NCBI RefSeq assembly: GCF_030433855.1
Contig: NZ_JARUXC010000010.1
Span: forward strand, 62,001 to 126,000
Length of the DNA stretch: 64,000 bases
DNA from: Agreia sp. PsM10
GTDB taxonomy: Bacteria; Actinomycetota; Actinomycetes; Actinomycetales; Microbacteriaceae
Reading direction: 5' to 3'
Every line of letters starts with the position of its first letter. Position 1 is the first letter of the stretch. The notes beneath the pieces were generated by a model. It did not search any database, had not been told where the DNA came from, and saw only the letters and a program-made list of their open reading frames with translations. The position numbers and the translations under genes are program-made. This document shows positions 1-64,000 of the stretch, piece after piece.

Positions 1-636
1 TCCGACGTCACCGGCGGCTCGGAAGGCATCAACGGCGCGGCGCGCGCGTTCAACGCCGTCAACCCGCTCCCCGAGGGCCGCTGGGGTCTGATGGGCACTC
101 CCCTGGTCTACAACCAGGACCAGTGGTGGATCCGCATCGTCGGCTGGGGCCTTGTCGCCCTCGCGTGCCTCCTCGTCTTCCTGCTCATGCGCAGCCCCTG
201 GGGCCGTGTCATCATGGGCATCCGCGAAGACGAAGATGCAGTGCGCTCGCTCGGAAAGAACGTGTTCTCGTACAAGATCCAGGCGCTCATCCTGGGTGGC
301 GTGCTCGGAGGTCTGGCCGGAGTCGTGTTCATCCTCCCCCGGTCGCTGCAACCCGACAACTACGGAACGCAGCTCACGTTCTTCCTTTACACGATCATGC
401 TGCTCGGTGGCGCGGCGACCGTGTTCGGACCTGTGGTGGGTTCCATCATCTTCTGGGTCACCCTGTCGCTCACCGACGGACTCCTCAGCCTCGGCATCGA
501 GGCCGGAGTCCTCCCGCTCACGACCACGCAGACCGGTCCGATCCGATTCATCATCGTCGGCGTCGCCCTGATGCTCCTCGTGATATTCCGTCCGCAAGGA
601 ATCTTCGGCAAGAAGAAGGATCTGCACTTTGCCTGA
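1..636 (+). CDS. livM: Branched-chain amino acid ABC transporter permease LivM, 3' part
   Basis: Inner-membrane permease of a LivFGHMJ-type importer for leucine, isoleucine and valine. The reading frame is open from base 1, so the start lies outside the window. The first visible residues, with a TGGSEGI motif, match the conserved TGGSDG region of LivM. Several hydrophobic segments follow, with a conserved cytoplasmic loop (GRVIMGIREDEDAVRSLG) of the type that contacts the ATPases. The stop overlaps the start of the next gene by 8 nt, which indicates translational coupling. Identification is firm; substrate range is inferred from the family. Confidence 0.93.
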   Translation, partial: SDVTGGSEGINGAARAFNAVNPLPEGRWGLMGTPLVYNQDQWWIRIVGWGLVALACLLVFLLMRSPWGRVIMGIREDEDAVRSLGKNVFSYKIQALILGGVLGGLAGVVFILPRSLQPDNYGTQLTFFLYTIMLLGGAATVFGPVVGSIIFWVTLSLTDGLLSLGIEAGVLPLTTTQTGPIRFIIVGVALMLLVIFRPQGIFGKKKDLHFA

Positions 637-1630
637 AAAAACTCTCGTATCCGACATCACAGACGATGTGATCGTTCCGGGCGTCAAGAAGAAGGACCCG
701 ATCGTCGTCGCGCACGCGGTCAGCCGTCGTTTCGGCGGCCTCACCGCGGTCGACGTCGCCCACCTCGAGATCCCTCGCGGCTCGATCACGGCCCTCATCG
801 GCCCGAACGGCGCCGGCAAGACCACGTTCTTCAACCTGCTCACCGGGTTCGACAAGCCGAACACCGGCAACTGGACCTTCAAGGGCAAGAGCCTGGCCGG
901 CGTGCCGGCGTTCAAGGTCTCGCGCATGGGCATGGTCCGCACCTTCCAGCTCACGAAGGCGCTCAGCGGCATGACCGTGCTCGAGAACATGCGCCTCGGA
1001 GCCACGAAGCAGGGTGGAGAGAACATCTTCGTCTCGCTCTTCAAGCCTCTGTGGAAGGCGAAGGAGGACGAGATCACCGAACGGGCCATGCAGCTGCTCG
1101 CCAAGTTCAAGCTCGACACCAAGAAAGACGACTACGCCTCGAGCCTGTCCGGCGGACAGAAGAAGCTGCTCGAGATGGCACGCGCGCTGATGTCGAGCCC
1201 CGAACTCGTGATGCTCGACGAGCCGATGGCCGGTGTGAACCCGGCACTGACGCAGTCGCTGCTCGGCCACATCGTGAACCTGAAAGACGAGGGCATGACC
1301 GTGCTCTTCGTCGAGCACGACATGCACATGGTCAACACGATCGCCGACTGGGTGGTCGTGATGGCCGAGGGCAAGGTCGTCGCCGAGGGCCCGCCCTCGA
1401 CCGTCATGTCCGACCCCGCGGTCATCGACGCCTACCTCGGCGCCCACCACGCAACCGACCTCGGAACCATCGAGGGGCAGCTCGAGGTGGCGGAGGACAT
1501 GCAGTCCGACCTGATCCGCAACGAGGTGGAGCACGACGCGGAGGCCGCCGGCATCGCCGTTCCCGGCCACGAGTCGGCACCGACCGCCGACGCCCCATCG
1601 ACACCGGTCGATACAGAGGAGAAGAAGTGA
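629..1630 (+). CDS. livG: Branched-chain amino acid ABC transporter ATP-binding protein LivG
   Basis: ATPase subunit of the amino acid importer. The chosen start is TTG at 629, preceded by an AAGAAGGA ribosome site 8 nt upstream, and it overlaps livM. Walker A (GPNGAGKTT) is at about residues 58-66, the signature LSGGQKK near 173 and Walker B (LVMLDEP) near 193. At 333 residues it is longer than a typical LivG (about 255). The extra length is an N-terminal leader of about 20 residues and an acidic C-terminal tail of about 55 residues rich in Glu, Ala and Asp, which looks disordered. The stop overlaps the livF start in a GTGA junction. Confidence 0.94.
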   Translation: MPEKTLVSDITDDVIVPGVKKKDPIVVAHAVSRRFGGLTAVDVAHLEIPRGSITALIGPNGAGKTTFFNLLTGFDKPNTGNWTFKGKSLAGVPAFKVSRMGMVRTFQLTKALSGMTVLENMRLGATKQGGENIFVSLFKPLWKAKEDEITERAMQLLAKFKLDTKKDDYASSLSGGQKKLLEMARALMSSPELVMLDEPMAGVNPALTQSLLGHIVNLKDEGMTVLFVEHDMHMVNTIADWVVVMAEGKVVAEGPPSTVMSDPAVIDAYLGAHHATDLGTIEGQLEVAEDMQSDLIRNEVEHDAEAAGIAVPGHESAPTADAPSTPVDTEEKK

Positions 1631-2397
1631 GCACCGATACCGAGCGCGTTCTCGTCACCAGTGAGCTCTTCGCCGGCTACGTTCCGGGCGTCAACATCCT
1701 GAACGGGTCGAACGTCTACGTCAAGCGCGGCGAACTCGTCGGCATCATCGGCCCGAACGGCGCGGGCAAGTCCACGCTGCTGAAGGCCATCTTCGGCCTC
1801 GTGAACATCCGGAGCGGCACCGTCGAGCTCAATGGAGAAGACATCACCGGCCTCAAGGCCGACAAGCTGGTGTCGAAGGGCGTGGGCTTCGTGCCGCAGA
1901 ACAACAACGTCTTCCCCTCGCTCACCATCGAGGAGAACCTCGAGATGGGCATGTACCAGAAGCCCAAGCTCTTCAAGACGCGTCTGGCCTTCGTCGAGGA
2001 TCTCTTCCCCGAGCTGTCGAAGCGGCTCAAGCAGCGCGCCGGCTCCCTCTCCGGCGGAGAACGGCAGATGGTGGCCATGTCTCGAGCCCTGATGATGGAT
2101 CCGAGCATGCTCCTCCTCGACGAGCCGAGCGCAGGCCTCTCCCCCATGCGACAGGATGAGACGTTCGTGAACGTGCAGCGCATCAACCGCGCCGGCGTCT
2201 CGATCATGATCGTGGAGCAGAACGCCCGACGCGCGCTGCAGATCTGCGACCGCGGGTACGTTCTCGACCAGGGCAAGGACGCGTACGAGGGCCCGGGCCG
2301 CGACCTCATGAACGACCCCAAGGTCATCGAGCTCTACCTCGGAACCCTCGCCACGACGAACGAGGTCACCACCTCGACGCCCACGGTGGGCGGCTGA
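1627..2397 (+). CDS. livF: Branched-chain amino acid ABC transporter ATP-binding protein LivF
   Basis: Second ATPase of the importer, 256 residues from the GTG at 1627, which shares four bases with the livG stop. Walker A (GPNGAGKST) lies at residues 42-50, the signature LSGGE near 141 and Walker B (LLLDEP) near 161. The length is only slightly above the usual 235-240, with a short Thr-rich C-terminal tail. LivG and LivF are expected to form a heterodimer under the LivH/LivM channel. LivH is not in the window and is presumably upstream of base 1. Confidence 0.94.
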   Translation: MSTDTERVLVTSELFAGYVPGVNILNGSNVYVKRGELVGIIGPNGAGKSTLLKAIFGLVNIRSGTVELNGEDITGLKADKLVSKGVGFVPQNNNVFPSLTIEENLEMGMYQKPKLFKTRLAFVEDLFPELSKRLKQRAGSLSGGERQMVAMSRALMMDPSMLLLDEPSAGLSPMRQDETFVNVQRINRAGVSIMIVEQNARRALQICDRGYVLDQGKDAYEGPGRDLMNDPKVIELYLGTLATTNEVTTSTPTVGG

Positions 2398-2408
2398 CCC
2401 TTTCCACC

Positions 2409-3290
2409 ATGCTGAGGCCCGGCACCCGCGCCCCACGAATCGCCCTCATGGGCGCCGTGGCGGCCGGGGTGCTGGGCCTTTCCGCGTGCCAGGCACCCGC
2501 CCGGCTCGACGCCCTCCCCAAAAGCGTGACCGTCGGCATCCAGCAGAATCGCGACGACTACGGGCCGAGGCGGCTCGAGATCAAGGTCGCCAACGGTGGC
2601 GACGGCGCCATCACGGTCACACGGGCGACCCTCGAGAGCTCCGTCTTCGCGACCGAGGCGTCCACCGAACGGGCATCGGAGATTCCTGACGGGGTGACCC
2701 GCGATCTGCGGGTGGTGCTCGGAGAGACCGTGTGCGCCCCGGGAACGCCCGAGGACACACGGGTGCGGATCGAGTTCGAGACGTCCGACGGGCGGGCCGG
2801 AGAGGCCACGGTGACGCCGGGCGATAGATTCGGCGCGATCGCGCGCGTGCACGCCCAGGACTGCCTCGAGGAGACGACGCTCTCGATCGTCGACATCGTT
2901 CCGGCGGACACGCTGCGCGTGGTGGATGTCGCCGGCGTTCCGACGGCGCAGCTCGACATCGCGATCACGCCTCGCGGGGCATCGGGTGCCGCCGGCGCCG
3001 TGACGATCGATGCGATAGGCCGCACGATCCTCATCAGGCCGCCCGCGGCCGACTCCTGGCCGGTCGGGGCCACCTACACCGCCTCCGACCCGGCCTCCGT
3101 CGTCACCCTCGACATCGTGCCCAACAACTGCAACACGCACACGGTCGCCGAGGACAAGAGGGGTACATTCTTCCCCTTCGAGGTGACGACCGACTCTGGC
3201 GGCGAGGGAACCTTCTACATCGGCGTGACCGACGCGGTACGCGGTCAGATCTACGACTACATCGCCCACGACTACTGCCACTGGAGCTGA
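2409..3290 (+). CDS. Putative lipoprotein of unknown function
   Basis: Protein of 293 residues with a signal sequence (residues 1-26) ending in an LSAC lipobox, Cys27 being the predicted lipidation site. It is therefore probably anchored to the outer face of the membrane. The mature part has several cysteines and a beta-rich look, with no recognised domain. It starts 11 nt after livF with no terminator between, so it is probably co-transcribed with the transporter. It might assist substrate capture or be an unrelated envelope protein; no function is assigned. The ribosome site is weak. Confidence 0.75.
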   Translation: MLRPGTRAPRIALMGAVAAGVLGLSACQAPARLDALPKSVTVGIQQNRDDYGPRRLEIKVANGGDGAITVTRATLESSVFATEASTERASEIPDGVTRDLRVVLGETVCAPGTPEDTRVRIEFETSDGRAGEATVTPGDRFGAIARVHAQDCLEETTLSIVDIVPADTLRVVDVAGVPTAQLDIAITPRGASGAAGAVTIDAIGRTILIRPPAADSWPVGATYTASDPASVVTLDIVPNNCNTHTVAEDKRGTFFPFEVTTDSGGEGTFYIGVTDAVRGQIYDYIAHDYCHWS

Positions 3291-3318
3291 CGGCCCCTCG
3301 CCGCCGCAGGCACGACGA

Positions 3319-3345
3319 AGGGGCCCGGTCCGAAGACCGAGCCCC
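3319..3345. terminator. Bidirectional hairpin between convergent genes
   Basis: An 11-bp stem with one C-A mismatch (3320-3330 with 3335-3345) closes a CGAA loop and is followed by TCTTCTCT on the plus strand. It lies between the lipoprotein gene and the convergent binding-protein gene and probably ends both transcripts. Confidence 0.7.
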
Positions 3346-3367
3346 TCTTCTCTAACAGGTCAGAGAA

Positions 3368-4636
3368 TTAGTCGAGCTTGCCGAAGACCTGCTCCTCGAA
3401 GGAGGTCTTGTTGCCGGTGTCGTACTTGTAGATCGACACGTAGGCCTCGGTCGGGTCGCCGTTCTCGTCGAACGTGATGGGGCCCGAGAGACCCTCGTAG
3501 TCGATGTCTTCGCCATCGGCGATGAGCTTGGCGCAGTCGGCGAACGACTCGCACTTGGTGCCCTCTTCAGAGACCGACTGCAGGTTGTCCTTGATGGTCG
3601 CACCGTCGGTCGCGCCACCCTGGAGGGAGGCGAGAGCCAGCAGCGTGGTGGCGTCGTAGGACTCGGCGGCGTAGCTGAACACGGTCAGCTCGTCGTTGCC
3701 CTGCTCCTTGACGAGGGCCTGGAGCTTGTCCTGGAACTCGGTCTTGGCCTCGACGCCGGGGTTGGTGAACTGCGCACCCGCGATGTCGACGTTGGTGTCT
3801 TTATCGGTGATGACGCCGTAGTTTCCGTCGGTGCCGTAGAACTTCGAGAAGTCGAAGCCCTTCGCCGCGAGCTGCTCGGCGATGGTCTTGATCTCGTCGA
3901 ACGAGATGACGACCAGGGCGTCGGGGTCGGTCGCGAGAACGCTGGTGAGTGCCGAGTTGAAGTCGGTGGATGCCGGCTCGAAGGTCTCTTCCGCGCCGAC
4001 GGTGGCGCCGCCCGCCTCGAGGGCTGCCTTGACGTTCTCCTCGAGACCGGTGCCGTAGGCGTCGTTCATGTAGAGGATCGAGACGTTGGTCTTGCCGTCC
4101 TTGATGATCTTGTTTCCGAGGATGCGACCCTGGAGGACATCGGACGGGGCGGTGCGCCAGTAGTATCCGTCGTCTTCGTACGACGTGAAGTCGGGCGAGG
4201 TGTTGGCGGGCGAGATCTGGATGACGCCGGCCTGGGTGACCTGGTCGATGAACGTCTTCGAAACGCCCGACGATGCGGCACCGACGATGGCGGAGACGCC
4301 ATCGGCGAGGAGCGAGGTCGCCGACTGCGAGGCGATGTCGGTGGTGGTGTCGCCCGAGTCCTTCTGGGTCACGTCGATCGTGAGGCCGGCTTTGGCGTCA
4401 TTGATGTCTTTCGCGGCCAGGTCGACACCGGCGATCTCGGGCGGGCCGAGCACAGCGAGCGTGCCGGTCTGGGGAAGGATCGTGCCGATCTTGAGGGACA
4501 GGTCACCGGAGTCGCTGCCGCTGTCGGTCGAGCCGCTCGAGCAGCCGACGAGAACGAGCGCGCTGATTCCCAGGATGGCCGCGCCACCCAGGGTGGTCTT
4601 CAGCGACCGGGAACCGGTCTTGGCGAATACGCCCAT
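3368..4636 (-). CDS. Branched-chain amino acid ABC transporter substrate-binding protein
   Basis: Extracytoplasmic LivJ/LivK-type binding lipoprotein, 422 residues. The start at 4636 has an AAGGAG site 6-7 nt upstream; an in-frame ATG at 4675 would add 13 residues but has no such site. A signal sequence ends in the lipobox LVGC, followed by a Ser/Gly/Asp-rich linker. The rest is a periplasmic-binding fold of the Leu/Ile/Val family (start KIGTILPQTG, and VSAIVGAASSGV). It is convergent with the transporter operon rather than inside it, so expression is probably controlled separately from its own promoter at 4722-4750. Confidence 0.92.
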   Translation of the reverse strand: MGVFAKTGSRSLKTTLGGAAILGISALVLVGCSSGSTDSGSDSGDLSLKIGTILPQTGTLAVLGPPEIAGVDLAAKDINDAKAGLTIDVTQKDSGDTTTDIASQSATSLLADGVSAIVGAASSGVSKTFIDQVTQAGVIQISPANTSPDFTSYEDDGYYWRTAPSDVLQGRILGNKIIKDGKTNVSILYMNDAYGTGLEENVKAALEAGGATVGAEETFEPASTDFNSALTSVLATDPDALVVISFDEIKTIAEQLAAKGFDFSKFYGTDGNYGVITDKDTNVDIAGAQFTNPGVEAKTEFQDKLQALVKEQGNDELTVFSYAAESYDATTLLALASLQGGATDGATIKDNLQSVSEEGTKCESFADCAKLIADGEDIDYEGLSGPITFDENGDPTEAYVSIYKYDTGNKTSFEEQVFGKLD

Positions 4637-4721
4637 GATGCTCCTTGAATGTGATTGTTTTGTGGTGCACGGCATAACGAAGTTGGCCGTGCTGTAAAGC
4701 TAACGGCCCAAAGTCGCACCG

Positions 4722-4750
4722 ACAATACATTCCTGTTACGGGCGTGTAAC
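4722..4750 (-). promoter_or_regulatory. Promoter of binding-protein gene with GlnR-like palindrome
   Basis: On the minus strand GTTACA (-35, 4745-4750) and TATTGT (-10, 4722-4727) are 17 bp apart. The -35 lies inside the inverted repeat GTTAC-N6-GTAAC (4735-4750), with another GTAAC half-site at 4762-4766. This agrees with the actinobacterial GlnR box form gTnAC-N6-GnAAC. Nitrogen control is an inference. Confidence 0.45.
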
Positions 4751-4776
4751 GCGACCCAATCGTTACCTTCTCCCCG

Positions 4777-5733
4777 TCAGACCGGCTCAGAGACGGGCAT
4801 CCGGCCTGCTCTCGACGTTCTGATCATGTCGACGGTGAGCACGATCAGGGCGAGCCAGACGAGACCGAAGCCGAGCCATCTCTCGAGCGGCATGGGCTCG
4901 CCCATGATGAACACTCCGAAGAGGAACTGCAGGATCGGGGCCACGTACTGGATGAACCCCATGTAGATGAGCGGCAGCCGCTTCGCCGCCGATGCGAAGA
5001 GCAGCAGGGGAACCGCGGTGATGACTCCCGCGCCGATCATGAGCGCGACGTGGGCGGCGCCCGAGGATCCGAACGCGAGGCCCGGTGCGGTCGATGCCAC
5101 GACGATGGCCTGCACCGCCGCCACGGGAAGGAGCCAGAGCGTCTCGAGGGTGAGGCCCGACACGGCATCGACGGAGGGACCGACCCTCTTCTTCACGAAG
5201 CCGTAGAGCCCGAAGGAGAACGCCAGGATCAGGGCGATCCACGGAACCGAGCCGAAGCCGACGGTCAGCACTCCCACGGCGATCACGCTGATTCCGAGCG
5301 CCACCCACTGGGCGATGCGCAGTCGCTCGCCCAGGATCACGACGCCGAGCAGGATGGTGACGATCGGGTTGATGAAATAACCGAGCGCGGTCTCCACCAC
5401 GTGCCCGGTCGTGGCGCCGATCACGTAGGTCTGCCAGTTCACATAGATCAGCACGCCTGCGAGGCCCATCGTGAACAGCAGCCGCGGCTGGCGCACGATG
5501 GCCAGGAACGCCGGCCAGGCGCGCGTCACGGTGATGACGAGGGCGCAGAAGGCCAGCGAGAAGAAGATGCGCACGGCCACGATCTCGAACGGGCCCGAGG
5601 GAAGCAGCAGCAGGAAGTAGGCGGGGAGGAAACCCCACATCGTGTAGGCGCCTACGGCGTAGAGGATGCCCGACCGCGACGGCTGCTCGTCGGTCTGCGG
5701 GGCTGAGGCGGGAGGGACGGCGGGGCGGGACAC
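4777..5733 (-). CDS. rarD: RarD/EamA-family transporter
   Basis: Integral membrane protein of 318 residues with about ten hydrophobic segments, matching the RarD branch of the drug/metabolite transporter superfamily. Characteristic stretches include GILYAVGAYTMWGFLPAYF near the N-terminus, NWQTYVIG, and FIQYVAPILQFLFGV near the end. Start is GTG at 5733; a GGAGGT-like site lies about 13 nt upstream, a little far. RarD proteins are annotated as chloramphenicol-sensitivity permeases, but their natural substrates are unknown. Monocistronic, downstream of the groES terminator on the same strand. Confidence 0.88.
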   Translation of the reverse strand: MSRPAVPPASAPQTDEQPSRSGILYAVGAYTMWGFLPAYFLLLLPSGPFEIVAVRIFFSLAFCALVITVTRAWPAFLAIVRQPRLLFTMGLAGVLIYVNWQTYVIGATTGHVVETALGYFINPIVTILLGVVILGERLRIAQWVALGISVIAVGVLTVGFGSVPWIALILAFSFGLYGFVKKRVGPSVDAVSGLTLETLWLLPVAAVQAIVVASTAPGLAFGSSGAAHVALMIGAGVITAVPLLLFASAAKRLPLIYMGFIQYVAPILQFLFGVFIMGEPMPLERWLGFGLVWLALIVLTVDMIRTSRAGRMPVSEPV

Positions 5734-5782
5734 TCAACGAATGCTACCTCCGGCACCGAGCGCCGAACCTCGCCCGACAACG

Positions 5783-5817
5783 AAAAAGACCCGGATGGCA
5801 GAGCCATCCGGGTCTTT
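5783..5817 (-). terminator. Rho-independent terminator of groES
   Basis: Perfect 14-bp stem (5785-5798 with 5804-5817), 5-nt loop, and a run of five T on the minus strand immediately downstream. It lies 36 nt beyond the groES stop, so it ends the groES transcript. Confidence 0.9.
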
Positions 5818-5853
5818 GTCTGTTTAGCGAGGTTCGCTAACACATGTCGTAGG

Positions 5854-6150
5854 TCAGCGAACGACCACGGCGAGCACGTCGCGAGCCGACAGCACGAGCA
5901 GGTCTTCTCCGCCGTACTTGACCTCGGTTCCGCCGTACTTGGAGTAGATGACCTTGTCGCCCACGGCGACGTCGATCGGAACGCGGTTGCCGTTGTCGTC
6001 GACGCGACCGGGACCCACGGCCACGACCTCGCCTTCCTGGGGCTTCTCTTTGGCAGTGTCAGGGATGACCAGGCCCGAAGCGGTGGTCTGCTCCGCCTCG
6101 ACCTGGCGGATGACGATGCGATCCTCGAGCGGCTTGATGGAGACCGACAC
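5854..6150 (-). CDS. groES: Co-chaperonin GroES (Cpn10)
   Basis: Ten-kilodalton co-chaperonin, 98 residues, the usual length. It forms the heptameric lid of the GroEL chamber. Recognisable motifs are [12 protein letters not shown] at the N-terminus, [18 protein letters not shown] (mobile loop region) and [18 protein letters not shown] near the C-terminus. No groEL follows, and the transcript ends at the terminator just downstream. groEL is presumably elsewhere, a common arrangement in actinobacteria. Expression is probably heat-inducible through HrcA at the CIRCE sites upstream. Confidence 0.97.
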
Positions 6151-6178
6151 GGTTGACCTCTTCTTTCTTCACGTCTGA

Positions 6179-6205
6179 TTAGCACACTCACACCGAGAGT
6201 GCTAA
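6179..6205 (-). promoter_or_regulatory. CIRCE operator (HrcA site)
   Basis: Inverted repeat with the consensus layout TTAGCACTC-N9-GAGTGCTAA. The left half differs at one position (TTAGCACAC, 6179-6187), the spacer is 9 nt, and the right half GAGTGCTAA (6197-6205) is perfect. It overlaps the expected groES transcription start. Confidence 0.92.
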
Positions 6206-6209
6206 GACG

Positions 6210-6239
6210 AGTTTAGGGGGTGCACTGGCACTCGGTCAA
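6210..6239 (-). promoter_or_regulatory. groES: groES promoter (sigma-70 type)
   Basis: On the minus strand TTGACC (6234-6239) and TAAACT (6210-6215) are separated by 18 bp. The start point would be about 6203, inside the CIRCE site. This is the classical arrangement for HrcA repression. Confidence 0.8.
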
Positions 6240-6251
6240 TCCGAGTGCCAA
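6225..6251 (-). promoter_or_regulatory. Second CIRCE-like operator
   Basis: Read on the minus strand: TTGGCACTC, 9-nt spacer, GAGTGCCAG. This is three changes from the CIRCE consensus with the exact 9-nt spacing. It covers the -35 element, so two operators would bracket the promoter. Confidence 0.65.
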
Positions 6252-6315
6252 CCGGCAACGGCACGCCGCGCCCCATGACTGACGTCTAGGCTGACGGGGT
6301 GAACAGGCTCAACGA

Positions 6316-7503
6316 ATGAACAAGGACGAGCTCGGCCTGGTGATGACGTCGACGGCCCTGCGCCTGCTCGACTCCCTTCCGCCGTACAGCGATTCCACCG
6401 ACATCGTGAAGACCGTCGCCGCGCTCCGCCGCGACGGACACCCGGCCGACCTCGTGTCGGCGGTACTCACCCAGTCGCGTCTGCGGGCGAAGGCTACGGC
6501 CAAGTTCGGGGAGTTCGCATCGCGAATGCTGTTCACCGAGGCGGGTCTCGAGCAGGCCACGCGCCTGCGGGTCGCCGCACTCCATGCCGGCCGATACCAG
6601 AGCGCCGGCATCCGGAGCGTGGCAGACCTGGGGTGCGGCATCGGTGCCGATGCGCTGGCCTTCGCCGCGCTCGACCTCGACGTGCAGGCCGTCGAGCTCG
6701 ACGAGGTGACCGCGGCGATCGCCTCGTACAACCTCGCGCCGTTCACCAACGTGACGGTGAGCCTCGGCGACGCCGCAGACCACGACCTCGCCTCGGTCGA
6801 GTCCGTCTACCTCGACCCGGCCCGACGCACGGCAGGGCACGCGGATACCAGGCGCCTGCCCGACCCGCGCGACTACTCCCCCTCCCTCGACTTCGCGTTC
6901 GGCGTGGCCCGCAGGCTGCCGACGGGCATCAAGCTCGGCCCCGGGTTCGACCGGTCGCTCATCCCCGACGAGGCCGAGGCCCAGTGGATCTCGGTCGACG
7001 GCCAGCTCGTCGAGAACAGCCTGTGGTTCGGCTCGCTCGCGCGACCCGGCATCGCCCGCAGTGCGCTCGTGCTGCGCGGCGGGGCCAGCGCCGAGCTGGT
7101 CGCAGAGGGCGACAGTCCCGACGCCGAGACGGGCGAACTCGGCACCTACCTGTACGAACCGGACGGTTCCGTCATCCGGGCACGCCTGATCGGTGATCTC
7201 GCGCGGTCGCTGGGCGCCCGCATGCTGAGCGAGCAGATCGCCTACCTCACCTCCGACGACCTGGTCTCATCGCCGTTCGTGGCGGCGTTCCGCGTCGTCG
7301 ACACCCTTCCCAGCGACGAATCGAAGCTGAAGAAGGAGCTGCGGCGTCGAGGCATCGGTCGGCTCGAGATCAAGAAGCGCGGCGTCGACATCGACCCGGC
7401 CGTTCTGCGGCGACGGCTGTCGTTGTCGGGCGACGGCGAGGCGACCCTGGTGCTGACCCGTGTGGCCGGTCGGCACACGGCCATCCTCGCCGAGCGCGTC
7501 TGA
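6316..7503 (+). CDS. Class I SAM-dependent methyltransferase with THUMP-like C-terminal domain
   Basis: Protein of 395 residues. A Rossmann methyltransferase core has motif I DLGCGIGADALAFA near residue 100, an acidic motif II (AVELDEVTA) and a DPARRT motif near 160 in the position of a catalytic motif. The C-terminal ~90 residues (RRRGIGRLEIKKRGVDIDP) match the THUMP-like domain found in this actinobacterial family and suggest RNA binding. The substrate is not known; rRNA or tRNA is likely from domain content. Start ATG 6316 has only a weak ribosome site. Divergent from groES, monocistronic. Confidence 0.85.
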   Translation: MNKDELGLVMTSTALRLLDSLPPYSDSTDIVKTVAALRRDGHPADLVSAVLTQSRLRAKATAKFGEFASRMLFTEAGLEQATRLRVAALHAGRYQSAGIRSVADLGCGIGADALAFAALDLDVQAVELDEVTAAIASYNLAPFTNVTVSLGDAADHDLASVESVYLDPARRTAGHADTRRLPDPRDYSPSLDFAFGVARRLPTGIKLGPGFDRSLIPDEAEAQWISVDGQLVENSLWFGSLARPGIARSALVLRGGASAELVAEGDSPDAETGELGTYLYEPDGSVIRARLIGDLARSLGARMLSEQIAYLTSDDLVSSPFVAAFRVVDTLPSDESKLKKELRRRGIGRLEIKKRGVDIDPAVLRRRLSLSGDGEATLVLTRVAGRHTAILAERV

Positions 7504-7512
7504 CCCTCGACG

Positions 7513-7548
7513 AAAAAAACGCCCTCCGTCAGACGACGGAGGGCGTTT
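7513..7548. terminator. Bidirectional terminator
   Basis: Perfect 14-bp stem (7517-7530 with 7535-7548), AGAC loop. A seven-base A run at 7513-7519 gives a T tract on the minus strand. It separates the convergent methyltransferase and DUF4190-type genes. Confidence 0.88.
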
Positions 7549-7560
7549 CGGGTGAATGAC

Positions 7561-8085
7561 TCAGTAGCTGCTGTACCCGGAGGACGCAGCCGACACGAAG
7601 ATGAGCACCCAGACGATGCCCCAGATGACCGAGATGCCGATGCCTGCGAAGCCCGTGATGATCGCGGTGAGCCAGAAGCCCTTCGCGGCCGGCTCACGCT
7701 TCTTGCCGAGGAATCCGAGGACGACGGCACCGATCGAGAAGATCAGACCGAAGCCACCGCTGAACAGCGAGATGACGACGCCGACGATACCGGCGATCAT
7801 GCCGATGAGGCTGAGGGTCTTCGGAGCAGCGGCGACCGGCGAGTAGGGCTGGCCGTAGGGAGCGGCGCCGTTCGGAGCCTGCGCGTAGGGGTTGGCCGGA
7901 GGCGCCTGCTGGTAGCTCGGTGCTCCGTACGACGGAGTCGACTCGGCGGGCGGCGTGTAGGCGGGCGGCGCGGAGGGCGCGCTCGGCGCGCCGTAGCTGG
8001 GTGCCGCGGGCGCGGACGGAGCGGTGGGAGGCAGCGGGGGGACCGACGGCGTGCCCTCGGTCGACGGGGTATTGGGATCAGTCAT
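7561..8085 (-). CDS. Proline-rich DUF4190-type membrane protein
   Basis: Protein of 174 residues. Residues 1-85 are a low-complexity Pro/Ala/Ser/Tyr tail expected to be cytoplasmic and disordered. The C-terminal half has two or three hydrophobic segments (SLIGMIAGIVGVVISLFSGG, then FGLIFSIGAVVLGFLGKKRE) typical of DUF4190 proteins. The function of the family is unknown. It lies downstream of a similar smaller gene and the tsaD cluster on the same strand, so they may share a transcript. Confidence 0.75.
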   Translation of the reverse strand: MTDPNTPSTEGTPSVPPLPPTAPSAPAAPSYGAPSAPSAPPAYTPPAESTPSYGAPSYQQAPPANPYAQAPNGAAPYGQPYSPVAAAPKTLSLIGMIAGIVGVVISLFSGGFGLIFSIGAVVLGFLGKKREPAAKGFWLTAIITGFAGIGISVIWGIVWVLIFVSAASSGYSSY

Positions 8086-8162
8086 GGGTCCACCCTACTG
8101 AAGCCCAGTCACCCACATCTACGGGACACCCCGATTAGCCGACGCCCGGCACGCCCGTGGGA

Positions 8163-8489
8163 TCAGAACGTTGTGGGCGGCGTCGGGCCCGAGTTCACGA
8201 ACACGACGAGCGCCACGAGCGCCGCGACGGTCGCGACGAACCCCAGATATCCGAGAATGAGGCCGACGATGGCGAACACCAGGCCGGACTGCCGGCGGCG
8301 GCGAACCTGCACGATGCCGATGTGACCGAGCACGATGGCGACGGGCGAGATGAGCAGGATGCCGGTGATGGCCGCGAAGAGGGCCGGCATGTTGAGCGTC
8401 CTGCGGGCCGGCGCGGACGCGGGAGGAGACGACGGCTGGGCCGTGGCCGGATCGGGCGAGTACGGCGCGAAAGCAGGCTGGCTCGACAT
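8163..8489 (-). CDS. Small DUF4190-type membrane protein
   Basis: Protein of 108 residues: a Pro/Ala/Ser-rich N-terminal 32 residues, then two membrane segments around a basic turn (GIVQVRRRRQSGLVFA), as in DUF4190 proteins. The order of hydrophobic and basic stretches resembles the neighbour at 7561-8085, suggesting an old duplication. It starts 10 nt after the tsaD stop and may be translated from the same message. Function unknown. Confidence 0.7.
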   Translation of the reverse strand: MSSQPAFAPYSPDPATAQPSSPPASAPARRTLNMPALFAAITGILLISPVAIVLGHIGIVQVRRRRQSGLVFAIVGLILGYLGFVATVAALVALVVFVNSGPTPPTTF

Positions 8490-8499
8490 GGAACCGAGC

Positions 8500-9591
8500 C
8501 TATCCGACCTGGATCTCGGTGACAGGCAGGGTCGAGTCGGCGCCGAATCCGAGCCCCGAGGGCGCGTGCCCCGCCATGATCAGCTGCGCCCCGAGGGCCG
8601 CGATCATGGCTCCGTTGTCGGTGCACAGGCTCAGGGGCGGGATGCGCAGGGCGACCCCCGCAGACGCGGCACGCGCTGCGGCGACCTCGCGGACCCGCGC
8701 GTTGGCCACGACGCCGCCACCCAGAAGGAGACGCGGAACCCCGTACTCGGCGCAGGCAGCGAGGGCCTTGGTGATCAACACGTCGACGACCGCCTCGCGG
8801 AAGCTCGCCGCCACGTCGGAGAGGGGAACATCCTCGCCCGCGTCCTGCTTCTTCTCGACCCAGCGGGCGACGGCCGTCTTCAGGCCGGAGAAGGAGAAGT
8901 CGTAGCGGTGGGCCTCGTGGTCTTTCGGCAGGCTCAGCCCGCGGGGGAACCGGATGGCCTTGGGATCGCCGCCGACGGCCGCCCGGTCGATCTCCGGCCC
9001 GCCGGGGTAGGGCAGCCCGAGCAGGCGGGCGACCTTGTCGAAGGCCTCCCCCGCGGCGTCGTCGATGGTCTCGCCCAGAAGCTCGACGTCGGACACCAGG
9101 TCGCGAACGAGGAGCAGCGACGTGTGCCCACCCGACACGAGCAGGGCGATGGTGGGGTACTGGATCGGCGCCTCGTCGCCCGCGAGCGCGTCGACAGCCC
9201 CGTCGACCGGGGCTCGCAGAACGTCGGCGCCGACATGGCCGACGAGGTGGTTGACGGCGTAGATCGGCTTCTCCAGCGCCAGCGCCAGCGCCTTCGCCGC
9301 GCCGACTCCGACCATGAGCGCACCCGCGAGGCCGGGTCCGCTGGTGACGGCGATCGCGTCGATCTCGTCGAGGGTCACGCCGGCGTCGGCCAGAGCGGTC
9401 GTGATGGCGGGCGTCATGGCCTCGAGGTGCGCCCGCGCGGCGACCTCCGGGACGACTCCCCCGTAGCGCGCGTGCTCGTCCATCGACGAGGAGATCGTGT
9501 TGCTCAGCAGGGTGGTGCCCCGCACGATTCCGACACCGGTCTCGTCGCACGACGTCTCGATGCCCAGAACGAGGGGGTTCTCGGTGTTCAC
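8500..9591 (-). CDS. tsaD: tRNA N6-adenosine threonylcarbamoyltransferase TsaD
   Basis: Transfers the threonylcarbamoyl group from TC-AMP to A37 of ANN-decoding tRNAs (t6A), working with TsaB and TsaE. 363 residues from GTG 9591, which overlaps the rimI stop in a GTGA junction; a GAGGAG site is upstream. The ASKHA fold is clear: [10 protein letters not shown] at the N-terminus, the metal-binding HLVGH motif, and VSGGHTSL. The length is slightly above the usual 340-350. tsaB, tsaE and rimI lie directly upstream, so the t6A module is grouped here, except for the TC-AMP synthase TsaC, which is not in the window. Confidence 0.96.
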
Positions 9592-10109
9592 GGTTCGATC
9601 TCCTCGACCTGGTCTGCGCCCGTCCACCGAGTCTGAGGCTGCGGAACCGCAGCTCGCATGACGATGGCGTCGACGTTGTCGGGCTGGTAGTAGCCGGCTC
9701 GCACTCCGAGGCGCTCGAAGCCCAGCGACTCGTAGAGCGCCTCGGCATGAGGATTGTCTGCGCGCACCTCGAGGAACACCTCCCGGGCACCGCGACGACG
9801 CGCCTCGTTCAACAGGCTCGTCATCAGCACACGACCGAGACCGTTCCGGCGGGCCTCGGGAGCGACGGCGATGGTCTGGATGTCGCCCTCCTTCGCCCCG
9901 CGGGGAGCGAGAAGACCGGCGTAACCCGCGATCGTCGTGCTCGAGGGAGGGTCGGAGGCGGGCAGCGCGACGACGTAGTAGCAGTGCTCGCTCGCGAGGT
10001 CGGCCCTCATCGCGTCGGGGGTCCACGCGTCGGTCGTGAACACGCTCGACTCGATGCGCATGATGGCGTCGAGGTCGTCGACACCGGCCCGGCGCAGCTG
10101 CCAGGTCAC
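9588..10109 (-). CDS. rimI: Ribosomal protein S18-alanine N-acetyltransferase-type GNAT
   Basis: GNAT acetyltransferase of 173 residues from GTG 10109. The acetyl-CoA loop ([11 protein letters not shown]) follows the strand IQTIAVAPE, and the C-terminal part reads [16 protein letters not shown], typical of RimI. RimI acetylates the N-terminus of ribosomal protein S18. In actinobacteria the gene regularly sits between tsaB and tsaD, as here, with four-base overlaps on both sides. The S18 target is assumed from family and context. Confidence 0.9.
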
Positions 10110-10723
10110 CGGGTCACCCGCTTGATGCCGGATGGCATGGTCACGTCGGGCGAGCGCAGGTAGAGCGCGTCGTCGGATGCGAGGGGCCTGCCCGCCTCGA
10201 CGAGGGCGGCCGCGGCCAGGGCGAGCTGCGCGGCGGGGATCTCGGCCGCATCCACTCGCCGGGCGTGCGTGTGCGGAAGCGAGTCGGGCCGGGCGAGTCC
10301 GGGGCCGTCGATGCGTACGGGCTCGGCGCCCGACAGCTCGTACAGCGACCAGAAGACCTCTTTGCGGCGGGCGTCGGTCACCACGATCACCGTGTCCGAG
10401 GCGCCGGCGAGCGCCTGCTGGAGCGCCACGGCGTCGGCGCTGACCATCGGAAGCAGCGGGAGCCCCGCGCCGAGGGCGAAGGTGCGCGCGGCCGCGATGC
10501 CGACCCGAAGGCCGGTGAAGGGCCCGGGGCCCATGCCCACGACGACACCGTCGAGCGCGGACGGCCTCACCGCGGCGGCCTCGAGCACCTCGGCGAGCAG
10601 GGTGCCGATCACCTCGGCGTGCCTCATGGTGTCGGGCGTCGACCGTTCGGCCACGATGCGGCCGGTCGACGGGTCGACGATGGCGACGGAGGTACCCGCG
10701 GAAGTGTCGATGGCCAGAAGCAC
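10106..10723 (-). CDS. tsaB: t6A biosynthesis protein TsaB
   Basis: Non-catalytic ASKHA-fold partner of TsaD, 205 residues from GTG 10723. N-terminal [11 protein letters not shown] and the motif [12 protein letters not shown] near residue 70 are diagnostic. The stop overlaps rimI by four bases. There is a 45-nt gap to the upstream tsaE stop, the only break within this part of the cluster. Confidence 0.94.
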
Positions 10724-10768
10724 GTGTTCCAGATTAGCCGCCCGGGAGCAGCCCCGGCCCCCCGCCGC

Positions 10769-11263
10769 TCACTGCCAGCGGGGGCCCACGCCGTCGATGG
10801 TGACCGTACGCGGTTCGATCGGCTCCTCGTCGTCGCGGCCATCGGCATCCGGGTCGTCGGATGCGCCGCGCGGCCGGTCGATCGTGATCGACAGCCACGA
10901 GTCGGTCAGCTCCTCGATGAGGCCCGCGCCCCACTCGACGACCACGATCGAGCGGGCGAAGTCGATGTCGAGGTCGTCGAGCTCCACCGCGGTCGAGAGC
11001 CGATAGGCGTCGACGTGCACGAGGGCGGGCGCGCCCGGGTCGAGGCGCGGATGCGTGCGCGCCAGCACGAAGGTCGGGCTCGTCACCGCGCCCCTCACCC
11101 CGAGCGCCTGGCCGAGACCGCGGGTGAAGGTGGTCTTGCCCGCGCCCAGTTCGCCCGTGAGCAGAACCACGTCGCCGGCGGCGAGCCACGAGGCCACCTC
11201 GTGCGCGAGTTGCGCCATCTGCTCGGGCGTCTCGATGGTCGTCTGCCTGTTCACGGCGCTCAT
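10769..11263 (-). CDS. tsaE: t6A biosynthesis ATPase TsaE
   Basis: P-loop ATPase of 164 residues that drives turnover of the TsaB-TsaD complex. The Walker A motif GELGAGKTTFTRGL lies at about residues 38-51; TSPTFVL and HVDAYRL follow as in the family. The start at 11263 overlaps the stop of the upstream racemase-like gene (ATGA). The C-terminal stretch (about residues 130-164) is rich in Asp and Glu. Confidence 0.95.
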   Translation of the reverse strand: MSAVNRQTTIETPEQMAQLAHEVASWLAAGDVVLLTGELGAGKTTFTRGLGQALGVRGAVTSPTFVLARTHPRLDPGAPALVHVDAYRLSTAVELDDLDIDFARSIVVVEWGAGLIEELTDSWLSITIDRPRGASDDPDADGRDDEEPIEPRTVTIDGVGPRWQ

Positions 11264-12021
11264 CGGTTCACCTCTCGATCGATGTAGCGACGGGGTACGC
11301 GACGACCGATGCGGGCGAGGATCTCGCCGGCCGTCGACCGGGTCGCCTCGGCCCAGTCGGCCGCCGTGGGCTCGCCGTCGACGCCGGCACCGAAGGCGAC
11401 GGCGCGGTCGCCGGGAGCGACCTGCGCGTCGCCGACGTCGAGCACGACCTGATCCATGGCGATGCGCCCGACGATGGGATACTGCGTGCCTCCCACGGCC
11501 ATGCGGCCCGAGCCTGTGGCCGCCCGGGGAAGGCCGTCGGCGTAGCCGAGGGGAACGAGCGCCAGCGTCGTCTCCCGCGGCGTGCGGTAGACGAAGCCGT
11601 AGGAGACTCCGTGGCCCTCCGGCACCCTCTTGACCGAGAGCACGGGAGCGGACACGCGCATGACCGGCACGACCCCCTCGGGCGCCCCGTCGGTGAGCTC
11701 CATGCCGAACCCGAAGGCGGCGATGCCGGATCCTGCGGGAGGAACGGCGAACCTCCTCGTATGCCAGCAGCGCACGTCGATGCCGATGTGCGCTTCGGCG
11801 ATGGCGTCGGCGTCGGCCTGGTCTCGCACGCTGAGGATGTCCGCGCCCGACTCGGCCGCCGCACGCGCGAGCGGCACGAGTCCGTGGCCATAGGCATCCG
11901 CCGTCATGTCGATCACGAGGGGGCCGCCGACCGCGCGGGCCGCGAGGAGCGCCACGTTGAGTCGGAACGCGACGAGATCGACGGCCGCCTCGCGACCGAG
12001 CCCCGAGTCGGTGCCGGTCAT
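11260..12021 (-). CDS. Alanine racemase-like protein lacking the PLP lysine, with intact C-terminal domain
   Basis: Protein of 253 residues, well short of a full racemase (about 370). The N-terminal barrel is cut down: the strand that normally reads VKANAYGHG reads MTADAYGHG, so the PLP lysine is Thr40, and the middle barrel segments with DTG-x-GR, FSHxANAD and HLANSA are missing. The C-terminal beta domain is intact: catalytic tyrosine motif VSYG (Tyr141, equivalent to Tyr265 of Geobacillus Alr), VPLGYADG, and GRIAMDQ (Met189-Asp190). The Tyr354 position is Gly232. It follows the fuller alr gene with an ATGA overlap. By itself it should be inactive, but it could supply the missing half-site to its neighbour. 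Alternatives are a degenerate duplicate or a regulator. Confidence 0.88.
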   Translation of the reverse strand: MTGTDSGLGREAAVDLVAFRLNVALLAARAVGGPLVIDMTADAYGHGLVPLARAAAESGADILSVRDQADADAIAEAHIGIDVRCWHTRRFAVPPAGSGIAAFGFGMELTDGAPEGVVPVMRVSAPVLSVKRVPEGHGVSYGFVYRTPRETTLALVPLGYADGLPRAATGSGRMAVGGTQYPIVGRIAMDQVVLDVGDAQVAPGDRAVAFGAGVDGEPTAADWAEATRSTAGEILARIGRRVPRRYIDREVNR

Positions 12022-13121
12022 GAGGTGTACTCCCTGGCCACGCGCCCGCCCAGACGGGTGACGATCTCGTAGTTGATCGTGTCGGCGGCCCTGGCCCAGT
12101 CATCGACGGCGGTGAATCCCCCTTCAGGGTCGCCGAAGAGCGTCACGGTGTCTCCGCGCACGACGTCGACGCCCGGCGACACGGGTTCGACGACGAGGTG
12201 ATCGGACTCGATGCGGGTCACGAGCAGCGAGCCGGCATCGCCGGTGACATGGATGCGGCCTGCGGCCTGCGGAGGTATCCCGTCGCCGTAGCCCAGGGGC
12301 ACGATGCCCGAGTGAGCTGCAAAATCGGCGTCGGACGACGGGGCGACGGCGACCACGGTGCTGCGCAGCGTCATGGCCGGCTGCAACCCGAGCTCGGCGG
12401 ATCCTCCGTCGTCGAAGGGAGAGAGCCCGTAGGCGCCGATGCCGACGCGCACCAGGTCGAGCCGCATGGGCGGCAGGCGGAGAGTCGCGGCCGTCGACGC
12501 CAGGTGCCGCAGCTGGGGCTGAAGGCCCGCGCGCCGCGCGGCCTCGATGCCGCGATGGAGTCGCTCGAGCTGCCGGGCATCCTCCGAGTCGTCTGCGTTC
12601 GCGAGGTGACTGAAGATGCCGCGCACGCGCAGCAGTCCGGCGAGCTCGAGCCGACGAGCCTCGGCGAAAAGGTGGACCCAGTTCGGCTCGTCGGCACCGT
12701 TCCGCCCCAGCCCGGTGTCGAGCTTGAGATGAACGGAGGCCGGACCATCGCCGACAGCCTGCTGTGCCCGGGCGACCGAGTCGAGCTGGGCGAGGTCGCT
12801 CACCCCGATGTCGATGCCGGCATCGATCGCCGCCGTGAAGTTCTCGTGCGACTCGTGCAGCCACGCGAGCACGGGCGCATCGATGCGCGCGTCGCGAAGC
12901 TCGAACGCCTCGGCGAGATCGGCGACGCCGAGCCAGGCGGCGCCGCCCTCGATCGCCGCGCGGGCCACCTCGACCGCACCGTGGCCGTAGCCGTTGGCCT
13001 TGACCACGACCATGACCTGGGCTCCGTCTGCGAGCGAGACGAACCGGGAGACGTTCCGGGCGACGGCCGACAGGTCGATGATCGCCACCGACTCCGAAGC
13101 CGCGCCGTCTGCGACGGTCAC
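12018..13121 (-). CDS. alr: Alanine racemase with PLP lysine but no catalytic tyrosine motif
   Basis: Protein of 367 residues from GTG 13121 (GTGA overlap with acpS). Alr interconverts L- and D-alanine for peptidoglycan. The barrel is well preserved: PLP lysine Lys41 and Tyr45 in KANGYGHG, Lys133 and Arg140 in [10 protein letters not shown], His172 in FSHLANAD, Arg225 in RVGIGAYG, and Tyr351 near the end. HLANSA reads HLASTA. In the C-terminal domain the expected VSYG motif is absent (residues 259-272 read [14 protein letters not shown]), and the RVxMDQ motif reads RIESDH. The catalytic Tyr265 and Met312 equivalents are thus lost. It probably needs a partner; the next gene has precisely these residues. 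Confidence 0.9.
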
Positions 13122-13474
13122 GGCGTGCGCTCCGCGACGACGAAGGCGAACGCCGAGTCGCCGTCGTGGCTGAGCGAGAGGTGGATGACCCCCACACCGC
13201 GAGCGCGCGCGGTCTCTGCGACCTGTCCGCCGAGAAGGAACGACGGCTTTCCGTCCTCGTCGGTCACGACCTCCATGTCGTGCCAGCGGAATCCCGAGGA
13301 GTCTCCGAGCGCCTTGATGAGCGCCTCCTTGGCGGCGAACCGGGCGGCGAGCGACCGAGGCGACCTCCGGCGTTCGCCCTCGGCGAACAGCCGCTCGACG
13401 AGACCCGGCGTGCGGTCGATCGACCCCACGAACCGGGGCACGTCGACCAGGTCGACGCCGATGCCCACGATCAC
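13118..13474 (-). CDS. acpS: Holo-[acyl-carrier-protein] synthase
   Basis: Transfers 4'-phosphopantetheine from CoA to the serine of acyl carrier protein. 118 residues from GTG 13474, the usual length. GVDLVDV near the N-terminus carries the metal-binding Asp, and [12 protein letters not shown] holds the second acidic ligand. [13 protein letters not shown] is the conserved C-terminal strand. It starts 9 nt after glmS and overlaps the alr start, so it sits within a cell-envelope operon. Confidence 0.94.
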
Positions 13475-13483
13475 CGCAGGCCC

Positions 13484-15334
13484 CTACTCGACGGTGACGG
13501 ACTTGGCCAGGTTGCGCGGCTGGTCGACGTCGAGCCCCTTGGCCGTCGCCAGTTCCATGGCGAAGATCTGCAGCGGAATGACGGCCAGGAGCGGCTCGAA
13601 CAGCGGGCCGGCGAGCGGGATGCGGAAGACCTCGGACGCGTACGGCAGCACGGCCACGTCGCCCTCTTCGGCGATCGCCAGCACCTTGGCGCCTCGGGCC
13701 TTGATCTCCTGGATGTTCGACACGACCTTGGCGTGCAGCGAGTTGGGGTGGCGCGGGCTCGGCACCACGACGAACACGGGCTGCCCCGGCTCGATCAGCG
13801 CGATGGGGCCGTGCTTGAGCTCGCCGGCCGCGAATCCCTCGGCGTGGATGTAGGCCAGCTCTTTCAGCTTCAGCGCGCCCTCGAGGGCGACGGGGAAACC
13901 GACGTGGCGCCCGAGGAAGAGAACGGCGCGCGAGTCGCTCATCCAGTTGGCCAGCTCGGTGATGTCGCCGTGCTGCTCGAGCACCCAGCGGATCTTGTCG
14001 GGAATGCCCTGGAGCTCGACGATCGAGCTCGCGATCGTCTCGTCGTCGAGGGCCTGTCGCACTCGCGCGAGGTGCAGGCCGAAGAGGTAGAGCGCGGTGA
14101 TCTGGGCGATGAACGCCTTGGTCGACGCGACGGCGACCTCGGGGCCCGCGTGCGTGTAGATGACGGCGTCGGACTCGCGCGGGATGGTGGCGCCCTGGGT
14201 GTTGCAGATCGAGAGGGTGCGGGCGCCCTTGGCCTTGGCCTCCTGAACGGCGACCAACGTGTCCATGGTCTCGCCGGACTGGCTGATCGAGATGACGAGG
14301 GTGCCCTCGTTGACGACCGGGTCGCGGTAGCGGAACTCGTGCGAGAGCTCGACCTCCACGGGGATGCGGGCCCACTTCTCGATGGCGTACTTGCCGAGCA
14401 TCGCCGAGTAGGCGGCGGTGCCGCAGCCCAGGATCACGATGCGGTCGATCGAGGTGAGCAACGAATCGATGCCCTCGAGCTCGCCCAGCACGACGTGGTC
14501 GTTGTGGATGCGGCCCAGAAGGGTGTTCGAGACGGCCTCGGGCTGCTCGCTGATCTCCTTCGCCATGAAGCTCGACCAGCCGCCCTTCTCGACGGCGGAG
14601 GCGTCCCACGACACCTCGTACTCGTGGGCCTCCACACCGTTGCCGGCGAAGTCGGTGACCGAGACGGAGTCGGGGGTGATCGTGACGATCTGGTCCTGGC
14701 CGATCTCCATGGCGCGCCGCGTGTGCTCGATGAAGGCGGCGACGTCGGAGCCGAGGAAGTTCTCGCCGTCTCCGAGGCCGATGACGAGGGGCGAGTTGCG
14801 GCGAGCGCCGACGACGACACCCGGCTCGTCCTGGTGCAGGGCCAGCAGCGTGAACGCACCCTCGAGGCGGGCGACGACACGGCCGAGCGCGGCGGAGAGA
14901 CCGCCCTCGCCCTCGAGGTACTCCCGACCCAGCAGCTTGGCGGCGACCTCGGTGTCGGTCTCGCTCTCGAAGGTGTACCCGTCGGCGAGCAGCTCGTCGC
15001 GCAGAACGGCGAAGTTCTCGATGATGCCGTTGTGGATCAGGGCGATGCGGCCGTCGGCACTGAGGTGCGGATGCGCGTTGACATCGGTGGGGCCACCGTG
15101 CGTCGCCCAGCGGGTGTGGCCGATGCCCGTGCGCCCGTCGGTGAGAGCGGATGCCTCCAGGTCGGCGGCCAGGACGGCCAGCTTTCCCGCGCGCTTGCGG
15201 GTCACGAGGTCACCCGAGTCGGTGATGATCGCCACGCCCGCGGAGTCGTATCCCCGGTACTCGAGGCGACCCAGACCGCCCATCAGAACATCGAGACTGG
15301 AGTTGTTACCGACATAACCTACGATTCCGCACAT
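13484..15334 (-). CDS. glmS: Glutamine-fructose-6-phosphate aminotransferase GlmS
   Basis: Makes glucosamine-6-phosphate, the first committed precursor of UDP-GlcNAc for peptidoglycan. 616 residues. It begins MCGIVGYVG, so the nucleophile Cys is at position 2 after Met removal. The glutaminase domain (about 1-240) has TRWATHG and HNGIIEN. Two SIS domains follow ([20 protein letters not shown]), and the end reads [12 protein letters not shown]. It is the first gene of the glmS-acpS-alr-tsa run. glmM, the next pathway enzyme, is 2 kb away on the same strand. Confidence 0.97.
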
Positions 15335-15382
15335 CCCTCGAGTTTACGGCCTGCCCGGAGCGTGGGGCACAATGGGTGGTCT

Positions 15383-16339
15383 ATGGCTGACACCGGGCAC
15401 GCACCCCATTCCACGGGCCACCCGACGCCCTTCCGCGAGATCGACCGCGGCGACTGGGCGGCTCTCGCCCCCTCGACGCCCCAGCCTCTGTCCGAGACCG
15501 AGATCGTTCAGTTGCGCGGGCTCGGCGAACCTCTCGACATGACCGAGGTGTCGGAGGTCTACCTGCCGCTCAGCCGTCTGCTCAACCTGTACGCGGCCGG
15601 GGCGAAGCGACTGCACGCATCCACCAGCGACTATCTCGGCGACCGGCAGACGGCGACGCCGTTCGTCATCGGCGTGGCCGGCTCCGTCGCCGTCGGCAAG
15701 TCGACGATCGCGCGCCTTCTTCGAGAGCTCCTGGCCCGCTGGTCGGACACGCCCCGGGTCGAACTCGTCGCCACAGACGGATTCCTGTATCCCAACGCCG
15801 AGCTGACGCGTCGCGGCATCATGCATCGCAAGGGCTTCCCCGAGTCGTACGACCGGCGCGCCCTGCTCCGGTTCATCAGCGCGGTCAAGAGCGGTGTGCC
15901 CGAGGTGCGCGCCCCGTTCTACTCCCACCTCGCCTACGACATCGTGCCGGAGGCGCAGATCGTCGTGCGGCAGCCCGACATCCTGATCGTGGAGGGTCTG
16001 AACGTGCTGCAGCCGCCCCTGCCGGGCCAGGGCCTCGCGGTGAGCGACCTGTTCGACTTCTCGATCTACGTGGATGCGCGCACGAGCGATATCGCGAGCT
16101 GGTACGTCGATCGCTTCCTGGCCCTCAAGCGCGGAGCCTTCGCGAACCCGAACTCGTTCTTCCACCGCTACGCGCAGCTGAGCGACGACGACGCCCGCTC
16201 GACGGCCGCCGAGATCTGGCGCTCGATCAACGAGCCCAACCTTGTCGAGAACATCCAGCCCACCAAGTCGCGCGCGACCCTGGTGCTGCGCAAGTCGTCG
16301 ACCCACGCGGTCGACAGGGTGCTGCTGCGCAAGATCTGA
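15383..16339 (+). CDS. coaA: Pantothenate kinase, type I
   Basis: Phosphorylates pantothenate, the first step of CoA synthesis. 318 residues, typical of the bacterial type I enzyme. The P-loop [17 protein letters not shown] lies near residue 99, followed by [22 protein letters not shown] and [17 protein letters not shown]. The start ATG 15383 fits the family N-terminus. The gene is divergent from glmS across only 48 bp, so promoters must overlap or the message may have almost no leader. Its product feeds AcpS, which uses CoA. Confidence 0.95.
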
Positions 16340-16352
16340 CCACCCACGCGTC

Positions 16353-17207
16353 TCATCTCAGCGAGAAGCCGCCGTCGCTCGTGAGAACCTGGCCGACCAT
16401 CCAGCGGCCCTCGTCCGAGACGAGCCACGCGATCAGGCGGGCGGGGTCGCTGGGCAGCCCGAAACGACCGAACGGCATCGCACGCAGCACCCCTTTTTTG
16501 ACCTCGGCCGATCTGTCCGTGGGCTCGTCGTCGAGGTACCCCGTATTCACCGGGCCGGGGTTGACCGTGTTCAGCAGAATCCCCCGGGTCAGGAGCTCGG
16601 CGGCGACCGTCGGGGTGATGCCCGCGAGAGCCGCCTTGCTCGTGGCGTAGGCCACCTCCCCCGGCATCGGACCCTCGTGCTGCCCGGAGGTCATCCAGAT
16701 CACCCGACCCGTGGCGCTCTCGTCGATCGGACCGAACGACTCCGGCGCGAACTGCTCGGCGAAGTGACGCGTCAGCAGCAGTGTCGAACGCGCGTTGACC
16801 GACCAGTGGGCGTCGAGACTCTCCGGCGTCATGTCGAAGATGGACCCGTCTCCGCCGCTGCGCGCGTGATTGCAGATCAGGATGTCGAGACGGCCGAATG
16901 CGTCGACCGCCGCCTCGATGAGTCGGCGGGGCGCCGTGGGCTCCGCGAGGTCGAGGCCCCAGTCGCCGAAGTCCGCGCCCGGGGTCAGGGCCGAACGGAC
17001 CGCCACGCGAACGGAGTCGATGTCGTCTGCTCCCCACGGCTGGTCCGCATCGTGGGGCGAGTAGTGCTGCACGAAGACGTTCGCCCCGAGCTCGGCGAGC
17101 CGACGGCTCACACCGAGTCCGATGCCGCGGCGACGCGACACCCCGGTGACGAGAGCCGTGCGACCGGCCAGAGGCAACGACGACGAGGGATCGGCAGGCA
17201 CGTTCAT
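16353..17207 (-). CDS. SDR-family oxidoreductase
   Basis: Short-chain dehydrogenase/reductase of 284 residues. The nucleotide-binding motif TGVSRRRGIG is near residue 20, ICNHARSGG replaces the usual NNAG, and the active-site YATSK follows a serine about 13 residues upstream. The C-terminal part PVNTGYLDDEPT and MVGQVLTSDGGFSL is typical of the family. Cofactor and substrate cannot be told. It follows glmM by 38 nt on the same strand and is convergent with coaA. Confidence 0.85.
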   Translation of the reverse strand: MNVPADPSSSLPLAGRTALVTGVSRRRGIGLGVSRRLAELGANVFVQHYSPHDADQPWGADDIDSVRVAVRSALTPGADFGDWGLDLAEPTAPRRLIEAAVDAFGRLDILICNHARSGGDGSIFDMTPESLDAHWSVNARSTLLLTRHFAEQFAPESFGPIDESATGRVIWMTSGQHEGPMPGEVAYATSKAALAGITPTVAAELLTRGILLNTVNPGPVNTGYLDDEPTDRSAEVKKGVLRAMPFGRFGLPSDPARLIAWLVSDEGRWMVGQVLTSDGGFSLR

Positions 17208-17245
17208 GCCGCCAAGGCTACGCCGAGCGCGCGTTCAGCGGCAGG

Positions 17246-18610
17246 TCAGAGACCGAGACGCTCGCGGACGACGTCGGCCAGGCTGTGCGCGATGCGGTCG
17301 GCGGTGGCCTGGTCGGCCGCTTCGACCATGACGCGCACGAGCGGCTCCGTGCCGGATTTGCGCAACAGTACGCGGCCGGTGTCGCCCAGTTCGGCCTCTG
17401 CGGTGCGCACGGCCTCGGCGAGCACCTCGTCGGTGTGCACGGCGTGGTGGTCGACGTTCTTCACGTTGACCATGATCTGCGGGTACACCGTCATGACGCT
17501 CGCGAGCTCGGCCAGCGTCTTGCCACGCCAGGCCATCTCGGCGACGAGGTGGAGGCCGGTGAGGATGCCGTCGCCCGTGGTGCCGAAGTCGCTCATGATC
17601 ACGTGGCCCGACTGCTCGCCTCCCAGCGAGTAGTTGTGGGCGTTCATCTCTTCGAGCACGTAGCGATCGCCGACACTCGTCTGGAGAACCCGGATGCCGT
17701 TCTGCTTCATCGCGACGAGAAGGCCGAGGTTGCTCATGACCGTGGCGACGAGGGTGCTGTCGCGCAGGGCGCCGCGCTCGTTCATGCCGATCGCGAGGAT
17801 CGCCATGATCTGGTCGCCGTCGACGATGGTGCCGTCGCGGTCGACGGCGAGGCAGCGGTCGGCGTCGCCGTCGTGGGCGATTCCGACATCGGCTCCGTGA
17901 AGCAGCACTGCTTCGGCGAGTTTGTCGAGGTGGGTCGAGCCCACTCCGTCGTTGATGTTGAGGCCGTCTGGATCGTCACCGATCACGGTGACGCGCGCCC
18001 CGGCATCCGTGAACACCTGCGGCGAGACCCCGGCGGCCGCGCCGTTGGCGCAGTCGAGCACCACATGCAGGCCGTCGAGCCTGTGCGGGAGGCTGGCGAG
18101 GAGGTGGATGACGTAGCGGTCCTCGGCATCGGCGAAGCGCCGGATGCGGCCGACGTCTTTGCCCGTGGGAGCCTTCTTCGGCCCTGACATGGCGGCTTCG
18201 ATGCGGTCTTCGACCTCGTCGGGCAGCTTGGTGCCGCCGCGAGCGAAGATCTTGATCCCGTTGTCGGGAGCGGGGTTGTGCGAGGCCGAGATCATGAAGC
18301 CGAAGTCGGCGTCGATGTCGGCGATGAGGAATGCGATGGCCGGGGTGGGGATCACTCCCGCGTCGAGCACGTCGACGCCGGAGCTTGCGAGCCCGGCGGC
18401 CACTGCCGCGGTGATGAACTCGCCCGAGATCCGAGGATCGCGTGCGACCACCGCAACAGGACGCCTCCCCGTCGCCGCGCGAGCGGCCGCACTGCGGCCC
18501 TGCCCAAGGACCACCGCGGTGGCCTGGGCGAGGGAGAGCGCGAGGTCGGCAGTGAGGTCGGCGTTCGCGAGTCCGCGAACGCCATCCGTGCCGAACAGAC
18601 GGGGAGGCAT
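17246..18610 (-). CDS. glmM: Phosphoglucosamine mutase GlmM
   Basis: Converts glucosamine-6-phosphate to glucosamine-1-phosphate for UDP-GlcNAc. 454 residues. The catalytic phosphoserine motif [16 protein letters not shown] lies near residue 105, the metal loop DGDADRC near 245, and GEQSGH near 330. The C-terminal [14 protein letters not shown] is the phosphate-binding loop. It lies 41 nt downstream of rpsI, an rplM-rpsI-glmM order common in actinobacteria that ties wall precursor supply to ribosome production. Confidence 0.97.
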
Positions 18611-18651
18611 GTGTGTTGCTGAGTTCTAAAGCAGTCGGGGAACGACTGCGA

Positions 18652-19152
18652 TTAGCGCTTGGAGAACTGAGGAGCCTTGCGGGCCTTCTTGAGACCGGCC
18701 TTCTTGCGCTCCTTGACGCGTGCGTCGCGGCTGAGGAAGCCCGCCTTCTTCAGCGTGGCGCGGTTGTTCTCTTCGTCGATCTCGTTCAGCGCGCGGGCGA
18801 TGCCGAGGCGAAGCGCACCAGCCTGACCCGAGGGGCCGCCACCGGAGATCTTGGCGACGACGTCGTAGCTGCCGAGCAGGTCGAGCACCTTGAAAGGGTC
18901 GGTGATGAGCTGCTGGTGGAGCTTGTTCGGGAAGAAGTCGGCGAACTCACGGCTGTTGACCGTGATGGTGCCGGCGCCCGGAACGAGGCGCACGCGGGCG
19001 ATGGCCTGCTTGCGACGGCCGACGGCCGCTCCTGAAACAGTGAGCGCGGGGCGCGGGGCTGCCTGTGCGGCGGCCTCGGCGGGCGTCTCGGTGGAATAGC
19101 TCTGCTGCTCCTCGGTGGGAGCAACGTCAATCTGGTCTGCGATCTTCGCCAC
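18652..19152 (-). CDS. rpsI: 30S ribosomal protein S9
   Basis: Small-subunit protein whose C-terminal tail reaches the P-site tRNA. 166 residues, with the conserved part beginning at [12 protein letters not shown] near residue 46 and ending in the usual basic RKAPQFSKR tail. The first ~40 residues are an Ala/Glu/Thr-rich extension of low complexity, common in this lineage. Downstream of rplM with a 50-nt gap. Confidence 0.97.
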
Positions 19153-19202
19153 GATGGTTACGAATCCTTAGCTTGTCTTAGAAGAAGTGTCTGGGCCGGT
19201 CG

Positions 19203-19649
19203 CTACTGGGCGACCTGGTCGAGGGTGTACGGCGTCGGCTGCTGTGCAGCGTGAGGGTGCTCGGAGCCGGTGTACACCTTGAGCTTCGTCAGCTGGGCGC
19301 GACCGATCGAGTTCTTCGGGAGCATTCCGCGAACAGCCTTCTCGATGGCACGAGTCGGGTTCTTCTCGAGGAGCTCGGCGTACGTCATCGAGGACAGTCC
19401 GCCCGGGTAGCCCGAGTGGCGGTAGGCCCGCTTCTGCGCGAGCTTGGCGCCGGTGAGGGCGACCTTCTCCGCGTTGATGATGATGACGAAGTCACCCATG
19501 TCCATGTGGGGGGTGAAGGTGGCCTTGTTCTTGCCGCGGAGGATGATCGCGGCGTGGCTGGCGAGGCGGCCGAGGACTACGTCTTCGGCGTCGATGATGA
19601 CCCAGTTGCGGGTGACCTCGCTGATCTTGGGGGAATAAGTGCGCGTCAC
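19203..19649 (-). CDS. rplM: 50S ribosomal protein L13
   Basis: Early-assembling large-subunit protein. 148 residues from GTG 19649, which starts TRTYSPK and gives the family's normal length; a longer upstream reading would add about 47 residues that do not look like L13. Conserved features are [31 protein letters not shown] and MLPKNSIGR. It heads the rplM-rpsI-glmM transcript. Confidence 0.96.
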
Positions 19650-19859
19650 AGTATTACTGCTTTCTTTGTCGAAATGAGGAGTCCGTGAAATCCCACTCCG
19701 GTGGCGTGTTCCTGCGGACGATATGAGATCGGCCTCGGGCGAGAAGCCCGGGAACGCGGCCCGTGGAGGGCTCAAGTTCGGGCGCCACACGAAGCTGCGT
19801 GGACACCAAGAATCGAGACTAGCCTATTTGCGGCCATACCGCGACTGCGGGGGCGTGCG
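19650..19859 (-). promoter_or_regulatory. Leader and promoter region of rplM-rpsI
   Basis: About 210 bp without a gene. A -10-like TAGGCT lies on the minus strand at 19821-19826, but no good -35 was seen at the right distance. This would leave a leader of about 165 nt, long enough for control by structure. The promoter assignment is weak. Confidence 0.3.
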
Positions 19860-20705
19860 TCACGTGCGTCTGGCTCGGGTCTGCAGGGCACGGGCGGCGA
19901 GACCGGATGCGTCGGGGTAGCCCACTTCGCGCAGGATCAGGCCGCGCGCCGGCATGACCTTGAAGGCACTCGTGCGCTCGAGCGCGTCGCTCAGCGACAC
20001 GAGTCCGCTCGTGTCGAAGCGCCCCTCCCCCACGGCGACGCAGGCCCCGACCAGCGCCCGCACCATGCTGTGGCAGAACGCGTCGGCCTGCAGCCTCGAC
20101 ACCAGCACGCCCTCGTCATCTCGCTGCCACGTGAAGGACTGAAGCGACCGGATGGTCGTCGCGCCCTCCCTCGGCTTGCAGAACGAGGCGAAGTCCCTCA
20201 ATCCGAGCAGGCTCTGCGCGGCCTCCTGCATCAGGGCGACATCGAGAGAGCCCGTGTAGGCGGCGGTAAAGGTGCGTTCCAGCGGATTGCGCTCGGTGGA
20301 CGCATCGGCCAGGCGGTACTCGTAACGGCGCCACGTGGCGGAGAAGCGCGCGTCGAAGCTCTCGTCGGCCCTCCCGCTCGACGTGACCACGACATCCGAC
20401 GTCGAGCCGAGCACCCCGTTGATACGCCGGGCCAGAGCCTCCGGCGCGACCCGCGCGGCCTGAGCCGGCGTCAGATCCAGGTGGGCGACCTGCCCTGTCG
20501 CGTGCACCCCGGCATCCGTTCGCCCGGCGACCACCAGCGTGGGCGCGGGGCCGTGCCGGTGGTAGATGGTGTCGAGAGCCTGTTCGAGCGCCCCCTGCAC
20601 GGTGCGGAGCTCGGGCTGCTTCGCCCAGCCGGAGAAGCCCGTGCCGTCGTACGCGATGCCGAGACGCACACGTACGAGGTCTTCTGCACTCGGCTCGAGC
20701 GTCAT
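19860..20705 (-). CDS. truA: tRNA pseudouridine(38-40) synthase TruA
   Basis: Isomerises uridines 38-40 in tRNA anticodon arms. 281 residues from ATG 20705, chosen because GGAG lies 7 nt upstream; in-frame ATGs at 20726 and 20762 would lengthen it. The motif AGRTDAGVHA contains the catalytic Asp near residue 60, and RYEYRL and FCHSMVRALVGACV follow as in the family. It is the last gene of the alpha-operon run, though separated from rplQ by a strong hairpin. Confidence 0.95.
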   Translation of the reverse strand: MTLEPSAEDLVRVRLGIAYDGTGFSGWAKQPELRTVQGALEQALDTIYHRHGPAPTLVVAGRTDAGVHATGQVAHLDLTPAQAARVAPEALARRINGVLGSTSDVVVTSSGRADESFDARFSATWRRYEYRLADASTERNPLERTFTAAYTGSLDVALMQEAAQSLLGLRDFASFCKPREGATTIRSLQSFTWQRDDEGVLVSRLQADAFCHSMVRALVGACVAVGEGRFDTSGLVSLSDALERTSAFKVMPARGLILREVGYPDASGLAARALQTRARRT

Positions 20706-20748
20706 GTCACTTCTCCGGTCGGTCATCGTCAAAGAGCATAGAACGAGA

Positions 20749-20784
20749 GAACGCCCCGTCATCCGAGCGGATGGCGGGGCGTTC
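20749..20784 (-). terminator. Hairpin after rplQ
   Basis: GAACGCCCCG pairs with CGGGGCGTTC, and the inner TCATCCG pairs with CGGATGG (one wobble), giving about 16 bp (20749-20784). It has only a short T-poor tail (TCTCGTTCT). It probably ends or attenuates the alpha-operon message before truA. Confidence 0.7.
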
Positions 20785-20798
20785 GCAGGTGGTGCTGA

Positions 20799-21347
20799 CT
20801 ACTTGGCGTCGTCGGCCTTTGCTGCTGCGTCGGCCTCGACCTCGGCAGCGGCGTCGGTCACGACCTCGTCTTCGACGGGGGCGCTCTCTTCGACGGTCTC
20901 GGTCTCCTCGACTGGGGCGTCTTCGACAGGAGCCGCGACGGGAGCGTCGGCGACCTTCTTGGACTTCGACTTCGACGGCGTCTTCACGACGGGCTCGAGA
21001 ACGAGCTCGATCTGGACCATCGAGGCGTTGTCGCCCTTGCGGAAGCCGAGCTTCGTGATGCGGGTGTAGCCGCCCTCACGCTCGGCGACCAGCGGAGCGA
21101 TCTCGGTGAAGAGCTCGTGAACGACGCTCTTGTCGCCGATGACGCCGAGAACGCGACGACGAGCGTGCAGGTCTCCGCGCTTGGCGAACGTGATCAGACG
21201 CTCGGCGACCGGACGCAGGCGCTTGGCCTTGGTCTCGGTGGTCTTGATGCTCTTGTGGGTGAAGAGGGCGGCAGCCAGGTTGGCGAGCAGCAGGCGCTCG
21301 TGCGCCGGTCCGCCACCGAGACGGGGTCCCTTGGTGGGCTTAGGCAT
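20799..21347 (-). CDS. rplQ: 50S ribosomal protein L17
   Basis: Large-subunit protein. The first ~120 residues are standard L17 ([31 protein letters not shown]). Residues from about 123 to 182 are an added tail, first Lys/Ser-rich and then strongly acidic and Ala-rich, with no predicted fold. Follows rpoA with a 56-nt gap. Confidence 0.96.
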
Positions 21348-21403
21348 GGTGTTTCTCCAGAATCAGTTCAGGTGTGTGGGGTTCGTGGGAGCGCGTCGAG
21401 CGA

Positions 21404-22393
21404 CTAGATGTTCTCGTCGTCGTAGCCGCCGTAGAAGTGGGCTCCGTCGAATCCGGGAACCGTGTCCTTCAGCGACAGGCCAAGCTCCACGAGCTTGTCC
21501 TTGACCTCGTCTACCGACTTCTGGCCGAAGTTGCGGATGTTCATCAGCTGCGTCTCGCTCAGGGCGACGAGCTCGCTCACCGTGTTGATTCCCTCACGCT
21601 TGAGGCAGTTGTACGAACGGACCGACAGGTCGAGGTCTTCGATCGGAACCGCGAGCTCGCTGGAGAGGACGGCGTCGACCGGCGCGGGGCCGATCTCGAT
21701 GCCCTCTGCGGCGGTGTTGAGTTCGCGGGCCAGACCGAACAGCTCGGTCAGGGTTCGTCCGGCCGATGCGATGGCGTCGCGCGGCGTGATGGCGTTCTTC
21801 GTCTCGACGTCGACGACCAGGCGGTCGAAGTCGGTGCGCTCACCGGCACGAGTCGCCTCGACGCGGTAGGTCACCTTGAGAACGGGCGAGTAGATCGAGT
21901 CGACCGGAATCTGGCCGGCCTCGGAGAACTCGCTGCGGTTCTGAGTGGCCGAGACGTATCCACGACCGCGCTCGATGATGAGCTCGAGCTCGAACTTCGC
22001 CTTCTCGTTGAGCGTGGCGATCACGAGGTCGGGGTTGTGGATCTCGACACCGGCGGGAGCCGAGATGTCGGCGGCCGTGACCTGGCCCGACGCGTGCTTG
22101 CGCAGGTAGGCGGTGATCGGCTCGTCGTGCTCGCTCGAGACGACGAGGCCCTTGATGTTCAGGATGATCTCGGTGACGTCTTCTTTCACACCGGGGATCG
22201 TCGAGAACTCGTGCAGCACTCCGTCGAGACGGATGCTGGTGACAGCGGCTCCGGGGATCGACGAGAGCAGGGTGCGACGGAGCGAGTTGCCGAGCGTGTA
22301 GCCGAAACCGGGCTCCAGGGGCTCGATGACGAACCGCGAGCGGAATTCGGAGATGTTTTCTTCGGTGAGCGTGGGGCGCTGTGCAATAAGCAC
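21404..22393 (-). CDS. rpoA: DNA-directed RNA polymerase subunit alpha
   Basis: Scaffold for polymerase assembly. 329 residues. The N-terminal domain has the assembly motif [20 protein letters not shown]. The C-terminal domain has [18 protein letters not shown] and [13 protein letters not shown], the helix-hairpin-helix that contacts UP elements and activators. In many bacteria rpsD lies directly upstream; here rpsK is the neighbour, and a strong hairpin lies in the 151-bp gap. Confidence 0.98.
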
Positions 22394-22496
22394 TATTGAT
22401 TCCTTTCGGCCAGATGTCCGCTATATGACACCTGCAGTGACAACCGGGTGGCGGGCCCGGCCGGTTATTGAGTTATGAAACCACGTACAACCCGTC

Positions 22497-22530
22497 GATC
22501 GGAGAATGGGAAAAATCCCATTCTCCGATC
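22497..22530 (-). other. Perfect 14-bp hairpin between rpsK and rpoA
   Basis: Stem 22497-22510 with 22517-22530, six-base loop, no mismatches, 14 nt after the rpsK stop. No T tract follows on the minus strand, so it looks like a processing, pausing or stability element rather than a simple terminator. It may set rpoA expression relative to the ribosomal proteins. Confidence 0.7.
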
Positions 22531-22544
22531 GGCGGTTGGCTTAC

Positions 22545-22943
22545 TTAGACGCGACGGCGCTTCGGCGGGCGGCAACCGTTGTGCGCCTGCGGGGTGACGT
22601 CGTTGATCGATCCGACCTCGAGGCCTGCGGCCTGGAGCGAGCGGATGGCGGTCTCGCGACCCGATCCCGGTCCCTTGACGAAGACGTCGACCTTCTTGAC
22701 GCCGTGCTCCTGCGCCTGGCGGGCGGCGGACTCGGCGCTCAGCTGAGCGGCGAACGGGGTCGACTTGCGCGATCCCTTGAATCCTACGGTTCCCGACGAG
22801 GCCCAGCTCAGGACAGCGCCCTGCGGGTCGGTGATGGTGACGATGGTGTTGTTGAACGTCGACTTGATGTGGGCCTGGCCCACGGCGATGTTCTTCTTCT
22901 CTTTACGACGCGGCTTACGAGCGGCCGATTTTGGTGCTGCCAT
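22545..22943 (-). CDS. rpsK: 30S ribosomal protein S11
   Basis: Platform protein of the small subunit. 132 residues. Core motifs are [16 protein letters not shown] and [14 protein letters not shown]; the C-terminus [11 protein letters not shown] is invariant in bacteria. Follows rpsM with a 50-nt gap. Confidence 0.98.
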
Positions 22944-22993
22944 TGTTTTCTCCTAAAACGTTTATGGCGATGCGTGAGGCGCGGGGCCTCTCG

Positions 22994-23368
22994 CTATCGG
23001 GCCTTCTTCTTGCCGGCGACGGTGCGCTTCGGGCCCTTGCGGGTACGAGCGTTGGTCTTCGTGCGCTGTCCGTGAACGGGCAGGCCACGACGGTGACGGA
23101 CACCCTGGTAGCTTCCGATCTCGACCTTGCGGCGGATGTCTGCTGCGACCTCGCGACGAAGGTCACCTTCTACCTTGAAGTTGCCTTCGATGTAGTCGCG
23201 CAGAGCGATGAGCTGGTCATCGCTGAGATCCTTGACCCGGATGTCGCCCGAGATGTCGGTGTCGGCCAGAGTCTTGAGGGCGCTGGTGCGACCGACTCCG
23301 TAGATGTAGGTGAGTGCGACTTCCACGCGCTTGTCGCGCGGAATGTCTACGCCTGCTAGACGTGCCAT
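22994..23368 (-). CDS. rpsM: 30S ribosomal protein S13
   Basis: Small-subunit head protein that contacts the P-site tRNA and L5. 124 residues. [26 protein letters not shown] is the start region (from [10 protein letters not shown]), [20 protein letters not shown] the conserved centre, and KKAR the basic end. A 171-bp gap with a structured element precedes it. Confidence 0.97.
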
Positions 23369-23400
23369 GGTGGTGGCTCCTGTTGATGAGTGGAGGTCTG

Positions 23401-23473
23401 CAGCAGAACCGGTGCCGCGGCCTCCGACCGCGGGTGTCCCCGATCGGCGAGCCGATCGGATCTGGTTCTGCTG
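23401..23473 (-). ncRNA. Predicted three-way-junction RNA structure in the rpmJ-rpsM gap
   Basis: An outer 10-bp stem (CAGCAGAACC 23401-23410 with GGTTCTGCTG 23464-23473) encloses two hairpins: CCGCGG/CCGCGG (23415-23420, 23428-23433) and an 8-9 bp CCGATCGGC/GCCGATCGG (23440-23448, 23451-23459). All pairs are exact. The position just ahead of rpsM on the minus strand suggests a cis-acting leader in the message, possibly for ribosomal protein feedback. No known family was recognised. Confidence 0.5.
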
Positions 23474-23539
23474 TTGTGTTGTGTGGGGTGGAGCTGGTGG
23501 CCCTCGCGGGCCGCTGACCCTGACGGGCCGGTCGGCTGC

Positions 23540-23656
23540 TTAGCCCTGGCGCTGCTTGTGGCGCGGGTTGCTCTTGCAGATGACCATCACGTTGCCGTTG
23601 CGGCGGATGACACGGCAGTGCTCGCACATCGGCTTGACGCTGGGGTTGACCTTCAT
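23540..23656 (-). CDS. rpmJ: 50S ribosomal protein L36
   Basis: Smallest large-subunit protein, 38 residues: [14 protein letters not shown] at the start and [11 protein letters not shown] at the end. The zinc-ribbon ligands Cys11, Cys14, Cys27 and His33 are all present, so it is the zinc-binding (C+) form. ATG 23656 has an AAGGAAAA site upstream. It lies between infA and rpsM as in most actinobacteria. Confidence 0.97.
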
Positions 23657-23741
23657 GATGTTTTCCTTGTTTTCGCTGTCTTCGTACCCGGAGGATGCCC
23701 CGGGCCGTTACTTTCCAGCGTTCGAATCGCTCGGGTGAGCG

Positions 23742-23963
23742 TTACTTGTAGCGGTAGACGATTCGACCGCGGGTCAGGTCGTAGGGGCTCAGCTCCACGA
23801 TCACCCGATCCTCAGGGAGGATTCGGATGTAGTGCTGACGCATCTTGCCCGAAATGTGGGCGAGTACTTTGTGTCCGTTGGTCAGCTCAACACGAAACAT
23901 CGCGTTGGGCAGAGCCTCGACCACTGCGCCTTCGATTTCGATGACACCGTCTTTTTTGGCCAT
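23742..23963 (-). CDS. infA: Translation initiation factor IF-1
   Basis: Binds the A site of the 30S subunit during initiation. 73 residues in a single OB fold: [31 protein letters not shown] and RGRIVYRYK are all conserved. It is the first gene of this operon, 15 kb from map, its usual neighbour. Confidence 0.98.
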
Positions 23964-24077
23964 TACTCACTATCGCTAAAGTTATTGATTGCTGGTCGTG
24001 CGTTGGATGGGTGTGTGCGACGGGCCCGTGGGCTCGAACGCGGCACGCCGAAAAGGGCGTACAAACACCAAAGATCG

Positions 24078-24106
24078 AGCTTAGGTGATATGAGCCTTTC
24101 TGGCAA
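24078..24106 (-). promoter_or_regulatory. Promoter of the infA operon
   Basis: On the minus strand TTGCCA (24101-24106) and TAAGCT (24078-24083) are separated by exactly 17 bp. Transcription would start near 24071 and give a leader of about 108 nt before infA. The element lies just upstream of the divergent gene at 24131. Confidence 0.65.
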
Positions 24107-24130
24107 GTCGATCCCGGTACGATTCAGGGG

Positions 24131-24694
24131 ATGTCCGCCCTTCACTTCGCCTCGCAGCTCGTCTCGCTGCTCGCCACCGTCCTCCTGCCGGGCGTCGTGC
24201 TGATCGTCGTGCTCAAGCAGGGCTGGATGCGACGGCTCGCCGTTCCGATCGACGCCGGCTCCGTCTGGCGCGACGGGCGCCCGGTGTTCGGGCAGACGAA
24301 GACCTGGCTCGGCGTCGTGATCTACGTCGGAGGCGCCGCGGTCGTCGCCGGCGTGCTGGGCCATCCCGACCTCGCCTCCTGGGTTGCCCCCGTTCTCAGC
24401 GGCTCCCGCTCGGCGGCCATCGGCTTCGCCATCGGCGTGGCCTACGTGCTCGGCGAGCTGGTGAACAGCTTCGTCAAGCGCCGGCTCGGAATCGCCTCGA
24501 GCGTCGAGACGTCGTCGCGCTGGCGGGGCGTGCAGCGCGTCGCCGACCTGGCCGACGGCATCGTGGCCGTCTCGGTGCTGCTCGTCGCGCTCGGCTCCTC
24601 TCCCCTGCTGGTCGCCGCCACCGCGCTCGTCGGCGTGGCCGTGCACGCGGCGACCGACCTGGCGATGCACCGCCTGCGGCTCAAGTCGCGCTGA
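24131..24694 (+). CDS. CDP-archaeol synthase-like (CarS-type) membrane protein
   Basis: Integral membrane protein of 187 residues with about five hydrophobic segments. Two motifs resemble the CarS family, which transfers CMP from CTP to phosphorylated ether lipids: GQTKTWLGV (family GxxKTWRG) near residue 55, and LGELVNSFVKRRLGI followed by VADLADGIVA (family LGDxxxSFIKRRLGI...DQLD). The second Asp-rich motif is less exact. In bacteria such homologues might use phosphatidate or an isoprenoid glycerol phosphate. A TACGAT -10-like box 7 nt before ATG suggests a leaderless message. It converges on the lipid-gene operon at 24717-29697. Confidence 0.62.
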   Translation: MSALHFASQLVSLLATVLLPGVVLIVVLKQGWMRRLAVPIDAGSVWRDGRPVFGQTKTWLGVVIYVGGAAVVAGVLGHPDLASWVAPVLSGSRSAAIGFAIGVAYVLGELVNSFVKRRLGIASSVETSSRWRGVQRVADLADGIVAVSVLLVALGSSPLLVAATALVGVAVHAATDLAMHRLRLKSR

Positions 24695-24716
24695 CTCCCG
24701 AGTCGCACGCCCGCGG

Positions 24717-25328
24717 TCAGAGAACGACGAGGAGCCCGGCGACGACGAACGGGATGCTGACGTTGTCGGTGCCGAGGGGCGAGTAGCGCTCCGTCACCGT
24801 GGCGAGCAGGGCGACCGCCACGATCGCGAAGACCGGGAACCCGCACAGGGCGAGCACGACGACGCTCACCGCGAGGAACGCCCCCGAACCCCACCACGTC
24901 TTGCGACTCGAGCGCAGGTAGTCGCCCACCAGTCCGGCGGCCACGTCTGCGAGGCCGAGGATGAGCACCGCGGCCACGAAGACCGCTGTGTCGGCCTGGC
25001 CCAGCAGGGCGGCGACGCCGATTCCGAGCGGAAGATAGACGTCTCCGAACGAACGGCGTCGCACCTTGTGGATGGCGGTGAAGACGTGGAAGTGACGCGA
25101 GAGCCACATGAGGGCCGCGAACACGAGCGAGAGCACGACGAAGAGCCAGACGGGTACGAGGGTGTGCACGATCAGCGCGAAGAGGCAGGCGAGAACGTGG
25201 GCGACGCGCCGCGTGATCTCGGTGGGCACGCCGCGGGTGCGCACCAGGCGCTCGAGCACCACGAATGACAGCGCGAGGGCAATGGTGGCGGCACCGAAGA
25301 CCAGAGCGCGCGACGGGTCGACGATCAC
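24717..25328 (-). CDS. CTP-dependent lipid kinase-like protein (dolichol/phytol kinase family)
   Basis: Membrane protein of 203 residues from GTG 25328, with about six hydrophobic segments. It resembles the SEC59/VTE5/DGK1 family of CTP-dependent kinases for dolichol, phytol or diacylglycerol. Supporting motifs are GDVYLPLGIG, GLADVAAGLVGDYL, KTWWGSGAF and ERYSPLGTDNVSIP, the last matching the conserved E...G.DN.T.P ending. The substrate is probably a polyprenol or a diacylglycerol-like lipid. The start overlaps the upstream gene's stop (GTGA). The gene is often annotated as phosphatidate cytidylyltransferase. Confidence 0.65.
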   Translation of the reverse strand: MIVDPSRALVFGAATIALALSFVVLERLVRTRGVPTEITRRVAHVLACLFALIVHTLVPVWLFVVLSLVFAALMWLSRHFHVFTAIHKVRRRSFGDVYLPLGIGVAALLGQADTAVFVAAVLILGLADVAAGLVGDYLRSSRKTWWGSGAFLAVSVVVLALCGFPVFAIVAVALLATVTERYSPLGTDNVSIPFVVAGLLVVL

Positions 25329-25831
25329 AGCGCCGGCCTCCGCCAGGTGAGATAGACGGGCGATGCCGCCGTGGTGTGCCGCGCGACAGCCACGATTCGA
25401 GCGGGCGTCAGGCGACGAAACAGAAAGGTGCCTCGCGACAGCATGACGACGCGGCCCAGGCTCGCGCGCTCGAATCCGTACGACCGTTCGAGCCAGGCGG
25501 CGAACGCCGGGCGGAAGGTGACCGCGACGGCGCGCGACTCGATCTCGAGCAGCAGCGCGAGCATCCGGTCGAAGACCTCGCCCGTGCGCAATCGTGGCTC
25601 GACGAAGAGGTACCCGAGCTCGTGCGGTGCGAATCCCGACCCTTCGGACAGGAGCCAGCCGACGACGCGGGAATCGTCGGTCGCGATCGCGAGGCGCCCG
25701 TGCTCGAGGGCGCGAACGAGTCGGCGTGCGCTGCGCTCCGAGACCTCGGGATGGGTGCGGGCGATCGAGCGGATCTCCTCGGCCAGAGCACGATGTCGGT
25801 CGGCCGGGAAGCGCGCCGCTACGTCAACCAC
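25325..25831 (-). CDS. GNAT-like acyltransferase, substrate unknown
   Basis: Protein of 168 residues from GTG 25831, overlapping the phosphatidyltransferase gene by 13 nt. The layout suggests a GNAT fold: RLAIATDDSRVVGWLLSEG as a beta hairpin, ELGYLFVEPRLR before the cofactor loop region, and AAWLERSYGFERASLG near the end. The acetyl-CoA loop is not canonical. No membrane segment is seen. Its place inside a coupled lipid-gene operon suggests it modifies a head group or protein of that pathway, but this is inference. Confidence 0.6.
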   Translation of the reverse strand: MVDVAARFPADRHRALAEEIRSIARTHPEVSERSARRLVRALEHGRLAIATDDSRVVGWLLSEGSGFAPHELGYLFVEPRLRTGEVFDRMLALLLEIESRAVAVTFRPAFAAWLERSYGFERASLGRVVMLSRGTFLFRRLTPARIVAVARHTTAASPVYLTWRRPAL

Positions 25832-26433
25832 AGGATGGCGCCCACGGCCAGCGGCACGACGAGGGCGGCCCACCACGCCTGCCGACCGGTCTTGCGGATG
25901 CGGATCAAGGACAGCTGCAGAACCGACAGCACGATGAGAACGACGACGGCGAGCCACGGGATCCACGCCGCGTCGGGGAGGAGCTGCGTGAGGATCAGGA
26001 AGACGATGGCGCCGAGCGACAGGTGGCACACGACGATGCCGCGGTAGTACTTGATGGGCTCGTCGTCGGTGAAACCCTCGATGTTGAACCGGATGAGACG
26101 CAGGATGCCGGTGGCGACGATCACGAATCCGAGGGCCCAGCCGACGAGCCCGGGAATGATGTGGAAGCCCACGAGCACGGCCGCGTAGAGGGAGTAGTTG
26201 ACGACGTCGATGAAGCTGTCGAGCTGCCGGCCGAACTCACTCGAGACTCCGAGCCTTCGCGCCACGAATCCGTCGAGCATGTCGAGAAGGAACGCGCCGA
26301 GCGCGCACAGCACGCTCGCCCGAAGCGACCCCGAGATGGCGAGGCCGATCGCGACCCACGCCAGAAGGAGGCTCGCGAGGGAGACGGCCCCCGCGGGCCC
26401 GATGGCCTTCAGCCAGTAGCTAGAGCGCGGCAT
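25819..26433 (-). CDS. CDP-alcohol phosphatidyltransferase family protein
   Basis: Membrane enzyme of 204 residues that should move a phosphoalcohol from or onto a CDP-activated lipid. The full catalytic motif D-x2-DG-x2-AR-x8-G-x3-D-x3-D is present (DMLDGFVARR through RQLDSFID). About five or six hydrophobic segments follow, as in PssA/PgsA/archaetidyl-transferases. ATG 26433 has a GGGAG site 6-7 nt upstream and overlaps the upstream gene by 14 nt. Which alcohol it uses cannot be told; the DFG context with UbiA and a CarS-like protein allows ether-lipid or phospholipid products. Confidence 0.82.
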   Translation of the reverse strand: MPRSSYWLKAIGPAGAVSLASLLLAWVAIGLAISGSLRASVLCALGAFLLDMLDGFVARRLGVSSEFGRQLDSFIDVVNYSLYAAVLVGFHIIPGLVGWALGFVIVATGILRLIRFNIEGFTDDEPIKYYRGIVVCHLSLGAIVFLILTQLLPDAAWIPWLAVVVLIVLSVLQLSLIRIRKTGRQAWWAALVVPLAVGAILWLT

Positions 26434-28861
26434 CGATGTCTCCCGTTGTTCCGTTGATCGTGATGAGCTGCCCTGTTCGAAGGGCGTCGACGGCGCCCAT
26501 CGCGGCGACGACGGCGGGCATGCCGAGCTCGCGGGCGATGATCGCCACGTGCGACAGCGCATTGCCCCGCTCGGTCACGACACCCGCGGCCTGCACGAAC
26601 AGCAGGGTCCAGCCGGGGTCGATGTGGCTGGTGACGAGGATCTTGCCCCGCACGTCGACGGTCGGGTCGAACTCGTGCACCACGATCGCCTCGGCGGTGA
26701 GGACGCCCGGGGAGACGCCCATTCCCGCGGCCATCCCCGCCGCCGTGCGCTGTTCGTCGTCGCGCAGCCGTGCGGGCGCGATGAGGCCCGATCCGACCAC
26801 CCGGCGCGCGAGCGAACGGGCCTCGAACGTTGCGAACTCGGCCCGCCGGCGGGCCACCACGGCTCGAGGGTCGGAGCTCCACGCGTGCCCGAACACCGCC
26901 TCGTCGAGTTCCTGCTCCGTGAGCCAGAACACATCGTCGGCCGCATCGAGCAGCTGCGCCTCGACCAGGCGTCGGCCCAAGGCGAGATACGCCGTGCGCG
27001 CGAGCCCGTAGACCTGGGCCCGGTTGAAGCGGAACCGCTCCCGCCAGTCGATGGCCTGCCGGGTGTTGCGGCCGATGAACCGGGTGCCGAAGCGTCCGCG
27101 GATCGAGCGGGCCGTCGCATCCACCGGTGGCCGACCCTCGGGGTCGGTGCCGAGCGCCAGCGCGAGGAGCGAGGCGTGGTCGTCGGCCAGCCGCGGGTTC
27201 TCGAGCTGCAGCTCGTCGGGCGCCCGCCCGCCGAACCGCGCGAGATACGCGTCGATGTCGAGACGCGTCGCCGTCCAGTCGGACGACGACAGGATGCTGT
27301 CGGCTGTCGCATCGCTGCCATGACGGTCGCGCAGCCTGTTGCCGAGCGCGCCGAGAGCGGTGAGCGGGGCGATCGACGCCCGGTCGCTGAGGCCGTGCAG
27401 GTACCCGAGGTAGTCGGCGTGCTGCTCGGGGCCGAAGCTGTAGGTCTTCAGCAGCCCGTGGAAGATCATGACCCGCAGGTCGTTGAACACGGGAGTCGCC
27501 CACAGCGTGAGGAGCTCGCCGCGCATGGTCTCGAGGGTCGACAGGATCGCGTCGGCCTGCAGGGTCGACCAGTCGATCGACTCGAAACGCGCCAGACGCT
27601 TCTGGAAGGTGCGGCTGAAGCCCTTCGACATCGAGTTCGACCGCAGCAGAAGCCAGCCCAGCCGACCCACCAGCGGGGCCATCGTCACCGCGCCCCTCAG
27701 CCCGAGCCGTCGCCGAGGCGCCTCGCCGGGCGTGCGCTGCGGCTGCAGCATCGCCGAGAAGAAGGCCTGGTTGCTGCTGGGACCGGGGATCATGCGCACC
27801 ATCTCGTACCAGTTGTCGATCTGGTAGTAGACGTGACCGCCCAGGTAGCCGAGCGTGTTGCGGAACACCTGCTGCTTCGCATCCAGAACCTTCTGAGCCA
27901 CGCCCAGTTTGCGGAAGAAGGCGGGATAGACGCGCGAGTAGAGACCGCGGATGAAGGAGTAGGTGAGCGGAAGCGTGATGCCGGGATAGTTCTCGGCGAT
28001 GTTCGTGCAGTCCCACGCCAGCTCGTAGTCGAGCGCGACCGTGGTCTGCGGTCTCAGCTGCAGCAGGGCGAGGCGACCTCCGCGCGCCGCCCATTCGATG
28101 TCGACGGGTCGACCGAGCCTCGCCTCGCTCTCGAGAGCGATGTCGAGCAGCCGCTGGGGCGCGGGCAGGCCCGACGGCTGGGGAGCGACCTTCGACACCC
28201 GCAGCTCGAGCGCGTTCTCGCCCTCGACCGTCGTGTTCCGTGCCGATCTGCTCCAGGCGAGGGTCAGTTCCCCGCGGCCGTTCTCGCTGAACAGCACACC
28301 GCTGGTCGTGCCGACGAACATCTGCTGCACGACGACCGAGCCGCCGAGCTCGAGCGCCGCGATGCCGCGCGCCCGGGCGTAGGCCGCGACCCGCGCGGAG
28401 AACAGGCTGGCCACGGAGGCGCGGATCGCGTCTCGGACCGGCTGAGGCTCAACGGGCACGTCGAGGGTCGTGACGTACTGCCCGGCGAAGGAGTGCTCGG
28501 CGCCGTCCTCCGCGAGCGCCGAGGTGCGCACGCTGACCGCGCGCCAGCCGGCCGCCGACGACAAGGCCTCGGCGACGACGGCGTCGTCGAGGGCGATGGA
28601 TGCGACGAGTCGCGTCTCGCGGGCGGCATACGCGTCGTCGTCGACGGCGCCCTCACAGAACTCGGCGACGAGGGTCTCGGCGCCGGCCTTGAGCTCGGGC
28701 CAGTTCTCGACGAGCCGGTCGACGGGGAGCACGACGAACGACGGTACGAGGCCGGGGTACAGGCGATCGAGTTCAAACAGTCCGAGCGCCTTGCGCCCGA
28801 CGGATGCGTCGACGGTGTCGGCCTCGTCGGCCGGGTCGGATGCGTTGCGTCGCGCGCTCAC
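26420..28861 (-). CDS. PEP/pyruvate-binding phosphotransferase-like enzyme
   Basis: Protein of 813 residues from GTG 28861 (GTGA overlap with the UbiA gene). The N-terminal ~330 residues resemble the ATP-grasp domain of PEP synthase/pyruvate phosphate dikinase (VSVRTSALAEDGAEHSFAGQY, DIEWA). The central ~400 residues match nothing recognised. The C-terminal part has the swivelling phosphohistidine domain, TERGNALSHVAIIARELGMP, with His771 as the predicted phospho-carrier. The three-part layout is like rifampin phosphotransferase and PEP synthase, but the PEP-binding TIM barrel is not evident. It probably phosphorylates an unknown small molecule or lipid precursor with ATP. Confidence 0.75.
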   Translation of the reverse strand: MSARRNASDPADEADTVDASVGRKALGLFELDRLYPGLVPSFVVLPVDRLVENWPELKAGAETLVAEFCEGAVDDDAYAARETRLVASIALDDAVVAEALSSAAGWRAVSVRTSALAEDGAEHSFAGQYVTTLDVPVEPQPVRDAIRASVASLFSARVAAYARARGIAALELGGSVVVQQMFVGTTSGVLFSENGRGELTLAWSRSARNTTVEGENALELRVSKVAPQPSGLPAPQRLLDIALESEARLGRPVDIEWAARGGRLALLQLRPQTTVALDYELAWDCTNIAENYPGITLPLTYSFIRGLYSRVYPAFFRKLGVAQKVLDAKQQVFRNTLGYLGGHVYYQIDNWYEMVRMIPGPSSNQAFFSAMLQPQRTPGEAPRRRLGLRGAVTMAPLVGRLGWLLLRSNSMSKGFSRTFQKRLARFESIDWSTLQADAILSTLETMRGELLTLWATPVFNDLRVMIFHGLLKTYSFGPEQHADYLGYLHGLSDRASIAPLTALGALGNRLRDRHGSDATADSILSSSDWTATRLDIDAYLARFGGRAPDELQLENPRLADDHASLLALALGTDPEGRPPVDATARSIRGRFGTRFIGRNTRQAIDWRERFRFNRAQVYGLARTAYLALGRRLVEAQLLDAADDVFWLTEQELDEAVFGHAWSSDPRAVVARRRAEFATFEARSLARRVVGSGLIAPARLRDDEQRTAAGMAAGMGVSPGVLTAEAIVVHEFDPTVDVRGKILVTSHIDPGWTLLFVQAAGVVTERGNALSHVAIIARELGMPAVVAAMGAVDALRTGQLITINGTTGDIDAAL

Positions 28862-29697
28862 GAGAGCATCGCCGCCGCCTGCAGCGGAAGGTGGATGGCG
28901 ACGACCGTCGTGACCCAGCGATCGGATGCCGGCCGCACGAGCGCGACGGCCGCCGCGACGACCGCGATCACACCAGAGGCAAGGCCTGCGCCCGCCGTCG
29001 TCGCGAGCACTCCGCTCAGAACCACCAGCACGACCATCGCACCCAGCGTACGGCCCCTCCCCCACACGGCCGAGTACGTGTCCAGCACGACCCGGCCTCG
29101 GGTGTCGAAACGCGGGCTGAACTTGCGGGCCAGTTCGACCGACACGAACAGGGCCGTGCAGGCCAGCACTCCTACGGCGGTCCGCCAGTCCGGGCCCGCA
29201 CCGAGCACGACCGCGACCCAGAGGAACAGCGGCAGGTAGATCGCCTCGTGCAGAACGAACGACAGCGTGAAGTGCCGCTCGAGCCGAGGCCCGGAGAAGA
29301 ACTCGAAGACGGTCAGCGCGGAGTAGGCGAGAACGGGCAGGTAGAGCACGAAACCGAGCGGGCCTCCGACGAGCATCACGCCGAGCATCTCGACGACGAA
29401 CGCGCCCGTTCCGATCACGAACAGTGTTCGCGGCGAGACCACTCCGCGCTGCACCGGTCGATCGGGGTACACAGCGCTGTCGTGCGCGAAGTCCTTCCAC
29501 TCGTCTGTGACCCGGTAGCGCAGCAGCAGCGCCAGATAGATCACGAACAGCAGGATCGCCGAGGACCACGTGTGCGCACCGGGCGTGTCAGAGGTCGGCG
29601 CGAACAGTCCCACGGATGCCGCGGCGAACGCGGCCGACATGAGGGCGACGAGGGCGAGGGGAAAACGCTCGCGTAGATATATCCACGCGCCCCTCAT
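28858..29697 (-). CDS. UbiA-family prenyltransferase-like protein
   Basis: Membrane protein of 279 residues with seven to nine hydrophobic segments. The first Asp-rich motif is TDEWKDFAHDSAVYPDRPVQ, the place of NDxxDxxxD in UbiA. The second region reads ARKFSPRFDTRG and VLDTYSAVWG, close to a recognised UbiA subgroup. UbiA enzymes join a prenyl diphosphate to an acceptor; in archaea the subgroup DGGGPS builds ether lipids. ATG 29697 is chosen but lacks a clear ribosome site, so the message may be leaderless; an upstream in-frame start at 29763 is possible. It heads the five-gene operon. Confidence 0.75.
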   Translation of the reverse strand: MRGAWIYLRERFPLALVALMSAAFAAASVGLFAPTSDTPGAHTWSSAILLFVIYLALLLRYRVTDEWKDFAHDSAVYPDRPVQRGVVSPRTLFVIGTGAFVVEMLGVMLVGGPLGFVLYLPVLAYSALTVFEFFSGPRLERHFTLSFVLHEAIYLPLFLWVAVVLGAGPDWRTAVGVLACTALFVSVELARKFSPRFDTRGRVVLDTYSAVWGRGRTLGAMVVLVVLSGVLATTAGAGLASGVIAVVAAAVALVRPASDRWVTTVVAIHLPLQAAAMLS

Positions 29698-29703
29698 AGT
29701 GTT

Positions 29704-30198
29704 GTGCCGATGGTCATCGTCTCCGTATGTGCGTTCGGCGCCGTTCTGGCGATCCTGGCGCACCTCGTGCTGCTCCCCCTGGCGAAGCGCCGACCGGTTC
29801 TCCTCCGCGGGGCGGAGTCCTACGCGCTCGGCGCCCTCGTCATTGTAGCCGTGGCGTTCCTCAGTGTCTGGACCATGCCCGCGCTGCTGCTGCTCATCGC
29901 GCAGCTCGTCGTGGCGATCGTCTGGCGACCCTGGGTGGCGATCGGCCTCGCGACCGAGCAGGTGCTGGCGGCCGTGGTCAAGGCATCCACCATGGTGCGG
30001 GTGAAGCGCGTGCCGGTCGACGACCGCGCCTTCGTCATGGGCGAGCGGTCACGGCTGCGGGTCGGTCGGCTGCTGCCGCGCGTTCAGCTCATCACGATTC
30101 GCGTGAGCGCGTCGAACGCTACCGGCCTCAAGAAGATCGCCCTCTTCCGCAACGTTCTGCGCAAGACTGTTCAGAACTACTCCCTCGGTCGAAGCTGA
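29704..30198 (+). CDS. Small membrane protein of unknown function
   Basis: Protein of 164 residues, starting at GTG 29704 or ATG 29710. The first ~80 residues hold three hydrophobic segments; the rest is basic and probably cytoplasmic (KRVPVDDRAFVMGERSRLRVG, LRKTVQNYSLGRS). No family was recognised. The start is only 6-7 nt from that of the divergent UbiA gene, so the two share a very compact control region. The next gene follows after 24 nt. Confidence 0.6.
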   Translation: MPMVIVSVCAFGAVLAILAHLVLLPLAKRRPVLLRGAESYALGALVIVAVAFLSVWTMPALLLLIAQLVVAIVWRPWVAIGLATEQVLAAVVKASTMVRVKRVPVDDRAFVMGERSRLRVGRLLPRVQLITIRVSASNATGLKKIALFRNVLRKTVQNYSLGRS

Positions 30199-30222
30199 CC
30201 GGCAACGAAGGAAGGAACCGCA

Positions 30223-30669
30223 ATGGCCAGCGCCAAAGCACTCATCGTCATCCGCAAGCCCGTCTCCGAGGTGTTCGAGTACACCGCGAGTGCCGAGAAC
30301 GGTCCGGCGTTCATTCCGAACCTGAACGAGAACACGAACATCACGCCCGAGAAGGCCGGGGTCGACCAGACCTTCGACTGGCGCTTCAACATGGCGGGCG
30401 CCGACCTGCGCGGAAAGGCGGAGGGAATCGCCTTCGAGGTCGACAAGAAGGTCACCCTGCGGCTCACCGGCGACGTGAACGCCACCTGGGACTACACGTT
30501 CGACGACCTCGGCGACGGCACGACGCGCATCACCACCGAGATCCTCTACGAGGTCGAGCCGACCGTGCTGCAGAAGGTCGTCAACGCCACTCTGCTCGAT
30601 CGCATCAACCAGAACACGATCGAGCAGATGTTCGACAACCTCAAGCTGATCCTCGAGAGCGACGACTGA
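30223..30669 (+). CDS. SRPBCC (START-like) family protein
   Basis: Soluble protein of 148 residues with the helix-grip layout of polyketide cyclase/START-like proteins: a start strand KALIVIRKPVSEVFEY, central strands, and a long C-terminal helix (RINQNTIEQMFDNLKLILES). Such folds bind hydrophobic ligands, so a role with lipids or isoprenoids near the UbiA operon is conceivable but unproven. It has a good GAAGGAAGGAA ribosome site. The gene ends 5 nt from the convergent mtlD stop, with no terminator between them. Confidence 0.78.
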   Translation: MASAKALIVIRKPVSEVFEYTASAENGPAFIPNLNENTNITPEKAGVDQTFDWRFNMAGADLRGKAEGIAFEVDKKVTLRLTGDVNATWDYTFDDLGDGTTRITTEILYEVEPTVLQKVVNATLLDRINQNTIEQMFDNLKLILESDD

Positions 30670-30674
30670 CTCGG

Positions 30675-31823
30675 CTAGCTCTTCTGCACCCGCTCGACCA
30701 CGCGCACCACGTGCGCATAGAGGGGGTGGGATTCGTCGAGCCCGGTCAGGCGTGACGTCGCGTCGGCCGCCGTCGACGTGGCGAGCAGCTCCTTCAGCTC
30801 CACGCTCTGCGCGTCCTCCGGCAGATCGAAGCGCAATGCGGCGCCGATCGCGCCCAGAAGAGCCTCGGGCACGACACCGCGCTCGGCGAGCTCCGCCGCC
30901 GGGCCGATGAAGCGCTCATGCCGGCCGAGCTTGCGCACGGGCTGCCGTCCGACCCTGGCCGGGGTGTCGGGCAGGAAGGGGTTCGCGAAGCGCGTGAGGT
31001 TCTTCTGAACGTACGCCTCCTGCACCTCGGGGTCGAAGTCGTACTTGGCGATGAGCAGCGTCTTGGTCTCGTCGAGCACCGCGGCGACCCGCGCGAAGAC
31101 CTCGGGGCTGCGCATGGCGTCTGACAGGGTGGCCGCGCCCTCGAGAAAACCGAAGTAGGCCGTCGTGGCGTGGCCGGTGTTCACGGTGAAGAGCTTGCGC
31201 TCGATGTAGGGCGCGAGATCGTCGACGAAGTGGGCCTCGGCGATCTCGGGCAGATCGTCGCCGAAGGGGCCGGATTCGATGGCCCACTCGAAGAAGTCCT
31301 CGACGGTCACGTCGAGTCCGGCATCGGCCGCCTGGCCGGGAACGATGCGGTCGACGGCCGTGTTCGCGAAGACCGCTCGCGCGTCGATGGATGCGAGGGC
31401 CGCGTCGTCGAGTCCCGCCACGATCTCCTGCTTCAGCAGGTCGGTCGCGTTGATGGCGTTCTCGCAGGCCATGACGGCGAGGGGCTTGAGGGACGCGTCC
31501 CGCGCTTGGATGCCGCGGGCGATGAGCGGGGCGACGAAACGCAGGATGTTCGGGCCCACGGCGGTCGTGACGATGTCGGCCGAGGCGATCTCTGCCACGA
31601 CGTCGGCCTCGTGCGTGGCCGAGTTGAGAGCGCGGTAGTTGTCGACCGTCCAGCTCTTCGACGACGCTCCCACCTCGTGCACGCGGTAGCTGGGCGTCGA
31701 GGCGAGCGAGTCGATGAGTTCGGCGTTCACGTCGGCGAACACCACCTCGTAGCCGGCGTTGTGCAGGATCAGTCCGACGAAGCCGCGACCGATGTTGCCG
31801 GCACCGAAGTGCACAGCCTTCAT
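30675..31823 (-). CDS. mtlD: Mannitol-1-phosphate 5-dehydrogenase
   Basis: Oxidises mannitol-1-phosphate to fructose-6-phosphate with NAD+. 382 residues. The start [17 protein letters not shown] is the diagnostic NAD-binding strand of MtlD, and [11 protein letters not shown] and [14 protein letters not shown] carry active-site residues of the long-chain polyol dehydrogenases. It overlaps mtlF by four bases (ATGA) and is the last gene of the mannitol operon. Confidence 0.96.
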
Positions 31824-32257
31824 TCGTTCACCTCGCCGAGCAGCGCGAACAGCGCGGGGGCGTCAGGCGCATCCAGAAGCTTCTGCACCTCGTCGTCGTC
31901 GGAGAAGATGATGGCGATCTTCGAGAGGATGTCGAGGTGGCCGTTGTCCTTGCCGGCGATGCCGACGACGAAGCGCACCTCGTTGCCCTCCCAGTCGATC
32001 GGGTTCGCGTAGCGCACGAACGACAGGCCGGAGGCGAGGATCGTGTCCTTGCCCTCGTTCGTTCCGTGGGGAATGGCCAGGAAGTTGCCCATGTACGTCG
32101 AGACGCTGGTCTCACGCTCGAGCATGTAGTCGACGTAGTCGTCGGTCACGGCTCCGGCTGCAACGAGAATGGATGCCGCTTCGCGGATCGCGTCCTCCTT
32201 GGTGGTCGCGGTGCCGTCGACACTGATCGATTCGAGGTCCAGTACTTTGTCGCTCAT
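31820..32257 (-). CDS. mtlF: Mannitol PTS EIIA component
   Basis: Soluble PTS protein of 145 residues that passes phosphate from HPr to the EIIB domain of MtlA. The phospho-acceptor is His64 in LAIPHGT. The fructose/mannitol EIIA fold is clear throughout ([11 protein letters not shown] before it, [16 protein letters not shown] after it). Here EIIA is separate, whereas in enterobacteria it is fused to MtlA. 109 nt with a strong hairpin separate it from mtlA. Confidence 0.95.
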
Positions 32258-32308
32258 GACGTCCTTCGTTCGCTTCGGGGGTCTTCGTCTGTAATGGGGC
32301 CTGGGCCG

Positions 32309-32341
32309 CCCGGCCGCCGGAGTCGTGCTCCGACGGCCGGG
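32309..32341 (-). other. Intercistronic hairpin between mtlA and mtlF
   Basis: GC-rich 14-bp stem with one mismatch (32309-32322 with 32328-32341), TCGTG loop, no T run. It may protect the mtlA message from 3' decay or reduce read-through into mtlF and mtlD. Confidence 0.65.
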
Positions 32342-32365
32342 GGCGTCCTGGGGTGAGGGATCAGG

Positions 32366-33949
32366 CTACGCCTGGTCCGTGGGGTGCTGGGCTGCGACCT
32401 GGTTCACGACCTCGTCATAGCGGGGGCTGTTCATGAAGTTGTCGACCGACACGTGCTGTGCGTTCGGCGTCTTCTGCTTCGCCCGGTCGGTGAGCTCCTT
32501 CTGGGTGATGACCAGGTCGATGTCGTCGGTCAGGTTCGCGATGGCGAGGTTCCTGACGGAGACGTCGGTGATACCGGCCTTCTTGAGCTTGTTCCGCAGA
32601 ACGGAGGCTCCCATGGCGCTCGATCCCATGCCTGCATCGCAGGCGAACACGATGTTCTCGAGGCGGGTCTCGGTCAGAACCGTTGACTGTCCGTGGTCAA
32701 TCGTCTCGTCGCCCCCGAGAAGCGCTCCGACTCGGCTCTCGCCGCCCTTATTCGCGGCGTTCTGTGCAACAGCGGCTGCAAGAGCGTCGTCACCGGCGGC
32801 CTCGGCTGCGAGGTCCTTCTTGCGGCTGGCCCGGAGCATGATCGCCGAGATGAGGAACGACACCGTCGCCGCCAGGATGACCGAGAGGATGACGCCGATG
32901 TAGCTGTCCTTCGCCGTGACGAGCAGAACGGCGATGATGCTTCCCGGCGCAGCAGGCCCGACCAGCCCGGAGTTGAACAGCACGTTGGTAGCAACGCCCG
33001 TCGCTCCGCCACCGATAGCCGCGAGGATGAGCTGCGGCTTCATCAGTACGTAAGGGAAATAGATCTCGTGAATTCCACCGAAGAACTGAATGATGATCGC
33101 GCCGGGTGCGCTGGCTCGGGCCGCGCCGACACCGAACACCGCGAACGCGATGAGGATTCCGACACCGGGTCCAGGATTTGCTTCCAGCAGAAACAGGATC
33201 GACTTGCCATTCGCCAGCGCCTCAGGTGTCGCGACCGGGGTGATGACGCCGTGATTGATCGCATTGTTGAGGAACAGGACCTTCGCCGGCTCGATGATGA
33301 TGCTCGTGAGTGGAAGCAGTCCAGCGTTCAACAGGCCTTCGATTCCGGCGCTCAGAACATTGGTCAGACCCTGGATCAGCGGCGCAACACCAAAGAACGC
33401 ACCGATGGCGAGAAGGCCACCGACGATTCCACCCGAGAAGTTGTTCACGAGCATCTCGAAGCCGGGGCGGATCTTGCCATCCCAGAGCTTGTCGATCTGC
33501 TTCATGATCCATGCTGCCAGCGGACCGACGATCATCGCACCCAGGAACATCGGGATCGTGCTGCCCACGATGACACCCATGGTCGCGATCGTCGCGACAA
33601 CACCACCGCGCTGTCCGTAGACCATGCGTCCGCCGGTGTTCGCGATGAGCAACGGCAGCAGGTAGGTGATCATCGGACCGACGAGACCGGCGTACTGCTG
33701 GAAGGTATTGCCGTCTGCGTCTTCGGCGAGGGTCGTCGCAGCGCCAGGCCATCCGATAGCGGCTGCATCGCCGAACCCACCAAGGATGCCGTTCGGCAGC
33801 CATCCGGCAGAGATGAAGAGAGAGGTGATGAGCCCCCACGCGATGAACGCGGGAAGGTTGGGCATGACCATTCCCGAGAGGAATGTGCCGAGCTGCTGAA
33901 CGCGAACTCGGGCACCTCCCGGCTTGGTCGTTGCTGACGTCGTCGTCAT
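32366..33949 (-). CDS. mtlA: Mannitol PTS EIICB permease
   Basis: Takes up and phosphorylates mannitol. 527 residues from ATG 33949 with an AAGGAG site. The EIIC domain (about 20-340) begins VQQLGTFLSGMVMPNLPAFI and includes NHGVITPVATPEAL and FFGGIHEIYFPYVLMKP, the conserved substrate loop. The EIIB domain has its phosphocysteine Cys437 in FACDAGMGSSAMG. A linker of about 70 residues joins the two. The EIIA partner is encoded separately by mtlF. Confidence 0.95.
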   Translation of the reverse strand: MTTTSATTKPGGARVRVQQLGTFLSGMVMPNLPAFIAWGLITSLFISAGWLPNGILGGFGDAAAIGWPGAATTLAEDADGNTFQQYAGLVGPMITYLLPLLIANTGGRMVYGQRGGVVATIATMGVIVGSTIPMFLGAMIVGPLAAWIMKQIDKLWDGKIRPGFEMLVNNFSGGIVGGLLAIGAFFGVAPLIQGLTNVLSAGIEGLLNAGLLPLTSIIIEPAKVLFLNNAINHGVITPVATPEALANGKSILFLLEANPGPGVGILIAFAVFGVGAARASAPGAIIIQFFGGIHEIYFPYVLMKPQLILAAIGGGATGVATNVLFNSGLVGPAAPGSIIAVLLVTAKDSYIGVILSVILAATVSFLISAIMLRASRKKDLAAEAAGDDALAAAVAQNAANKGGESRVGALLGGDETIDHGQSTVLTETRLENIVFACDAGMGSSAMGASVLRNKLKKAGITDVSVRNLAIANLTDDIDLVITQKELTDRAKQKTPNAQHVSVDNFMNSPRYDEVVNQVAAQHPTDQA

Positions 33950-34013
33950 GAGGATTCTCCTTGTTTTCTGTGTTGAGGGGGTGTGTGTGATCGGGTGTGG
34001 TGCGGGTGGTACG

Positions 34014-35666
34014 TCAGGAGGACGCGCTGGCGGACACCGCTGCGCGGGCCTCCATCGCGCTGTTCGCCTTGAGGGCGAGTTCGGCGAAGTGCTGGGCCTG
34101 CTCGATCGTGTAGAGACGCAGCTCCGCACGAACGTCGGCGAGCGCAGCCGGCGACATCGACAGGCTGGTCGCCCCGAGCCCGACGAGCACGACGGCGAGC
34201 AGCGGGTCGGCAGCAGCCTCGCCGCAGATGCCGACGGGCTTGCCCAGGGCGGCCCCGGCCTTGCCCACTTCGCCGACAAGGCGGAGCACGGCGGGGTGCC
34301 ACGGGTCCTGGAACGACGCGACGCTTCCGAGGAGGCGGTCGGCGGCCAGCGTGTACTGCGTCAGGTCGTTGGTTCCGATCGACGCGAAGTCGGCGTCGAC
34401 GAGGATGCGATCGGCGAGCAGAGCAGACGACGGCACCTCGATCATGACGCCGGCCGTCTTCAGGCCGACCTCGCGGGCGATGGACGTGAAGTAGCGCGTC
34501 TCCTCGAGGGTCGAGACCATCGGCGCCATGACCCAGACGTCGGCCGTGTTCTCGGCCTCGGCATTGCGGATGGCGGTGAGCTGGTCGCGCAGGATCTGCT
34601 CGTTCGCGCGAAGGGCGCGCAGGCCCCGGAGCCCGAGCGCCGGGTTCTCCTCGGGGGCGTCGTTCAGGAAGCTGAGCGGCTTGTCGGCTCCGGCGTCCAG
34701 CGCCCGAACCACGACCTTCTTGCCGGGGAACGCGGCGAAGAGCGCCGAGTACTGCGACTGCTGCTCCGCGACGGTCGGCGCCTGTGCGGAGTCGAGGAAC
34801 AGGAACTCGGTGCGGAACAGGCCCACGCCTTCCGCTCCCAGCTCCACGGCCTCGGCCGCGCCGCCCGACGAACCGAGGTTGGCCAGCAGAGGGATCGCGG
34901 TGTCGTCGGCGAGACGGCCGGGGCCGGCGGGCGCCTTGGCCAGCGAGGCGCGCTCCTGGATCGCGATCTTCGCCTTGAAGCGTGCGTCCTCGTCCGGGTC
35001 GACCGTGACGGCACCCGTCGAGGCATCCACGATCACGGTGGTGCCGTTCGGAATGTCGAGTGCGCCGGCCACACCGACGACCGCGACGATCGACTTCTCA
35101 CGGGCGAGGATGGCCGTGTGCGAGGTGGGACCGCCGTCGCTCGTGATGAGGCCCAGCACCTTGTCGAGGTTCAGGAGCGCGGTGTCGGCCGGTGCGAGGT
35201 CGCGGGCGACGAGCACGAACTGGTGGTCGGGATCGGGCACGCCGGGAGCCTCGACGCCCTGGAGCTGCGCCACGACCCGCTGCGACACGTCGTCGAGGTC
35301 GGTCGCGCGCTCCCCCATGTATCCGCCCATGCTGACGAGCAGGTCGCGGAAGCTGGCGAAGGCCTCGAATACGGCGCGCTCGGCGGTCTTGCCCGTCTCG
35401 AGCCGTGCCTTGACGTCGTCGGAGAGCGTGGGGTCCTCGGCCATGAAGGCCTGGGCCTCGAGCACGTCCTTCGCGGATCCGCCCGCACGCTCGCCCCGGG
35501 CCCGGATGCCGGCGGCCGTGGCGGCCAGCGCGACCGCGGCCCGCTCCTTCTCGGCGTCGACGCTCAGCGCCGACGGCGCATCCTGCGGTTCGGGAAGCGG
35601 TGCCGGCATCTGCAGCACCGTGCCCATGGCCATTCCGCGACCGATTCCTACTCCGGTGAAAGTCAT
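34014..35666 (-). CDS. ptsI: PTS Enzyme I (PEP-protein phosphotransferase)
   Basis: Starts the phosphorelay by taking phosphate from PEP and giving it to HPr. 550 residues, slightly below the usual 570. The phospho-His183 lies in SDGGPTSHTAIL. The PEP-binding barrel has FRTEFLFLD and LRGLRALRANEQILR, and later FASIGTNDLTQYTLAADR and GICGEAAADPLL, all conserved. It is followed by mtlA after 64 nt and preceded by ptsH, so the general PTS genes sit within the mannitol operon. Confidence 0.96.
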   Translation of the reverse strand: MTFTGVGIGRGMAMGTVLQMPAPLPEPQDAPSALSVDAEKERAAVALAATAAGIRARGERAGGSAKDVLEAQAFMAEDPTLSDDVKARLETGKTAERAVFEAFASFRDLLVSMGGYMGERATDLDDVSQRVVAQLQGVEAPGVPDPDHQFVLVARDLAPADTALLNLDKVLGLITSDGGPTSHTAILAREKSIVAVVGVAGALDIPNGTTVIVDASTGAVTVDPDEDARFKAKIAIQERASLAKAPAGPGRLADDTAIPLLANLGSSGGAAEAVELGAEGVGLFRTEFLFLDSAQAPTVAEQQSQYSALFAAFPGKKVVVRALDAGADKPLSFLNDAPEENPALGLRGLRALRANEQILRDQLTAIRNAEAENTADVWVMAPMVSTLEETRYFTSIAREVGLKTAGVMIEVPSSALLADRILVDADFASIGTNDLTQYTLAADRLLGSVASFQDPWHPAVLRLVGEVGKAGAALGKPVGICGEAAADPLLAVVLVGLGATSLSMSPAALADVRAELRLYTIEQAQHFAELALKANSAMEARAAVSASASS

Positions 35667-35678
35667 GTCCGCCGCCGC

Positions 35679-35945
35679 TCAGGCTGCGTCGTGGTCGGTG
35701 GAGAGCAGGGCCGCGAGCTCGTCGAGCACCGCGTTCGCATCGTCGCCCTCGACAGACAGCACAACGTCGTCGTTGTGGTCGATGCCGAGCGAGATGACAC
35801 CGAGGATGCTCGCCGCGTTCACGGTCTTCTCGCCCTTCGTCAGCTGGACGGGCACGCCGGCCTTGGCGGCTGCCTGCGTGAAGATCGATGCGGGACGGGC
35901 ATGCAGTCCGTGCGTCGAGGCGATGGTGACGGTGCGTTCAGCCAT
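35679..35945 (-). CDS. ptsH: PTS phosphocarrier protein HPr
   Basis: Small phosphocarrier of 88 residues from ATG 35945, with an AAGGAG site close upstream. His15 is in the motif GLHARPAS, and Ser46 is in ASILGVISLG, the position of regulatory phosphorylation in firmicutes. The usual HPr kinase is absent from most actinobacteria, so Ser46 may be unused. Between the EIIB-like gene and ptsI. Confidence 0.95.
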   Translation of the reverse strand: MAERTVTIASTHGLHARPASIFTQAAAKAGVPVQLTKGEKTVNAASILGVISLGIDHNDDVVLSVEGDDANAVLDELAALLSTDHDAA

Positions 35946-35980
35946 GATTTCTCCTTGATTTTCGTATGTCGTTCGCTCGG

Positions 35981-36304
35981 TCATGCCGAGGTGGTCCGTT
36001 CGGCGTCGCTGCCCAGCACGAGATCGAGCGCGGCTTCCTCGCCGCGCGTGCCGAACACGGTGTCCGGCAGCAGGGCGCTTCTCGCACCGGCTGCATCGGC
36101 GAGCCGGGTGAACTCGTCGAACTGCGCTGCGAGGTGCGAGCCGACCAGCAGTACGTCGACCTCGCCCAGCCGCGCAGCGAGATCATCGGTGCTGGATGCC
36201 GCGACGGTGATCTCGATTCCGCGACCGCGGGCGGCCGCACGAAGACGATGGGCCAGAAAGGTGCTCGACGCACCGGCACCGCAGACAACCAGTACTCTGT
36301 GCAT
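35981..36304 (-). CDS. Small PTS EIIB-like protein (lactose/cellobiose type)
   Basis: Protein of 107 residues from ATG 36304, which has an AAGGAGG site upstream. It starts MHRVLVVCGAGASSTFLAHR, the P-loop-like EIIB motif with phosphocysteine Cys8. No EIIC or EIIA of the cellobiose type is nearby, so it is an orphan. It is the first gene of the ptsHI-mtl transcript and divergent from mtlR, suggesting a signal role or a link to another permease. Not established. Confidence 0.8.
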   Translation of the reverse strand: MHRVLVVCGAGASSTFLAHRLRAAARGRGIEITVAASSTDDLAARLGEVDVLLVGSHLAAQFDEFTRLADAAGARSALLPDTVFGTRGEEAALDLVLGSDAERTTSA

Positions 36305-36460
36305 CTCCCGCCTCCTTGCGATCACAACCAATACTCTCGGAGAAGTCCCGGCTCCGCCCCCCATCGGGCCTCAGAAAACTTTCCGCAGGGGAGGAAGCGG
36401 GCTCGCGGCAATTAGTCTGGAGGCGCCCGGGATGGTTGACTCGGGTCGGGAGCCACCAGC

Positions 36461-38374
36461 ATGAATGAGAAGTACGAACGCCTCTTGGACTATCTGTCCC
36501 AGGCCGATGGCTGGGTGACCGCTGCCGAACTCGCCGACAGGCTGGGCGTCACGACACGCAGCGTTCGCAGCTACGTCACCGCCGCGAAGACCGCCTCGCA
36601 CCCGCACGAGACGATCCAGTCGGGGGTGCTGGGGTACCGCGTCGATCGTGACGCACTGGCGGCGTTCCGCGCGGAAGGTCGCAGCTCCGAGCCCGAGACG
36701 CCCCGCGACCGTATCTACCAGCTCGTCCGTCTGCTCGGCAACGCTCCCGACGGCCTCGACGCCCGCAGCCTCGCGGCCCGGCTCTTCGTCAGCGATTCGA
36801 CCCTCGACCAGGACCTGCGCAAGGTCAAGCTCCTCGTCGAGTCGGAGGACCTGTCGCTCGTCAGGCGCGTGAATCACGTCTCTCTCGTCGGGTCGGAGGC
36901 GAACCACCGCCGCCTGCTGAGTCGAATGTTCCGGGAGGAGAGCGCTCAGGGCTTCCTCGAGCTCGAACGGGTGCAGCGCGAGTTCGAGTCCGAGAACCTC
37001 GGCGGCTTCAAGACCGAGCTGATCGAGATGCTCGACGCCCACGGCTACTTCGTGAACGAGTACGGCGTCAACAACGTGCTGCTGCACCTCATGATCGCTC
37101 TCGAGCGGCAGGACAGGGACCAGGCCGGCGACGCGCCCCTCGTGGCCGGCGGCCCTCGGATCGCCGAGATCGCCTCGGCGCTGTCCGGCCTCGTCGTGAA
37201 GCACTTCTCCGTGTCGCTCAGCACGACCGACCTCGACTATCTCGCGGTTCTGCTGACCACCCGTGTCGTCACCCCGGGGCATGACGAATCCACCAACGAG
37301 GTCGTCGAGAACTACGTCGACGCCGACGTGCTGGCGACCGTGCGGGAGATCGTCGCGCTCGTGCAGCAGGAGTACCTCATCGACCTCGCCGACGAGGAGT
37401 TCATGGTGCGGCTGTCGCTGCACGTGCGCAATCTGGTCGCCCGGGCCCACGACAACGCCTACTCGGCCAACCCGCTGACCCGGTCGATGAAGACGTCGTA
37501 TCCGATGACCTACGAGCTGTCCGTCTACATCGCGAGCCAGCTCCAGCGACGCGCCGGCATCCACATCAACGACGACGAGATCGCGTTCATCGCCCTGCAC
37601 GTGGGCTCGTATCTCGAGCGCAAGCAGCGGCGGGGCGACAGGCTGCGCTGCGCCGTCGTGTGCCCGAACTACTACGACATGCACGAGATGCTCACGGAAC
37701 GAATCCAGCGCGCCCTCGGCGACGAGCTCGACGTGGCGATCGTGATCACCCGCACCGACGTCGACTGGGCTGAGCTCGACGTCGACCTCGTGCTCACGAC
37801 CATCGCCTCCCGTGCGCCGCGCGAGAACGAGGTCGTCATCCAGCCGTTCCTCACCGAGAGCGACATCGAGAACGTGCGACGGGCGATCAGCCGGGTGCGT
37901 CGGCACGCGCGCCGCATGCAGATCAAAGACGACCTGCTTCTGTATTTCGACGAGGCGCTGTTCTTTCGCGAGCTGCACGCGTCGAGCGAGGTGGAGATGA
38001 TCGAGACCCTCGGTCGCCGCATGGTCGACCAGGGCGTCATCGAGAGCTCCTACGTCGACGGGGCCGTGGAGCGGGAGCTCATGTCGTCGACGGCCTTCAC
38101 CGACAGCATCGCCGTGCCCCACGCGATGGCCATGACCGCGAGCCGCACCTCGATCGCCATCGTCATCAACGACTCGGCCATGGCCTGGGGTGAGAACCGC
38201 GTGAACGTCATCGCGTTCATCGCGTTCGCGGCCACGGGGCGCACCTCGTTCCAGGAGGTCTTCGACCAGTTCGTCGAGGTCTTCTCCGACAGGGAGGACG
38301 TTCAGCGCATCATCAAGCGCGCGGTGGACTTCCCCACCTTCATCGAAGAACTCGTCCACATCATGGACAAATAG
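36461..38374 (+). CDS. mtlR: PRD-domain PTS-controlled transcription activator (MtlR-like)
   Basis: Regulator of 637 residues. An N-terminal HTH of the DeoR/HTH11 type (residues 5-50: WVTAAELADRLGVTTRSVRS) is followed by a second winged HTH near 85-140. Two PRD domains (about 180-400) carry histidines for PTS phosphorylation (e.g. HVRNLVARAH, LHVGSYLERK). An EIIB-like domain with a Cys (VVCPNYYDMHEM) lies near 400, and an EIIA-like domain at the C-terminus has His in SIAVPHAMAM. This architecture is that of MtlR. Divergent from the mannitol operon, which it presumably activates when mannitol is present. Confidence 0.9.
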   Translation: MNEKYERLLDYLSQADGWVTAAELADRLGVTTRSVRSYVTAAKTASHPHETIQSGVLGYRVDRDALAAFRAEGRSSEPETPRDRIYQLVRLLGNAPDGLDARSLAARLFVSDSTLDQDLRKVKLLVESEDLSLVRRVNHVSLVGSEANHRRLLSRMFREESAQGFLELERVQREFESENLGGFKTELIEMLDAHGYFVNEYGVNNVLLHLMIALERQDRDQAGDAPLVAGGPRIAEIASALSGLVVKHFSVSLSTTDLDYLAVLLTTRVVTPGHDESTNEVVENYVDADVLATVREIVALVQQEYLIDLADEEFMVRLSLHVRNLVARAHDNAYSANPLTRSMKTSYPMTYELSVYIASQLQRRAGIHINDDEIAFIALHVGSYLERKQRRGDRLRCAVVCPNYYDMHEMLTERIQRALGDELDVAIVITRTDVDWAELDVDLVLTTIASRAPRENEVVIQPFLTESDIENVRRAISRVRRHARRMQIKDDLLLYFDEALFFRELHASSEVEMIETLGRRMVDQGVIESSYVDGAVERELMSSTAFTDSIAVPHAMAMTASRTSIAIVINDSAMAWGENRVNVIAFIAFAATGRTSFQEVFDQFVEVFSDREDVQRIIKRAVDFPTFIEELVHIMDK

Positions 38375-38377
38375 CCC

Positions 38378-38490
38378 GTTCCCTGAGCCCGTCGAAGGAG
38401 ACGCCCGCTCCCTGCGGCTTGTCGAAGGGGACGCCCGCTCCCTGAGCCTGTCGAAGGGGAGGCTCGCTCCCTGAGCTTGTCGAAGGGGGC
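38378..38490. repeat. Four imperfect direct repeats of a CCCTGAGC-type element
   Basis: Copies of the form CCCTGAGCyyGTCGAAGG start at 38381, 38410, 38440 and 38469, with a period of 29-30 bp and a few changes between copies. They occupy the gap between mtlR and the GIY-YIG gene. The same element recurs at 38840-39068, 53248-53289 and 54348-54390. Confidence 0.9.
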
Positions 38491-38494
38491 CGTG

Positions 38495-38782
38495 TCACGT
38501 CCCCGCCCCACCACCGCGGGCAAGACCAGGCAAATCGCCCCATCGCCCGTCGATCAGGGCCTCCTTCTTCGCCCTACTCCAGCCCTGCACCTGCTTCTCT
38601 CGGGCGAACGCAACGCTGACGTCGTCGGAATGTTCCGAGTAGACCAGTCGCACTGGAAGGCGCTTGCGCGTGAAGTTCGCGCCCGCTCCGTTGTTGTGTT
38701 CCCAGATCCGCTTCTCGAGGTTCCACGTGCTGCCGACGTAGTAGGCGCCGTCGGCACACTCGAGGATGTAGATGAATGGCAT
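38495..38782 (-). CDS. GIY-YIG nuclease family protein (UPF0213 type)
   Basis: Single-domain endonuclease of 95 residues. The start at 38782 begins MPFIYILECADGAYYVGST: the IYIL strand and YVG form the GIY-YIG core. RLPVRLVYSEH and FAREKQVQGWSRAKKEALI follow, as in the UPF0213/YhbQ group. Longer upstream frames run through repeats and are rejected. Members of this group may act on DNA junctions, but the physiological role is unknown. It is flanked on both sides by copies of one repeat family. Confidence 0.88.
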   Translation of the reverse strand: MPFIYILECADGAYYVGSTWNLEKRIWEHNNGAGANFTRKRLPVRLVYSEHSDDVSVAFAREKQVQGWSRAKKEALIDGRWGDLPGLARGGGAGT

Positions 38783-38839
38783 GGGGCATTGTTGCGCAGA
38801 AGCGATAACGGGCGCGGGAGTTCTCCACAGGTCCACTCG

Positions 38840-39068
38840 CTGAGCCCGTCGAAGCACCCCAGCCCCTTCGACAAGCTCAGGGAACGAACAGGTCCACTCG
38901 CTGAGCCCGTCGAAGCACCCCAGCCCCTTCGACAAGCTCAGGGAACGAACACTCCCGCGCGCTGAGCCCGTCGAAGCGCCCCAGCCCCTTCGACAAGCTC
39001 AGGGAACGAACACTCCCGCGCGCTGAGCCCGTCGAAGCGCCCGAGCCCTTCGACCAGCTCAGGGAACG
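38840..39068. repeat. Four tandem 61-bp palindromic repeats
   Basis: Units begin with CTGAGCCCGTCGAAG at 38840, 38901, 38962 and 39023, exactly 61 bp apart. In each unit this pairs with CCTTCGACAAGCTCAGG 10-11 nt further on, giving a hairpin of about 15 bp with two mismatches. The third and fourth units differ slightly in the linker (ACTCCCGCG for GGTCCACTC). They fill most of the 302-bp gap upstream of the GIY-YIG gene and just beyond the map stop, so they may also terminate the map transcript. Confidence 0.93.
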
Positions 39069-39084
39069 GATCCAGAGGACGCTG

Positions 39085-39915
39085 CTACCGGATGGGGGTC
39101 GGGGTTACGCCGAAGGGGGCGAGGCCTGCCGCACCGCCGTCGTGGGCCGTTGTGACCCAGATGCCGTCGGCGTGGACCGCGACGGAGTGCTCCCAGTGCG
39201 CTGCTACGCTGCCGTCGTCGGTGGCGACGGTCCAGTCGTCTTCGCGCACGAAGGTCTCGATCGAGCCCAGCGTGACCATCGGTTCGATGGCGACCACGAG
39301 GCCGGGCTTCACATCGGGCCCCTTGGCCCGAACCCTGTAGTTGAAGACGGGCGGAGCCTCGTGCATGCTGCGACCGATGCCGTGACCGATGTAGTCGGTG
39401 ACGATGCCGAACGTTCCCTGGGCCTCGATGTACTCCTCGATCGCCTCTCCCACCTCGTTCAGGTGACGAGCCGTGCTGAGGCGGGCGATGCCGGCCCACA
39501 AGGAACCCTCGGTGACGTCGCTGAGTCGCTGTCGTTCGGCCACGAGTTCCGGACGGGACTCATCGGGGATGACGACGGTGAAGGCCGAGTCGCCGTTCCA
39601 GCCCTCGACCTCGGCGCCGTTGTCGATCGACACGATGTCACCCGGCTGCAGGATGCGGTCGCCCGGGATGCCGTGGACCACATCGTCGTTGATCGATGCG
39701 CAGATGGTATGCCGGTAGCCCGGAACCAGTTTGAAGTTCGACACTCCCCCGCCCTCGACGATCACCCTCTCGGCGATGGCGTCGAGTTCGAGGGTCGTGA
39801 TGCCGGGCCGGATGGCGGCACGGACCGCATCGAGCGATGCGGCCGTGACGACCCCGGGACGCACCATGAGCCTCAACTCGTCGGGCGTCTTGTAGATGTT
39901 CTTGCGAAAGCTCAT
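39085..39915 (-). CDS. map: Methionine aminopeptidase, type I
   Basis: Removes the initiator methionine from nascent proteins. 276 residues. Metal ligands are seen in order: two Asp in [19 protein letters not shown], His in [10 protein letters not shown], Glu in AIEPM, and Glu in AHWEHSVAV. The N-terminal 30 residues include [13 protein letters not shown]. It overlaps adk by four bases. In most actinobacteria infA follows; here repeats and the GIY-YIG gene do. Confidence 0.97.
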
Positions 39916-40508
39916 CGAGACGCGAGGGCGGTGACGATGCGCTCGGTGACCTCGTCGACCTCGCCCAGGGCGTCGACCGCCACGACGAGTCCGCGGCTCG
40001 CGTAGACATCGATCAGCGGCGCCGTCTGGTCTGCGTAGACCTCCTGGCGGTGACGGAGCACCTCTTCGGTGTCGTCGGCGCGGCCTTCGACCAGGGCGCG
40101 CTTGCGAAGCCGATCGACGACCTCGTCGACGTCGGCCACCAGCTGCACGACGGCATCGAGGCCCGCGCCGGCCTCAGCGAGGATGCGATCGAGTTCGTCG
40201 ACCTGCTCGGTCGTGCGCGGGTAGCCGTCGAGCAGGAAGCCGCCGGCCACGTCGGGCTGGGTCAGTCGATCGCGAACGAGATCGTTCGTGAGGGAATCCG
40301 GCACATAGGAGCCGGACTCCACGATCGCCTGCACCTGCTTGCCCAGCTCGGTGCCCTCTTTGATGTTGGCCCGGAAGATGTCACCGGTCGAGATCGCGGG
40401 AATACCGTAGATCTCGGCCAGCTTCGCCGCCTGCGTGCCCTTGCCGGCCCCGGGAGGACCGATGATGAGCAGCCGCACGGTTCCCGTGACCGTGTCGACC
40501 GACGTCAT
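39912..40508 (-). CDS. adk: Adenylate kinase
   Basis: Interconverts ATP, ADP and AMP. 198 residues, the short form with a reduced lid and no zinc motif, as in actinobacteria. The P-loop [12 protein letters not shown] is near residue 16, [13 protein letters not shown] near 96. The N-terminal ~10 residues precede the usual start. Overlaps secY and map by four bases each. Confidence 0.97.
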
Positions 40509-41827
40509 CGCAGGAGGCCTTCGTAATGCCGCTGCTGCAGCTGCGAGTCGATCTGCTTGACGGTCTCGAGGCCCACGCCGACCACGATCAGGATGGAGGC
40601 TCCACCGAACGGGAAGTTCGAGGTGGCCCCGACCAGCGCGAGGGCTATCAATGGGATCAGGGCGATGAGACCGAGATAGATCGAGCCCGGCAGGGTGACG
40701 CGGGTCAGCACGTAGTCGAGGTATTCAGCCGTCGGGCGACCAGCACGGATGCCGGGGATGAACCCGCCGTACTTCTTCATGTTGTCGGCAACCTCTTCGG
40801 GGTTGAAGGTGATCGCGACGTAGAAGTAGGTGAATCCGACGATGAGCAGGAAGTAGAGAAGCATGTAGAGCGGGTGATCGCCCTTGGTGAGGTAGTTCGT
40901 GACCCAGGTGACCCACGCGGCCGGCGTCTGTCCGGCTGCGGGCTGGTTGAACTGGGCGATGAGCGCGGGGAGGTACAGAAGCGACGACGCGAAGATCACG
41001 GGCACGACGCCCGCCATGTTGACCTTGATCGGGATGTACGTGTTGTTGCCGCCGTAGGTTCGCCTGCCGACCATGCGTTTGGCGTATTGAACGGGGATAC
41101 GTCTCTGCGACTGTTCGACGAAGACGACGGCCGCGACGATCACGAGTCCCACGGCTATGACCAGAAGGAATGTCTCGAAGCCCTTGGCCTGCGCGATGCT
41201 CCACAGCGAGGTGGGGAACTGCGCCGCGATCGACGTGAAGATCAGCAGCGACATGCCGTTGCCGATGCCGCGCTCGGTGATGAGCTCGCCCATCCACATG
41301 ATGAGGCCGGTACCGGCGGTCATGGTGATGACCATGAGCATGATCGCGTACCAGGCGTCGTCGGTGATGAGCTGCGTGCACTCCGCCACCGTCGTGGTGC
41401 CGAAGAGGGCTCCCGAGCGGGCGACCGTGATGAGCGTCGTCGACTGGAGGACGGCGAGGGCGATGGTGAGGTACCGCGTGTACTGCGTGAGCTTGGACTG
41501 CCCGGCCTGGCCCTCCTTGTGGAGGGTCTCGAAGTGCGGGATGACCACGCGCAGCAGCTGGGTGATGATCGACGCCGTGATGTACGGCATGATTCCCAGC
41601 GCGAAGATGCTCAACTGCAGGAGAGCGCCACCGGAGAAGAGGTTGACGAGCTCGTAGAGGCCCGACGTGTTTTGGTTCGCAGCGAGGCACAACTGCACGT
41701 TTCCGAAGTCCACGAATGGCGCGGGGATGAAGGATCCCAGACGGAACAGTGCGACGATGCCGAGCGTGAACCCGATCTTCCGGCGGAGATCCGGGGTGCG
41801 GAAGATCCGCGCGACGGCTCTAAACAA
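40505..41827 (-). CDS. secY: Preprotein translocase subunit SecY
   Basis: Core of the protein-export channel, 440 residues with ten membrane segments. It begins [20 protein letters not shown]; the motifs [15 protein letters not shown] and [18 protein letters not shown] are characteristic, and the C-terminus ends QRHYEGLLR. The upstream neighbour rplO is 129 bp away, with a hairpin between, so secY may have reduced or separate expression. Confidence 0.98.
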
Positions 41828-41866
41828 AAAATGCCTCCTGCTAATTGGCGAAAGTGATGGCGCGAA

Positions 41867-41901
41867 AGCCCCCGGCAGACTCAGGGAGTCTATCGGGGGC
41901 T
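41867..41901 (-). terminator. Hairpin between rplO and secY
   Basis: AGCCCCCG (41867-41874) pairs with CGGGGGCT (41894-41901), with more pairing inside (AGACT/AGTCT). No T run follows. It is a likely attenuator or partial terminator of the spc operon ahead of secY. Confidence 0.55.
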
Positions 41902-41956
41902 CTCGTCGAAACCGTAGCGGGCGGGTGAATGAACACCCGCCGCACCGGAAGGTGCG

Positions 41957-42646
41957 TTACTTTACGGAGCCACCGGCGGCAACGATCTTCTGTTCGGCTG
42001 AACCGGAGACCTTGTCGACTGCAACGTTCAGCTTAACCGTAATGTCGCCCTGCCCGAGAACTTTGACCTTCTCGTTGTTGCGGACGGCACCCTTGGCGAC
42101 GAGGTCACTGATCGTGACCTCTCCACCGGCGGGGTACAGCTCGGCGAGCTTCTCCAGGTTCACGACCTGGTACTCGACGCGGAACGGGTTCTTGAAACCA
42201 CGCAGCTTCGGGGTGCGCATGTGCAGAGGCATCTGCCCACCCTCGAATCCGACGCGAACCTGGTAGCGGGCCTTCGTGCCCTTGGTTCCACGACCGGCTG
42301 TCTTACCCTTGGATCCCTCACCACGACCGACACGCGTGCGCGCCTTCTTGGCACCGGGTGCGGGGCGAAGGTGGTGGACCTTCAGGACCTGCTCACGGGG
42401 AGCGGCCTCTTCGGTCTTGTCAGCCTTCGGCGCAGCCTTCGCGGCAGCCTTGGGAGCTGCAGCAGCAGCCTCGGCCTTGTCGGCCTTGGGCGCAGCGGCC
42501 TTCTTGGGTGCAGCAGCCTTCTCCGCCTTGGGGGCGGCCTCGGCCTTGGCGGCCTTCGGAGCCTTCGCTGCGGTCTCTGCCTTGGGAGCAGCGGCCTTCT
42601 TCGGAGCAGCCTTGGCGGCCGTCTCCTTCTTAGCTTCTTCAGCCAT
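41957..42646 (-). CDS. rplO: 50S ribosomal protein L15 with long Lys/Ala/Pro-rich N-terminal extension
   Basis: 229 residues, about 80 more than usual. Canonical L15 begins at [20 protein letters not shown] near residue 88 and runs to the end (SGKG-type loop [12 protein letters not shown], then [13 protein letters not shown]). The first ~85 residues are repeats of Lys, Ala and Pro such as PKKAAAPK and PKAEKAAA, resembling a histone H1 tail. No internal start codon would give the short form, since the residue before KVHHL is a CTG leucine. The start overlaps the rpmD stop (TAATG). Confidence 0.95.
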
Positions 42647-42834
42647 TAGTCAATCTCCTCAACCTTCACCAGGTGAGCGACGGTGTTGACGTAGCCACGG
42701 TTCTGCGAGTTGTCCTCGCGGATGGTGACGTCGCCGATACGCTTGAGTCCCAGGCTGCGAAGGGTATCGCGCTGGTACTGCTTCTCACTGACTTTGGACT
42801 TGATCTGGGTTACCTTGAGGCGCGCGGCCATCAT
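42646..42834 (-). CDS. rpmD: 50S ribosomal protein L30
   Basis: 62 residues if translated from ATG 42834, or 61 from the adjacent ATG 42831. The first is preferred because it makes an ATGA junction with the rpsE stop and is 7 nt from AAGG. Motifs [10 protein letters not shown] and [11 protein letters not shown] identify L30. Confidence 0.95.
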
Positions 42835-43535
42835 GCACCTGCCTTCGCAGTCGCCGCGGCCTCGCGAAGCGCTGCCTCGGTGCGGAGCAGACGGGCCGGA
42901 GCCACGTCTTCGTAGGAAAGACCACGACGTGCGGCGACGGCGCGGGGCTCCTCGAGCATCTTCAGAGCCTCGACGGTCGCGTGCACGATGTTGATCGTGT
43001 TCGACGAACCGAGCGACTTCGAGAGGACGTCGTGGATGCCGGCGCACTCGAGCACGGCGCGGACGGGGCCACCCGCGATAACACCGGTACCGGCGGCCGC
43101 GGGACGCAGGAGAACGACGCCTGCGGCGGCCTCTCCCTGAACCGGGTGCGGAATGGTGTTGCCGACGCGGGGGACGCGGAAGAAGTTCTTCTTGGCCTCT
43201 TCGACGCCCTTCGAGATGGCGGTGGGAACCTCGCGGGCCTTGCCGTAGCCGACGCCGACGAGTCCGTTGCCGTCTCCGACGACGACCAGGGCGGTGAAGC
43301 TGAAGCGACGACCACCCTTGACGACCTTGGACACGCGGTTGATCGTGACGACGCGCTCGAGGAACTGGCTCTTCTCGGCGTCACGGCTTCCGCGGTCTCC
43401 GCGGTTGGGGTTGCGCTCACGGCCTCCGCGACGAGCCTCGCGGGGCTCGGTCTGGTTTGCCTCCGTCGATGCGGCGGTCTCTACCGGGGCTTCAACAGCC
43501 ACAGCGTTCTCCTTAGTAGTGTTTTCGGTGCTCAC
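42831..43535 (-). CDS. rpsE: 30S ribosomal protein S5
   Basis: Accuracy protein near the decoding centre. 234 residues. The S5 core starts at [20 protein letters not shown] near residue 58, with [12 protein letters not shown] and [17 protein letters not shown] following. The first ~55 residues are a Glu/Ala and then Arg/Gly/Asn-rich tail. Overlaps rplR and rpmD by four bases. Confidence 0.97.
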
Positions 43536-43903
43536 AGGTTCAGCCCACCTTCACGAGCGCCCTCGGCGATAGCCGCGACGCGTCCTGCGTAGCGGTTTCC
43601 GCCGCGGTCGAAGACGACTGCTTCGATGCCGGCTGACTTCGCGCGCTCGGCGACGAGTTCGCCGACCTTGCGCGCCTTGGCGGTCTTGTCGCCGTCGAAC
43701 GATCGCATGTCGACCTCGAGGGTCGATGCCGACGCGAGGGTGTGACCCAGTGCGTCATCGACGACCTGCACGAAGACGTGGCGAGCCGATCGAGTCACGA
43801 CGAGACGGGGGCGGAGGGCAGTGCCCTCGACCTTCTTGCGGAGACGGTCGTGCCGGCGCGAACGCGCAGCAGACTTGCTCTTTCCTCTAGTTCCGAGACC
43901 CAT
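43532..43903 (-). CDS. rplR: 50S ribosomal protein L18
   Basis: 5S rRNA-binding protein, 123 residues. [20 protein letters not shown] and the C-terminal [20 protein letters not shown] are typical. Overlaps rpsE (ATGA), 2 nt after rplF. Confidence 0.97.
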
Positions 43904-43905
43904 GG

Positions 43906-44442
43906 TTACTTACCACTCTTTCCGGCCTTGCGGCGAACGACCTCGCCGGCGTAACGCACACCCTTGCCCTTGTAGGGCTCAGGCTTGCGCAACTTACGAA
44001 TGTTTGCGGCAACCTCACCGACGGCCTGCTTGTCGATTCCGGTGACCGTGAGCTTGTTGACGCCTTCGACCGAGAAGCTGATGCCCGCGGGCGGCTCGAC
44101 GGTGATCGGGTGCGAGTAGCCGAGCGCGAACTCGACGCCGGCGCCCTTGGCTGCAACGCGGTAACCGGTTCCGACGACCTCGAGGCTCTTGGAGTAGCCC
44201 TCGGTGACACCGATGATCTGGTTGGCGATCAGGGTACGGGTAAGACCGTGCAGCGAACGCGACTCGCGCTCGTCGTCGGGACGGGTGACCAGAACCTGGC
44301 CATCCTCGATCTTGACCTCGATGGGACTTGCAACGGTGAGCGCGAGCTCGCCCTTCGGTCCCTTGACGGCGACGGCCTGGCCGTCGATCTTTACTTCGAC
44401 CCCAGCAGGGATCTCAATGGGAAGTCGTCCAATACGTGACAT
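43906..44442 (-). CDS. rplF: 50S ribosomal protein L6
   Basis: Two-domain protein near the GTPase centre, 178 residues. [15 protein letters not shown] opens it; [16 protein letters not shown] and the end [15 protein letters not shown] are conserved. Between rpsH and rplR in the standard spc order. Confidence 0.98.
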
Positions 44443-44448
44443 CAGTGA

Positions 44449-44847
44449 TCACCAAACGTAGGCGAGGACTTCCCCACCCACGCCCTTCTTGGAAGCCTGG
44501 CGGTCTGTGAGCAGACCGGAGGAAGTCGAGAGGATTGCAACGCCGAGGCCACCGAGAACCGTGGGGATCTCCGTCGACTTCGCGTAGACCCGGAGGCCCG
44601 GCTTCGACACGCGCTTGATGCCCGCAATGGAGCGCTCGCGATTCGGGCCGAACTTGAGGGAGAGCGTCAGGGTCTTGCCGACCTCTGCGTCCTTGACGTC
44701 CCACGCCGAGATGTAACCTTCGGCCTTGAGGATGTCTGCGATGTGAGACTTGAGCTTCGAGTGCGGCATGGACACGGTGTCGTGGTATGCCGAGTTCGCG
44801 TTGCGCAGTCTGGTCAGCATGTCTGCGACCGGATCTGTCATTGTCAT
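44449..44847 (-). CDS. rpsH: 30S ribosomal protein S8
   Basis: Binds 16S rRNA and, in E. coli, represses the spc operon. 132 residues from ATG 44847, chosen because an AAAGG site lies 9 nt upstream; this gives the family-standard [17 protein letters not shown]. An in-frame ATG at 44877 would add ten unrelated residues. [12 protein letters not shown] near the end is the RNA-binding motif. Confidence 0.96.
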
Positions 44848-44952
44848 TGTGTGTTGCCTTTCGCCTGGTTTCGACACCCTTTACGAGGGTGCCGACCTTT
44901 GGTGGTGAACCCCGCAAAACCTGCGAGGCCTTTCATTGCATGCGTTACGCCC

Positions 44953-45024
44953 GGGCCGTGAAACACGGCCCAGGCGAAACGGCAAACAACAAAGCTTATC
45001 CCACGCGGTCGAAAACCGCGTGGG
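44953..45024 (-). terminator. Two hairpins in the rplE-rpsH gap
   Basis: CCCACGCGGT (45000-45009) pairs exactly with ACCGCGTGGG (45015-45024), and on the minus strand is followed by ATAAGCTTTGTTGTTT. A second stem, GGGCCGTG/CACGGCCC (44953-44960, 44964-44971), lies 28 nt on. The 183-bp gap is where rpsN often lies in other actinobacteria; no such gene is present. The pair probably attenuates the spc operon. Confidence 0.6.
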
Positions 45025-45030
45025 ACGAGA

Positions 45031-45621
45031 CTATGCGGGAGTGTTCTCCGCGTTGCGGAACGGGAAGCCGAGCGCCTTGAGCAACGCGCGACCCTCGTCG
45101 TCGGTCTTGGCGGTCGTGACGACGGTGATGTCGAAGCCACGCACGCGGTCGATCTTGTCCTGGTCGATCTCGTGGAACATCGACTGCTCGGTCAGACCGA
45201 ACGTGTAGTTGCCACGGCCGTCGAACTGCTTGTCGCTGAGACCGCGGAAGTCACGGATGCGGGGAAGCGCGAGCGACAGCAGGCGGTCGAGGAACTCCCA
45301 GGCGCGGTCGCCACGAAGCGTGACGTGTGCGCCGATGGGCTGGCCCTCACGGAGCTTGAACTGGGCGATCGACTTGCGAGCGAGGGTGACCTGCGGCTTC
45401 TGGCCCGTGATCGCGGTGAGGTCCTTGACGGCCCCATCGATGATCTTGCCGTCGCGGGCGGCCTCGCCGACACCGGTGTTGACCACGATCTTCACGAGTC
45501 CGGGCACCTGGTGCACGTTCGTGAAGCCGAACTCCTCCTGGAGCTGCTTCGAGATCTCGGAGCGGTACTTCTGCTTGAGACGGGGCTGGATTTTGCCAGA
45601 CACCACTGCAGTATCGGTCAT
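45031..45621 (-). CDS. rplE: 50S ribosomal protein L5
   Basis: 5S rRNA-binding protein that touches S13 across the subunit bridge. 196 residues: [32 protein letters not shown] and [14 protein letters not shown] are diagnostic. TAATG junction with rplX upstream. Confidence 0.97.
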
Positions 45622-45980
45622 TACAGGTCCTTACCTGACTTCTTCGCGTAACGGATGCGAACGGTCTTGGTGACGCCGTCCTTCGTTACTTCTTCGGTGC
45701 GGAAACCGACGCGGGTCGGCTTCTTGGTCTCGGGATCGACGATCGCGACGTTCGACACGTGGATCGGGGCCTCGTGGGTCTCGATGCCGCCGGTCTTCGT
45801 GCCGCGCTGGGTCTGTCCGACGCGAACGTGCTTCGTGATGAAGTTCACGCCCTCGACGACGACGCGGTTCTTCTCGACGAGTACCTCGAGGACACGACCC
45901 TGCTTGCCGCGGTCTCCGCCGCGGGCCTGGGTCGCGCCCGTGATGACCTGAACGAGGTCACCCTTCTTGATGTTTGCCAT
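45621..45980 (-). CDS. rplX: 50S ribosomal protein L24
   Basis: Assembly initiator protein, 119 residues. The KOW motif [12 protein letters not shown] opens it, followed by [13 protein letters not shown] and the C-terminal RVGFRTEEV. Just after rplN (3 nt). Confidence 0.97.
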
Positions 45981-45983
45981 GAC

Positions 45984-46352
45984 TTAGATAACCTCCGGCG
46001 CCAGCGAGATGATCTTCATGAACTTCTTGTCGCGAAGCTCGCGGCCGACCGGGCCGAAGATACGGGTACCACGGGGGTCACCGTCGGTCTTCAAGATCAC
46101 TGCGGCGTTCTCGTCGAACTTGATGTACGAACCGTCGGGACGACGGGTCTGCTTCTTCACGCGAACGATGACGGCCTTGACCACATCGCCCTTCTTGACG
46201 TTTCCGCCGGGGATCGCGTCTTTGACGGTGGCGACGATGACGTCACCGAGACCGGCGTACCGGCGGCCTGAGCCACCGAGAACGCGGATCGTGAGGAGCT
46301 CCTTGGCACCGGTGTTGTCGGCGACCTTGACTCTGGATTCCTGCTGCAGCAT
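45984..46352 (-). CDS. rplN: 50S ribosomal protein L14
   Basis: Intersubunit-face protein, 122 residues, the invariant bacterial length. [18 protein letters not shown] and [20 protein letters not shown] are conserved. First gene of the spc group; a 35-nt gap separates it from rpsQ, and no promoter was seen there. Confidence 0.98.
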
Positions 46353-46387
46353 TTTCTACTCTTCCTTAGGCGAAGTAAGCGCGAGGC

Positions 46388-46693
46388 CTACTTGGCCTTC
46401 TCGAGGATCTCGACCAGGCGCCAGCGCTTGGTGGCGCTGAGGGGACGGGTCTCGCTGATGAGGACGAGGTCGCCGATGCCGGCGGAGTTCGCCTCGTCGT
46501 GGACCTTGACCTTGGACGTGCGGCGGATGACCTTGCCGTACAGGGGGTGCTTCACGCGGTCTTCGACCTCGACGACGATGGTCTTCTCCATCTTGTCGCT
46601 CGTGACGTATCCACGACGGGACTTGCGGTAGCCGCGGGGGGCTGCCGTGGTCTCGTCGGCCGGCGTTGCAGCCGCATCTTTAGTCGTTGCCAT
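46388..46693 (-). CDS. rpsQ: 30S ribosomal protein S17
   Basis: 16S rRNA-binding OB-fold protein, 101 residues. [18 protein letters not shown] and the end [19 protein letters not shown] identify it. The first ~20 residues (Ala/Thr-rich) are an extension. Last gene of the S10 group, TAATG junction with rpmC. Confidence 0.96.
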
Positions 46694-47022
46694 TACTTGG
46701 CCTCCTCAGCCTCAGCGGCCGGGGCGTCTGCCGAAGCGGTCGCATCCTTCTTGGCCTTGCTTTTCTTTTCTGCCTTGGGAGCCACGGCAACCGGAGCGGG
46801 CGTGGCACGGATGCCCAGCTCACGCTCACGGATGATCGTGTAGATGCGCGAGATGTCGCGCTTCACGGCGCGCAGGCGTCCGTGGCTCTCGAGCTGGCCG
46901 GTAGCCGACTGGAAGCGAAGGTTGAACAGTTCTTCCTTCGCCTTCCGCAGCTCTTCGACCAGGCGGGCGTCTTCGAATGTGTCGAGCTCGACAGGGGCGA
47001 GCTCCTTGGAACCGATCGCCAT
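46693..47022 (-). CDS. rpmC: 50S ribosomal protein L29 with charged C-terminal tail
   Basis: Exit-tunnel protein, 109 residues from ATG 47022 (TAATG junction with rplP). L29 proper is residues 1-75 ([33 protein letters not shown]). The last ~35 residues are a Pro/Ala then Lys then Glu/Ala-rich tail absent from most L29 proteins. L29 helps dock SRP and trigger factor, so a tail there could matter for nascent chains; this is inference. Confidence 0.96.
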
Positions 47023-47441
47023 TATGCGTCGCCCTCCTCGCGCTTGATGATGCGTGCCTTGAGCGGCAGCTTGTGGATGGCCCGGGTGAGGGCTTCGCGT
47101 GCGATCGTGTCGCTGACGCCGCTGAGCTCGAAAAGCACGCGACCCGGCTTGACGTTCGCAACCCACCACTCGGGTGAACCCTTACCGGAACCCATGCGGG
47201 TTTCGGCGGGCTTCTTGGTGAGCGGGCGGTCGGGGTAGATGTTGATCCACACCTTTCCGCCTCGCTTGATGTGACGGGTCATCGCGATACGAGCGGACTC
47301 GATCTGGCGGTTCGTCACATAGGCAGGGGTGAGGGCCTGGATGCCGTACTCACCGAAGCTCACCGTCGTTCCGCCGGTGGCGTGGCCACTGCGTCCGGGG
47401 TGGTGCTGCTTGCGGTGCTTGACTCTGCGTGGAATCAACAT
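47022..47441 (-). CDS. rplP: 50S ribosomal protein L16
   Basis: A-site-side protein of the large subunit, 139 residues. [19 protein letters not shown] and [20 protein letters not shown] are standard. Follows rpsC by 2 nt. Confidence 0.98.
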
Positions 47442-47443
47442 GG

Positions 47444-48253
47444 TTATGCCTCAACTCCTGCTGCAACGGGAGCCTCTGCCTTGGGGGCGGAGGCGCCAGC
47501 GCCTGAATTCGTGCCGGCAGCACCACGACGGGGACGGTCGCCATCACGGCGGTCGTCACGACGGTCGGGACGCGTCGACTTCTGGTTGGCCTGCTCGCGA
47601 GCAAGCTCCTTGTTGGTGATGTCGCCCTTGTAGATCCAGACCTTCACGCCGATGCGGCCGAAGGTGGTCTTGGCCTCGTAGAAGCCGTAGTCGATGTTCG
47701 CGCGAAGGGTGTGCAGCGGCACGCGACCCTCGCGGTAGAACTCCGAACGGCTCATCTCGGCGCCGCCGAGACGGCCGGAGACCTGGATACGAACACCCTT
47801 GACCGATGCGGTGCGCTGGGCGCCCTGCATTCCCTTGCGCATGGCACGACGGAAGGCGACGCGAGCGGTGAGCTGCTCCGCGATTCCCTGTGCAACGAGC
47901 TGGGCCTCGGCCTCGGGGTTCTTGACCTCGAGGATGTTGAGCTGGATCTGCTTGCCCGTGAGCTTCTCGAGGTCGGTGCGGATGCGCTCGGCCTCGGCTC
48001 CACGACGACCGATCACGATGCCCGGACGGGCGGTGTGGATGTCGACGCGGACGCGGTCACGGGTGCGCTCGATCTCGATGCGGGCGACGCCGGCACGATC
48101 GAGCGAGGTGCTGAGCAGCTTGCGGATCTTGACGTCTTCTGCAACGAAGTCCGCGTAGCGCTGCCCAGGCTTCGTCGAGTCGGAGAACCAACGCGACACG
48201 TGGTCGGTGGTGATACCGAGACGGAAGCCGTACGGGTTTACTTTCTGTCCCAT
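47444..48253 (-). CDS. rpsC: 30S ribosomal protein S3
   Basis: mRNA-entry protein with helicase activity, 269 residues. [18 protein letters not shown] opens it, the KH domain has [13 protein letters not shown], and [13 protein letters not shown] lies in the C-terminal domain. The last ~55 residues (Arg/Asp-rich, then Ala/Pro/Gly-rich) exceed the family core. TAATG junction with rplV. Confidence 0.97.
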
Positions 48254-48648
48254 TACTTCTTACCTGCCTTCTTCGTGGCCGTTGCCACTGCTGCCTCGTC
48301 GGGCGTGTTCAGCACGATTGTGATGTGGCTCGTGCGCTTCAGGATCTGGAACGCGCGGCCCTGTGCACGGGGCTGGAAACGCTTGAGGGTGGTTCCCTCA
48401 TCGACGAACGCGGCCGAGACGAACAGGTCCTGCTCGTCGAGGTAGCTGTTCGACGCGTCGGCCTTGACCCGGGCGTTCGCCATAGCGGACGCGACGAGCT
48501 TGTAGACCGGGTCGGACGCACCCTGCGGCGCGAACTTCAGGATCGCCAGTGCTTCGACTGCCTGCTTGCCGCGGATCATGTTGACGACGCGACGAGCCTT
48601 CATGGGGGTGACGCGGATGTGTCGCACGCGTGCGATTGACTCCACCAT
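48253..48648 (-). CDS. rplV: 50S ribosomal protein L22
   Basis: Lines the exit tunnel with L4; its beta hairpin is a macrolide-resistance hot spot. 131 residues. [20 protein letters not shown] and [17 protein letters not shown], the hairpin region, look wild-type. The last ~15 residues form an Ala/Lys tail. Confidence 0.97.
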
Positions 48649-48672
48649 TTCTCTCCTCCTTTCGCCACCGCG

Positions 48673-48954
48673 TTAGCGGCGACGGCCCTTCTTGTCGTCC
48701 TTCACGTGTCCACGGAAGGTGCGGGTGGGAGCAAACTCTCCGAGCTTGTGCCCAACCATGGTTTCGGTGACGAACACCGGGATGTGCTTACGACCGTCGT
48801 GGACGGCGATCGTGTGGCCCAGGAACGCCGGGATGATCATCGATCGGCGCGACCAGGTCTTGATGACGTTCTTGGAACCGGCTTCGTTCTGGGTGACAAC
48901 CTTGCGATACAGGTGGTCGTCAACGAAGGGGCCCTTCTTGAGACTGCGTGGCAT
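48673..48954 (-). CDS. rpsS: 30S ribosomal protein S19
   Basis: Head protein in contact with S13, 93 residues. [15 protein letters not shown] and [17 protein letters not shown] are invariant. 12 nt after rplB. Confidence 0.98.
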
Positions 48955-48966
48955 CTTCTACAACTC

Positions 48967-49806
48967 CTACTTACGCTTCTTGCCGACGGTACGGCGACGA
49001 ACGATGAGCTTGTCGCTTTCCTTGTTGATGTGCCGGGTGCGGCCTTCCTTCTGGCCCCAGGGGCTCACAGGATGACGTCCACCGGAGGTCTTTCCCTCAC
49101 CACCACCGTGCGGGTGGTCGACCGGGTTCATGGCGACACCACGCACGGTCGGGCGAACGCCCTTCCAGCGCATGCGGCCGGCCTTTCCCCAGTTGATGTT
49201 CGACTGCTCGGCGTTGCCGACCTCGCCGATGGTTGCGCGGCAGCGGGCGTCGACGTTGCGGATCTCACCGCTGGGAAGACGAAGCTGTGCGTAGGGGCCG
49301 TCCTTGGCGACGAGTCGGACCGAGGCTCCGGCGGAGCGGGCCATCTTGGCGCCACCGCCCGGCTTCAGCTCGATCGCGTGGATGACGGTACCCGTGGGGA
49401 TGTTCTTCAGCGGCAGGTTGTTGCCCGGCTTGATGTCGGCCGAAGCGCCCGACTCGACGATGTCGCCCTGCGCCAGCTTGTTCGGAGCCAGGATGTAGCG
49501 CTTGGTTCCGTCGAGGTAGTGCAGCAGAGCGATGCGCGCCGTGCGGTTGGGGTCGTACTCGATGTGAGCGACCTTGGCGTTGACGCCGTCTTTGTCGTTG
49601 CGACGGAAGTCGATCACGCGGTACTGGCGCTTGTGGCCACCACCGATGTGACGCGTCGTGATGCGACCTGCGTTGTTACGTCCACCGGTCTTCGAGAGGG
49701 GACGCAGGAGCGACTTCTCGGGGGTGGAGCGGGTGATCTCCGCGAAGTCGGCGACGGACGAACCGCGACGACCCGGGGTGGTGGGCTTGTACTTGCGAAT
49801 AGCCAT
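48967..49806 (-). CDS. rplB: 50S ribosomal protein L2
   Basis: Peptidyl-transferase-centre protein, 279 residues. [18 protein letters not shown] opens it, and [20 protein letters not shown] contains the essential histidine region. 18 nt after rplW. Confidence 0.98.
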
Positions 49807-49824
49807 TTCTATATCCCTCTGGCC

Positions 49825-50130
49825 CTAGCCGACAGCGGTGAAGATGTCGATGGTGCCGGACTTGAGCGTGACGATGGCGCGCTTCGTGTCTTTGCGCTTG
49901 CCGATGCCGAACTTGGTGCGACGGGTCTTGCCGACACGGTTGAGCGTGTTGATCGACGCGACCTCGACCTTGAAGATCTTCTCGATGGCGAGCTTGATCT
50001 CGGTCTTGTTCGAGCGGGGGTCGACGATGAACGTGTACTTGCCCTCGTCGATCAGGCCGTAGCTCTTCTCGGAGACGACCGGCGACAGGATGATGTCGCG
50101 CGGATCCTTGTTGAATGCAGCGTTGCTCAT
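49825..50130 (-). CDS. rplW: 50S ribosomal protein L23
   Basis: Exit-tunnel docking site for trigger factor and SRP, 101 residues. [20 protein letters not shown] and [18 protein letters not shown] are typical. 2 nt after rplD. Confidence 0.97.
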
Positions 50131-50132
50131 GT

Positions 50133-50795
50133 CTAGACCTCTTCCTGAGCAGTGTTCTTCGACTTGGCCGCGACGAATGCATCGAACGAAGCCTTGGTGA
50201 AGATGATGTCGTCGGAGACGAGCACGTCGTATGCGTTCAGCTGGTCGGCCGGCAGCACGTGCACGGTCGGGATGTTGCGAACGCTCTTGAGGCTCAGCAC
50301 GTCGTCGCGCTCGAGCACGATGAGTACGTGCTTCGAGGTCGCGACCTGGCTGAGCAGCTCGAGAACACCCTTGGTCGACGGGGTGTCGCCCTGGGCGAGC
50401 GACTCGACGACGTGGACGCGTCCACCGCGTGCGCGGTCGGACAGCGAACCGAGCAGAGCTGCGGCGATCATCTTCTTGGGGGTGCGCTGGTCGTAGCTGC
50501 GCGGGGTCGGTCCGTGGACGATGCCACCACCGGTCATCTGGGGAGCGCGGATCGAGCCCTGACGAGCGCGTCCGGTTCCCTTCTGCTTGAACGGCTTGCG
50601 ACCGGCACCGGAGACCTCGCCACGACGCTTGGTCTTGTGGGTTCCCTGGCGGGCGGCGGCGAGCTGGGCGACGACGACCTGGTGGATCAGCGGGACATTG
50701 GTCTGGACGTCGAACAGCTCGGCGGGAAGGTCGACGGTGCCGGCCTTCTTGCCCGTGACGTCGACGACGTCAACCGTGGTAGTTGCGGTAGCCAT
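50133..50795 (-). CDS. rplD: 50S ribosomal protein L4
   Basis: Exit-tunnel protein, and in enterobacteria a repressor of the S10 operon. 220 residues. [31 protein letters not shown] and [13 protein letters not shown] form the loop that reaches into the tunnel. Follows rplC by 3 nt. Confidence 0.97.
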
Positions 50796-50798
50796 GAA

Positions 50799-51470
50799 CT
50801 AGGCCCCCTTCACTGCGGTACGAACGAAAACGAGACGGCCACGAGCTCCGGGAACGGCACCCTTGATGAGGATGACGTTCTTCTCGGCGTCGATGGAGTG
50901 CACGGCGAGGTTGAGCACGGTGACGCGCTCTCCACCCATGCGACCGGCCATGCGCATGCCCTTGAAGACGCGCGACGGGGTCGACGAGGCTCCGATGGAA
51001 CCGGGCTTGCGGTGGTTGCGGTGTGCACCGTGCGAGGCGTTGTCGCCTCGGAAGTTGTGACGCTTCATGACACCGGCGAAACCCTTGCCCTTGGAGGTGC
51101 CGACGACGTCGACCTTCTTGCCGGCTTCGAACACGGCGTCGACGGTGAGCTCCTGGCCCACCGTGTAGTCGGCCGCGTCGGCGGTGCGGATCTCGGTGAT
51201 GTGACGACGGGGCGTGACACCGGCGGCGTCGAAGTGACCCGTGGCAGGCTTGTTCACCTTGCGGGGGTCGATCTGGCCGGCGGCGATCTGCACGGCGACG
51301 TAGCCGTCGCGCTCGACGGTGCGCACCTGGGTGACCACGTTCGGCGTGATCTCGACGACCGTGACGGGGATGAGACGGTTGTTCTCGTCCCAGACCTGGG
51401 TCATGCCGAGCTTCTTGCCGAGGAGACCCTTGCTGGTCTTGGTGGCTGCTGCTTGTGTAGGCGTAGACAT
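50799..51470 (-). CDS. rplC: 50S ribosomal protein L3
   Basis: Assembly-initiating protein, 223 residues. [20 protein letters not shown] and [17 protein letters not shown] (near the peptidyl transferase centre) identify it; [12 protein letters not shown] follows. 17 nt after rpsJ. Confidence 0.98.
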
Positions 51471-51487
51471 AGTGTTCAGTCCCCCGC

Positions 51488-51796
51488 TTAGAGCTTGATC
51501 TCGATGTTGACGTCTGCCGGCAGGTCGAGACGCATCAGCGAATCGACGGCCTTGGGCGTGGGATCGATGATGTCGATCAGACGCTTGTGCGTGCGCATTT
51601 CGAAGTGCTCGCGGCTGTCCTTGTACTTGTGGGGCGAACGGATCACTGCGATCACGTTCTTCTCGGTCGGCAGCGGTACCGGACCGACGACGGTCGCACC
51701 CGCGCGGGTAACCGTGTCGACGATCTTGCGCGCCGAGGAGTCGATGACCTCGTGGTCGTACGACTTAAGTCGAATGCGGATCTTCTGTCCCGCCAT
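51488..51796 (-). CDS. rpsJ: 30S ribosomal protein S10
   Basis: Head protein of the small subunit that also partners NusB in antitermination. 102 residues, family-standard: [39 protein letters not shown]. It is the first gene of the S10 operon. Confidence 0.98.
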
Positions 51797-52203
51797 GTGT
51801 GACTCACTCTCTTGTCTTGCGTCTTACCGCCTGGAGGCAGCATTGGACGCGCTTGCTTGCTCGAGCCTTGCGGCACGTGCTCGATACGCCCGCAGTCGGT
51901 CGCACCACTGTTCTTCTGTCAATGTCCTTGCGGACCCAACCCGTCACACGCAGCGCACAGGACGAACCCGTGACGCCGAGAAATAGGATTGAAGTGTGTT
52001 CTGCTGCCCGCGGCCCAGCTCTCAACCTCGGATCGTGAGACCCAGTGGGCTAGCTGTGCACTGCCTGGCAGTGATTCCGCGCACGCATGGTGGCACGAAA
52101 ATGTTGAACTAGACGAGTTTGCCACACCCGAGGGGCATCGTGCAACCCGGGCGTGTCGCGTTGGGCGTGTCGCGTCGGGGCGCGGTTACGCCGGCGCCTC
52201 GGA
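51797..52203 (-). promoter_or_regulatory. S10 operon upstream region (407 bp, no gene)
   Basis: No protein or RNA gene was seen. Two weak minus-strand promoter candidates are present: TTGCAC (52140-52145) with CAAACT (52116-52121) at 18-bp spacing, and a perfect TTGACA (51917-51922) without a good -10. A short dyad CACTGCC-T-GGCAGTG lies at 52059-52073. The leader would be 120-320 nt, enough for regulation by a ribosomal protein, though no known leader fold was recognised. Confidence 0.4.
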
Positions 52204-53175
52204 TCACTCGAACAGCAGTGCCCTGAGCTCCGATTCGGCCGAGCCCAGCCGCGCCGGATCGATCGTCGTTCCCGCCTGGTAGTGGTCGACGACCCGGGGG
52301 TCGACGTAGCTCTTCTTCGCGATCGAGGGGGTGTTGCCGAGCACCTCGGCGGCGTCGCGCATCGCCTGCGCGAGCGCCCGGGAACGGGCGGTGACACGCT
52401 GCTCCGGTCCGTGCTTGGCCAGGCTGACGGCGGCCGCGACCGTTCCGTGCAGGGTTCGGAAGTCCTTCGCCGTGAACTGCCCGCCCGTCTTCTCCCGCAC
52501 GTAGTCGTTGATCTCGTCGGCGGCGATCGGATGCCAGTTGCCGGCACCCGCACGCCAGGCCAGCAGGCGGGCCCGTGGCCCCCGGTGCTTGAGCGCGCCG
52601 ACCACCGTCGCCAGGTCCGCGTCCCGGATGTCGCTCTCCCACGCCTGCCCGCTCTTCGCCGGGAAGGCGAGGTGCACGGTGTCGCCGCTGACGCGGGCGT
52701 GCGCTCCCAGCAGGGTGGAGAGGCCGTGGCTGCCGTTCGATTCCGCGTAGCGCTCGCTGCCGACGCGCAGCGATCCCGTGTCGAGCATCCGGAATGCCGC
52801 AGCGAGCGCGCGTTCCCGGCTGGGTTCGCCGCTGCGGAGATCGATCGTGACCGCACGTCGGGCCGTGGGCAGCGACTCGGCCAGCGCGAGTGCACGGTCG
52901 AACTTGATGCGGTCCTTCTGCTCCCGCCACGTCGGGTGGTAGATGTACTGCCGGCGGCCGGCCGCGTCGATGCCCGTGGCCTGGATATGACCGTTGGCGT
53001 AGGGCGCGATCCAGACGTCGGTCCAGGCGGGAGGAATGGCGAGGCTCTCGATCCGATGCCGCAGTTCGGTGTCGGCCACCACCGTGCCGTCCGCGTTGCG
53101 GTACGAGAATCCGCGTCCGGCCCTGACCCGGTGCAGACCCGCACCTGCCGAATTGCTTCGCCTCAGCCTGACCAT
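52204..53175 (-). CDS. DNA topoisomerase IB (poxvirus-like)
   Basis: Relaxes supercoils by nicking one strand through a tyrosine. 323 residues, the length of bacterial TopIB. The N-terminal domain ends near QYIYHPTWREQKDRIKFDR, which carries contacts seen in the family. Catalytic candidates are Arg in LRVGSERYAESNGSHGLSTL, Arg/His in FRTLHG, and the nucleophile Tyr290 in SIAKKSYVDPRVV. The gene lies at the edge of the ribosomal cluster and is not clearly linked to it. Confidence 0.93.
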   Translation of the reverse strand: MVRLRRSNSAGAGLHRVRAGRGFSYRNADGTVVADTELRHRIESLAIPPAWTDVWIAPYANGHIQATGIDAAGRRQYIYHPTWREQKDRIKFDRALALAESLPTARRAVTIDLRSGEPSRERALAAAFRMLDTGSLRVGSERYAESNGSHGLSTLLGAHARVSGDTVHLAFPAKSGQAWESDIRDADLATVVGALKHRGPRARLLAWRAGAGNWHPIAADEINDYVREKTGGQFTAKDFRTLHGTVAAAVSLAKHGPEQRVTARSRALAQAMRDAAEVLGNTPSIAKKSYVDPRVVDHYQAGTTIDPARLGSAESELRALLFE

Positions 53176-53247
53176 TTCTCTATTCTGAAGGCGGCCCGCG
53201 TGAGCCGCCTCATCGGGGCGCAGGGCTTGACAGCGGCGCGGTTCCGT

Positions 53248-53289
53248 TCGACGGGCTCAGGGAACGACTCCGTTCCCTGAGCCCGTCGA
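53248..53289. repeat. Perfect 19-bp inverted repeat of the CTCAGGGAACG family
   Basis: Arms 53248-53266 and 53271-53289 are exact complements with a four-base ACTC loop. The arm holds the same CGACGGGCTCAGGGAACG core found in the repeats around 38.4-39.1 kb. It sits between the topoisomerase and antitoxin-like genes and could act as a terminator. Confidence 0.9.
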
Positions 53290-53299
53290 GGGGACGACG

Positions 53300-53509
53300 C
53301 TACTCCGTGCCGACCGCTTTGTCGGCCGCGGCCCGGGCACCCTCGACCTGTTCGTCGAACTTGTCGCCGGTCACCTTGTTGACCGCGCCGGCGACGCCGT
53401 CGAGGAGCTTGTCGCTGATGTCCTCGGCCCGTTCGCTCTTGAGCGCCTCCTGGACCTTGTTGTCGCCCAGGAACTCCTGCGCCTTCTTCGTGATGTCTTC
53501 GAGTCCCAT
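53300..53509 (-). CDS. Rv0909/MT0933-type antitoxin-like protein
   Basis: Small charged helical protein of 69 residues with an AAGGAG ribosome site. The C-terminal half, KVTGDKFDEQVEGARAAAD, resembles the MT0933 antitoxin family (TGGKYxDQVDKAxD). No toxin gene lies next to it, so it may be an orphan or may serve another purpose, such as a stress protein. The assignment rests on a short similarity. Confidence 0.6.
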   Translation of the reverse strand: MGLEDITKKAQEFLGDNKVQEALKSERAEDISDKLLDGVAGAVNKVTGDKFDEQVEGARAAADKAVGTE

Positions 53510-53563
53510 GATTCTCCTTTGATCGGACCTCGTGAGCTGAGGCTTGCGCCCATTGTGCTCTTC

Positions 53564-54334
53564 TCACCGCATCGAGTCGAGAGCCGACCGTGCCGCGTCG
53601 CCGAGGGCGCGCCCGTACGAGGCGCCGTGCCCTGCGGCGTGCACGGCGAGCGGATGGAGCTGATGAAGAGGAACGCGCTCGCGCCACCCGGTGCGGAGCG
53701 GGAACACCGAGTCGTACGCACCGATGATCTCGTCGAGATGGGGCGCGCCGAAGAGCTGCAGCATGGCGAGGTCGGTCTCGCGATGACCGCCGTGGGCGGC
53801 AGGGTCGATGAGCACGACCCCGTCGGCCGTCCAGAAGACGTTGCCGTTCCAGAGGTCGCCGTGGATGCGCCGCGCGGGTTCGTCGTCGTCCGCGGCTCCC
53901 GATTCCAGTCGTTCGCAGACGGCCCGCACGACGTCGGCGTCACCGGCCCCGATCGACCCGACCGAGACGGCGATCTCGAGGAAAGGCCTGACCCGCTGCT
54001 CTGCGTAGAACCGGCCCCACGACATGTCCGGTTCGCAGGTCATCGGTCTCGAACCGATGAAATTCGGGCCGGTCCACCCCTGCGGCGGTGATCCGAGCTC
54101 TTCCGCCCCGGCCCGATGCGTGACGGCCAGCGCCCGCCCGAACTCGGCCGCGGCATCCGGTGTCGGCCGTGCCGGAACGAGCTGTTCGAGCTCGATCGAC
54201 CGCGGCCCGAGCGATTCCACCCGCACGATGCGCGCTCCCCCGTCGGGCTGCGCCTGAGCGAGCCACGCCAGGCCTGCCGCCTCCGCCTCGAAGAAACCGA
54301 GGGGTGCGTGCGGGTTCGACTTCACGAAGGGCAT
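53564..54334 (-). CDS. Fructosamine kinase family protein
   Basis: Kinase of 256 residues with the protein-kinase-like fold of fructosamine-3-kinases, which repair glycated proteins or salvage Amadori compounds. The catalytic loop is IHGDLWNGNVFW, and the metal motif IDPAAHGGHRETDLAM follows. GWTGPNFIGSRPM and WGRFYAEQRVRPFL are also typical. The natural substrate of bacterial members is mostly unknown. Upstream repeats separate it from tuf. Confidence 0.88.
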   Translation of the reverse strand: MPFVKSNPHAPLGFFEAEAAGLAWLAQAQPDGGARIVRVESLGPRSIELEQLVPARPTPDAAAEFGRALAVTHRAGAEELGSPPQGWTGPNFIGSRPMTCEPDMSWGRFYAEQRVRPFLEIAVSVGSIGAGDADVVRAVCERLESGAADDDEPARRIHGDLWNGNVFWTADGVVLIDPAAHGGHRETDLAMLQLFGAPHLDEIIGAYDSVFPLRTGWRERVPLHQLHPLAVHAAGHGASYGRALGDAARSALDSMR

Positions 54335-54347
54335 GGTTCATTGTGTT

Positions 54348-54390
54348 CCTTTCGACGGGCTCAGGGAACGGGTGGTGGGCTCAGGGAACG
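54348..54390. repeat. Two partial copies of the CTCAGGGAACG element
   Basis: CCTTTCGACGGGCTCAGGGAACG at 54348-54370 (written here only as the family core plus a few bases) and GGGCTCAGGGAACG at 54377-54390 lie in the gap between tuf and the kinase gene. They belong to the family at 38.4-39.1 kb and 53.25 kb. Confidence 0.85.
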
Positions 54391-54409
54391 AGCCGCGTTA
54401 AACGGCAGC

Positions 54410-54435
54410 AGGGCCCCACCCGAAGGTGAGGCCCT
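54410..54435 (-). terminator. Terminator after tuf
   Basis: AGGGCCCCACC (54410-54420) pairs with GGTGAGGCCCT (54425-54435) with one mismatch around a CGAA loop, 42 nt beyond the tuf stop. A weak GTTTAA tail follows on the minus strand. Confidence 0.7.
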
Positions 54436-54476
54436 ACTGAGGCCCAATTAATTAGGCACTTCTGGTGAAGAATCGA

Positions 54477-55670
54477 CTACTTGGTGATCTTCGTGACGGT
54501 ACCGGCACCGACGGTGCGGCCACCCTCACGGATCGCGAAGCCGAGGCCCTCTTCCATGGCGATGGGCTGGATCAGCTCGACGCTGATGTCAGTCGTGTCG
54601 CCGGGCATGACCATCTCGGTGCCCTCGGGGAGGGTGATGACGCCGGTCACGTCGGTGGTGCGGAAGTAGAACTGCGGGCGGTAGTTCGTGTAGAAGGGGT
54701 TGTGGCGGCCACCCTCATCCTTGGACAGGATGTAGGCGGTTCCGTCGAAACCGGTGTGCGGCGTGACCGAACCCGGCTTGACGATGACCTGGCCGCGCTC
54801 GACGTCCTCGCGCTTGGTGCCGCGAAGCAGCAGACCACAGTTCTCGCCGGCCCATGCCTCGTCGAGCTGCTTGTGGAACATCTCGATACCCGTGACCGTG
54901 GTCTTGACGGTCGGGCGGATGCCGACGATCTCGACCTCGGAGTTGATGGCGAGGGTTCCGCGCTCGGCGCGACCCGTGACGACGGTTCCACGACCGGTGA
55001 TCGTGAAGACGTCCTCGACGGGCATCAGGAAGGGCTTGTCCTTGTCGCGGACGGGCTCCGGGATGGAGTCGTCGACGGCCTGCATGAGTTCGAGGATCGA
55101 GTCGACCCACTTCTCGTCGCCCTCGAGGGCCTTGAGGCCGGAGACGCGCACGACGGGAGCGTTGTCGCCATCGAAGTCCTGGCTGGAGAGCAGCTCGCGA
55201 ACCTCGAGCTCGACGAGCTCCAGGATCTCCTCGTCGTCGACCATGTCGGACTTGTTGAGCGCGACCAGCAGGTAGGGAACGCCGACCTGCTTGGCGAGCA
55301 GAACGTGCTCGCGGGTCTGGGCCATCGGGCCGTCGGTTGCGGCGACCACGAGGATTGCGCCGTCCATCTGGGCAGCACCGGTGATCATGTTCTTGATGTA
55401 GTCAGCGTGACCCGGGGCGTCGACGTGAGCGTAGTGACGCTTCTCGGTCTCGTACTCGACGTGCGAGATGTTGATCGTGATACCGCGCTGGCGCTCTTCG
55501 GGAGCGGAGTCGATCGACGCGAAGTCGCGCTGAACGTTGGTCTTGGACGGGAACTTGTCGGCAAGGACCTTGGAGATCGCTGCAGTCAGCGTGGTCTTTC
55601 CGTGGTCGACGTGACCGATCGTTCCGATGTTTACGTGCGGCTTGGTCCGCTCGAACTTGGCCTTGGCCAC
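54477..55670 (-). CDS. tuf: Elongation factor Tu
   Basis: GTPase that delivers aminoacyl-tRNA to the ribosome. 397 residues. [14 protein letters not shown] (P-loop), DAPGHADY (switch II) and NKSDMVDD (G4; Ser in place of Cys as in other actinobacteria) are all present. Last gene of the str operon; the 133-bp gap before it may hold its own promoter. Confidence 0.99.
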
Positions 55671-55748
55671 TGGGTCCTCCTCAGGACTCTCTTGCTCCGC
55701 ATCCGGACAGAAAACTACCGGGTGAAGAGCGGGGGTGTTTGTGTATTG

Positions 55749-55776
55749 ATGTTACGCGCTCCGGTGCTCGCAACAA
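55749..55776 (-). promoter_or_regulatory. Possible tuf promoter
   Basis: TTGTTG (55771-55776) and TAACAT (55749-55754) on the minus strand are 16 bp apart. They overlap a 9-bp dyad CCGGTGCTC/GAGCACCGG (55761-55769, 55781-55789). Spacing is a little short and the call is tentative. Confidence 0.35.
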
Positions 55777-55803
55777 TATTGAGCACCGGAACACGATACA
55801 GGA

Positions 55804-57918
55804 CTATTCGCCCTTGTTTTTGTTGATGATCTCTTCGGCGACAGCCTTGGGGACCTCGGCGTAGCTGTCGAAGGTCATCGAGTACACCGCGCGGCCCGAG
55901 GTCTTCGACCTCAGGTCACCGATGTATCCGAACATCTCCGAAAGCGGCACATGGGCACGGATGACCTTGATACCGGTCGCGTCCTCCATGGACTGGATCT
56001 GGCCACGGCGCGAGTTGAGGTCGCCGATGACGTCACCCATGTATTCCTCAGGGGTGCGCACCTCGACTGCCATCAACGGCTCAAGGATGACCGGGTCCGC
56101 CTTGCGGGCGGCTTCCTTGAACGCCATGGAACCAGCGATCTTGAACGCCATCTCCGAGGAGTCGACGTCGTGGAACTGGCCATCGAGCAGGGCTGCCTTG
56201 ACACCCACCATGGGGTAGCCGGCGAGAACGCCGACCTGCAGGGCATCCTGGATTCCGGCGTCGACCGAGGGGATGTACTCGCGCGGAACGCGACCACCGG
56301 TGACCTTGTTCTCGAACTCGTAGCTCTTCTCCGCGGTCACCTCCATGGGCTCGATCGAGATCTGCACCTTGGCGAACTGACCCGAACCACCGGTCTGCTT
56401 CTTGTGGGTGTAGTCGTGCTTCGGCACCAGGCGACGGATCGTCTCGCGGTACGCGACCTGGGGCTTGCCCACGTTGGCCTCGACGTTGAACTCGCGCTTC
56501 ATGCGGTCGACGAGGATGTCGAGGTGAAGCTCGCCCATTCCCTTGATGACCGTCTGGCCCGTGTCCTGGTTCTGCTCGGTGCGGAAGGTCGGGTCCTCTT
56601 CAGCGAGCTTCTGGATGGCGACACCCAGCTTCTCCTGGTCGGCCTTCGTCTTCGGCTCGATCGCGACCTCGATGACCGGGTCGGGGAACGTCATCGACTC
56701 GAGGACGACCTGGTGCTGCGAATCGCTCAGCGTGTCTCCCGTGGTCGTGTCCTTCAGACCGATGACCGCGTAGATGTGACCGGCGGTGACGGAGTCGACC
56801 GGGTTCTCCTTGTTCGCGTGCATCTGGAAGATCTTGCCGATGCGCTCCTTCTTGCCCTTGGTCGAGTTCATGATCTGTCCGCCCGACTCGAGCTGGCCCG
56901 AGTAGACGCGGATGTACGTGAGACGACCGAAGAACGGGTGCACCGCGACCTTGAACGCCAGCGCCGTGAAGGGCTCGTTGGCGTCGGGGTGACGCATCAC
57001 GACGACCTCTTCGTCACGCGCGTCGTGGGCCTCGGTGGCCGGAACGTCGAGCGGGGTGGGGAGGTAGTCGATGACGGCGTCGAGCATGGGCTGAACGCCG
57101 CGGTTCTTGAACGCGGAACCGCAGAGAACCGGGTAGATCTGGCTCGACACGGTGAGCTTGCGGATGGCGCCCTTGATCTCGGCGACGGTGAGCTCTTCGC
57201 CGGAGAAGAACTTCTCGAGCAGCACATCGTCGGTCTCGGCGACGGTCTCGAGAAGCAGCTGGCGGTACTCGTCAGCCTTGTCCTTGAGGTCGGCCGGGAT
57301 CTCTTCGATCTCGTACTTGGCGCCCATCTGGACGTCGCCCTTGGAGTCTCCGCGCCAGGTGAGCGCGCGCATCTCGACCAGGTCGACGACACCCTCGAAG
57401 CTCGACTCGGCGCCGATGGGCAGCTGGATGACCAGCGGCTTGGCTCCGAGGCGGTTGATGATGGTGTCGACCGTGTAGTAGAAGTCGGCTCCGAGCTTGT
57501 CCATCTTGTTGACGAAGCAGATGCGCGGAACGTCGTACTTGTCGGCCTGGCGCCAGACGGTCTCCGACTGGGGCTCGACGCCCTCTTTACCGTCGAAGAC
57601 GGCGACGGCACCGTCGAGCACGCGGAGCGAACGCTCCACCTCGACCGTGAAGTCGACGTGACCCGGGGTGTCGATGATGTTGATCTGGTTCTTGTTCCAG
57701 AAACAGGTCGTCGCAGCAGACGTGATGGTGATTCCACGCTCCTGCTCCTGCGCCATCCAGTCCATGGTGGCTGCACCATCGTGGACTTCACCGATCTTGT
57801 GCGTGATACCCGTGTAGAACAGGATGCGCTCGGTGGTGGTGGTCTTGCCGGCATCGATGTGAGCCATGATGCCGATATTGCGGACCTTGTTCAGGTCGGT
57901 GAGCACGTCCTGTGCCAC
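55804..57918 (-). CDS. fusA: Elongation factor G
   Basis: Translocase GTPase, 704 residues. [15 protein letters not shown] (P-loop), DTPGHVDFT (switch II) and [10 protein letters not shown] (G4) lie in domain I. Domain IV has [19 protein letters not shown]-like sequence ([16 protein letters not shown]), and the C-terminus ends EIINKNKGE. Between rpsG and tuf, the standard str order. Confidence 0.99.
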
Positions 57919-58016
57919 AGATTGCCTCCGGTTGTTTACTAAGGGGTTTGTCGAACGTCAGGCAGGAATCGAGTCGCGCGGCCCGCGGATGCGGACCGCA
58001 CGACTCGACACGCTTT

Positions 58017-58487
58017 CTACCAGCGGTAGTGAGCGAATGCCTTGTTCGACTCGGCCATCTTGTGCGTGTCTTCGCGGCGCTTGACCGCGGCGCCGAGGCC
58101 GTTCGATGCGTCGAGGATCTCGTTGGTGAGACGCTCGGTCATGGTCTTCTCGCGACGGCTCTTCGCGTAGCTCGTGAGCCAGCGGAGGGCCAGGGTGTTG
58201 GCGCGGTGGGGCTTGACCTCGACGGGGACCTGGTAGGTCGATCCGCCGACGCGGCGCGAACGCACCTCGAGGGTCGGACGCACGTTGTCGAGTGCCTTCT
58301 TCAGGGTCACGACGGCGTCGGCGCCGTTCTTGGCGGCGACTCCTTCGAGTGCGTCGTAGACGATGCGCTCGGCAAGGCCCTTCTTGCCGTCAAGAAGGAT
58401 CTTGTTGACGAGCTGGCTGACGATGGGGGCTCCGTAGACCGGGTCCGCGATGACGGGACGCTTCGGTGCTGGTCCTTTGCGAGGCAT
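58017..58487 (-). CDS. rpsG: 30S ribosomal protein S7
   Basis: Organises the head of the small subunit. 156 residues, the normal length. [19 protein letters not shown] and [15 protein letters not shown] are conserved, and it ends [12 protein letters not shown]. Start overlaps the rpsL stop (TAATG). Confidence 0.98.
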
Positions 58488-58861
58488 TACTTCTTGTCCT
58501 TCTTCGCGCCGTAGAGGCTACGGGCTTGCTTGCGGCCCTTGACGGCCTGGGTGTCCAGGGCGCCGCGGACGATCTTGTAACGGACACCGGGCAGGTCTTT
58601 GACACGACCGCCGCGCACGAGCACCATCGAGTGCTCCTGCAGGTTGTGGCCCTCGCCGGGAATGTAGGCGGTGACCTCGGTGCCGTTCGACAGCTTGACG
58701 CGGGCGACCTTGCGGAGAGCCGAGTTGGGCTTCTTGGGCGTGGTCGTGTAGACGCGGGTGCAGACGCCGCGCTGCTGCGGGTTGGCCTTCAGGGCCGGCG
58801 TCTTGGTCTTGGTGACCTTCGGAGTCCGGCCCTTGCGGACCAGCTGCTGAATGGTTGGCAC
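58487..58861 (-). CDS. rpsL: 30S ribosomal protein S12
   Basis: Decoding-fidelity protein, 124 residues from GTG 58861 with a GGAG site upstream. Lys at the streptomycin positions is wild type (KKPNSALRK for Lys43, [10 protein letters not shown] for Lys88), so a streptomycin-sensitive allele is expected. First gene of the str operon. Confidence 0.98.
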
Positions 58862-59173
58862 TACTTCTCCTATTTTCTGCTGCACGGTGACAGCTTGCTT
58901 TCGCGTAGCAATCGGCGGCACCCGGCTTGCGGGATTCTCTCCGATGTTCCTGTGGACCCACCGTCCGTACACGCGGACGCATGCGGATTCTTGATGGTGG
59001 GTATGCCGTGGGAGCTGGCCCCAGAGAGGACCGGCCCTTGCCTTGCCTCAGACTGGTCTGGCGCAAGAGTCTCGCCTCGAACGGATCCGGGGCGAAAAGT
59101 GGGCATGCAAGAATGCACACGCCCGGGCAATATTAGCCCCAACCACGGCCTTCGGTCAAGCGAGCGCCACCGC
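58862..59173 (-). promoter_or_regulatory. str operon leader (about 260 nt) and promoter
   Basis: The 312-bp stretch between rpsL and the next gene holds no ORF that looks real. A strong promoter at 59130-59159 would start transcription near 59123. The leader has no obvious hairpin of note but is long enough for control. Confidence 0.6.
59130..59159 (-). promoter_or_regulatory. str operon promoter
   Basis: TTGACC (59154-59159) and TAATAT (59130-59135) on the minus strand, 18 bp apart. Both boxes are close to the sigma-70 consensus; it is the best promoter match in the window. Confidence 0.82.
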
Positions 59174-60373
59174 TCAGAACGGCAGCACCGATGACGTGAA
59201 CTGGACGGCTCCGTCGACCACCGAGACGGTGCCGATCGGCCGGTAATTGGAGATGGTCGTGCCCGACGGCCCGGAGCGTCCCGCGCCGTCGACGGAGTCC
59301 GCCACGACGTCGAGCGTGCCACCCGTCTCCGTGGTGACCGACCAGCCGTTCTGGGCCCATCCGCCGAACGAATACGTGGGACGCACCGTCAGAGTCCAGC
59401 GGATGTTGGAGTACGTCACGCCGTCCTGCGCGCGTGCCTCGAACCCGCAGTTGTCGGGCTTCAGGCTCTGCTGGGCCACGCATCCGTCGACATAGGCGTC
59501 GACGGCGGCCTGCGCGGCGGCGACTCCAGCCTCGGTGAGCGTCGTCGTGACCGCCGCCGTCGCGACGCTTCCCGCCGCGCTGTCGGACAGTCCGACGACG
59601 CTGGCCGTGGCGGGCACGGCGTCGAACAGCTCGTCGTCGTCGACCACCGACACCTCGTAGTCGCCGGGGAAGGCACGCAGGGTGGTGCCGTCGGCCTCGT
59701 CGACGGCATCGCCGTCGATCTCGACAGACAGACCCGCCGGCCCCTGCACCTGCACGTCGACGACTCCGAGCGACAGGGGCTCGAGCTGCCAGGTGTCGAA
59801 GACGATGAACGACTTTCCGCTCTTCGAGAGCGTGAATTCCTGCGTGTAGCTCGTTCCGCCCTGTGTGATCTTGGCGGTGACCGTCGACGTGTCTCCGGTC
59901 GTCTTCGGCTTTCCGACGGAGAAGTCGGTGATGTGGTTCGCCGACGACGTGTACGCCTCGTCGGTGAGGAGCCCCGACGGCTTCTCGCCCATCACGGCGA
60001 GGGCGGCCTCCGCCCTGCCGTCGACGAGGTCTTGCAGGAACTCGTCGACCTGACTGTCCGGCGCCAACGACGAGGAGATCGACGCGCCGGCGACCGCGAG
60101 ACCGGCACCGCCGAGGACGACGACGGCGGCCGCGATGGAGATGCCGACGATGAGCCCCGTGCGCGACCTCCGCCTCGGCTGCTGGGGCGGATGCGCGGAC
60201 GACGGCTGAACGAACTGCGATGGCGGAACGAACTGCGGCTGGTACTGCGGCGCTCCCGGGTAGGCGGGCGCGGAACCCGCAGGTCCGACGGTCGGAGGAA
60301 GCGGCGGCACCGGCGGCACCGGCGGCACTGCCGAGGCGCCCTCGGGCACAGGGGGAAGGCTGGCATCTGACAT
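59174..60373 (-). CDS. Membrane-anchored protein with proline-rich N-terminus, function unknown
   Basis: Protein of 399 residues. Residues 1-65 are Pro/Val/Ala-rich repeats (VPPVPPVPPLPP), probably cytoplasmic. A basic stretch (QQPRRRSRTG) then leads into one membrane helix (about 73-95). The remaining ~300 residues are predicted outside the cell: a mixed alpha/beta region (TDFSVGKPKTTGD, TAKITQGG) of a kind seen in actinobacterial surface proteins, and a Cys pair (DGCVAQ, DNCGFE). No known domain is certain. Confidence 0.72.
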   Translation of the reverse strand: MSDASLPPVPEGASAVPPVPPVPPLPPTVGPAGSAPAYPGAPQYQPQFVPPSQFVQPSSAHPPQQPRRRSRTGLIVGISIAAAVVVLGGAGLAVAGASISSSLAPDSQVDEFLQDLVDGRAEAALAVMGEKPSGLLTDEAYTSSANHITDFSVGKPKTTGDTSTVTAKITQGGTSYTQEFTLSKSGKSFIVFDTWQLEPLSLGVVDVQVQGPAGLSVEIDGDAVDEADGTTLRAFPGDYEVSVVDDDELFDAVPATASVVGLSDSAAGSVATAAVTTTLTEAGVAAAQAAVDAYVDGCVAQQSLKPDNCGFEARAQDGVTYSNIRWTLTVRPTYSFGGWAQNGWSVTTETGGTLDVVADSVDGAGRSGPSGTTISNYRPIGTVSVVDGAVQFTSSVLPF

Positions 60374-60457
60374 CGAGGGCTCCTCCGTTCGAATCCCGGA
60401 TGTCCATCCAAGCAGAGATCGTCCCCCGCGGGCGTTGCCGTCTGCGCGCCGCAGGCC

Positions 60458-60928
60458 TCAGTCCTTCTCCCACGGCCAGGATGCGCCGCCGCCACCGGCA
60501 GCCAGCAGGCCCAGTCCCATGGCCGAGACGAAGGCGGCTGCCACCACGACGAGCGTGTAGGGCGTGGGCGCCTGCGCCGCGATGGCCAGGAGAAGCGAGA
60601 CGGGCCTGCCCGTGGCCACGAACTGCAGGATGCCGAGGACGGCCAGCTGCACGGCGACCGCTCCGAGGGCGAGGACGATCGACGCCCCCAGCAGCGTGCC
60701 CGCTCCCCTGGTCGTCATGGTCGACCACCGCGGCGCCGCGAGCGCGACGAAGACGGCGAGTGCGCTCACCCCGATCGAGACGGGCACGACGATCGGCCCC
60801 ACACTGCGATCGCCCACCACATCGGTCTCGGTCAGCAGACTGACGAATCCCCAGCCGGCCACGACGAGGGCCACGAACAGCGCCGTCGCGAAGACCGATC
60901 GGCCGTATCGCAGACCCGGGCCCGGCAT
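60458..60928 (-). CDS. Four-helix membrane protein, function unknown
   Basis: Protein of 156 residues starting at ATG 60928 with a weak ribosome site. Four hydrophobic segments are predicted (e.g. SVFATALFVALVVAGWGFV and PYTLVVVAAAFVSAMGLG), with a Gly-rich C-terminus ending PWEKD. It starts 6 nt after the stop of the upstream membrane-protein gene, suggesting co-expression. No family was recognised. Confidence 0.65.
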   Translation of the reverse strand: MPGPGLRYGRSVFATALFVALVVAGWGFVSLLTETDVVGDRSVGPIVVPVSIGVSALAVFVALAAPRWSTMTTRGAGTLLGASIVLALGAVAVQLAVLGILQFVATGRPVSLLLAIAAQAPTPYTLVVVAAAFVSAMGLGLLAAGGGGASWPWEKD

Positions 60929-60933
60929 GGCGG

Positions 60934-61902
60934 CTACCAGGCCGGCGATCCCTGCGGCGCGGAGGCCGGTGCCTCGGCGGCCGCCCTGTCGTACTCGGCC
61001 CTCGCGGCCTGGTTGCGCTCCTTGACCTTGCGACCGCGCGAGGCGACCCAGGCACCGGTCCACACGGAGACCTCGCGGGCGACGATGGCGGCCGCCAGCG
61101 GCAGCGGGTCCATCAGGAGCGACCGCAGGAACTCGCCGAGCTCGCCCGAGCTCATGGTCCAGCCCTGCACGGCGAGGTACGCGCCCACGATCGATCCCGC
61201 ATAGACGATCGCCGCCACGACGAAACCGCCGATGATGTAGGCCCACCAGCCCGCACGGTTGAGAATCAGCACGAGGAGGATGAACGCGATCGCGAAGAAC
61301 ACGACCGGAACGATGAACGCGAAGTTGACCAGGAACCGGGTGAGGGTCGCGGCGGCGTTGTCGACCGACGGATTGAAGACGAAGGACAGGGCGGCCACAG
61401 CGGCGTAGACCACGGCGAATGCGACCGTGCCGAGCAGGGCGATGACCGTGCCGAAGAGGCGGTTGCCTCGTCTGGCGGGCTGTGCGGGCTGGGCCGTGTA
61501 GCCGGGCGGCGGAGTCGCCGAGTAGATCTCGCCGCCCGGAAGGCCGGGCGGAACCGACGGGGCCGGAGGGCTGCCTGCGCCCTCGTGCTGCTGCGCGAGC
61601 GGCGCGCCCGTCATGTGCGGGTTCATGGGAGGAACGGTCGTGCGGACCACATACGGATTCGAGCCGTCGGGCTCCCGGTTCTCGGCGGGGCTGGTCCAGC
61701 CGGTCGACTCGCGGGGGCCGGTCTCCGTGTTCGCGGTGTGCACGACGACGGGCTCGAGCGTTCCCGGCTCGACGGTCGACGGTTCGGCGACGACGAACGG
61801 CGTGTCGGGGTCGGCCTGCGGCTCGGGTCGGGATTCGCGCGGCTCGGATTCGTGGCCGTTCGAACGCTGCGGGTCGCGATCGGGATCGTTGTTCGTGCTC
61901 AT
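60934..61902 (-). CDS. Membrane protein with disordered N-terminal half, function unknown
   Basis: Protein of 322 residues from ATG 61902; an in-frame ATG at 61959 would add 19. The first ~145 residues are acidic then Pro-rich and predicted disordered. Three membrane helices follow (starting LFGTVIALLGTVAFAVVYAA), and then a region (PLPLAAAIVAREVSVWTGAW) that may be a fourth. The tail is basic and Ala-rich. It sits between the four-helix protein and the FHA gene. Confidence 0.65.
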   Translation of the reverse strand: MSTNNDPDRDPQRSNGHESEPRESRPEPQADPDTPFVVAEPSTVEPGTLEPVVVHTANTETGPRESTGWTSPAENREPDGSNPYVVRTTVPPMNPHMTGAPLAQQHEGAGSPPAPSVPPGLPGGEIYSATPPPGYTAQPAQPARRGNRLFGTVIALLGTVAFAVVYAAVAALSFVFNPSVDNAAATLTRFLVNFAFIVPVVFFAIAFILLVLILNRAGWWAYIIGGFVVAAIVYAGSIVGAYLAVQGWTMSSGELGEFLRSLLMDPLPLAAAIVAREVSVWTGAWVASRGRKVKERNQAARAEYDRAAAEAPASAPQGSPAW

Positions 61903-61955
61903 AAGGCCATCCTGCCCGTCGGGGAGGTGCTTGGCCAGCAGGCGCGGCGCACGTG

Positions 61956-62429
61956 TCACCGCACGGTGAACGACTGCCGCCCGATGCGCACGACCGCGCC
62001 CGCCCGGGCGGCATACCTCTGCCCGGGCCGCAGATCGACGGCAGGCATGCCCGGCTGCTCGATGGTCGTTCCGTTGCCCGAACCGAGATCCTCGATCCAG
62101 AGGCCGTCGCGGTCGATCTCGAATCGGGCGTGGACCTTCGACACCGATCTGCCCGGGTCGTCGATACGCACCAGCTGGAGCGCGGACTCCCCACCGACGC
62201 CCTGGGGCGCCCGTCCGATGATGCCGGCTCCCGTGACGGTCACCTCCCGGCCCGTGCCGAAGTCGAGGAGATACGACACCGGGGCGGTCGGGCGCACGGG
62301 CTCATCCGCCGAAACGGGCCACGGCTCGACGAACGGGATGCGCGCGGAACGCGCATCCCACAGCCCGCCGGGCGTCGACGCGGGGAACGGGGGCAGCTCG
62401 GGCTCAGCCACGACGCGCTCCCCCGCCAT
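61956..62429 (-). CDS. FHA-domain protein
   Basis: Protein of 157 residues with a forkhead-associated domain in its C-terminal half, which binds phosphothreonine peptides. Conserved FHA features are present: GIIGRAPQ, SVSKVHARFE (Ser and His of the binding site) and DLGSGNGTTIE. The N-terminal ~65 residues are Pro/Glu-rich. It overlaps the transglutaminase-like gene by 26 nt, so the two are coupled. Such FHA proteins in actinobacteria are usually targets of Ser/Thr kinases. Confidence 0.85.
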   Translation of the reverse strand: MAGERVVAEPELPPFPASTPGGLWDARSARIPFVEPWPVSADEPVRPTAPVSYLLDFGTGREVTVTGAGIIGRAPQGVGGESALQLVRIDDPGRSVSKVHARFEIDRDGLWIEDLGSGNGTTIEQPGMPAVDLRPGQRYAARAGAVVRIGRQSFTVR

Positions 62430-64000
62430 CGGCGGCGCGCCGGTTCGACGCGAGCGATCGCGTGCGGACCGCGGCGCGAATGCGCTGCCATCGCGAGAAC
62501 TCCTTCGCCCACAGGGCGCGCACGACCGCGACGTCCGACCAGTACCGATCGGCCTCTGTGAAGTCCGTGCGGTCGTCGGCGAACACGGCCGTGTCGGCTC
62601 GGCGCGCGAGCGTGTCGAGCCCTGCGACGCCGACGGCCCGTGCGGCCTCCAGCCTGGTGGCCGCGGGCGGCACGTCGTAGCCGTAGTCGAGACCCGCGTC
62701 GACCAGCTCCTGCCAGCCTCCGGCGATGCGGGAGGCGGCATCCGATCGCCGCCGACGACGACGCCGGCGAGCCAGCTTCGCGGCGCCGACGGCGATCACC
62801 GGCGCGCAGACGACCAGGAGCAGCAGTCCGACGATCCCCACGACGCGCACGATGCCGAGCACGGCCGGCCAGAACGCGTCGGGATCGTCTGCCTGCTTCT
62901 CGTCGGCCTCGGGTCGGTTCGGCTCCACGGGAGTGTCGTCGGCCGCGGGCGGCGGCGGGATGACGACCTGCGGCCTCGACACCTGCTGCGCCGCATCCGG
63001 AAGCTGCTCTGGAATGGCCCTGTCGTCGGGCGTCGGCTCGAGCGCGACCCATCCGTAGCCGGCGAGGTCGACCTCGACCCAGGCCGAGACGTCTGCCCCG
63101 GTCACGGTGGTCGACCCGGCCGGGGGTGCGAAGCCCATCACGACGCGGGCGGGAAAGCCCAGCTCGCCGGCCATGAGCGCGACGGTCGCGGCGTACTGCT
63201 CGGCGTCGCCCAGCATGAGCGGAGCCGTGAGGAGCTCGGTGATGCGGTCGGCGGCGTGGCCCGATCGAGAGTAGGGCCGATCGGGGTCGGTGCCGTGGCT
63301 GATATAGCCGGATGCGCGGATCGCCTGGACGACGGCCGCCAGCTTCTCGCCGGGTTCGTCGAGCCCGGCGGTGTCGTCGGCGACCGCCGCGGCAACCGCC
63401 TCCGGCACGTTGCGCGGCTCGGGAACCGATGCGTCGCCCGGTGCGGCCGCCAGCAGCTCGTCGTCGTCGGGTGCGGGAGGAACGATCGAATCGACGGTGT
63501 AGGTGTCGCCCTCCTGCACTCCGCCGAGCACGGCCCCCGTCGACGTGGTGCGGTTGTAGAAGAACTCGTCGGCCAGCTGGGAGGCCCGGGGCCCGCCGAA
63601 TTCGATGCTCTCGGCGTCTCCCACCAGGGGGAGCCAGACCCCGCGGTAGCCGGACACCGAGATCGTCGCCGCGACGGGTGACCCTGTCTCGCCGGTTCTG
63701 TCGATCGTGGAGGGGACCCGGGCGAAGAAGCCCGAGGCACCCGTCGAGGAGGCGTCGCCCACGCTGTAGACCACGCCGTCGTAGGTGTCGAGCGCCGCAA
63801 GACGGATGCGCGCACCGTCGGGCAGTCCGGCGACCTCGAAGAGCGGTGATGCGGCGGCTTCGGCACTGAAGTAGGAGCGGAAGCCGCTGAGGGGACTCGC
63901 ATAGTCGCGCGGATCGAACGGCCTCTCGACGGCGGACCGCACCACCTCGCGCGGCCCCTGCGGGGCGAGGGCCCCGGCGCCCGCGACCCCCGCGGCGACG
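62404..64000 (-). CDS. Transglutaminase-like membrane protein without catalytic residues, 5' part missing
   Basis: At least 531 residues visible; the frame is open to the right end of the window, where a hydrophobic stretch suggests earlier membrane helices. It matches the transglutaminase-like family of actinobacterial membrane proteins found with FHA genes. In the core the motif expected as GYCEQFAA reads GDAEQYAATVAL, so the nucleophilic Cys is Ala. The expected DxHAWVEV reads DVSAWVEV, so His is Ser. A membrane helix lies near FWPAVLGIVRVVGIVGLLLL, followed by an Arg-rich turn (RRRRRRRR) and a cytoplasmic tail. Probably a binding or structural pseudoenzyme. Confidence 0.82.
   Translation of the reverse strand, partial: VAAGVAGAGALAPQGPREVVRSAVERPFDPRDYASPLSGFRSYFSAEAAASPLFEVAGLPDGARIRLAALDTYDGVVYSVGDASSTGASGFFARVPSTIDRTGETGSPVAATISVSGYRGVWLPLVGDAESIEFGGPRASQLADEFFYNRTTSTGAVLGGVQEGDTYTVDSIVPPAPDDDELLAAAPGDASVPEPRNVPEAVAAAVADDTAGLDEPGEKLAAVVQAIRASGYISHGTDPDRPYSRSGHAADRITELLTAPLMLGDAEQYAATVALMAGELGFPARVVMGFAPPAGSTTVTGADVSAWVEVDLAGYGWVALEPTPDDRAIPEQLPDAAQQVSRPQVVIPPPPAADDTPVEPNRPEADEKQADDPDAFWPAVLGIVRVVGIVGLLLLVVCAPVIAVGAAKLARRRRRRRRSDAASRIAGGWQELVDAGLDYGYDVPPAATRLEAARAVGVAGLDTLARRADTAVFADDRTDFTEADRYWSDVAVVRALWAKEFSRWQRIRAAVRTRSLASNRRAADGGGARRG

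Follow-up and report, generated by a model that had tools for sequence, protein, structure and literature searches.

Alanine racemase (Alr), an essential enzyme of cell-wall synthesis and a drug target, is a textbook example of a homodimer. The locus described here raises the question of what two adjacent alr genes do when each has lost part of the active site. In the window, which is the whole 64,000-nucleotide stretch of Agreia sp. PsM10 DNA that was analysed, both genes lie on the minus strand, as do all features given below: a long gene (A_long, P0001, 367 aa, 12018..13121) encoding a complete barrel with the PLP lysine and a decayed C-terminal domain, then a short gene (A_short, P0002, 253 aa, 11260..12021) encoding a partial barrel and a complete C-terminal domain. 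They are flanked upstream by acpS (13118..13474, NF000832 above cut-off) and downstream by tsaE (10769..11263, TIGR00150 above cut-off), giving the order acpS, long alr, short alr, tsaE. All three junctions are 4-nt overlaps: GTGA between the acpS stop and the long start, ATGA between the long stop and the short start (12018..12021), and a third between the short stop and the tsaE start. Both reading frames, and the ATGA that joins them, were recovered on the strand and at the coordinates where a preliminary description of this DNA had placed them. The long/short overlap is present in 7/7 Agreia pairs of this kind (the window pair and six others, hereafter pair A) and suggests translational coupling, so that both chains would be made together.

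The long protein matches the barrel profile PF01168 over its full 1-220, matches PF00842 over 33-127 only, and scores as a member of the alanine racemase family TIGR00492 (224.4 bits, cut-off 168). Lys41 (codon 12999..13001, Lys39 of B. stearothermophilus Alr), Tyr45, Arg140, His172, Arg225 and Tyr351 (codon 12069..12071, the kept equivalent of Tyr354) are all present and are invariant in the five Agreia longs compared; the VSYG tyrosine is absent and Ser replaces the Met of the RIAMDQ motif, as first reported. Residue names from Tyr43 to Tyr354 are B. stearothermophilus Alr numbers; Lys39, Tyr265, Tyr354, Arg136 and KCX129 are given as Alr positions in PMC3485190. Alignment to full-length relatives and to S. 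lavendulae Alr shows that the long protein has the PLP lysine, Tyr43, Lys129, Arg136, His166, Arg219 and Tyr354, has lost Tyr265 and Met312 (the latter to Ser), and retains 115 C-domain residues. Its mean identity to full-length Alr is 46-50% in the barrel and 38% in the C-domain.

The short protein has the opposite layout, with PF00842 complete (1-127; 129.9, cut-off 25), PF01168 matched only over 1-74 of 220 (30.8, cut-off 24.1) and a TIGR00492 score of 119.4 bits, under the cut-off of 168. Thr40 (codon 11902..11904) stands at the PLP-lysine position and the barrel is shortened to 113 residues, vs 244 in S. lavendulae Alr, its middle being gone; Tyr141 (codon 11599..11601, the Tyr265 equivalent) and Met189-Asp190 (Met189 codon 11455..11457, the Met312 equivalent) are kept, all in agreement with the earlier reading, and the alignment places Tyr265, Tyr284, Met312 and Asp313 among the retained residues. 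The Tyr354 equivalent is also lost, which the earlier reading had not mentioned: Gly232 (codon 11326..11328) stands in its place, with STAGEIL for TIxYEIVT. This loss is what a heterodimer would predict on the premise, stated in that reading, that Lys39 and Tyr354 come from one subunit. Mean identity to full-length Alr is 50% in the C-domain and 35% in the N-part, and the other kinds of long and short chain lean the same way, where full-length copies among themselves share 46-54%. An AF2 model of the short chain (pLDDT 82.3, pTM 0.82) has four barrel strands with helices and the C-domain, and superposes on 5fag_A with Z 24.4 and rmsd 2.5 over 246 aligned residues. Both chains may have extra roles, because the long one keeps its 115 C-domain residues and the short one its 113 barrel residues.

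The lysine and Tyr265 of an Alr site are contributed by different subunits, the active site lying between the barrel of one and the C-domain of the other as proposed here (PMC3485190, available portion). The long chain of pair A would supply the barrel with Lys41, Arg140, His172, Arg225 and Tyr351, and the short chain would supply Tyr141, Met189 and Asp190; since lysine and Tyr265 come from different subunits, a long:short dimer would contain one complete active site, with Tyr354 and suited to alanine, and one dead site. We therefore regard it as highly probable (roughly 0.86) that each gene encodes one subunit of a single alanine racemase, which would be an obligate heterodimer with just one active site. 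Physical pairing, activity of the pair and inactivity of each chain alone are predicted here from sequence. This heterodimer was the central proposal of the preliminary description, and it is supported by the failure to find another alr, by purifying selection on both genes, by the occurrence of the pair in six more genomes and by natural fusions of the two halves.

Searches found pair A in 7/8 genomes of the genus (E up to 1e-60), that is in six genomes beyond our own, and in 7/398 genomes and 1/78 genera of the family (E up to 1e-52). Split pairs of a second kind (pair B) and fused forms were found in many genera of Microbacteriaceae, and the epithet "rare" that had been given to the arrangement needs to be changed. 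Long forms were left uncounted in a 149-genome survey, which gave best matches only, and the family survey for pair B also matches full-length copies and so yields no pair B count. Our residue counts instead come from the fetched loci, which are a part of those in existence: 55 longs and 56 shorts, made up of the 7 A pairs, 11 fusions (8 of kind F and 3 of kind H), and 37 longs and 38 shorts of kind B, the one unpaired B short (G019) being close to the end of its contig, which has 3,224 bases. The scripts set start codons and fusion cut points by rule, B_short_G008 entered the residue table by its ORF, and G016 (L049, an alr across two frames in a genome 86% complete) was excluded from the tables.

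Across this set Lys39, Arg136, His166 and Arg219 are each present in 55/55 longs, where Tyr265 and Met312 are found in 0/55; because the rows share ancestry, the counts do not represent independent events. The shorts carry Tyr265 and Met312 in 56/56 cases, a count that may lean slightly towards these residues as shorts were detected through PF00842 or tblastn, and Lys39 and Tyr354 in 0/56. The 26 full-length copies, recovered by the PF00842 profile, keep Lys39, His166, Arg219, Tyr265 and Met312 in 26/26 and Arg136 in 25/26, the exception in the alignment being C_G021b, which was omitted from the domain trees and domain identities. In the Agreia pairs the PLP lysine and the catalytic tyrosine are on different chains (Lys39 in longs only, Tyr265 in shorts only), and the two-chain unit holds both in 7/7. 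Long and short genes go together: a short-type match adjoins each of the 17 long-type PF00842 matches in the genomes surveyed, long-type being taken as a match that starts at profile position 28 or beyond. A sequencing or frameshift artefact was rejected, the same states being seen in 7/7 Agreia pairs and Lys39, Tyr265 and Met312 being kept in 26/26 full-length copies. A second set from named genomes (75 full-length, 14 longs, 15 shorts) agrees; it is a weak control, because the 80 named loci were located with peptide patterns that span the Tyr265 and Met312 motifs. The 75/75 full-length copies and 15/15 shorts keeping both motifs are therefore partly pattern-selected, the 14 longs having been found as neighbours. 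L143, counted among these 15 shorts, is a full copy with a frameshift.

The same counts bear on the possibility that the long chain is an active homodimer, in which another acid/base stands in for Tyr265, and that the short chain is its activator, chaperone or regulator. The long chain passes the alr equivalog cut-off and retains those PLP-site residues that fall to its side, and catalytically dead activator paralogues are known (PMC5201418 and PMC3663545, available portions). Yet Tyr265 and Met312 are missing from every one of the 55 longs and kept in every one of the 56 shorts; a regulator needs no catalytic residues, and its partner would not lose exactly those, so we consider this arrangement highly improbable.

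Natural fusions also bear on this choice. In kind F (eight genomes of genera g36 and g83) one ORF encodes a long-type half with Lys39 and Tyr354, followed by a short-type half in which Ser or Thr replaces the lysine and Tyr265 and Met312 remain; in kind H (three genomes of g61) a single ORF encodes a long half, then a C-domain that has Tyr265 and Met312, and finally TsaE. Fusions thus occur in 11 genomes of three other genera, and in seven of the genomes (G042, G112, G163, G067, G128, G183 and G142) all PF00842 matches lie within the fusion ORF. One fusion of each kind, F and H, was scanned, and both carry a second C-domain above the PF00842 cut-off, which speaks further against an activator. 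Fusion of a long to a short half is an expected outcome if the two are subunits of a heterodimer, because these subunits must meet. The AF2 model of one natural fusion is of moderate quality (pLDDT 72.9, pTM 0.55); its residues 1-361 form an Alr fold (Z 37.2, rmsd 2.5, 345 residues aligned to 1vfh), a comparison that barely covers the second C-domain.

Could both genes instead be decaying remnants, in a cell that obtains D-alanine otherwise? Catalytic residues are indeed missing from each copy, but both window genes are under purifying selection, as it had been suggested to check, with a median dN/dS of 0.179 for the long gene (maximum 0.335) and 0.143 for the short gene (maximum 0.331). These values come from a simple Nei-Gojobori script applied to 21 genome pairs from seven Agreia genomes, which for pair B gave medians of 0.194 (long) and 0.221 (short), the maximum over A and B being 0.335. 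Gene decay was rejected on this purifying selection. The ORFs of pair A are moreover open in 7/7 genomes with the same overlap and with identical kept and lost residues, and we give the remnant explanation hardly any credence.

An intact alr elsewhere would make the pair dispensable, as had been pointed out at the outset, and profile searches of the whole Agreia genome gave no full-length alr. PF00842 matches were found in four places, which are the two genes of pair A and those of pair B, a second split pair on another contig; the other three PF01168 proteins are YggS, a weakly aldolase-like protein and LysA. Redundancy with another alr was therefore rejected on the PF00842 and PF01168 searches. 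A D-amino-acid transaminase (Dat) as the source of D-alanine was likewise rejected: the Dat model scored above cut-off in 0/14 genomes, our own included, with weaker matches in 13/14, and one of 14 control genomes passes the cut-off. The long/short pair would then make the cell's D-alanine, a substrate that we predict from Tyr354, from the locus and from finding no other candidate.

That substrate is itself a prediction, and pair A might be a heterodimeric racemase for something other than alanine, with D-alanine coming from a side activity of pair B or from another PLP enzyme; the presence of a second pair in the same genome and the sub-cut-off Dat matches (13/14 genomes) leave some room for this. 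Position 354 points the other way: it is Tyr in 7/7 A longs and 11/11 fusions (18/18 longs of A, F and H), vs Asp or Glu in 37/37 B longs and in 4/4 second tandem copies, with the one qualification that residue 354 of B_long_G022, whose C-end is short, is alignment-dependent (Ile in one alignment, Asp in another). The narrow gap between Tyr265' and Tyr354 is said to set the alanine specificity of Alr (PMC3485190, available portion), and pair A occupies the acpS-tsaE alr locus. We thus think a non-alanine substrate for pair A unlikely to a high degree.

This locus also holds the record of how the heterodimer may have arisen. In the fetched stretches acpS and tsaE accompany the A pairs (6/6, and the window), tandem alr copies (5/5, with those of G104 entered in this synteny comparison only) and fusions of kinds F (8/8) and H (3/3; 11/11 fusion stretches altogether); each is found in 12/19 stretches with single full-length copies, and in 0/38 B loci. 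In G005, the remaining genome of the genus, two intact copies stand in tandem at the locus, and PF00842 matches nothing else in that genome. In the full-length tree A_long clusters with the first of the tandem copies (copy 1) of G005, G014 and G018 (98/93; 88 in the barrel tree), and the C-domain of A_short groups with copy 2 of the same three genomes (SH-aLRT 98) in a C-domain tree in which 35/80 inner branches are open, single-domain trees being poorly resolved in places. The tandem copies of G011 fall elsewhere in the trees. In the full-length tree A_short groups with B_short (97/94) and not with tandem copy 2, which we ascribe, though this is unproven, to the barrel loss that the two share. 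With A_long near copy 1 and the A_short C-domain near copy 2, pair A most likely arose from tandem alr copies by complementary loss, alr having been duplicated in tandem at the acpS-tsaE locus before the copies would have lost opposite halves. The F and H forms and the B pairs seem to have other histories.

Set beside known enzymes, pair A has the fold and catalytic residues of the homodimeric, fold type III PLP alanine racemases (S. lavendulae, 1VFH; S. coelicolor, 5FAC), but is unlike them in having two different subunits with half a site each, and each dimer is predicted to contain a single active site. A subunit that is impaired or autoinhibited and associates with a catalytically dead paralogue is described for trypanosomatid deoxyhypusine synthase and AdoMetDC/prozyme (available portions of PMC3663545 and PMC5201418); these systems differ in being eukaryotic and in that the dead partner activates, whereas the partners of pair A are each predicted to bring catalytic residues. 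LacLM beta-galactosidase is, like pair A, a heterodimer from two overlapping bacterial genes (PMC4358714); it is not of the Alr fold. A split or heterodimeric alanine racemase was not found in those parts of the open-licence literature that were searched. Annotation hides the split, for the long chain alone passes the NCBI alanine racemase model.

Pair B has the reverse gene order, short then long, with a 4-nt overlap in 16/25 further B loci. In our genome it is preceded by murT- and gatD-like genes (PF08353 and PF07685 above cut-offs; the NCBIfam MurT and GatD models match under their cut-offs), and murT- or gatD-like genes occur in 26/38 fetched B stretches. Lyr (lysine-preferring) and Bar (broad-specificity) have the Alr fold with Tyr354 replaced by Thr391 and Ala393, respectively, and pair B and the second tandem copies also have Tyr354 replaced, there by Asp or Glu; unlike pair B, Lyr and Bar have both catalytic residues in one chain, and no acidic residue was seen at this position in the portion of PMC3485190 that covers them. 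Agreia peptidoglycan has L-DAB connected to D-Orn (PMC5945732, available portion). Together, Asp/Glu354, the murT-gatD neighbourhood and the D-Orn of Agreia suggest a diamino acid racemase, and we put the chance that pair B racemises ornithine or another diamino acid at about even. Pair B is thus a candidate for the enzyme that racemises diamino acids for group B peptidoglycan.

Peptidoglycan types, taken as a test of the pair B substrate, give mixed support. Against the diamino reading there is a single PF00842 match in Agromyces salentinus, whose peptidoglycan we take to be of the DAB type. A single match was also found, again against it, in 3/3 Cryobacterium genomes searched (of five fetched), a genus with B2gamma peptidoglycan containing DAB according to the part of PMC7033078 consulted. 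In its favour, Subtercola, with DAB (PMC5945732, same portion), has tandem copies, just one PF00842 match is found in Compostimonas, for which L-DAB alone is listed, and pair B is present in Salinibacterium, listed with Lys and Orn (genus-level table in the available portion of PMC7033078). The accessible portions of PMC8225329 and PMC6113628 held nothing bearing on the question. The wider proposal, to which we attach slightly less than even odds, is that Agreia has two insulated heterodimers, A (Tyr354) for D-alanine and B (Glu354) for a D-diamino acid found in group B peptidoglycan, such as D-ornithine, and that Microbacteriaceae repeatedly made such heterodimers by complementary decay of duplicates, sometimes fusing them.

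The whole series is present in the family: single alr, intact tandems, one full-length copy whose barrel residues are dead, split pairs in either gene order, and fused chains. How an obligate heteromer evolves by complementary loss can thus be put to a direct test. The B-type pair of G335 is itself a fusion, with the short half ahead of the long one. The B_short of G015 resembles an intermediate: it has kept its full length, but the lysine, His166 and Arg136 are replaced.

At the acpS-tsaE locus, where the split alanine racemase (long and short genes, pair A) lies in the window, a genome of the same genus (G005, locus L025) carries a tandem alr of two intact copies, with Tyr at position 354 (B. 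stearothermophilus Alr numbering, as throughout) in one copy and Asp in the other, an arrangement which looks like a pre-split state. The short-type open-reading frame in G015 (L031) is a full-length partner of 389 aa, in which Tyr265 and Met312 are present and the PLP lysine, Arg136 and His166 are substituted; it is likely an intermediate preceding loss of the barrel.

Fused forms also occur. Three racemase forms are found within the single genome G335 (L092, L093, L127): an intact alr, a fusion in the order long-short at the alr locus, and a fusion in the order short-long of the B kind. In one genus of the family (g61; L094, L095, L096) a long half, a C-domain and TsaE share one open-reading frame, and the PF00842 (C-domain) match to its second C-domain ends at ~position 94 in a profile scan.

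The Agreia genome itself carries a second split pair (pair B) outside the window (L012:6836-8640, equivalent to C42:343835-345639), with the short gene preceding the long, Glu at position 354 in the alignment-derived residue table, and murT- and gatD-like genes immediately before it. A strongly diverged B-like pair is present in the reduced, 0.93 Mb genome G022 (L042), where Asn replaces Tyr43 and the C-domain of the long protein is short; profile searching of this genome matched PF00842 and PF01168 (barrel) in that pair only.

In the PF00842 match listing, the B-type pair of Microbacterium stercoris (G422) appears twice with identical scores (C1:687226-688628 and C5:215498-216900); either the pair was duplicated recently or the second copy is an artefact of assembly. 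An actinobacterial-type alr (L153) was located on a contig labelled Stenotrophomonas maltophilia P13, which is perhaps a contaminant.
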